The notes under the pieces are model-generated. The model did not search any database. It worked only from the letters and a program-made list of their open reading frames with translations, and was not told where the DNA came from. This document shows positions 1 through 25,813 of a stretch of DNA of 25,813 nucleotides, one piece after another (position 1 is the stretch's first letter; every line of letters starts with the position of its first letter). The stretch covers positions 1-25,813 of IMG/VR virus record IMGVR_UViG_3300025280_000145; one strand, given 5' to 3'. The position numbers were made by a program, and so were the translations under genes. This DNA comes from a virus.

Positions 1-1
1 C

Positions 2-103
2 AAGGCAGAGCATCTAGCCAACCGCAAACGATTGATTGCTGCGGGGAAAGCCCCACCAACAGAGATTGAAGAGTACGGAATTAAAATCCCCCTAAAAAAC
101 TAG
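2..103 (+). CDS. C-terminal end of an unidentified protein (partial)
   Basis: An open frame enters from the left edge and ends at TAG (101-103), giving 33 residues that begin KAEHLANRKRLIAAGKAPP and end in GIKIPLKN. The tail is basic in its first half and has a Pro-rich turn. No family can be recognised from this much. It lies on the plus strand and so faces the leftward block that ends at 245; it is probably the last gene of a rightward operon outside the window. The uninterrupted frame and the hairpin just after the stop are the only support. Confidence 0.5.
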   Translation, partial: KAEHLANRKRLIAAGKAPPTEIEEYGIKIPLKN

Positions 104-109
104 CCCCTC

Positions 110-149
110 CGATGGTGCAACTAATACAATGGTATTAGTAAGCCCATCG
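110..149. terminator. Intergenic hairpin between convergent genes
   Basis: CGATGG (110-115) pairs with CCATCG (144-149) and ACTAATAC (120-127) pairs with GTATTAGT (132-139), leaving a 4x4 internal loop and an AATG tetraloop. It follows a rightward stop at 103 and precedes a leftward stop at 245, so a bidirectional terminator is the simplest reading. There is no T-tract on either side, so intrinsic termination is not assured. The remaining bases to 244 show nothing I can name. Confidence 0.45.
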
Positions 150-244
150 AAAGGGCTGTACGTCAATCCTCGTAAGCCGTCTAGTGGGTAGCAGTAGGAT
201 CTAGAACGTCATTTGTAGCTAGGCCTGCACATACCACTAATTTT

Positions 245-1057
245 TCATGGTTCCTGTGTATCCCTCCGACTTATTAGAATAGGATATGTTTGATCTCGTA
301 ATATAGTTAAGTTTGCTTGGGCGCAGAACAACCGCCATCCATACGCCCCACCAATCACGCTATGCCCCTTCTTATATTCGACTGACTCCCAGTCCTGAGC
401 CTGAGCCAGAGAAAGACAAGCACTTGCCCATTGGTCCCTGAGACGGCGAGCATCTTCAACGGCCTCACGAGCGTCATCAATACTAGGAGCTCCGGCCTCT
501 TCAGCGGGAGCCTTTATAGGTGCTTCTCCTGATTCCTTTAAGTGTGTTTTTCGCCATACGACTTTATCCAATGGTGAGAAATAAAATTCCTGTGCATATT
601 CTGTATAACGCCTATCATATTTCCCTGCTTTTGTCCATGTTGAACTATCTTTTCCGTATACTATTGCAACATGTGTTCGTTTTCTATTAAAAATGAAATA
701 TGCTAATGGTTTTGGGTCTGCTTTATCCCATGAATGGGCGGCACAAACAATAAAGTCTGGAAATTTCCAATCGCTAGCATCCACAAAATCAGTTGAAATG
801 CCTTTAACTTCTATTCGTTGAGGTATACCATCTACCTGCACTTCTAAATCCCCTGTATCGGCATGGGTTTCCCATTCACCATAAGTTTCAGCTTTTGTCA
901 TTGGCTTAATAGTAACAGTCTCACCCTTATCATGGAGATACCTAGCACATATAAACACGGTATCTGTACTGTCCTCTAAATGCTCTAAGAACTTATCGTG
1001 ATTCTTAGCTACTATCGCTGAATTATTATGATCCCCAAATGTTTTCATTAGTCCCAA
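245..1057 (-). CDS. PD-(D/E)XK nuclease-like protein
   Basis: 270 residues. The stretch GDLEVQVDG (about 69-77) followed by RIEVKGIS (about 82-89) has the acidic residue, short strand and ExK spacing of the PD-(D/E)XK nuclease core, and an Ile/Val-rich strand FIVCAAHSW follows. The C-terminal third (after about 185) is Ala/Glu-rich and then hydrophobic, and I do not recognise it. If active it would cut or process DNA beside the RusA-like gene next door; inactive binding versions of this fold are also common. The first codon chosen is TTG (1057), 4 nt from GGGAGG; an in-frame ATG at 1048 is the alternative but lies about 13 nt from the site. This is the last gene of the leftward block. The fold call is inferred from the motif only. 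Confidence 0.55.
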   Translation of the reverse strand: MGLMKTFGDHNNSAIVAKNHDKFLEHLEDSTDTVFICARYLHDKGETVTIKPMTKAETYGEWETHADTGDLEVQVDGIPQRIEVKGISTDFVDASDWKFPDFIVCAAHSWDKADPKPLAYFIFNRKRTHVAIVYGKDSSTWTKAGKYDRRYTEYAQEFYFSPLDKVVWRKTHLKESGEAPIKAPAEEAGAPSIDDAREAVEDARRLRDQWASACLSLAQAQDWESVEYKKGHSVIGGAYGWRLFCAQANLTILRDQTYPILISRRDTQEP

Positions 1058-1069
1058 TATTCCTCCCTT

Positions 1070-1597
1070 CTAAAGCACAGCGGTGAATTTTATAATCGTT
1101 TGTTCATCTTCGCTAGAGTCAACCTTGTCTGAGGACATTGTGTACTCAACAAGGAAATCTGGGTTGTCATCATGTAGCAAATACTCATCCTTAATGAAGC
1201 CGTCCATGTACGCAGAGGTTGATACAGCTATACCTTCCCAGTCCTTTTGCTTAGACTTACTCCCCCCTACCCAGTAGTGCGAGATATGTACTTTAGCCTT
1301 GCCCATTAAGTGCTGGTCAAAGCAGTCGCTTTGATCGCAGTTATAATAATCAATGTAGTCATATCCGATTTTCTTAATAAGGCTTGCTAGTATTTCCTTG
1401 CCGTCTGTTCGGGCTACGCTTCTTTGGGGGCCTGCGTCACTCCAATGCTTACCTGCCTGTTTATTCTTAGACAATGATTTATCTGGGCGTACAGATACAG
1501 TAAGTACATCCAACATACGATCTTTCATGACCCCAGTAGCAATATAGAAAGGGTCAGTTGATCTAACTGTTGCTGATCTTTCCACTGTTTTATCCAT
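1070..1597 (-). CDS. RusA-like Holliday junction resolvase (divergent)
   Basis: 175 residues. The second half carries KDWEGIAVSTSAYMDGFIKD followed by LLHDDNPDF (about 117-151), which resembles the RusA signature in which Asp residues in a D-x-DN-like helix and a later DD pair bind metal. The N-terminal strand LTVSVRPDKSLSKNK (about 32-46) resembles the Pro-then-basic opening of RusA proteins. RusA enzymes are small dimeric endonucleases that resolve four-way junctions made during phage recombination or packaging. The canonical DN pair reads DWEG here and spacing is loose, so activity is uncertain. The start ATG overlaps the upstream stop by 8 nt (ATGGATAA) and GGAG lies inside the upstream gene, so translation is probably coupled. 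Confidence 0.45.
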   Translation of the reverse strand: MDKTVERSATVRSTDPFYIATGVMKDRMLDVLTVSVRPDKSLSKNKQAGKHWSDAGPQRSVARTDGKEILASLIKKIGYDYIDYYNCDQSDCFDQHLMGKAKVHISHYWVGGSKSKQKDWEGIAVSTSAYMDGFIKDEYLLHDDNPDFLVEYTMSSDKVDSSEDEQTIIKFTAVL

Positions 1598-1775
1598 TCT
1601 GAATCTCCTTTGCTTTGGCTTTCGGGGCCTGTTCGGATATCTCTTTGTATTGAATATTATTTTCCTCGTCTAAGTACCTGACATAAATTAGGCCGTTCTG
1701 CACTTGCCTGGATATGTTCCCTTCAACCTGAACCCACGTATAATTCTGGTTGTCCGCAGATATTATTTTATTCAT
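1590..1775 (-). CDS. Small hypothetical protein
   Basis: 61 residues from ATG at 1775 (MNKIISADNQNYTWVQVEG), preceded by AAGGAG at good spacing; a longer frame reaches 1838 but would bury this site. The sequence suggests a small beta-rich domain (YTWVQVEG, GLIYVRYLDEENNIQYKEI) with a short basic C-terminal tail. No family recognised. It overlaps its upstream neighbour by 8 nt (ATGAATAA) and its downstream neighbour by 8 nt (ATGGATAA); both junctions use nearly the same sequence, as if one junction were copied from the other. Confidence 0.6.
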   Translation of the reverse strand: MNKIISADNQNYTWVQVEGNISRQVQNGLIYVRYLDEENNIQYKEISEQAPKAKAKEIQNG

Positions 1776-2217
1776 TCTGAATCTCCTTTTTTTTTCTGCC
1801 TGCCTTCTTCCGCTTTTTGACTGGGTCAAACTCACCAAGAAACGGCATGATAGGTTGATAGCACGCTAGAATTTTGTCGCATAGCTGACACGGAATAATG
1901 AGTAGCTTCTCTTTGGTTCGGCTTTGAGCGGTATGCAGCTCGTAAGCTGAGGTTGGGGATGACTGCTGAGTGTAGCATGAGCCACAGTACGCATGACGTA
2001 GCCAAATCTGCTTGTAATATACACGTCCACCAGGTCTTTGGATGTCTGACTTACGAGTGCATTGCCCTTCGGTTGCACACTTACGTGGACGGTGTTCGCA
2101 TAGTTTTGTAAAAAATGTTTCAACGGCCTTGGGCGTGTAATAGCCGTGCTTACCTACCATGCGTTCAGACAGGCCTACAATTCTCTCTGCTTTATTGTAT
2201 TCTTTAGTCAAGTGCAT
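1768..2217 (-). CDS. Cys-rich putative zinc-binding protein
   Basis: 149 residues. Cys residues fall in groups: CEHRPRKC and EGQC in the middle (about 40-53), CGSC (about 78-81) and CQLC (about 110-113). The last two CxxC knuckles, set about 30 residues apart, suggest a zinc ribbon. The C-terminus is strongly basic (VKKRKKAGRKKK), suited to nucleic acid binding. Function unknown. Its stop overlaps the next start by 8 nt, and its own start overlaps the upstream gene by 14 nt. A shorter same-strand frame at 1866-2123 is inside it and lacks a ribosome-binding site. It belongs with four other small Cys-rich genes in this block. Confidence 0.6.
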   Translation of the reverse strand: MHLTKEYNKAERIVGLSERMVGKHGYYTPKAVETFFTKLCEHRPRKCATEGQCTRKSDIQRPGGRVYYKQIWLRHAYCGSCYTQQSSPTSAYELHTAQSRTKEKLLIIPCQLCDKILACYQPIMPFLGEFDPVKKRKKAGRKKKEIQNE

Positions 2218-2659
2218 CTCTCTCTTCAGAACATGGCTTGCATATTACTGGCGATACGGGATCGCATCCATCTACGGCAATAGGACATGATCCATCATGC
2301 TCCGGGAGTCCAAATAAAAACCCGTGAAGTATGTCCCATCTGTTGAGTGAGTCAAGGAACTCACTTTCCATTCGACTTGTACCAGGTCCGTGTCTTAGCA
2401 CTCTCCATTGCTCAACAAGATAGAGCTGCCCGTCCCGAAGTCGGAGGGTAAGCTCCTCGACAGCAGGAGGTCTCTCCCAAGGTCTTGGCGTTCTAAGGAA
2501 GTGAATTATCTGGTCTTTGAACGTCCGTAGTTCTTCTTCAACTTCACCGTTCTCAGGGCCTCCGACAATGAGCTTACCCCTGACTACCCTGAATGTAATG
2601 TCGTTGTCTCTTGCCCTGGATAGCACGTTTCTTATTGCTACCCTATCTAAGTCATTCAA
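2204..2659 (-). CDS. TubC N-terminal-like domain protein
   Basis: About 151 residues from a TTG at 2659, which has GGGAG 8-9 nt upstream and forms an 8-nt overlap (TTGAATGA) with the helicase stop, the geometry used elsewhere in this block. A start at 2698 is possible but would overlap the helicase by 47 nt. The N-terminal half, DITFRVVRGKLIVGGPENGE then LRTFKDQIIHFLR, matches the pattern of the TubC_N docking-like domain: a beta hairpin with GP, then a helix with an invariant-type K. That domain is found in phage and plasmid replication proteins as well as synthetases. The C-terminus has CPIAVDGC and CKPC, probably a zinc site. The position right after the helicase suggests a replication role, perhaps protein docking; this is inference. 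Confidence 0.5.
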   Translation of the reverse strand: MNDLDRVAIRNVLSRARDNDITFRVVRGKLIVGGPENGEVEEELRTFKDQIIHFLRTPRPWERPPAVEELTLRLRDGQLYLVEQWRVLRHGPGTSRMESEFLDSLNRWDILHGFLFGLPEHDGSCPIAVDGCDPVSPVICKPCSEERDALD

Positions 2660-3974
2660 TGTATCTTTCTCCCGGTTTAAGCTGTTCAATTGGTTCAAGT
2701 ATAGGATTTTTACTCAGTATCTCTTCAACCGTAGGAAAAACAGCTTCAACTTTCATATCTTTTATTTCTGCTACTGCCTCTGCTACCTCGGAACTAGACA
2801 TGTCCTTTGATGTCTTCTGTAGATCAAGAGCAAGATCCCGAACATTCATGCTGCCAGCTAGTGTCGTACCGGACACCGACTTTTGTGTGTACTTGATCCC
2901 ATCGGTAAAATCTACACGATAGGCACTTGGTGGCTGCTCGGCTACGTGGTTTTGTTTGGTATGGAATAGAGCAACTTCCATTAGTCCTGTCTGTATTTTG
3001 TTTGCCTCCAATTTGTAGACTGACCTACTATTCGACTCGACATAAATAGAACCGAAAATTTTGTCAGACTTGTTAGTATGGGTAATCAGCAGAGCGGTTG
3101 CACCGTTGCTTATGATTTCTCTTAGCACTCTAAAGTATTGGTTCATAACGTCAGCTTCTTCTAGTCCACCGCTGCTTAGACCAAGTGAGTCAATGATTAA
3201 AGTGTCGTAGTTATTAGCAGCCATGAGTTTAGTAATCTTATCTTCGTCTCGTGGTAGCGGCTGCTTGCAGCGTAGGTACTCAATGTTTGGGCGATGCCCT
3301 TGGGCGGTTAAGTTTAGTCCCTTCATCAGACCATCTATCCTTCTTTTGTAGACAAACTGGTCATCTTCATAATCAAGCACTAAGACCTTACCTGTCTTGA
3401 CTGGTATGCCTGTTGGTCCAGGGAGTCCGGCATCTATAAGCAACGCCCAGTATAGTGACGTGAGTGACTTAGTTGAGGAACCTGGTGCATAGATAGTATT
3501 GATAGAGCCTGCCACCAGGTATGGTTCAAGTCTAAAGATAGGGGTATCTGGGATCTTAACGTCTGAAAGTTTAATAGGCTCATCGCCACGTCGGTGATCA
3601 TCCAATACAGCTCCAACGGCATTCTCAACATAAGAAAGATAATTAAAATTATAGAGGTTTCGTGGTCTCCATTCCTCTAGTGCGTCAATGAGATGGGTTT
3701 TCCCTTGGTAGGTATTTAGTACCACACTTTGTCTAAATAAAAATTCGCCATTAAATGATATACGTACTTCCGAGACATCGAAACCTCGTTCATTGTGTGG
3801 TCTCTCAAAAACTGCTGTGACTGTGATTCCGTTTTGGTTTCCTTCATAAACAAACTCAGCTCCGTTGGTTCTTATAAACTTGGCATCCATGCTTTCCTGC
3901 TCTGCCAGTGGAGTGTATGCAGGATCATTCGTCATTGCGTGTAATATATGCTGGTCATCTAGTGTTTGGGTCAT
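2652..3974 (-). CDS. RecA/RepA-like (AAA_25-type) replicative helicase ATPase
   Basis: 440 residues. The core from about 145 has a P-loop-like APGSSTKS (163-170), strand VLVLDYEDD (about 197-205), a Walker B strand DTLIIDS (257-263) and a sensor-like LLITHTNKSDKIFGS (about 296-310). This is the order in RepA/SF4 helicases and other RecA-fold ATPases, which unwind DNA as hexamers. The P-loop lacks the usual last Gly before Lys (T instead), though K and S are kept. The first 140 residues are a separate beta-rich domain I do not recognise. It overlaps the primase gene by 4 nt (ATGA), so the two are translationally coupled and probably form the primosome. It ends inside the start of the TubC-N-like gene. 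I expect an active ATPase, but the Gly replacement deserves attention. Confidence 0.8.
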   Translation of the reverse strand: MTQTLDDQHILHAMTNDPAYTPLAEQESMDAKFIRTNGAEFVYEGNQNGITVTAVFERPHNERGFDVSEVRISFNGEFLFRQSVVLNTYQGKTHLIDALEEWRPRNLYNFNYLSYVENAVGAVLDDHRRGDEPIKLSDVKIPDTPIFRLEPYLVAGSINTIYAPGSSTKSLTSLYWALLIDAGLPGPTGIPVKTGKVLVLDYEDDQFVYKRRIDGLMKGLNLTAQGHRPNIEYLRCKQPLPRDEDKITKLMAANNYDTLIIDSLGLSSGGLEEADVMNQYFRVLREIISNGATALLITHTNKSDKIFGSIYVESNSRSVYKLEANKIQTGLMEVALFHTKQNHVAEQPPSAYRVDFTDGIKYTQKSVSGTTLAGSMNVRDLALDLQKTSKDMSSSEVAEAVAEIKDMKVEAVFPTVEEILSKNPILEPIEQLKPGERYIE

Positions 3975-4831
3975 AATTTTCCCCCCGTAGTCAAAGCCTT
4001 ATAAAAATCTGTTGCGTCTCCACCCGCCTGGCATGCACCAAAACATTTCCATGTCTGTGATTTAGGAGTAATAAAGAACGATGGGGTCTTCTCGTCATGG
4101 ATGGGACAGAGACCTTTTAATTGATCAGAACCGCTCGGGACTAGCGTTGTGTACCTAGAAGCGAGTGCGACGATATCGAACCCATGCAGACTCGGTTTCT
4201 TACGTTTACCTCGACCGCCAGTCGCCCTTTTCTTAGCCAAGGCTCTCCCTATTGGGTCACGTTGCTCCACCACTTCACCAAGGGAAGCCATAGACCAAGT
4301 GAGAAGACTGTCGATTATCTGCTGGCAAGACAGCAAGGTTTCAGGAGCGGTCGTGTCTCTAAAGCAGACGGGCGTGTAGCCTTTTGGCTTGTCAGGCGGC
4401 AGGGATGGGTAAGACCTGAGTGCTTGTCCATATCCTTTCACCTCAACTACAATTCCACCCACTTTTGATTTCAGGTTTATCTGCCCATCCAATCTATCGC
4501 CGCACTGGAGAAACATATGCCACTTTCCTTTAGCTGTACCTTCTTCTATATAAAGAACAGATGCTGGCGGCCGTCCCTTCCATGGCAATTCAAAATTGCC
4601 TCGATCTATGTCGATTCCAAGTACATACCCACCGTCAACATGATGGGTGCCACACAGGACGGCTAGGCCGTCCTGGGGCGTAAACTCATCGGCAGGGATG
4701 AGCGGAGGCTGGTCTGCCAGCTTCCTTAGCCTCGCTCCCCGCCGATACTTGTTGTCTTTGAGTGCAATCGGTTTCAAATCGACCCTGCGTAGATTGTCCA
4801 AGTGCTGTTCTAAGTCCTCTGGGACAGCCAT
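3971..4831 (-). CDS. Prim-Pol primase with C-terminal CHC2 zinc finger
   Basis: 286 residues. The N-terminal domain has the archaeo-eukaryotic primase/Prim-Pol signature: YVLGIDID (69-76) with the two metal-binding Asp, a strand around WHMFLQCG, and VVEVKGYGQALRSYPS (128-143), matching the family's K/G-rich strand that ends in PS. The C-terminal domain is a DnaG-type CHC2 finger: CPIHDEKTPSFF (242-253) and CFGACQAGGDATDF (263-276), with one extra residue between the last two Cys. No TOPRIM domain is present. It would make primers, possibly also extend them, with the zinc finger reading template sequence. The start at 4831 lies inside a small upstream zinc-finger gene and is preceded by AAGGAG. 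The coupled helicase gene follows. Family assignment is firm; the domain order is unusual. Confidence 0.85.
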   Translation of the reverse strand: MAVPEDLEQHLDNLRRVDLKPIALKDNKYRRGARLRKLADQPPLIPADEFTPQDGLAVLCGTHHVDGGYVLGIDIDRGNFELPWKGRPPASVLYIEEGTAKGKWHMFLQCGDRLDGQINLKSKVGGIVVEVKGYGQALRSYPSLPPDKPKGYTPVCFRDTTAPETLLSCQQIIDSLLTWSMASLGEVVEQRDPIGRALAKKRATGGRGKRKKPSLHGFDIVALASRYTTLVPSGSDQLKGLCPIHDEKTPSFFITPKSQTWKCFGACQAGGDATDFYKALTTGGKL

Positions 4832-4947
4832 ACTTTTCTTCTCCTTGGATGAGCCGTCTTATCAAGAGCATCGGCTGTCCGTCTCTTTGCATGACAATAG
4901 CTACAGTAGGTAGGACTGTGTGGGTAGTCGTACTGTTCACATGCCAT
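4810..4947 (-). CDS. Small zinc-finger protein
   Basis: 45 residues starting MACEQYDYPHSPTYCSYCHA. Cys3, Cys15, Cys18 and His19 make a one-knuckle zinc site of the kind seen in very small phage proteins, followed by a basic tail (HPRRRKVW). AGGA lies about 9 nt before the ATG at 4947, and that ATG directly follows the stop of the upstream gene. The 3' end overlaps the primase start by 22 nt and carries the primase ribosome-binding site. Function unknown; DNA or RNA contact, or help to the primase, would be guesses. Confidence 0.55.
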   Translation of the reverse strand: MACEQYDYPHSPTYCSYCHAKRRTADALDKTAHPRRRKVWLSQRT

Positions 4948-4949
4948 AA

Positions 4950-5504
4950 TTAAAATCCTGCCATCTGGGGTGGGTCATCTTGGTGGCGTACACCCCGAAT
5001 GATTTCTGTGTGAACGTCTATCAGTTCGTTTAAACTATCTTCATGTGATTTCATAATCTCAAACCAAGTTGATACTGGCGAGGCTTCGGTTGCTGTACTT
5101 GGGACAGATGCTATCGTAGTAGCCAGAGACTGCATTATTTGATTGTAAGCAACTGATCTAGATATAACGATGTCCTTATTGCTTGCAACCTGTTCCCAAG
5201 ATGACGCAACAGGCTTATCATCTACTGGCTTATCATCTGCCGTCTTGGCACGAGAGAGATACCTATTCGTATACCCACGCTCGTCTTTTTCGTAATACTC
5301 AATTTCGTAGTGGCGTTTGGATGGGCCATCTGCTTCTGCATCAAGTAGTGCCTTTATCTCCTCGGCATTTTCGCCGTCCTTGTAGCCTTCCAGTCTTGCT
5401 GATAGGTCAATGACGCTACCTGTATCAGTAGTGAAAGCAAACTTAGCAAGCCAGGTTGCTTTTGATTCCTTCATCTCGCTAACTATTCCTGTAACTCTAG
5501 GCAT
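4950..5504 (-). CDS. Hypothetical protein, possibly ssDNA-binding
   Basis: 184 residues. The first 90 form a run of predicted strands (TGIVSEMKESKATWLAKFAF, SVIDLSARL, HYEIEYYEKD, NRYLSRAK) that could be an OB-fold. A polar linker and a helical region follow. The protein ends DDPPQMAGF, an acidic, Pro-containing tail with a terminal Phe, which recalls the DDDIPF tip by which bacterial SSB recruits partners. It lies just upstream of the primase and helicase genes in the same operon, where phages often encode SSB. This is pattern-level inference with no family match. The start at 5504 is preceded by AGGAAA. Confidence 0.5.
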   Translation of the reverse strand: MPRVTGIVSEMKESKATWLAKFAFTTDTGSVIDLSARLEGYKDGENAEEIKALLDAEADGPSKRHYEIEYYEKDERGYTNRYLSRAKTADDKPVDDKPVASSWEQVASNKDIVISRSVAYNQIMQSLATTIASVPSTATEASPVSTWFEIMKSHEDSLNELIDVHTEIIRGVRHQDDPPQMAGF

Positions 5505-5518
5505 TTAATTTTTCCTTT

Positions 5519-5701
5519 CTATATGTGTTTATTTAGTTCGATCTTGTTGCGTTTATCTAATTTATCAGCGACATCTTTAACAGCCATCACCAGCTCTGCA
5601 AGTAAAAGATTCATCATGTAGATGTCTTCGTCTGTTGGCTCGTCACCAGACCACCGATAATTTCCATGTTGATATCGTGCTAAATCTTCTGCGTTCTTCA
5701 T
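5519..5701 (-). CDS. Small acidic helical hypothetical protein
   Basis: 60 residues (start MKNAEDLARYQHG). The middle is acidic (GDEPTDEDIYMM) and the C-terminal half is a long amphipathic helix (LLLAELVMAVKDVADKLDKRN) that could form a coiled-coil dimer. GAAGGGAG stands at good spacing before the ATG. No family recognised. It follows the tRNA-like element and precedes the SSB-like gene by 14 nt. Confidence 0.55.
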   Translation of the reverse strand: MKNAEDLARYQHGNYRWSGDEPTDEDIYMMNLLLAELVMAVKDVADKLDKRNKIELNKHI

Positions 5702-5725
5702 ATTTTCTCCCTTCTAAATTTTGGG

Positions 5726-5836
5726 TGGTGCGTGTAGGAGTCGAACCTACATTGAGTTGACTACGATACCTCCTGGGCTGGAGATTGTGCAGCAGACATT
5801 TACTGCCTGCAAGGACGCTAAACATGAAACGCCCCC
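5726..5836 (-). ncRNA. Atypical tRNA-like element
   Basis: On the minus strand a textbook T-arm is present: GTAGG, loop TTCGACT, CCTAC (5750-5734), followed by ACGCACC and A as in an acceptor 3' strand. GGGGCGT at 5835-5829 pairs with it except for one G/A mismatch. A 5-bp stem with a 7-nt loop (GGCAG TAAATGT CTGCT) sits at the anticodon-arm position, but the loop lacks T33. A roughly 40-nt variable region contains a 6-bp hairpin. The total of about 111 nt is too long for a normal tRNA and far too short for tmRNA, and the D-arm is poor. It could be a decayed tRNA, a tRNA mimic or chance. It lies between two genes without overlapping either. Confidence 0.35.
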
Positions 5837-5842
5837 GTAGAT

Positions 5843-6133
5843 TTATAGCCCAGATCGTCCCCCCGATATGCCGCACCTGTCAGTTCTTCTTAGCTGCTCA
5901 TAGCTAAAGCGTCTCGCACATCTGGCACATGTTCCGACAGCTCTTACCTCACCTGGCAATCCAACGTATGATGACTTCAGGAACACAGCTAACCCCACTC
6001 GATAGCAGTCGGGACATTTTGATTGTTCAATTCTTGTTCTGGTTTCCCGTGTCGATGTGGGGTTATCTGCCAAGTGCCTGTCGATTGCGGTGTGGATGTC
6101 TTTAGATAAAGTTTGGAACTTTATTTTTGCCAT
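5843..6133 (-). CDS. Small zinc-ribbon protein
   Basis: 96 residues. The N-terminal 35 are helical and polar. CPDC (40-43) and CARC (69-72), separated by about 25 residues with strands between (VGLAVFLKSS, EVRAVGTC), form a four-Cys zinc ribbon, and aromatic RRFSYEQL follows. Such ribbons often bind nucleic acid or serve as protein clips. A perfect AGGAGG precedes the ATG at 6133 and an extended -10 promoter lies just upstream, so this gene and those after it can be transcribed separately from the methyltransferase genes. Confidence 0.6.
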   Translation of the reverse strand: MAKIKFQTLSKDIHTAIDRHLADNPTSTRETRTRIEQSKCPDCYRVGLAVFLKSSYVGLPGEVRAVGTCARCARRFSYEQLRRTDRCGISGGRSGL

Positions 6134-6153
6134 GCTTAAAACCTCCTGAAAAT

Positions 6154-6182
6154 ATTATATCATGCTTGTCAAGTCTTGCCAC
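6154..6182 (-). promoter_or_regulatory. Extended -10 promoter for the replication genes
   Basis: Reading leftward, TGATATAAT (6162-6154) is a perfect TATAAT with the TGn extension, 20 nt before the ribosome-binding site of the zinc-ribbon gene. The hexamer at the standard 17-nt distance is weak (GTGGCA). A TTGACA lies at 6172-6167, only 7 nt from the -10, too close to act as its -35; it sits in ACTTGACAAG, a decamer also present in the main leftward promoter. Confidence 0.55.
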
Positions 6183-6222
6183 CACGATTAGAGATACTCT
6201 TTAAGAGAGTATCTCCATCGTG
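6183..6222. promoter_or_regulatory. Long inverted repeat with CTCTTTAAGAG core
   Basis: GAGATACTCT (6191-6200) and AGAGTATCTC (6206-6215) are a perfect 10-bp inverted repeat around TTAAG. CACGAT (6183-6188) and ATCGTG (6217-6222) extend it past a small internal loop. It lies between the stop at 6229 and the leftward promoter. No T-tract follows on the minus strand, so it may be an operator or an mRNA 3' end structure. The centre CTCTTTAAGAG occurs again at 10830-10840. Confidence 0.5.
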
Positions 6223-6228
6223 ATGGGG

Positions 6229-6486
6229 TCATAACTTTTTTAAAGCCTTGTTTATTTTTAGCTGTTCATCATCGCTTGGAACTCTATGTAGGTATCTATT
6301 ATTAACATAAACAACCTTCCTGTAGGGAGGATGGCCTCCATGCGTGCTGCCTCCAAGCACCACAACAAGCTGCCCTTCTTTGACTGCAACACGTTCTTTT
6401 CTTGTCAAGTAAGATACCCACCTAAACGGTGCGTTTCCTGTGCCGTGGATCTCTCCATGTTCCGATATGATTACATCGTTATTCAA
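6229..6486 (-). CDS. Hypothetical protein
   Basis: 85 residues. Predicted strands dominate (DVIISEHG, RWVSYLTRKERVAV, GQLVVVLGG, RKVVYVNNRYLHRV) and the C-terminus is a short basic helix (KINKALKKL). There is a Gly/His-rich turn GGSTHGGHPP. No family recognised. AAGGAGG precedes the ATG at 6486, and the gene follows the methyltransferase fragment by 11 nt, so it is in the same transcript. It ends just before the long inverted repeat. Confidence 0.55.
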   Translation of the reverse strand: MNNDVIISEHGEIHGTGNAPFRWVSYLTRKERVAVKEGQLVVVLGGSTHGGHPPYRKVVYVNNRYLHRVPSDDEQLKINKALKKL

Positions 6487-6497
6487 CTAGTGCCTCC

Positions 6498-6905
6498 TTA
6501 AAAAAGTTTCATTGGAGCTGATAGTCTTGATAATCTTTTCTTGGCTAACTCCAGATACTCATCATTGATATCAGCACCTATGCCATTTCGACCTAGCCTT
6601 TGTGCTACTGCAAGTGTAGTACCTGAACCAACGAATGGGTCTAGAACCACGCCATTCGGTGGGCATCCTGCCATGATGCAAGGTTCAACAAGTTTCTCTG
6701 GATAGGTAGCAAAGTGTGCCTCTGGATAGGGCTGCGTGGTTATCTCCCACACGCTACGCTTGTTGCGATGCGATGGCATCATGTCTCTTTCTCTGGTCAG
6801 CCCCTTGAATACACCGTTTGTATCTTTTGTATTGTTTAGGTTCATGGGTTTATGCCCGCCCCATCGTTCCGCTAGAACCCATCTGTCCTGCGTTGACATA
6901 ATCAT
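6498..6905 (-). pseudogene. DNA methyltransferase, C-terminal part (frame-shifted)
   Basis: 135 residues in a different frame from the N-terminal part. It carries the SAM-binding motif I DPFVGSGTT (89-97), then AQRLGRNGIGADINDEYLELAKKRL (motifs II-III), plus PYPEAHFATYPEKL just before it, typical of beta-class N4-cytosine/N6-adenine methyltransferases. Motif IV is in the other fragment. Joining at the G4 run (6859-6862) by skipping one G restores a continuous reading (SSGTMG then GHKPMNL). An ATG at 6905 with AGGA about 7 nt upstream might allow separate translation, so a two-subunit enzyme is conceivable, but a single-base indel or sequencing error is simpler. Confidence 0.7.
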
Positions 6906-7341
6906 CTGATTTCCTGACAGTTTGTTCTACTTGTCCACCACCCTGACTACTATAGCTATCCCCAAGATTAAGCCAGACCGTGCCTGTTGGTTTGAGAACA
7001 CGTCTGACTTCACGGAATACATTCACCATGCTATTACAGTATTCCTCTGGCGTAGATTCTAATCCAATCTGCTCATCAACACGTTCTGCTCCGCATCTAA
7101 GGCATGATGAGCGATCGCCCCTGAACGGTCTATCTACATTGGGTTTCATGTTATCGCTGTAATGGCTAACCTTGTGGCTGCAGTCACTATCGCCGCCCTC
7201 CCATGTGGCAGTTCCATAGTCACGGAGTCCCCAGTACGGAGGACTTGCAACAACACAATCAACAGATTCATCAGGTATCGGTAGGCTTAGTGCGTTTGAT
7301 AGATACAGCGTTGCTATATCATTTGTCCAATAAGGTTCCAC
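6850..7341 (-). pseudogene. DNA methyltransferase, N-terminal part (frame-shifted)
   Basis: 163 residues. IPDESVDCVVASPPYWGLRDYG holds motif IV, SPPY (33-36), the catalytic loop that flips and methylates an exocyclic amino group; SPPY is more usual in N4-cytosine enzymes. Helix VFREVRRVLKPTGTVWLNLGDSY (about 109-131) is motif V-like. CSH and CLRC (about 54-80) may bind zinc. The frame closes at TAA (6850) soon after GDSY, and the family's later motifs continue in the +1 frame. The start is GTG at 7341, with an ideal GGAGGTGAT and a 1-nt overlap with the upstream gene. The role would be marking phage DNA against host restriction. Confidence 0.75.
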
Positions 7342-7472
7342 TAATCATCACCTCCTTCCATGTTGTCCTGGTCTGGTGGTTCATTATCTCGGCAATCTGT
7401 ACATGCGACTTGCTCCTCATCATAGACAGGATGTAGTTCCTGCTGACAAACTATGCACCTGCGAATTTTCAT
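7341..7472 (-). CDS. Small four-Cys zinc-ribbon protein
   Basis: 43 residues starting MKIRRCIVCQQELHPVYDEE. CIVC (6-9) and CTDC (24-27) form a compact zinc ribbon, and the tail is very acidic (NEPPDQDNMEGGDD). Its start overlaps the upstream stop by 1 nt (TAATG) and its stop overlaps the methyltransferase GTG by 1 nt (TAGTG). Its last codons also encode the strong ribosome-binding site of that gene. The tight coupling on both sides supports a real gene. Function unknown. Confidence 0.6.
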   Translation of the reverse strand: MKIRRCIVCQQELHPVYDEEQVACTDCRDNEPPDQDNMEGGDD

Positions 7473-8050
7473 TAGTTCACCCCCCATTGTGAAGCCATTG
7501 CATCGGCTATGCCTTGATACGTTCTCGATCTATCTTTCCAACGATCTGGTGATGGAGCAAGTTTGTTTTGTCCTGATGGTGTTTGGTTTGCATAGCGTTC
7601 CTTGTGTATGACGTTTGTTTCTCTCAGCAATGGCAGATTTTTAAGCCATAAACCTGTCTTTTTTTGTGCGTCATGCCCAAATTGCCAGGGCTGTATATAT
7701 TGATCTGGTTTTCTGATGTGTGAACTGATGATTGATACAGGATTTTCAAGAGCGATTTTTTCTATTGGTGCATCCATTAAATCCTGCACGAATTGCAACG
7801 CTTTCTGCTGTCTTCCATCGGCACGTTTTTCTGCAAACCATTTCGCACCTGATGTAGCTAAATCTGTACATGGTGGGTGTGCAATCATCAGATCGAAATG
7901 CTCACTCTTAATCACGTCTAGCACGTCCCCGATGATATGCCTTCCCTCAGTCTCTGATGGCAGTAGATCAACGCTAGTTGCATCGTGCCCCATTGCAGTA
8001 AATGCATCTCGCACACGCCCAGAATATTCACAAGCTATTAATACTTTCAT
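7472..8050 (-). CDS. C5-cytosine DNA methyltransferase-like protein
   Basis: 192 residues. MKVLIACEYSGRVRDAF is a motif I-like SAM site; DLMIAHPPCTDLATSG contains PPC (59-61), the motif IV position with the nucleophilic Cys of C5 methyltransferases; KIALENP (98-104) is motif VI (ENP). The protein is much shorter than full Dcm-type enzymes (over 300) and lacks a clear target-recognition domain. Short phage homologues of this kind are common and their activity is often unproven. It may modify phage cytosines or bind without methylating. AGGAG precedes the ATG at 8050. It sits with ArdC and the second methyltransferase in what looks like an antirestriction group. Confidence 0.75.
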   Translation of the reverse strand: MKVLIACEYSGRVRDAFTAMGHDATSVDLLPSETEGRHIIGDVLDVIKSEHFDLMIAHPPCTDLATSGAKWFAEKRADGRQQKALQFVQDLMDAPIEKIALENPVSIISSHIRKPDQYIQPWQFGHDAQKKTGLWLKNLPLLRETNVIHKERYANQTPSGQNKLAPSPDRWKDRSRTYQGIADAMASQWGVN

Positions 8051-8081
8051 ATGTTATTTCTCCTGGCGTTGGTCGCTACCC

Positions 8082-8396
8082 TTATTGGCTACAAATTCCG
8101 CACGTCTTGAGGATGTATCCATGTGTACATTTATCGAGACAATATGAGCATACGTCATCACCCCACTTGTGATAAGGGACAAAATATCCCACGCCTTGAG
8201 TCAAGGATCGGTGTTTATGCTTGCAGTCGTTGGGCTGTTCTGTGTAAATATTGCAGTCCTGAAAGCCCACGCAATATTTACAATTATTATCGCTGTGAAA
8301 GCGTTGTTTTATCATCTGGGTTCCGTCCTTTTCAGGTGCACCATATAGCAGATGATAAGGTTTTGATGCGGTGTTATTTTTAATTATTATTTTCAT
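8082..8396 (-). CDS. Cys-rich putative zinc protein
   Basis: 104 residues with ten Cys. CKYC (39-42) followed by C48 and C58/H60, then CSYC (83-86), C90 and CGIC (99-102) can form two or three zinc sites. The N-terminus is basic and hydrophobic (MKIIIKNNT). No family recognised. The gene lies between the GDWGD-family gene and the C5-methyltransferase-like gene, 31 nt before the latter. The sequence before ATG 8396 has GGAG (CTGGAGAATTTAGAC) at workable spacing. Confidence 0.55.
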   Translation of the reverse strand: MKIIIKNNTASKPYHLLYGAPEKDGTQMIKQRFHSDNNCKYCVGFQDCNIYTEQPNDCKHKHRSLTQGVGYFVPYHKWGDDVCSYCLDKCTHGYILKTCGICSQ

Positions 8397-8424
8397 GTCT
8401 AAATTCTCCAGTAATTTTTATTGG

Positions 8425-8739
8425 TTAGTATTCAATTGGAAACATAACCGTTATTGCTTGCGTACCATCTTCATCTGCTGTGTTGCGTGTGATCCATACT
8501 TGGTGTTTAGGGGTGTTATAGTTTGCTAGAATTCGACCATCCCATCCATTATTGAGTGACTCTAGGTCTTCATCGTTGTGCTTTATATCTTCTTGGCACA
8601 TGTCACCCCAATCACCACGATTAAATCTAAGTATTGATTTCCAAACAAACTTTGCGAACGGTTCATCGTCAGCTATTTTATTATTAATCGCTGCTGTAAA
8701 TACCAGCCTATGTTGTCCTGCTTTTAACGTTTTAACCAT
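8425..8739 (-). CDS. GDWGD/FPxEY small conserved protein
   Basis: 104 residues. The pattern RGDWGD (41-46), a following E/D-N-rich helix, ILANYNTPKHQVWITRNTADEDGTQAITVMFPIEY to the C-terminus, resembles a conserved small protein found on plasmids, conjugative elements and phages; I recall the pattern (GDWGD, then a strand, then FPxEY at the end) but not a named function. These genes often sit near antirestriction or ArdC-type genes, as here. CAGGAG precedes the ATG at 8739. The upstream leader contains alternative hairpins (8770-8825) that might control it. Confidence 0.6.
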   Translation of the reverse strand: MVKTLKAGQHRLVFTAAINNKIADDEPFAKFVWKSILRFNRGDWGDMCQEDIKHNDEDLESLNNGWDGRILANYNTPKHQVWITRNTADEDGTQAITVMFPIEY

Positions 8740-8769
8740 GTTGTTTATCTCCTGACCCTTGTATTATTT

Positions 8770-8825
8770 GGTGGCCTTGTCACCACCTATGGGGTTTACC
8801 CACCCCCAACTAAGGGGGTGGTGAC
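8770..8825 (-). promoter_or_regulatory. Leader with mutually exclusive hairpins
   Basis: Three stems are possible: GGTGG (8770-8774) with CCACC (8783-8787); CCACCCCC (8800-8807) with GGGGGTGG (8814-8821), perfect 8 bp; and GTCACCACC (8779-8787) with GGTGGTGAC (8817-8825), perfect 9 bp. The third excludes the other two. This lies between the ArdC stop (8843) and the next start (8739), as in an attenuator or riboregulator. No T-tract is seen, so the outcome is not predictable from sequence. Confidence 0.45.
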
Positions 8826-8842
8826 TCACCATATATTGATTC

Positions 8843-9775
8843 TTATTTCTCCTGTGTATTTAGTATGTAGTCTGCAGATTTAACGCCTTGACTCGCTGCA
8901 TAGACAATCAACTTTCTATCTGCTTTGATAGCTTTTTTCCAGTTGTCTATATATGATGCTGAGTTTTGAATCGTTGATGTTATGTTTACAGCATCGCATA
9001 GGAATGCACTACTAAATTCTGCGACTAATTCTTCTTGTCCGTAGTTGTCAGAACCAAAATGAGTCGCACCCTTTTGGCCTTTTTTACGTGCTAGAGGTTT
9101 TGATGTTGAGTGACTCATTTCATGAAATAGCGTTGAATACATCTCAGGCGCATTGTAGAAGCTATCTTTTAAGGTCATGTTTATTCTATGTTCTGAGGGT
9201 ATATAGTGCGGTGTTTGTGTGCTTGTCCACTCGATACCAGGCGCGCCGTCAGACTCAAGGTATGCCGTTGCTACTGCTTCAGCTTCTGCTATTGTATCTG
9301 GGCTATTCTCAGGTTTTGTACCTGCATTACCACCATCAACTTTCTCAAGTGGTTTTAATTCTAAGCCGTCAACCTGTTCTACATTGAATACTGTATGTCC
9401 ACCAAAATACCAAATCATGATTTGCTTTTTTTCCATCTCGCCTGTATCAGGATTTTCAATTTCACGCTCATGCTTTTGAGGATTCCACCATCCAACATGT
9501 AATCCCTTTTCACCCCTACGAACCATGCCACCCCTAGATTTGGCCTGATTAAATGTTATCCATCTTGGGTCAACATAACCTTTTACTCCTGCCATTAATC
9601 CCAACATAAGCGCATTTAATCCGCTGTACTCACGGCCATCAATGCTACGTTGTTGGCCATATTCTTTGGATGCTTGCCAATATGGTTTTTGCCAAGGAAT
9701 AACGCCTGCATCCAGTAGTTCAATTATTTGGTTTGATACCTTGTCAAAACTGTCTAACCTTCTTGATTTATTCAT
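8843..9775 (-). CDS. ardC: ArdC-like antirestriction protein (ssDNA-binding plus zincin)
   Basis: 310 residues. The N-terminal domain (about 1-140) shows the ArdC/DUF1738 pattern: IPWQKPYW (26-33), SGLNALML (51-58), RWITFNQAKSRGG (71-83), RRGEKGLHV (86-94) and YFGGHTVFNVEQVDG (123-137). The C-terminal domain is a zincin metallopeptidase-like MPTase-PolyVal domain with HEMSH (218-222) and the downstream EELVAEFSSAFL (248-259), whose Glu is the likely third zinc ligand. ArdC proteins bind single-stranded DNA and shield incoming DNA from type I restriction; in phages they are made early. The gene is one of the first in the leftward transcript, fitting that role. AGGAGG precedes the ATG at 9775. 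Family call is firm; peptidase activity is not proven for the family. Confidence 0.88.
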   Translation of the reverse strand: MNKSRRLDSFDKVSNQIIELLDAGVIPWQKPYWQASKEYGQQRSIDGREYSGLNALMLGLMAGVKGYVDPRWITFNQAKSRGGMVRRGEKGLHVGWWNPQKHEREIENPDTGEMEKKQIMIWYFGGHTVFNVEQVDGLELKPLEKVDGGNAGTKPENSPDTIAEAEAVATAYLESDGAPGIEWTSTQTPHYIPSEHRINMTLKDSFYNAPEMYSTLFHEMSHSTSKPLARKKGQKGATHFGSDNYGQEELVAEFSSAFLCDAVNITSTIQNSASYIDNWKKAIKADRKLIVYAASQGVKSADYILNTQEK

Positions 9776-9838
9776 GTTTAAATCCTCCTAAGATTTTGTA
9801 CTTCTTAATTGATTCTTGTTGATTAGTTATACTTTTGT

Positions 9839-10174
9839 TTATTTCCGAACCCATCTATCTTTTATAATCCATTGATTAGGATGCCATTTGAAAGTCCTAT
9901 GAGTTTTTAACCATTGCTTGACCTCATCTAGCGTTTTGAATTCTTCATCTACAAAAAAACCTATTGTTAAGTCTTGATTGATCTGGTCTAACTTCCATAC
10001 AACCTTTCCTTTTAGCCCAAATATATCTGACCACATAGCAGTTTTGCGAACTAGAAACGGTTTCCCCATTTTGGTATGTAGGATGAGATATTCAAGGTCA
10101 CCAAAAAATTCCTTGTTTGCTGCACTAAACCATGTAGGATTAGCGTTTCTTACTTCAGCTATTCTTAATGTCAT
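9839..10174 (-). CDS. Small early hypothetical protein
   Basis: 111 residues. NPTWFSAANKEFFGDLEYLILHTKMGKPFLVRKTAMWSDIFG looks like a short conserved phage domain in which an aromatic N-terminal segment is followed by FFGD and a basic strand, but I cannot name the family. The C-terminus is Trp- and Lys-rich (WLKTHRTFKWHPNQWIIKDRW). It is the first sizeable gene after the main leftward promoter, so it is expected early. The ribosome-binding site GGGAG lies in a roughly 33-bp leader that is repeated before the adjacent tiny gene. Confidence 0.6.
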   Translation of the reverse strand: MTLRIAEVRNANPTWFSAANKEFFGDLEYLILHTKMGKPFLVRKTAMWSDIFGLKGKVVWKLDQINQDLTIGFFVDEEFKTLDEVKQWLKTHRTFKWHPNQWIIKDRWVRK

Positions 10175-10286
10175 GTTTAAAATTCTCCCTTTTATAATTG
10201 TATTTAGTAACCAAATTCGTCTAAGATGTCTAAGTCTTGGATATCGTTATCATTCATGTTTAAGATTCTCCTTTTTAACTGTATTA
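10172..10286 (-). repeat. Duplicated translation leader (two copies, 10172-10205 and 10255-10286)
   Basis: Two stretches begin CATGTTTAAAATTCTCCC (10172) and CATGTTTAAGATTCTCCT (10255) on the plus strand and stay similar to the GTATT about 30 nt on, differing by a few substitutions and indels. Each carries the ribosome-binding site and ATG of a leftward gene. The same ATG-proximal part, CATGTTTAAATCCTCC, precedes ardC. They look like copies of one translation-start cassette. Confidence 0.6.
10204..10257 (-). CDS. 17-residue acidic peptide
   Basis: MNDNDIQDLDILDEFGY: seven acidic residues, no basic ones. It has a strong AAGGAG 8 nt before ATG (10257) and lies between the leftward promoter and the first larger gene, inside the duplicated leader. 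It could be a leader peptide whose translation affects the genes behind it, a tiny antirepressor-like or DNA-mimic peptide, or a remnant of a longer gene. Only the ribosome-binding site and position support it. Confidence 0.4.
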   Translation of the reverse strand: MNDNDIQDLDILDEFGY

Positions 10287-10287
10287 A

Positions 10288-10304
10288 CGTAGAATGATTC
10301 TACG
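10288..10304. promoter_or_regulatory. Palindromic operator at the leftward start site
   Basis: CGTAGAAT-G-ATTCTACG is a perfect 8-bp inverted repeat around one base. It begins about 9 nt downstream of the -10 element, so it covers the expected transcript start and first bases. This is the position of a repressor operator; the protein is not identified, although the small HTH protein at 11063 is a candidate. Confidence 0.6.
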
Positions 10305-10312
10305 CTGACTAG

Positions 10313-10341
10313 AGTATTTCACACTTTGGTTATCTTGTCAA
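10313..10341 (-). promoter_or_regulatory. Main leftward promoter
   Basis: Leftward TTGACA (10341-10336), a 17-nt spacer and AATACT (10318-10313) make a sigma70-type promoter with a perfect -35 and a moderate -10. It precedes the whole minus-strand block and faces away from the rightward operon. The -35 sits in ACTTGACAAG, which recurs at the internal promoter near 6170. Confidence 0.6.
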
Positions 10342-10418
10342 GTGTTCTCTTAGATTAGCTAGGCGTTCATAGCTTCAAGGATTGTATTGGGGTTGCGGAG
10401 ATGAGGAGAAAAATTGCC

Positions 10419-10523
10419 ATGTTTGCAAATCCTGCTTATAAAAATAGAGCGCCATCATTCACGCCATCATTAAAGGATACAGAAGATAAGAGTCTAAGAC
10501 TAAGCAAGGCATGCAGTAAATAA
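10419..10523 (+). CDS. Possible 34-residue peptide in the control region
   Basis: Reads MFANPAYKNRAPSFTPSLKD and ends KACSK, basic overall. GAGGAG lies about 12 nt upstream of ATG 10419; an in-frame ATG at 10401 would give 40 residues. It is on the plus strand between the divergent promoters with no clear promoter of its own. The composition could be protein-like but no family or partner is evident, so this is tentative. Confidence 0.25.
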   Translation: MFANPAYKNRAPSFTPSLKDTEDKSLRLSKACSK

Positions 10524-10626
10524 GCTATCAAGGCGTACAAATATCTGCACGACTCGTAAGCCAGGCAGCTGCCAGGCGATGCGAATTCGTCGCTATAGTG
10601 CATAGAGTGATTACGCTATTCGTAGC

Positions 10627-10685
10627 AATCCCAGAATACGCAAAAATCCCTCTATAATTGGTAGGGAGAAATCCCAGAAAATGCG
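10627..10685. repeat. Direct repeats AATCCCAGAA in the control region
   Basis: AATCCCAGAATACGC (10627-10641) recurs as AATCCCAGAAAATGCGC (10670-10686), with a shorter AATCCC at 10645-10650 between them. TCCCT and AGGGA (about 10647-10666) also form a small inverted repeat. Such repeats can be protein-binding sites in an origin or switch. Confidence 0.4.
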
Positions 10686-10710
10686 CGTCCGAGGGGGTAG
10701 GCCTTGGCTC

Positions 10711-10733
10711 ATATAATATATATATATAGATAC
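10711..10733. other. AT-only tract, possible DNA-unwinding element
   Basis: A 22-base A/T run with TATATATA alternation, interrupted only by one G near its end, next to the direct repeats and upstream of the phased CTTTAAGA sites. Easily melted tracts beside repeated sites are typical of replication origins, but this is inference from layout. Confidence 0.35.
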
Positions 10734-10800
10734 CTATGCCAGAATTTTTTTGCAAAAAGCGCCGCCTTTGCGCTCTTAGTTTTAAGAAGTTGTTGTTGTT

Positions 10801-10840
10801 CTTAAGAGTGCTTTAAGAATGCTTTAAGACTCTTTAAGAG
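10801..10840. repeat. Phased CTTTAAGA repeats
   Basis: CTTTAAGA occurs at 10811, 10822 and 10832, with a shortened CTTAAGAG at 10801, giving 10, 11 and 10 bp steps, i.e. one DNA turn each. The last copy is part of CTCTTTAAGAG, which also forms the centre of the inverted repeat at 6191-6215. Helically phased short repeats suggest cooperative protein binding on one face (iteron-like or operator array). Confidence 0.5.
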
Positions 10841-10888
10841 GAAGAGGAAGATTTTCCTAAGAAAATACTCTCTTCCGATCTTAAAGAA

Positions 10889-10915
10889 GTATTAATACGA
10901 TAAGATTTAAATCTT
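10889..10915. repeat. Two adjacent perfect palindromes
   Basis: GTATTAATAC (10889-10898) and AAGATTTAAATCTT (10902-10915) are perfect palindromes 3 bp apart. An imperfect inverted repeat, GGAAGATTTTC / GAAAATACTCTCTTCC, lies just left of them. These fit dimeric regulator sites. Confidence 0.4.
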
Positions 10916-10919
10916 TGGT

Positions 10920-10954
10920 GGGGCATACCTTACCCCTGTAGGGACGGTAGCCCC
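10920..10954. promoter_or_regulatory. GC-rich hairpin
   Basis: GGGGC (10920-10924) and TACC (10926-10929) pair with GGTA (10946-10949) and GCCCC (10950-10954), with one bulged A; CCC and GGG form an inner stem. This is the strongest fold in the control region. No T-run follows on either strand, so it is more likely a structured element than an intrinsic terminator. Confidence 0.45.
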
Positions 10955-11003
10955 CAGAGATTTGGAGGTGGGATGGGGATGTTTTGTACCGCTAGAGCAT
11001 AAA

Positions 11004-11055
11004 ATGCGTAATATGCGTACCGTTGTTGACATTTTGGCTAGTGTTGTAGTAGATT
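11004..11055 (+). promoter_or_regulatory. Rightward promoter with upstream tandem ATGCGTA
   Basis: TTGACA (11026-11031), an 18-nt spacer and TAGATT (11050-11055) form a sigma70-like promoter. ATGCGTA is repeated at 11004-11010 and 11013-11019, just upstream of the -35, as expected for an activator or repressor site. The start point would fall near 11062, so the ATG at 11063 would be leaderless. Confidence 0.5.
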
Positions 11056-11062
11056 TATACCT

Positions 11063-11275
11063 ATGAAATACTCATCATATGTACAGTCGCACGGGTTAGG
11101 GAGGATGTCGCACAAGTCAAAGTCAATTGCGATGGAGATTCTGACGGACACTGGCAAGACTTATGACGATATAGCCGCTGAGCATGGTGTTAGCCGTCAG
11201 CGCATAGGGCAGATTGCCCGAAGGCTTGATATCGGCAGGATAACCAGGGGACAGCCGGCAGGGGCAGGACAATGA
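11063..11275 (+). CDS. Small helix-turn-helix DNA-binding protein
   Basis: 70 residues. TGKTYDDIAAEHGVSRQRIGQIARRLDIGR (about 30-59) is a clear HTH, closest in style to sigma-factor region 4 or Hin-type homeodomain-like helices (AAEHGVSRQRIGQI). It is first in the rightward operon. It could be a late-gene activator, a repressor acting on the divergent promoters, or a packaging accessory. No ribosome-binding site precedes the ATG at 11063; an in-frame ATG at 11105 has GGGAGG immediately beside it, too close to work well. Either a leaderless start or a shorter protein is possible; the HTH is kept both ways. It overlaps the next gene by 4 nt. Confidence 0.65.
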   Translation: MKYSSYVQSHGLGRMSHKSKSIAMEILTDTGKTYDDIAAEHGVSRQRIGQIARRLDIGRITRGQPAGAGQ

Positions 11276-11550
11276 GTGCGCTTACTGACGCTGATTTTAG
11301 GGTTGGTATGCCGGTTTTAGAGATGGGGAGCTGTAATCATAATAGGAGCAGGGGGAATCCCCGTCATCTTATTAGCCAGACGTTTGGTGACGAGAGAGAT
11401 TGCTTTCATTACGAGGCTACGGCGGTGCAGAAGTTTGAATATGATGGCGGTATTCTTGTCAAAAACTGGCAGGGATATGTTAAAAGATTACCGGAGGGTA
11501 GTTATGCCAGGCAAAACAGGAAGTTCAGATCCCAAGATAACCATAGCTAA
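11272..11550 (+). CDS. Small hypothetical protein
   Basis: 92 residues (MSALTDADFRVGMPVLEMGS at the start). It is rich in Asn, Arg and Gly, with a plausible strand pattern in DCFHYEATAVQKFEYDGGILVKNWQGYVKRL and a basic C-terminus (NRKFRSQDNHS). No family recognised. The start overlaps the HTH gene stop (ATGA) with GGCAGGA upstream. Its 3' end overlaps the terminase small subunit by 47 nt and includes that gene's ribosome-binding site. Confidence 0.55.
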   Translation: MSALTDADFRVGMPVLEMGSCNHNRSRGNPRHLISQTFGDERDCFHYEATAVQKFEYDGGILVKNWQGYVKRLPEGSYARQNRKFRSQDNHS

Positions 11551-12007
11551 ACAGAACACTTTCCTTACTGTGTTTGCTTTGACCGGGTCTATGACCAAGG
11601 CAGCAGCGGCTATAGATGTCCCGCCGACTAATGCCTATAAGTGGAAGCAAAATGATGTTTATGGTTTTAGGGAGAAGCTGGAGAAGGCCACCGCAGAGTT
11701 TGCAGATAACCTTCATTACCTTGCACTAGATACGGTTAATAACCAAAAGCCGTCCGATAATCCTGCGCTTAAGATATTTATGTTAAAGGCTTGGCATCCA
11801 CGGTATAAGGCCGTTGATACGAGCGTAACCGATGATGTTGGTAAGGAAGTTATGGCAGAGCTTAAAAGGGCGATGCGGTCCGAGAAGGATGCCCCAAAAA
11901 AGCCAGCAACTAAGCGGGATGACAGCAATCAGGTGATCGAACAAGCAAACCAGATACTTGCGAGTAAGACTAATGATAGCTCCCCAGACGCAGGTAAAAC
12001 CGAATAA
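11504..12007 (+). CDS. terS: Terminase small subunit
   Basis: 167 residues from ATG 11504, which follows GGAGGGTAGTT; an open frame reaches back to 11384 but those codons would run through the upstream gene. The N-terminal HTH, FLTVFALTGSMTKAAAAIDV, then NAYKWKQND and FREKLEKA, is the usual start of TerS proteins, which bind the packaging site on phage DNA. A central helical region (about 55-105) would form the oligomer and the C-terminus is polar and basic. It sits directly before the large subunit, which starts 35 nt inside its end. The call rests on the HTH pattern and position. Confidence 0.8.
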   Translation: MPGKTGSSDPKITIAKQNTFLTVFALTGSMTKAAAAIDVPPTNAYKWKQNDVYGFREKLEKATAEFADNLHYLALDTVNNQKPSDNPALKIFMLKAWHPRYKAVDTSVTDDVGKEVMAELKRAMRSEKDAPKKPATKRDDSNQVIEQANQILASKTNDSSPDAGKTE

Positions 12008-13340
12008 CAAGGTAACAGACTATATATTCTCCCGCCTTGGGTTTGATGGTACAGACCTTCAAGCAGATATACTGGAGTGCAGTAAACGCTTTGTACTTGT
12101 TGCGGGCGGTGAGCAGGCCGGGAAATCTATGGTCGCAAGTAAGTTTCTTATCAGTAGGTTCCTTAAAAGTGACGGAGCCGGACTGTACTGGCTCGTGGCC
12201 GCAGACTATGAGAGAACCAGGGCAGAGTTTGAATACCTCACAGAGGATTTTGCCGCTCTCGGTATCCTTAAAGAAGTAACTAAACGTGTAGACCCAGGAC
12301 GCATTATTCTTTCAGATGGGACACGTATTGAGACGAAATCCGCAAAAGACCCAAGAACCCTGGCTATGAAAGCCCCGGACGGAATACTTGGATGCGAGGC
12401 ATCACAGCTAGACCTTAACTCATACTACCGGCTAAGAGGCAGAGTAGCCCCGAAACGTGGATGGCTGTTTTTATCAGGTACGTTTGAGGGAAGCCTTGGA
12501 TGGTATCCGCAGCTATTTTCTGCATGGCAGCTTCCGACAGATGACGAAGAGTCCTTTTCCCTGCCATCACACTCTAATAGCTACCTCTACCCTGGCGGTA
12601 AAACTGACCCCGAGATACTAAAGCTGAAGGCACAGGCATCCGATGAGTTCTATATGGAACGAATCGAAGGCATACCCTGCCCTCCGGCAGGACTTGTGTT
12701 CGGTGAATTTCGTGCCGATATACATACAGACCCACAGGCAGAGTGGGTTCCAGGAGAGCAGGTATATCTATGGATGGACCCCGGATACGCAGGAGCATAT
12801 GCAGTAGTTGCAGCGCAGGAAATTAACGACCAGATTGTTATTTTTGATGAGATATATGAACAGGGAATGACAACAGATGAGATTATAGACATAGCCCTCA
12901 ATAAACCCTGGTGGAAAGATGTCCACTCAGGCACGATTGACATAGCTGGATACCAGCATCAGGCCATGAGCGCACCCGCAGAGATGTGGATGGACCGAAC
13001 CGGGATATATCTTGATGCTCAGAAGATAAGAATTAACGAGGGAACAGAAAGATTAAAGGGATTTCTAAAGCCAGACCCTATCACAAACCGCCCAAGAGTG
13101 GTATTCTCTCCGAAATGTAGGGGAACGCTGTCAGAATTTGGTGCGGTTCCAAGCCCATTTGACGGACAGACTCGTGCATATCGGTGGAAAACAGACAGGG
13201 AAGGCAATATAGTAGGCGAAACGCCAGAAGATAAAAATAATCACGCCATAAAAGCCACTATCTACGGACTTGTAAGTAGGTTTGGCTACGGATATGTAGC
13301 TAACAGGGAATTTATAAAGGTAAAACGGTGGGCTAAATAA
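11973..13340 (+). CDS. terL: Terminase large subunit
   Basis: 455 residues from ATG 11973 (a TTG at 11958 is possible). The ATPase domain has Walker A GGEQAGKS (45-52), a Walker B-position strand ILGCEASQ (138-145) with Glu but with Cys where Asp is usual, and motif III LFLSGTFEG (about 165-173). The nuclease domain has YLWMDPGYAG (first catalytic Asp, about residue 267) and the C-terminal DKNNHAIKATIYGL (about 420-433) with the D-x3-HA pattern. TerL pumps DNA into the prohead and cuts it. It overlaps TerS by 35 nt and the portal start by 1 nt (TAATG). Length and motif order are normal. The Walker B change is the only odd point. Confidence 0.9.
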   Translation: MIAPQTQVKPNNKVTDYIFSRLGFDGTDLQADILECSKRFVLVAGGEQAGKSMVASKFLISRFLKSDGAGLYWLVAADYERTRAEFEYLTEDFAALGILKEVTKRVDPGRIILSDGTRIETKSAKDPRTLAMKAPDGILGCEASQLDLNSYYRLRGRVAPKRGWLFLSGTFEGSLGWYPQLFSAWQLPTDDEESFSLPSHSNSYLYPGGKTDPEILKLKAQASDEFYMERIEGIPCPPAGLVFGEFRADIHTDPQAEWVPGEQVYLWMDPGYAGAYAVVAAQEINDQIVIFDEIYEQGMTTDEIIDIALNKPWWKDVHSGTIDIAGYQHQAMSAPAEMWMDRTGIYLDAQKIRINEGTERLKGFLKPDPITNRPRVVFSPKCRGTLSEFGAVPSPFDGQTRAYRWKTDREGNIVGETPEDKNNHAIKATIYGLVSRFGYGYVANREFIKVKRWAK

Positions 13341-15211
13341 TGCCAAGACTAAAACCAGAAGATATTATTAGTAAGGTTGACGCTCATTATGACTCTACGC
13401 ACCCCCTGCGAAAGAGAATGGACGCAGATCACCAGCTCTATAAGCTGGATGACTACGATGCAGGGGACGGATATCAGTCATATACATCAAACGAGCCTCA
13501 AACCTATGCAGATAAGATAGTAGCGTGGATGTCAGGGTCTGAACTTGTGGTACGGATTCCCCCAAATGGGAATCCTCGTAACACAAGAGAGATAAATAAT
13601 GATAAAGAAAGATTTATTATAGGTGCGCTGCGGTCTGCCGATGAAAGACTTACCGCCCGACTTGCTCCTTCTATAAAAGATCAGCTTGCCTGGTACATAG
13701 CCGTAAGAGGCTGGTACGCAGGAAGAGCAATGCTCTTTAAAAAGCCCGATGGGGATACGGTAATTGACGTTACTCCGTGGGACCCGATGCACACATACTG
13801 GGGCGTAGGATCAGAAGGACTTAACTGGGCTTGCTACAAAATAAAGAAAACCAGGGCAGAGATAGAAGCGCAGTACGATGTCAGGCTAGGAGAAATAAGA
13901 GAAGACGATGACGGTGTTGAAGTATATGACTACTACGATAAAGAGTATAACACCGTAGTTATTCCCGGAAGGTTCGTTAAAAAGAGAACCCCACACGGAT
14001 CAGACTGCGTTCCTGTATTTATAGGACCAGTCGGCGCTACTCCTTTGGTTCAGTCTATGGAATGGTCTTCGATAGAAGATACCCTTGAAGACTACGGAGA
14101 AAGCGTATTTAAGTCCACAAGAGAGCTTTACGATAAGCATAACTTTATGATGAGCGTTATGCTTGAACTTACCGCAAGAAGCAGGAAACAGGGACTCAAG
14201 GTTAAAAGCCGTGACGGTACAAAAACTCTCGATGAAGACCCATACAAGGAGGGAACAGAGATATCCCTCGGACAGGGAGAAGAGATAGAACCGCTTGGCC
14301 TGCTTGAGATGAGCAGGGAAAGCGGAGCCTTCATGGGACTTGTTGCAGGAGAGCTGCAAAGAGGCTCCCTACCCCACTCTGTATACGGAGAACTTCAGTT
14401 CCAGCTTTCAGGATTTGCTATAAATACTCTTCGCCAAGGGGTTGAGACAGTGCTTACTCCAAGAGTAAAAGCACTGGAACAAGCCTATAGGCAGATAACT
14501 CATATGCTTTGTGTACAGTACCAGTCAGGTAGTTTTAAAGCTGTTGAACTTTCAGGCGAAGATAATAACAGGATGTATTTTTCAGAAGAGATTACCCCAG
14601 AAAGAATTCGTAATGGAGGTGATCCTGAAATAAAGGTCACTCCCAAGCTACCGGAAGATGATATGTCCAGGTATGGAATGGCCCAGATCGCAAGAGAAGG
14701 ACCCACTCCGCTTCTACCTGACCTATGGATTCGTGATAATATTCTCGGCATACAGGACGCAGACCAGGTTGAAGATGCAGTCAAGGAGCAGATAGCAGAA
14801 CGTACCCTGCCGGAAGCAGGGATATGGTCGCTATATCAGGCTTCTTTAAAGCAGGGCAGAGAAGACCTTGCCAAGATGTATTTCGGAGAACTGGTTGGTT
14901 TACTATTTGCCAAAGCAAGAAAATTGTCTGATACTATGGGCGGTGGCGGTGGAATGCCCTCGGGACCTCCCTCTCCGGGGCAACCCGGCCAAGTGCCTGT
15001 CGGTCCACCGCCACCACCCGGACCGCCAGGACCGCCAGGGCCTCCACCTATGCCCAGGCCAGAGGTGATGCCTCCAGCAGGACTTGGGGTTCCACCCCCA
15101 CCTCCTAATCCGCAGGCAGGACCAAATGTCCCGCCAGGTAGCCCTAGACCTGGAGCGCAGTCTGAAGAAGAAAGATTAAGAAGACTTGGTCTTGTTGGAC
15201 CAGGAGGATAA
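13340..15211 (+). CDS. Portal protein with collagen-like C-terminal tail
   Basis: 623 residues. Position directly after TerL and the N-terminal pattern (a short helix, then YTSNEPQTYADKIVAWMSGSEL and later DVTPWDPMHTYWGVG) fit a dodecameric portal, the ring through which DNA is packaged and to which the tail joins. The region GFAINTLRQGVETVLTPRVKALEQAYRQITHMLC (about 355-388) resembles the long portal stem helix. After about residue 534 the protein becomes low-complexity: Gly5, then Pro-rich GPP and GPPGPPGPPP runs for about 80 residues, ending in a charged helix (SEEERLRRLGLVG). Such a tail is not part of the portal fold. The start is ATG 13340, coupled to the TerL stop. Confidence 0.8.
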   Translation: MPRLKPEDIISKVDAHYDSTHPLRKRMDADHQLYKLDDYDAGDGYQSYTSNEPQTYADKIVAWMSGSELVVRIPPNGNPRNTREINNDKERFIIGALRSADERLTARLAPSIKDQLAWYIAVRGWYAGRAMLFKKPDGDTVIDVTPWDPMHTYWGVGSEGLNWACYKIKKTRAEIEAQYDVRLGEIREDDDGVEVYDYYDKEYNTVVIPGRFVKKRTPHGSDCVPVFIGPVGATPLVQSMEWSSIEDTLEDYGESVFKSTRELYDKHNFMMSVMLELTARSRKQGLKVKSRDGTKTLDEDPYKEGTEISLGQGEEIEPLGLLEMSRESGAFMGLVAGELQRGSLPHSVYGELQFQLSGFAINTLRQGVETVLTPRVKALEQAYRQITHMLCVQYQSGSFKAVELSGEDNNRMYFSEEITPERIRNGGDPEIKVTPKLPEDDMSRYGMAQIAREGPTPLLPDLWIRDNILGIQDADQVEDAVKEQIAERTLPEAGIWSLYQASLKQGREDLAKMYFGELVGLLFAKARKLSDTMGGGGGMPSGPPSPGQPGQVPVGPPPPPGPPGPPGPPPMPRPEVMPPAGLGVPPPPPNPQAGPNVPPGSPRPGAQSEEERLRRLGLVGPGG

Positions 15212-15213
15212 CT

Positions 15214-18012
15214 ATGGCAAGAGAGCAGCAAAAATTTGAACCATTTGGTTGGTATGACGGTATTCTTGAATCTGCCGCAGGCGATGGAAAAGGCGTGACC
15301 GGGGATTTTCTTGCAGGAATTCCAGCAGATGATCCGCAGCCAACCAAGTGGTCTACCGATGTAGACGCAGCCAGCTTTGCCACGTACCGTAAGCAAGAGC
15401 AGGAGGTTGCCTCAAAAGCAAGGAATATTGCAAGCGTATTTTTAAATATGCCGGATAATGCTAATCTCGTTTTTAACAGAGATCCGTATTCGGTAATGAG
15501 TCCAACCCAAAAAACAACATTTGATAGAATCACAAAAGACTCAGGGCTTTCTACCTTGCAGCTACGGCAAGCGCTTAGAGATCGTGCGATGGAGATTGCA
15601 ACAGCTCGGCCAGATGCAGGTGATCGACCTGTGCGGCCATCCTCGCTGCAGTACGGACTGCAGACTTTGCGAGACTTGCCAGGAGGCATACAGTCCGGCC
15701 TGGCTAAAACGCTTAAGGAAACTTATGCAGACCCCGGAAGTGACTTTCAGAAATTTCTTGGAGCCGTTACTGGAGCCGCTACTGCTCCATACAGGGCTAT
15801 AACAGGGGCGAGTCAAGGCAAAGATACACCACTAAATCCATTTGTAACAGGGCAAAGATCAATTGGGGGCATTGGATTTAATCCAGAGTTCTGGCAAGTT
15901 GCTACGCAGCAACCTGCTGTTACTCCAGAGGCTCTTGGTCAGATTCGGGCAACAAGCCTTGGCGAGGCTCAGGCTGGACCACGACCAGCGGTAGTTCCTA
16001 CTCCCCTACAAGATCACCTTGCAACCGGAGGACCCGGACAAGAAACCGCAGCACCTGTAGACTATACTGGGGGGCTAGGTAAATATGACCCAATATTTAG
16101 AGAGTTCGCCCTCTCAGTAGATGAACTGGCAGAACAAGAAGAGTTAGGATTGCCACGACACCTTCGGGGAGCCGTCTCGGGCGAAGTGCTAGACACTCAG
16201 GCCGAACCAGGACTCCTAGAAAAAGGTAAAGGATTCGTAAAATCCTTGGCTGGCCGTGTTGGGGAAGCCGTGACTGGATCTACTGACGAAGAAGAGCAGC
16301 TAGTAATCCCTGCTGATGCCCGTGTTGAGGAAGCAAGACAGATATCCCGACAGACTATGGGAAGACTTGATCCTATTAAGAATAAAGTTCTTCCCGACCT
16401 GTCTAAACTAAAGGCAGGCTATTACCAAAGCGCATCTGATAGACTAGCCGAGCAGTACGGACTTGTGCAACCCCCAGGAAAGATAGCATCAAAGCCCTGG
16501 TCATTTGGTGAAATTACAACCGAGATAGCCAGACAGATCAAGGATAATGAAAAGAAATATCCAGACCTGACAGATGCTGAGATTCGTGATATTGCTAGAG
16601 AAATTGCGACTGACTGGCAGAGGGCTGCCTCTAACATTGACCCTACAAAAGATATTGACCTAGCTACAGCCGAGGCAGATGCGGTAGCTAAACCATCCAT
16701 AGCGATAGATGAAGCACCGGGCGCAGTGGGAGACCCGGATGTGGCAGAAAAAAAATGGTCTACTGATGTAGATACTGCTGGTACAGCTACAGGGGAACAA
16801 CCTACGGTGGGGCGAACTGCTGCACCAGGGGCTACCGCGGCAACGACTGGCGCTGGTACAACGACTGGCGCTGGTACATCGACTGGGCTTGCACGGGAAG
16901 CTGTCGACCTGTATGCCCATCTCTATGGAGACCCGGATGACCGCTACTGGGGACTTAGCCCTGGGGCTATATATGACTCTGTAGCTCGACAGTCTTTAGG
17001 AGGCACGGCCAATCTTGCATCTGTGCAAAACAGGTTGCAGAACATGGAAAATGTGAACTTTGGTAAGTTCCTTCTTCAGCAGCGATTAGACCCAGTTGGG
17101 TGGACTGATGCTGACCGTATGACTTATGGTGACTGGCTTGCCAAGGGATTTACCACGTCTGAGAATGAGTTCTTTAATCCAGACCAGATGCAAAGAGGAT
17201 GGGACTCGCTAGTTGAATCGTCACTTAATTTAGGGAAAGCAACATCGCCAATGTCCTATGAAGGAGATGTGCAGGAGATTGCCAAAAACGCAGAATATTC
17301 TAGAAGGATTGCTATGGCCCATGCAGGAATACGAGAAGGTGGGTATGGAATCCAAAGACTCAGGGAAGTAGCATTTAACAGGCTATATGATAACTATAAC
17401 GATTATCTTTATACCACTCCTATCGGTGAGGAGATTGGGTTTGCCGGATGGCTTTCGCAGCAGGAAGGAACTCCGTGGTATGTCGACCCCACAGCTCCAA
17501 CTGAAACTGCATTGGCCGATGCCACAAAAGAAAGATATGATACCGGGACATCAGCCTTTGGAATGGAGACAGGCGCAGATACTGCGGGCATTACCGCAGG
17601 GCAGGCCAAAGCATACCAAAATCTACAGGCGGCAGATGCTGACAAAGCACAGGCTCAGAGTCTATCAGCCGACCGGATACTTGCATCTAATGTAATGAAC
17701 CAAGGTGCTAATGGAGGGATGCCGGGCGCTAATGGCGCAGGTATCCCCGTAGACATGGGGTATCAGATTTCCAACGGAGGAGGATTCTCCGCAGGCCAGA
17801 TACCTATATCATCTACAGCACAGCCCCTACCAATGGCTCCGCTAGCAGGGAATCGATCTCAGGATGACATGGCAAGAGCATATGCGGCCATTACAAACTT
17901 CCCGTATGCACAGCCAGGTGCATCTCAAATGATGTTGGAAGAGGCTGAGAGATTAAGGAACCAACCAGTTGTAAGTTACGGTGGAAGACCACCGTCACAA
18001 TGGGTTATTTAA
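15214..18012 (+). CDS. Large putative virion protein (932 aa)
   Basis: 932 residues, starting 2 nt after the portal stop with AGGAGG upstream. No family recognised. The N-terminal 130 residues are helical and charged. KWSTDVD followed by an Ala-rich stretch occurs twice (about 44 and 514). A Thr/Gly/Ala linker around 525-555 is built from an 18-bp DNA tandem repeat. The region about 565-775 has Trp/Tyr-rich modules with MTYGDWLAKG and FAGWLSQQEG that also occur in the next two proteins. The C-terminal 120 are Gly/Ala/Pro-rich and end in SQWVI. No signal peptide or membrane segment is seen. Its position between portal and capsid genes and its low-complexity linkers suggest a head or ejected virion component; this is inference. 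Confidence 0.7.
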   Translation: MAREQQKFEPFGWYDGILESAAGDGKGVTGDFLAGIPADDPQPTKWSTDVDAASFATYRKQEQEVASKARNIASVFLNMPDNANLVFNRDPYSVMSPTQKTTFDRITKDSGLSTLQLRQALRDRAMEIATARPDAGDRPVRPSSLQYGLQTLRDLPGGIQSGLAKTLKETYADPGSDFQKFLGAVTGAATAPYRAITGASQGKDTPLNPFVTGQRSIGGIGFNPEFWQVATQQPAVTPEALGQIRATSLGEAQAGPRPAVVPTPLQDHLATGGPGQETAAPVDYTGGLGKYDPIFREFALSVDELAEQEELGLPRHLRGAVSGEVLDTQAEPGLLEKGKGFVKSLAGRVGEAVTGSTDEEEQLVIPADARVEEARQISRQTMGRLDPIKNKVLPDLSKLKAGYYQSASDRLAEQYGLVQPPGKIASKPWSFGEITTEIARQIKDNEKKYPDLTDAEIRDIAREIATDWQRAASNIDPTKDIDLATAEADAVAKPSIAIDEAPGAVGDPDVAEKKWSTDVDTAGTATGEQPTVGRTAAPGATAATTGAGTTTGAGTSTGLAREAVDLYAHLYGDPDDRYWGLSPGAIYDSVARQSLGGTANLASVQNRLQNMENVNFGKFLLQQRLDPVGWTDADRMTYGDWLAKGFTTSENEFFNPDQMQRGWDSLVESSLNLGKATSPMSYEGDVQEIAKNAEYSRRIAMAHAGIREGGYGIQRLREVAFNRLYDNYNDYLYTTPIGEEIGFAGWLSQQEGTPWYVDPTAPTETALADATKERYDTGTSAFGMETGADTAGITAGQAKAYQNLQAADADKAQAQSLSADRILASNVMNQGANGGMPGANGAGIPVDMGYQISNGGGFSAGQIPISSTAQPLPMAPLAGNRSQDDMARAYAAITNFPYAQPGASQMMLEEAERLRNQPVVSYGGRPPSQWVI
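16842..16887 (+). repeat. 18-bp tandem repeat within the 932-aa gene
   Basis: AACGACTGGCGCTGGTAC is present at 16842-16859 and 16860-16877, with a partial third copy to about 16887. It encodes repeats of TTGAGT and keeps the frame, lengthening a flexible linker. Confidence 0.8.
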
Positions 18013-18033
18013 TATTGACACAGGAGGAATTTC

Positions 18034-18741
18034 ATGCCATATGAATGGAACGAGAATTTAAGACAGTATATGTGGACCCCAGAAACAGGAGTGGGTAACG
18101 CTTTGCTCCCTGGCATTTCTCCTGACCTGACCATGCAGCAGGCTTACGGCCTTGCTGCTGGGCAGATGTTCCCAGGATACAGGGATGTACCGGGAGCGTC
18201 ACAATTTTTATCTAGAACAAGATCGCCCCTGTATGGGCGATATCTAATGGGCTATGATCCCGCCATGACTGCCTCACAGCAACCAACCTTTCAGGATTGG
18301 TTAAGCGGTGGGGCAGGAAGTCCTGCGTATCAGGCAGGAACAGATGTATGGAGAGCTTTCCCCGGACAGGGACAAGCTACAACTCCTTCGCCAGTAGGAT
18401 TTGATGGAGGATTTACGGCTGGCGATTGGGGCAACGTGGTGAACCTTGCAAGGAATATGGCGTTTGGCGCACAGCCCACGCAGGAACTTTCTACAATGCC
18501 TGGCTATAACCGATATGTAGATATGCTGGAAGATCCAGAGATGGCTTCATCTTTGGTTTCTATGGCTACATACGACCCTAGGGCTGGGTCAATCTACGGT
18601 GGACTAAAGCAGGCAGGGATGAACAGGGCATATCAGGACTGGGCAGCAACCAGACCAGAGGCAACCACGACTGACTGGCTTGGGCATGTAGCGGGACAAC
18701 AAGGAATGATAAGACCAGAATTTGAGGTGCCATATGCCTGA
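18034..18741 (+). CDS. Putative virion protein with DWL modules (235 aa)
   Basis: 235 residues; AGGAGG 6 nt before ATG 18034. It is aromatic-, Gly- and Met-rich, with no membrane segment. Two modules stand out: PLYGRYLMGYDPAMTASQQP then TFQDWLSGG (about 68-95), and YGGLKQAGMNRAYQDW then TTTDWLGHVAGQQG (about 188-223). The second aligns with the 932-aa protein (LREVAFNRLYDNY then FAGWLSQQEG). This suggests descent from a shared module. Likely structural because of its neighbours and composition; function unknown. The stop overlaps the next ATG by 8 nt (ATGCCTGA). Confidence 0.65.
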   Translation: MPYEWNENLRQYMWTPETGVGNALLPGISPDLTMQQAYGLAAGQMFPGYRDVPGASQFLSRTRSPLYGRYLMGYDPAMTASQQPTFQDWLSGGAGSPAYQAGTDVWRAFPGQGQATTPSPVGFDGGFTAGDWGNVVNLARNMAFGAQPTQELSTMPGYNRYVDMLEDPEMASSLVSMATYDPRAGSIYGGLKQAGMNRAYQDWAATRPEATTTDWLGHVAGQQGMIRPEFEVPYA

Positions 18742-19069
18742 AAACGGAAATAACTTTTGGCAGGATTATGTTTTAGAGGCCGCTCCAGAAGCAGCATACT
18801 ATAGTGCTGCTCCGTTTGGTGGAGCAGGTGGAGGGTTCTCTCCGGCTGAAGAAAAGTACTGGCGAGGCCAGTATGGAAATGTTATGAACCAGTACATGGG
18901 GAGTCTGGGGCAATCACTCAGGCAGGGACAAGATCCGTCTGCAACTTCATTTGTAGACTTTCTCTCGGCTTTCCCCTGGACAGATAGATATATGCAGGCA
19001 AGCCCAAGGAATAGACCGGGTTTTATCCCAACATCGAGGTTCGCACCAGCGGTTAGAAGGTTCTTCTAA
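18734..19069 (+). CDS. Small putative virion protein with DFL module (111 aa)
   Basis: 111 residues from ATG 18734, with GAGGTG 6 nt upstream; a TTG at 18722 is possible but less likely. After an Ala/Gly-rich N-terminus comes YWRGQYGNVMNQYMGSLG, then SATSFVDFLSAFPWTDRY (about 75-95), the same Tyr/Gly segment plus F-x-D-(W/F)-L pattern found in the previous two proteins. The end is basic and aromatic (FAPAVRRFF), which could be a docking peptide. Its stop overlaps the start of the giant gene by 1 nt (TAATG). Probably part of the same virion substructure. Confidence 0.65.
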   Translation: MPENGNNFWQDYVLEAAPEAAYYSAAPFGGAGGGFSPAEEKYWRGQYGNVMNQYMGSLGQSLRQGQDPSATSFVDFLSAFPWTDRYMQASPRNRPGFIPTSRFAPAVRRFF

Positions 19070-22000
19070 TGGTGATGCCACCCAATCAAAGATATAAAGC
19101 GGTTGCTCCTGAACCAGTAAACTGGTGGGATCGTATACGCTCGCTAGGCGGCATTGGCCCAGGGAGAAACATTCTGCCTATGGCTAGGATGTACCGTGAC
19201 GCACTTCCCGATATGTGGGCAAATTTTAGAGATACCGCACCGCAGCAAGTAACTTCAGTTAATCCGCTTACAGGAGAGTTTTGGCGGTCAGCCTTGGAGA
19301 TATCCAAGGGGCAGGCAATGCCTGTTTTACAAAGAGCCGCAGAACTTCCTGCGATTAAAGCACTTGGAACTTGGGGCGAGATTGTAGAACCAGGGGCTGC
19401 TGCTGCCTTCGCTAATGTACCTGGACTCAGAAAGCCTGGTGTTGTAGAGAGACAAAGACAGCTTCGGGAGGCCGGATACGGACCACTTGAATCTGTACAG
19501 GCAGCATATAGGCAGGCAAAGGGGGCAGGAGAAATACCGTGGTGGCAGTCAGCAGGAGTAGAAGCTGTTCTTGACCCAGTAGAACTTATCCCTGGCGTAG
19601 GAATAGCTGGAGGTGTTACAAAACTTGGACTTGGGGCTGGCAGGGCAGGACTGAGGGCAGCTACTGGCGTTGCGGCCAGAGAAGCAGCCGAAGCAGCAGC
19701 CGAAGCAGCAGCCCGTGAAGCACGAGTAGTAGCACCAATGCTAGAGGCTACCCCTAGACAGGTTGGCAGGGATGTAGCTGGGCTTTTCCCAGCTCCACCT
19801 AAACCGCCCATGGAACCAGTACAGGCACCACTTGATCCTAGTGTAATGGCACGTACTGCCCAGCAGTTAGAATTCCCTCCTGCCCTTGATCCGTCCCCAC
19901 GATTCATGCCAGACCAGCCGCTTTTCCGCAACCTAGGAGTTCAGAGCCAATTTCCAGAGCAAAGGGTGCTTCCCGGTATGCTTGAAGAAACAGCAGAAAG
20001 GATAGGTATGGACCCCTCGATTAGGGTTCCGGGTATGCTTGAAGAAATAGCGAGACTTGATCCGATGGAACAGGCTACACGGGATCAGCTACAAAGATGG
20101 ATTGCAGGGACTAAAGTGTCTTATCCCAGAGAGGTTTTCCGTCCGCAAAAAGGACTAATCCCACCAGGCAGGACTCCAGCGTTGCAGGCAGTTCCAGAAG
20201 GGATAGTTCCAGAAGGGATAGTTCCAGAAGGGATAGTTCCAGAAGGGCCTCCACCTCCTCGTGGACCAGCAGTACCAGAGGGAGCAATACCAGAAGATGT
20301 GAGGCCACCAGCACCACCCTCACGGTGGAATAAATTTATGCAGCAGTGGCATGACAAGTATTGGGTATCGAGAGGGTTTAGAGGAGGAGTAGGAGCGCTT
20401 AAAAGAATAAAGCCAGATAAGGCTGACGAAATATCAGAACTTAATTTTAATGTTTTAGTTAACCAGCATCCCCAAATTGGTCCTATGGCAATGATAGAAG
20501 CAGACGATGTGCAAAAGATAGCAGGGGTAAGAGCGCCCGGACTTGCTGAGAGAAAGGACTTTATTGATCTTGTTGGCAAGATGCAGGCAATACGCCATGC
20601 ACCTGAAGTATTTATGGAGTTCCCTGGCCGTAATATATACGGACAGTACAAAAAGGCAGACTTTGAGCCAGGCGGGCTACTCGACACAGAACTGAAGAAT
20701 CTTGGTAGGGATGCCGCTGAATCTGAGCAGCTATATCAAGAACTGACCGAGGCTGCAGACGAGTTTAGATTAGCATACAAAAAGATACGTGATGAAAATG
20801 TTGCCGAAGGATTTTACAGTCAAGAACTATCTGACCTACTACAAAATAGATACCCGTGGTATAGCCCGATTCATCTTATTGATAGGGACTATGCACCTGG
20901 AGAAATTTCAAGGTGGGTTCAGGATGCCAAAATTCCTCTTAAAAGGCTTACTGAAGAGGGTACAGAGGGACTTTTAGCCAACCCTATGGAGACGCTAAGG
21001 AAAACACTTATTTCCCACAAGCACAGAATACTAACAAATAAAATAAAAAGAACCATGATAGAGGACGCTAAATATGCCAACCATCCAGGTCTCAGGGAGA
21101 TAACAGACCCATCCGAAGCAGCAAGGCTACTAAAAGGCGCAGCAGATGTTGGCGATATCCCACTAGAACGTGGAGGAATCAAAGGGGAAATAAACTATGA
21201 AGCAATGTTTAGAAGGAAAGAAGACCCTAAAAATGCCCTGTCTTACTTTGACCCAAATGAACCTGGCGTTAAAAAGGTAGTCGAAGTTGGCGAGGATCTA
21301 TATAACGAAGCACAGTTTTTGTATCACTTCAAAGATGCCAGGAATATACTTACAGGATTTAATTCGTGGAGGAAGGCGCTACTTGTTTCATATAATCCTG
21401 CGTTTGCTCTTGCCAATACACTAAACGATACGTTGGTGGCTTTTTTTAGTAGGGGAATAATGCCGTGGCAGTCTTTTTCCAAACTAAAAAAGACGCTTCT
21501 TGATATGCAAACAGACCCGCTCGGAAGACTATATATGGTGACAGGCGGGCGTGGAAAGTTCTATGAAAAAGACCCGCTAGACGCTATCAGGGAAGCTGCT
21601 GGCGATCCACGAACACCGTGGGCGAAAGCTATTAAAGATATCCCACGAATGATAAAAGGACGGCGGGCCGAAGAGTATTCTCCTGCTCAACTTGCAGACG
21701 ATGCGAAAGTTATTAAAGACGCAGGAGGAGACCCAAGCACGGCAACCGAAGCAGTACGAAAGATCAATGCCGGATGGAATCGTTTTATAAAACAGCCCCT
21801 TGAGCGGGTTGGGCAGTCTGGTGAATTAGCACCTAGAATGGTGGCATTTGAAAACAAGATGAATGAACTTGCCCCAGGGTGGGCAGATGAACTGTATGTG
21901 TTAAGGCCAGGGAAGTGGCTACAAAGGATGGGCATCAGACTAAAAGTTAGGACACCAAGAGATAAGCTACCCGTATCTGACCCAGACTATAGAACGCCTA

Positions 22001-23895
22001 TCCAGATGAGAGACGAAGTCTACAGGCTATCCGAACTTCCTGCAGCCAGAGCTGCCGTTAATGATGCTACTGAAGCGACCATCAACTTCAGCAGGGGAGG
22101 GAGCAAGATAAAGATGCTAAACGATTACATACTGTTCCTTAACCCTGCTATGGAAGGAATGAAGATGCTCTATCGCCCTGGTCAGGCTCAAGGGTATCTG
22201 AGGTATTCTTCACGGCTTGCATCTGTGTCAGCAGGGCAGCTAGGGCTTACCTACTATAACATGCAGTACCCAGAGTATTTTGATATACCTTTGCACGAAA
22301 GACTAACCAGCGTTGTTGTTATGCTACCGTCTAGCGAGAAAGATTCATACGGCAACCCAGTACCCAGAAGGGTAAATATAATTCCAAAAACTCGTGAGTT
22401 TTCGGTTCTTCTTGGATCTGCAACATATATGATGGAAAAGCTCTATGCAGACAGCCCGGTTGAAACCGGCACATTTATTAAGACGCTTATACCAGAGGTC
22501 ACTCCGCTTAGTATGACAAAAACGGGATTCCCTCTACCCCCTCTCCCAGAGGCTGCGGAGTCTACCGCGGAAATAATAACCGGATATGATTTCTATAGAA
22601 ACCGAGACATAGTTCCAGAGCATCTAAAGAATCTTCCTGCTCCAGAGCAGTATCAGCCTTGGACTTCACCTGTGCTAAAGGATTTATCTGATTCTTTTGG
22701 AGATCAGGTTCCAGACAGCCTTGAGTCACCAATTATGCTGGACAAACTTTTTGAGACTTTTGGAGGGGGGGTTTTAAGAGAGGGACTAAACGCAGTTGAT
22801 CTTATATATGACTTGATAAAGGGCGGTTCAGAGCCAACAATACAAGAGCTTGCAGACGAGTACGATTCTATAGATAGCGCCGTGGACAGAAAAAGTTATA
22901 TGACGGCACTAACACCCGAGCAGCGTAAGGACGTTCTAACAGAAGTAGAAAGACCCACCAGGAGCATTGGGGGTGTCTTACAAAAGTTTCCCGGTATTGG
23001 TGGAGCGGGTCGCAGGGTTTATAAAGACTACGGAGGAGAAATCCGTCGCACAAAAGCCGAGGTCGCTGCCAGAGAAACAGAGACTGATATTGACCAGACA
23101 CGAAATGCAGGATCAGAGCTACGCTCCGTCAGGGACGATCAGCTTGAAAAGAAGAAGAGAGCAGGAACCACCGTAAACTTGATAGACCAGAGTCCATCTG
23201 GTATATCAGATAGGATACTGTGGAGAGAAGCGCATAAAAAAACTAACGCCCTGTACGAGGGCGCTCTTGTTAGTGTTAAGCTAAAGTACCCAAAGTCTAT
23301 TCAGGCCGCAGACGTAGATACAAGAAGGCGGTATTACGAGATACAACCCACAGTAGGCGAAGACACAAGAACCAGAGGGCAGGTACTTTTGTCTGAGTAT
23401 TATTCAATCCAGCCACAGGCAGAAGGACTTACTGAGCAGGATATTGCATTAGGTTTACTTGATTTTGATTTGTTCTACGAGGAAAGAGAGCAATTTAAAG
23501 ACAGCCTCTCTCCTTCTGATAAGAAGCTACTGGACGCAGAGATAAATGCAGGCAGGACCGAGGTAGAGAAAAGGTATTATTCTGACGTTGACGCTATAAG
23601 AGCATCTGGGTTCTGGGAGGTTATGCCTGTTCTTGTAGAAAACTACGGGCTTGGTGGACAGTGGGAAAAATATAAATCACTAAGAGGTATTGCCCGGTCA
23701 GAGTTCATTAAGTCTGACGAGGCAAAGATTCCTGGTATGCAGATCGGATTAAAAGAAGTTATTTCATATGCGTCTAAAGTAAGAGATAAAATGAGAATGG
23801 ATAACCCAGAACTTGAGCAAAAGCTACTGTACTGGGGATTCTACCAAACGCCTGCTATTGAAAAGGTATCAACAAGGCGAAGGCTAGGCATCTAA
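19069..23895 (+). CDS. Giant polyvalent-like virion protein (1608 aa)
   Basis: 1608 residues. The N-terminal 150 hold helices and then a hydrophobic Gly/Ala segment (VELIPGVGIAGGVTKLGLG, about 170-190) and an Ala-rich helix. Residues about 240-410 are Pro-rich, with PGMLEE repeated twice and VPEGI four times. From about 420 the protein is a long charged helical array. NSWRKALLVSYNPAFALANT (about 765-784) followed by LNDTLVAFFSRG resembles LPD38, a large-polyvalent-protein-associated domain of phage internal virion proteins. The C-terminal 400 are helical, with YYSIQPQ and LLDFDLFYEERE segments. No peptidase or nuclease motif was found. Such giants are typically packaged and ejected with DNA. 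It starts at the stop of the preceding gene and ends before a separate promoter. The ejection role is inferred. Confidence 0.75.
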   Translation: MVMPPNQRYKAVAPEPVNWWDRIRSLGGIGPGRNILPMARMYRDALPDMWANFRDTAPQQVTSVNPLTGEFWRSALEISKGQAMPVLQRAAELPAIKALGTWGEIVEPGAAAAFANVPGLRKPGVVERQRQLREAGYGPLESVQAAYRQAKGAGEIPWWQSAGVEAVLDPVELIPGVGIAGGVTKLGLGAGRAGLRAATGVAAREAAEAAAEAAAREARVVAPMLEATPRQVGRDVAGLFPAPPKPPMEPVQAPLDPSVMARTAQQLEFPPALDPSPRFMPDQPLFRNLGVQSQFPEQRVLPGMLEETAERIGMDPSIRVPGMLEEIARLDPMEQATRDQLQRWIAGTKVSYPREVFRPQKGLIPPGRTPALQAVPEGIVPEGIVPEGIVPEGPPPPRGPAVPEGAIPEDVRPPAPPSRWNKFMQQWHDKYWVSRGFRGGVGALKRIKPDKADEISELNFNVLVNQHPQIGPMAMIEADDVQKIAGVRAPGLAERKDFIDLVGKMQAIRHAPEVFMEFPGRNIYGQYKKADFEPGGLLDTELKNLGRDAAESEQLYQELTEAADEFRLAYKKIRDENVAEGFYSQELSDLLQNRYPWYSPIHLIDRDYAPGEISRWVQDAKIPLKRLTEEGTEGLLANPMETLRKTLISHKHRILTNKIKRTMIEDAKYANHPGLREITDPSEAARLLKGAADVGDIPLERGGIKGEINYEAMFRRKEDPKNALSYFDPNEPGVKKVVEVGEDLYNEAQFLYHFKDARNILTGFNSWRKALLVSYNPAFALANTLNDTLVAFFSRGIMPWQSFSKLKKTLLDMQTDPLGRLYMVTGGRGKFYEKDPLDAIREAAGDPRTPWAKAIKDIPRMIKGRRAEEYSPAQLADDAKVIKDAGGDPSTATEAVRKINAGWNRFIKQPLERVGQSGELAPRMVAFENKMNELAPGWADELYVLRPGKWLQRMGIRLKVRTPRDKLPVSDPDYRTPIQMRDEVYRLSELPAARAAVNDATEATINFSRGGSKIKMLNDYILFLNPAMEGMKMLYRPGQAQGYLRYSSRLASVSAGQLGLTYYNMQYPEYFDIPLHERLTSVVVMLPSSEKDSYGNPVPRRVNIIPKTREFSVLLGSATYMMEKLYADSPVETGTFIKTLIPEVTPLSMTKTGFPLPPLPEAAESTAEIITGYDFYRNRDIVPEHLKNLPAPEQYQPWTSPVLKDLSDSFGDQVPDSLESPIMLDKLFETFGGGVLREGLNAVDLIYDLIKGGSEPTIQELADEYDSIDSAVDRKSYMTALTPEQRKDVLTEVERPTRSIGGVLQKFPGIGGAGRRVYKDYGGEIRRTKAEVAARETETDIDQTRNAGSELRSVRDDQLEKKKRAGTTVNLIDQSPSGISDRILWREAHKKTNALYEGALVSVKLKYPKSIQAADVDTRRRYYEIQPTVGEDTRTRGQVLLSEYYSIQPQAEGLTEQDIALGLLDFDLFYEEREQFKDSLSPSDKKLLDAEINAGRTEVEKRYYSDVDAIRASGFWEVMPVLVENYGLGGQWEKYKSLRGIARSEFIKSDEAKIPGMQIGLKEVISYASKVRDKMRMDNPELEQKLLYWGFYQTPAIEKVSTRRRLGI
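20191..20249 (+). repeat. 15-bp tandem repeat within the giant gene
   Basis: GTTCCAGAAGGGATA is repeated exactly at 20191, 20206 and 20221, with a fourth copy complete for 14 bases at 20236. It encodes VPEGI units in a Pro-rich linker. Identical copies imply recent expansion by slippage, and frame is kept. Confidence 0.85.
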
Positions 23896-23906
23896 TTGCG
23901 ATTAGA
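23891..23906 (+). terminator. Weak hairpin at the end of the giant gene
   Basis: TCTAAT (23891-23896) and ATTAGA (23901-23906) pair across TGCG, overlapping the TAA stop. TTCTTG follows, too short a T-run for a confident terminator. It could give partial termination before the capsid promoter. Confidence 0.25.
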
Positions 23907-23909
23907 TTC

Positions 23910-23939
23910 TTGACAAATACCACATATTGTGGTTAATCT
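23910..23939 (+). promoter_or_regulatory. Promoter with palindromic spacer before the capsid genes
   Basis: A perfect TTGACA (23910-23915) is followed after 17-18 nt by TTAATC/TAATCT, a weak -10. The spacer contains ACCACA-TAT-TGTGGT (23919-23933), a 6-bp inverted repeat around three bases, the position where a dimeric regulator can block or realign the promoter. It lies in the only gap of the late operon (23896-23967), upstream of the scaffold and capsid genes, which need the highest expression. Confidence 0.5.
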
Positions 23940-23967
23940 TTGAAGAATAAGGGAGGGATATAGGTAT

Positions 23968-24756
23968 ATGGTTACAGATAATACAGAGCAAGTAGCTACG
24001 ACAACAGAGACTCCTACGGCCCCAGAGGCCGGAGGTGACGCTGTTGCCGAGCAGACAGAAACGCCTCTTGAAACTACTGAGGCCACGGCGCCAGAGGCTA
24101 CCGCACAGCCAGCAACCGAAGAAGCACCAGCTCCTACGGCTGCCACGGCTCCCCCTGCCGAGGTTGCTACTGAGCCGGTTCCCGGTACGGCTGAACCTGC
24201 CACCGCACCTGCGACACCGCAGTACACGCCAGAGCAGTTAGCTAGGATGCAACAGGACCTTGCTCAATATGAACAGGTTCAACGCAGGGCGGCACTACAG
24301 GGACAGGCTGACACATACAGAACCCAGCTAGAACAGCAGGGCTACCAGCCAGAGCAGGCTCAGGCTTTGTCTGCACAGTATATGCAGAGTGAGGAGCGCC
24401 AGCAGGAACTTATACAGCAGGCGCAAAGGTACGGAGATCATCTACAGGGAAAGCAGCAAGCCGCTGAAAAGATGGCAAAGATGTATAAACTGGGGATAGA
24501 TGATCTGGTTGAACTGCGTAGGTATGATGATCCACAATCTATGGAAAACGCAGCCAAGACGATTTCACACAATAGGCAGCGAGATGCGGAACTGTCGGCT
24601 CTCAAGCAGTCGCAAGTTCCACCGCAGCAAGTAGACAACAGTCAGGGTAGTCCAGAAGTGGCTGCTGATGAGGGAAGCTGGCTGGATCGGTATAATAGCG
24701 GAGACAGGACAGCTAACGCTGTTGCTGCTGCCAGAAGGGCAGCGGGTCTTCAATAA
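23968..24756 (+). CDS. Scaffold-like protein
   Basis: 262 residues. The first 85 are almost only Thr, Ala, Pro, Glu and Val, acidic and disordered. Residues about 88-165 are a Gln/Glu/Ala-rich coiled coil (LARMQQDLAQYEQVQRRAAL onward), then a mixed helical part and a basic C-terminal helix (NAVAAARRAAGLQ) that could contact the capsid protein. This composition and the place directly before the major capsid gene fit an internal scaffold. No protease domain is fused to it and none is recognised nearby. GGGAGGG lies about 10 nt before the ATG. Similar low-complexity proteins of other functions exist, so the call rests on position and shape. Confidence 0.7.
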   Translation: MVTDNTEQVATTTETPTAPEAGGDAVAEQTETPLETTEATAPEATAQPATEEAPAPTAATAPPAEVATEPVPGTAEPATAPATPQYTPEQLARMQQDLAQYEQVQRRAALQGQADTYRTQLEQQGYQPEQAQALSAQYMQSEERQQELIQQAQRYGDHLQGKQQAAEKMAKMYKLGIDDLVELRRYDDPQSMENAAKTISHNRQRDAELSALKQSQVPPQQVDNSQGSPEVAADEGSWLDRYNSGDRTANAVAAARRAAGLQ

Positions 24757-24776
24757 TCTAGTCAGGAGGATATAGT

Positions 24777-25646
24777 ATGGCTCAGACAGCGACAACTGGT
24801 AATTTGGAAAATGCCCAGAAGATTATAATCGCAGCGTCTCGATATACGGAGGAGCATAACGCTCCTGCTATGGCACTAATCGAGTCTTTCACGCTTCCGT
24901 CGGGGGCAAAGCAGCAGACCGTTCCGAAAGTGAATCAGATGACAATATCTGATCTTCAGGACGGAGTAGACATAATTGATGAAGAAGATATAGGTATGAC
25001 CACGGTTGATCTCACTGCTAGTGAGGTTGGTGCAAAGGTTATATTGACTGACAAACTTGTCAGGCAGTCAGCAGAGAATGTTTTCTCCATCGTGGGAAGA
25101 CAGCTCGGTGACGGCATGGCGAGAAAGAAAGATACTGACGTACATGCACTGTACTCAGGTCTTAATGGCGGGACTACGCTTGGAGCAGCAGGTGCAACCT
25201 TTAGCCTAGCTAACGTAGCTGCATCTATTTCCTATGCGAAGGCAAACAAGTTTGGTTCCCAGCTTTACATTCTCCAGCATCCTAATGCTGTATTTGATAT
25301 CGCAAATACTGCGGTAACTGCATCAGCTACCTACCCTGTTCCAAAGGGATGGTCTGAGGACTTGCTCGGAGAGTTCTTTAGTGGGCTTAGGCCACTCAAC
25401 GGTGTTCCCATCTTTGAAGATGGAAACCTTAGCGTTGATGCTAGTGACGATGCTATTGGCGTTATCGCTGACAAGAGCGCACTTTGTGTACTAAAGAGCG
25501 TTGACACCAAGACAGAGCGACAAAGAGATGCGTCTCTCAGAGCAACGGAATTGGTCATGGTGGCCGACTACGGAGTATTTGAGCTTGACGATTCTCGTGG
25601 AGCAGCTATGACTTATGATGCTGCTGCGATAACTACATCTGCATAG
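24777..25646 (+). CDS. Major capsid protein (HK97-fold type)
   Basis: 289 residues. After a short N-terminal arm, the sequence shows the style of a HK97-fold capsid: TVPKVNQMTISDLQDGVDI, then EVGAKVILTDKLVRQSAENVFSIVGRQLG (the long spine helix, about 83-111), the QLYILQHPNAVFDI strand-helix pair (about 161-174), and GVPIFEDGNLSVDASDDAIGVIADKSAL (about 211-238). The ending ADYGVFELDDSRGAAMTYDAA is typical of small phage capsid proteins that finish on a beta-strand followed by a flexible Ala/Thr tail. AGGAGG precedes the ATG. It follows the scaffold gene by 20 nt. The family is recognised by pattern and context, not by search. Confidence 0.82.
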   Translation: MAQTATTGNLENAQKIIIAASRYTEEHNAPAMALIESFTLPSGAKQQTVPKVNQMTISDLQDGVDIIDEEDIGMTTVDLTASEVGAKVILTDKLVRQSAENVFSIVGRQLGDGMARKKDTDVHALYSGLNGGTTLGAAGATFSLANVAASISYAKANKFGSQLYILQHPNAVFDIANTAVTASATYPVPKGWSEDLLGEFFSGLRPLNGVPIFEDGNLSVDASDDAIGVIADKSALCVLKSVDTKTERQRDASLRATELVMVADYGVFELDDSRGAAMTYDAAAITTSA

Positions 25647-25661
25647 TACCAAGGGAGGACT

Positions 25662-25813
25662 ATGATGGTAACTACCTCAGAGAGACAGAAGCAGAGGAAG
25701 GAACTTGGAGAGGCCGGATATGCTTGGGATTATGTTGACGGATGGCCACCCAAGACCAACCTCTATAGACATGCACCGGGGCTTAGTGCTACCGGAGAGA
25801 CAGTATTTCCAGT
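25662..25813 (+). CDS. Unidentified late protein (partial, N-terminus)
   Basis: 50 residues before the window ends: MMVTTSERQKQRKELGEAGY, then AWDYVDGWPPKTNLYRHA and a Gly/Thr-rich part. GGGAGG stands before two consecutive ATG codons (25662 and 25665); the second has better spacing. The Trp/Tyr/Pro-rich segment after a basic helix is not one I can assign. By position after the capsid gene it may be a small head or head-tail protein. Confidence 0.6.
   Translation, partial: MMVTTSERQKQRKELGEAGYAWDYVDGWPPKTNLYRHAPGLSATGETVFP

Follow-up and report, generated by a model that had tools for sequence, protein, structure and literature searches.

The ejection proteins of T7 (gp14, gp15 and gp16) and P22 (gp7, gp20 and gp16) come as a cluster of one ~200-aa, one mid-sized and one very large protein, the larger ones diverging fast, with genes in the order gp14-, gp15- and gp16-like. 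In the portion of PMC8954989 that these figures come from, gp14-like proteins span 181-240 aa, gp15-like proteins 431-982 aa, and the largest gp16-like protein has 1337 aa. MuF minor head proteins (Mu gp30, SPP1 gp7, HTVC112P gp30) are encoded between portal and scaffold, and the excerpt of PMC5512222 describes the MuF domain as fused to effector domains. The same excerpt treats the polyvalent proteins with LPD38, a kind of protein thought to be injected. Families of paralogous head proteins have been described for the giant phage SPN3US, family A with gp53/gp54 (pfam12699) and family B, some of which are thought to be ejected (PMC5694885, in part).

Here we analysed a stretch of an uncultured ocean phage, IMG/VR record IMGVR_UViG_3300025280_000145, positions 1-25,813; this whole stretch of 25,813 nucleotides is called the window. 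A first-pass annotation had proposed that three successive virion proteins share a module of DWL type that would have arisen by tandem duplication and divergence of an undescribed unit.

Gene order of the locus

The three open reading frames, of 932, 235 and 111 residues, were confirmed at 15214-19069. The order is portal, 932, 235, 111, 1608, presumed scaffold and major capsid protein (MCP) (Table 1), and the last 8 bases of the 235-aa gene already belong to the 111-aa gene. From gene position we infer that all three are virion proteins. The 623-aa portal-like protein has nothing above chance in Pfam, PHROG or PDB, the 932-aa protein is without match in Pfam and PHROG, and the 262-aa protein has no family above chance in PHROG or Pfam, its scaffold-position placement matching HTVC026P, HTVC112P and HTVC202P. 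In the 1608-aa protein LPD38 reaches 63.4 bits against a cut-off of 27 (Pfam), and no enzymatic domain was found; among 14 relatives of this protein, five have LPD38 and one a DNA methylase (C-5). As far as tested, the module was not detected in this polyvalent neighbour.

Table 1. Features of the locus, with positions in the window
Feature	Position	Strand	Basis
Portal-like protein, 623 aa	13340..15211	+	Named from place between TerL and head genes (gene order)
932-aa protein, directly 3' of portal gene	15214..18012	+	ORF; AGGAGG ahead of ATG
Domain copy A, residues 581-748 of 932-aa protein	16954..17457	+	HMM, profile-profile
Copy A first half, about residues 581-646	16954..17151	+	Half-vs-half profiles; TYGDWL 637-642 (17122-17139)
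Copy A second half, residues 690-748	17281..17457	+	Half-vs-half profiles; LREVAFNRLYDNY; FAGWL 743-747 (17440-17454)
235-aa protein	18034..18741	+	ORF; AGGAGG ahead of ATG
Domain copy B, residues 29-218 of 235-aa protein	18118..18687	+	HMM, profile-profile
Copy B first half, about residues 29-93	18118..18312	+	Half-vs-half profiles; TFQDWL 85-90 (18286-18303)
Copy B second half, about residues 166-218	18529..18687	+	Half-vs-half profiles; LKQAGMNRAYQDW; TTTDWL 211-216 (18664-18681)
111-aa protein	18734..19069	+	ORF, ATG at 18734
Single unit of 111-aa protein, about residues 36-80	18839..18973	+	Profiles, model; FVDFL 73-77 (18950-18964)
1608-aa polyvalent protein, LPD38 at residues 1068-1251	19069..23895	+	Pfam; neighbour without module
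262-aa protein, scaffold position ahead of MCP	23968..24756	+	Position
MCP, HK97-type	24777..25646	+	Phage_capsid_4 33.7 bits vs cut-off 27; PHROG major head protein

A domain shared by two adjacent genes

The 932- and 235-aa proteins each contain one copy of a helical domain of ~170 residues, located by a whole-record search at 16948-17469 (copy A) and 18073-18729 (copy B). Compared by hhalign, with members picked by gene position alone, the 932-type and 235-type families matched over 164 columns (probability 98.6%, E 1e-15, score 123), far above the background of unrelated pairs (22.9 at most) and of reversed profiles (also below 23). Full-length families gave E 2.3e-17 in profile-profile alignment, with 164-166 columns across both comparisons. 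Among 34 distinct relatives BLASTP connects the neighbouring genes at <1e-5 in 13, the strongest pair having 35% identity and E 2e-22, and none of the 34 shuffled controls fell below 1e-3. The window's own pair is marginal by BLASTP (E 0.022); the relation is evident from the families of relatives. Hence the segments that the first-pass annotation had called related in these two proteins hold up, and its best pair, LREVAFNRLYDNY...GWL against LKQAGMNRAYQDW...DWL, proved to be the second half of the shared domain. By family profiles the second halves score 71.0 (shuffle maximum 13.5) and the first halves 64.2 (12.9).

By HMM the domain lies in two genes between the portal and g111, the 111-aa type, in 34 of the 42 loci holding both, many of which are near copies; in three of the 42 (L078, L079 and L151) it was not found. 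The position-chosen 235-slot genes of L128, L131 and L145 look low-complexity and lack the domain. Outside the domain, sequence and length differ greatly among relatives, and the domain itself is kept. We regard it as almost certain, judging by sequence, that the 932- and 235-aa genes arose by duplication.

The domain is without match in PHROGs, Pfam, PDB and BFVD. Sequence searches of PHROGs, Pfam and PDB (42 and 50 rows) gave scattered single matches with E of at least 0.015, and the 235-aa model had a best Foldseek E of 3.3 in PDB and 2.6 in BFVD and a best VIA-align Z of 2.5. With the 111-aa model no chain was returned by Foldseek. In tblastn of phage records the 932-aa, portal and 235-aa proteins and one relative's 235-type protein had no match, and the ten Streptomyces phage rows obtained with the 111-aa protein (E 5 or worse) were taken as chance. 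Such a lack of sequence and fold matches does not establish a new fold.

A probable smaller unit and the 111-aa protein

Both domain copies have two helix-loop-F.DWL ends. The 932-aa protein has the pattern (F/A/T)-x(1-2)-(D/G)-(W/F)-L three times, at residues 29, 637 and 743; in the 235-aa protein it stands at 85/86 and 211/212, and in the 111-aa protein at 73. This number was reached in 0 of 5000 residue shuffles, and the pattern is absent from all five other structural proteins tested. The match at residue 29 falls outside the module. The domain appears to contain a smaller unit twice, consisting of a short helix, a helix of 17-20 residues, a loop and an F.DWL helix. This internal repeat is supported, not proven: half 1 and half 2 of the 932-type domain show no match above chance (a score reached by 3 of 100 shuffles), and likewise 932 half 1 does not match 235 half 2. 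In the AF2 model of the 235-aa protein (pLDDT 78.5, pTM 0.74) the predicted helices span residues 34-45, 53-72 and 86-90 in the first half and 168-179, 187-206 and 212-221 in the second, and those of the 111-aa model, modest in quality, span 37-44, 47-63 and 73-79. The helix order predicted for these two proteins agrees with a common unit, which is how the structure check proposed by the first-pass annotation came out for this pair.

The 111-aa protein carries one helix-loop-F.DWL unit, in the same register as in the domain, and its gene is the best conserved among them, with a family member in 57 of 163 sequences searched. Against the domain profiles it scores 18-24 (shuffle maximum 15.7). 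Because the column-shuffle null keeps composition and loses helix periodicity, a panel of 45 real, domain-free families was added. From the domain side g111 ranks first (22.7 vs 14.3 and 21.2 vs 13.8 for the next best). The panel is less clean from the g111 side, where the scores are 22.1 for a 235-type family, 20.0 for an unlabelled family of long proteins (1375 aa on average), 18.9, 17.9 and 17.3. An extra copy in this very long neighbour family is not claimed, since the domain halves miss the g111-matched place, scoring 13.8 elsewhere or lower. All 61 hits of a plain g111 HMM search are g111 proteins, the domain being missed, and the hhalign probabilities of the 111-aa links are low (8-46%, about 30-60 columns). 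That the 111-aa protein has one unit of the domain seems probable, and a match by chance or composition is possible. The proposed third copy is thus supported more weakly than the first two, and duplication with divergence is well supported for the 932/235 pair and moderately for the 111-aa protein. The anatomy is also richer than had been noted, with one domain per larger protein, apparently of two units each, and a single unit in the smallest of the three.

Relatives, hosts and history

One IMG/VR scan confirmed 539 relatives of the MCP. MCP relatives point to Chloroflexota as hosts. Three genomes of Chloroflexota retain portal, MCP, TerL and propeller protein and lack the domain and g111, as expected if particle building needs no module. 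The Chloroflexota head genes are split, look domesticated and may no longer be active. Among cultured phages, those nearest by MCP have a MuF-like protein in the portal-scaffold slot, and 932/235-type genes were not recognised in this small set of 11 proteins, from which E-values were not used. No tape-measure gene is recognisable in four long records, and the missing genes suggest a short tail. The likely hosts may be without an outer membrane, and a periplasmic channel of the T7 kind would then serve no purpose.

Splitting the domain tree (64 domains of at least 130 aa, out of 70 distinct) cleanly into 932-type and 235-type takes 3 changes (shuffled mean 21.5), and a tree keeping one copy type together has a p-AU of 0.0457. 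A single old duplication with later local exchange or re-copying is therefore possible. What the sequences show is the duplication together with where it lies and how widely it occurs; the carriers are a group of marine tailed phages, and the copying took place long ago.

Possible functions

Our tentative explanation, held at somewhat less than even confidence, is that a duplicated module gave rise to paralogous internal-head proteins that assemble for genome delivery. A ~170-residue helical domain was copied long ago into two adjacent genes that lie after the portal and ahead of the presumed scaffold, and the proteins would sit within the head, on or near the portal, held together by the shared helical unit as a mixed ring or stack of paralogues. 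They might leave the head together with the genome and the 1608-aa polyvalent protein and help both DNA and cargo to enter the host; the N-terminal part of the 932-aa protein, which changes fast, would be what is adapted to host or cargo. The delivery role as such we hold just as tentatively. For it speak the portal-to-presumed-scaffold slot, filled by the MuF-like protein in cultured relatives, the missing tape-measure gene, the lengths of 235 and 932 aa, which lie within the gp14- and gp15-like ranges of the excerpted PMC8954989, and the three Chloroflexota genomes that keep portal, TerL and propeller protein without the module. Against it, the order 932-235-111-1608 and its place between portal and scaffold are unlike T7 and P22, and 1608 aa exceeds the 1337 aa of the largest gp16-like protein in that excerpt. 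Unlike gp14-like proteins, 932-type (0 of 38), 235-type (0 of 34) and 111-type proteins (0 of 38) have no membrane helices by a simple measure (Kyte-Doolittle, 19-residue mean >1.6).

The described systems resemble this locus in part. No PHROG, Pfam, PDB-sequence or Foldseek match links the proteins to T7 or P22 ejection proteins, which diverge fast, and the paralogy seen here between 932 and 235 is not reported for T7 or P22 in the excerpt of PMC8954989. The slot is that of MuF, with the scaffold named from position, but Phage_Mu_F is absent from 39 932-slot sequences, 50 domain rows and the window's 111-aa protein (Pfam), and here two paralogous genes and a small one are present. As in SPN3US, several presumed head proteins arose by duplication, but there is no pfam12699 match, the SPN3US genome has 240 kb against records of 25-40 kb here, and the two are unrelated by every search. 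The 1608-aa neighbour and its methylase-bearing relative recall the LPD38 polyvalent proteins of PMC5512222 (in part), whereas the module proteins are without LPD or a clear enzyme domain.

The unit might instead act as a tag that, via portal, scaffold or MCP, takes otherwise unrelated cargo into the head, such as the long N-terminal part of the 932-aa protein, a delivery assembly being unnecessary. The constant domain between flanks of varying length and sequence would fit, as would the MuF slot with its effector fusions; but in 39 sequences of the gene that follows the portal Pfam recognises no enzyme domain, giving weak GntR matches in two and nothing else, the 235- and 111-aa proteins are too small for much cargo, and the polyvalent neighbour is, as far as tested, without the module. 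We consider this unlikely. Slightly less likely still is an extended form of the delivery reading, in which podovirus-like Chloroflexota phages would deliver a polyvalent enzyme protein and DNA by a portal ring or stack of five unit copies over three genes, lost where sponge-associated Chloroflexota domesticated the capsid lineage. It is quite improbable that the paralogues form a head-building core or portal plug that stays with the particle: they adjoin the portal gene and are co-conserved with the portal, but the three Chloroflexota genomes retain their head genes without them (in sets that may be inactive), and the small cultured set has no recognised counterparts. Non-structural late proteins, such as regulators or host-takeover factors that happen to sit in the head operon, would suit the empty family searches and are very doubtful given that, in loci spanning the region, the place of these genes after the portal and ahead of the polyvalent, scaffold-position and MCP genes does not vary. 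Chance or composition (Gly/Tyr/Trp-rich low complexity resembling repeats) would suit the barely alike window pair and the short 111-aa match, but is extremely improbable and for the 932/235 pair is refuted by profile scores (E 1e-15 to 2e-17 over 164-166 columns), the BLASTP identities among relatives and the controls.

In conclusion, three unrelated-looking hypothetical genes become a single domain family, so far uncatalogued, whose history can be traced in a widespread group of marine phages, and its profiles make such genes detectable in data where nothing is annotated at present. If the proteins are internal, as in the delivery reading that we prefer, the head interior would be the product of one small helical unit that was copied repeatedly, and the family might offer an entry to DNA and effector delivery by phages whose hosts possibly have no outer membrane.

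A domain shared by two neighbouring proteins

In this analysis of a 25,813-base IMG/VR virus record we show that the 932- and 235-aa proteins, neighbours between the portal-like gene and the major capsid protein (MCP) gene, share a helical domain of about 170 residues (residues 581-748 and 29-218, respectively). Neither these two nor the 111-aa protein that follows them matches Pfam or PHROG. One viral_contigs scan confirmed 206 portal relatives and a separate scan 539 MCP relatives, and 80 of each were retained for comparison. Loci spanning portal to MCP run from the portal through one to three variable genes, whose lengths differ greatly among relatives, to g111 (the family of the 111-aa protein), a very long protein, a protein like the 262-aa one and the MCP. 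The steady member is g111: 57 of the 163 sequences contain it, and many of the 163 are fragments.

Coordinates of the genes and domain copies discussed
Feature	Location	Strand	Basis
TerL	11958-13340	+	PHROG or Pfam
Portal-like protein	13340-15211	+	position
932-aa protein	15214-18012	+	
Domain copy, 932-aa protein	16948-17469	+	domain model
235-aa protein	18034-18741	+	
Domain copy, 235-aa protein	18073-18729	+	domain model
111-aa protein	18734-19069	+	
1608-aa protein	19069-23895	+	
262-aa protein, presumed scaffold	between 1608-aa gene and MCP	+	position
MCP	24777-25646	+	PHROG or Pfam
Portal, Chloroflexota MAG contig L203	176-2011		
MCP, L203	4483-5352		
285-aa protein, L203	7747-8604		
Propeller protein, L203	8632-10581		
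Contigs L204, L205 (other two Chloroflexota MAGs)			
420-aa protein, L147	12801-14063		
HTVC026P gp30 (L163)	11402-13228		

With only the 235-aa protein as seed, an iterated HMM picked up the C-terminal portion of the gene that follows the portal. Because the circularity of such recruitment was to be avoided, families were chosen by gene position, from the slot that follows the portal (n=38), the slot that precedes g111 (n=34) and g111 itself (n=38), leaving out four loci where a single gene fills both slots. The first two families matched over 164 columns (probability 98.6, E 1e-15, score 123.2), against at most 22.9 for the other forward pairs (portal, MCP, 262, 1608 and TerL with the module families and among themselves) and at most 21.0 among the scores printed for reversed-profile controls. 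Full-length alignments of 39 and 28 rows, the former taking in two loci with one gene in the slot, gave 166 columns (probability 98.9, E 2.3e-17). By BLASTP the two neighbours matched at E <1e-5 in 13 and <1e-3 in 20 of 34 distinct genome pairs; none of the 34 shuffled controls reached 1e-3. The first-pass annotation had proposed related DWL-type segments in all three proteins, and for the 932- and 235-aa proteins this is borne out. The likeness looked like a motif there because the pair in the window belongs to the diverged ones (BLASTP E 0.022). The annotation's pattern has a further match, TGDFL, at residue 29 of the 932-aa protein (15214-15310 region); it falls outside the module and appears fortuitous. 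At E ≤10 the domain model matched the window solely at the two copies tabulated. Ten of 16 whole records hold two copies, three hold one (in one case at a contig edge) and three none, and never were there more than two.

A smaller unit and the 111-aa protein

Each domain is closed twice by a pattern like G-[FLY]-x-x-x-Y-x-x-Y ... F-x-x-W-L. We compared the domain halves mutually and with g111, using 100 column shuffles per comparison as the null. Corresponding halves of the two proteins scored 64.2 (half 1) and 71.0 (half 2). The joint halves scored 16.2 against each other (shuffle maximum 10.8) and those of the 235-aa protein 19.2 (maximum 17.3); the two halves of the 932-aa protein did not match each other significantly, their score being reached by 3 of 100 shuffles. 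For g111 the scores were 22.4 with either half of the 235-aa protein and 21.2 and 18.4 with halves 1 and 2 of the 932-aa protein; the top shuffle score across these four comparisons was 15.7. The register is consistent across the significant alignments. When both halves were compared with 50 ORF families from these loci, the top domain-free family for each was g111 (22.7, next 14.3; 21.2, next 13.8); searched from the g111 side, the best score of 22.1 was only slightly ahead of the 20.0 of a long family without a label. The related segment claimed for the 111-aa protein is thus likely on these scores, and judged by sequence profiles g111 is quite probably linked to the domain's unit.

The predicted structures show three occurrences of a short helix, a helix of 17-20 residues and an F.DWL helix across the two models. 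The 235-aa model (50-row alignment including 932-type domains; pLDDT 78.5, pTM 0.74) has helices at 34-45, 53-72, 86-90, 97-107, 129-142, 158-166, 168-179, 187-206 and 212-221; the 111-aa model (42 rows, all from its own family; pLDDT 72.4, pTM 0.56) has them at 8-16, 18-24, 37-44, 47-63, 73-79 and 84-88. Foldseek found nothing significant for the 235-aa model in PDB or BFVD.

Relatives in Chloroflexota genomes

Among 84,980 species genomes, MCP relatives (60-61% identity) were confirmed in three contigs, out of 46 pattern matches. Since all three are titled Chloroflexi, Chloroflexota or Dehalococcoidia MAGs, this suggests that the marine phage group infects Chloroflexota, perhaps of SAR202 type. 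Isolate names point to sponges as the presumable source of the MAGs. Among 294 genomes sampled from the class there was one further portal match, a weak one. All three MAGs carry intact portal (E 1e-183 to 5e-186), MCP, propeller and TerL genes of this phage lineage, TerL (55-57% identity) lying on another contig (L210-L212) beside genes that do not look phage-like. In L203 a gene that on inspection of its sequence appears ECF-sigma-like follows the cluster. The set looks like head genes that have been scattered and domesticated, as in a gene transfer agent, and is a candidate for either. Neither the domain nor g111 matched any of the three MAGs at E ≤0.1, and the same models do match phage records. 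This fits a module dispensable for particle building, with MAG incompleteness and mis-binning as caveats.

Possible role of the module proteins

The nearest cultured relatives by MCP are HTVC026P, HTVC112P and HTVC202P (27.5-32% identity). In these a different protein, MuF-like to judge from sequence and place, fills the portal-scaffold slot, whereas the window has the module proteins and the 1608-aa LPD38 protein there. HTVC026P gp30, in this slot, is extended at its C-terminus, the extension bearing a zincin-like HExxH motif and being absent from the HTVC112P and HTVC202P counterparts. LPD38 occurs in 5 of 14 relatives of the polyvalent 1608-aa protein; in one of the 14 there is a C-5 cytosine DNA methylase domain (E 5.9e-21), possibly an injected anti-restriction activity.

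No tape-measure gene was recognisable in four long records, and we infer short tails. In those of the records where the genes after the MCP are readable, these encode about 140, 245, 125, 420 and 640 aa and are followed by the gene for a long fibre-like protein; the 640-aa protein hints weakly at a propeller (PDB E 0.0099), and we read adaptor and nozzle roles among these genes. The 420-aa protein has a 285-aa counterpart in L203, seemingly without its middle stretch. A match to a Methanosarcina virus MetMV protein is confined to this stretch, as if it were an inserted domain.

The domain is not described in the literature covered, mostly outside subscription journals, on podoviral ejection and internal proteins, polyvalent proteins, paralogous head modules, deep-ocean podoviruses, SAR202/Chloroflexota phages or gene transfer agents. 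The sizes 235 and 932 aa fall within the ranges given for podoviral ejection proteins in PMC8954989. The gene order of those proteins is unlike that in the window, and membrane helices were predicted in none of 34 235-type, 38 932-type and 38 111-type proteins; for these reasons we do not file the module proteins as ejection proteins. The 932- and 235-aa proteins are paralogous, the 111-aa protein is likely related to them, and the three are probably internal virion proteins, of a kind already known; most likely they would work in a way similar to podoviral ejection proteins.
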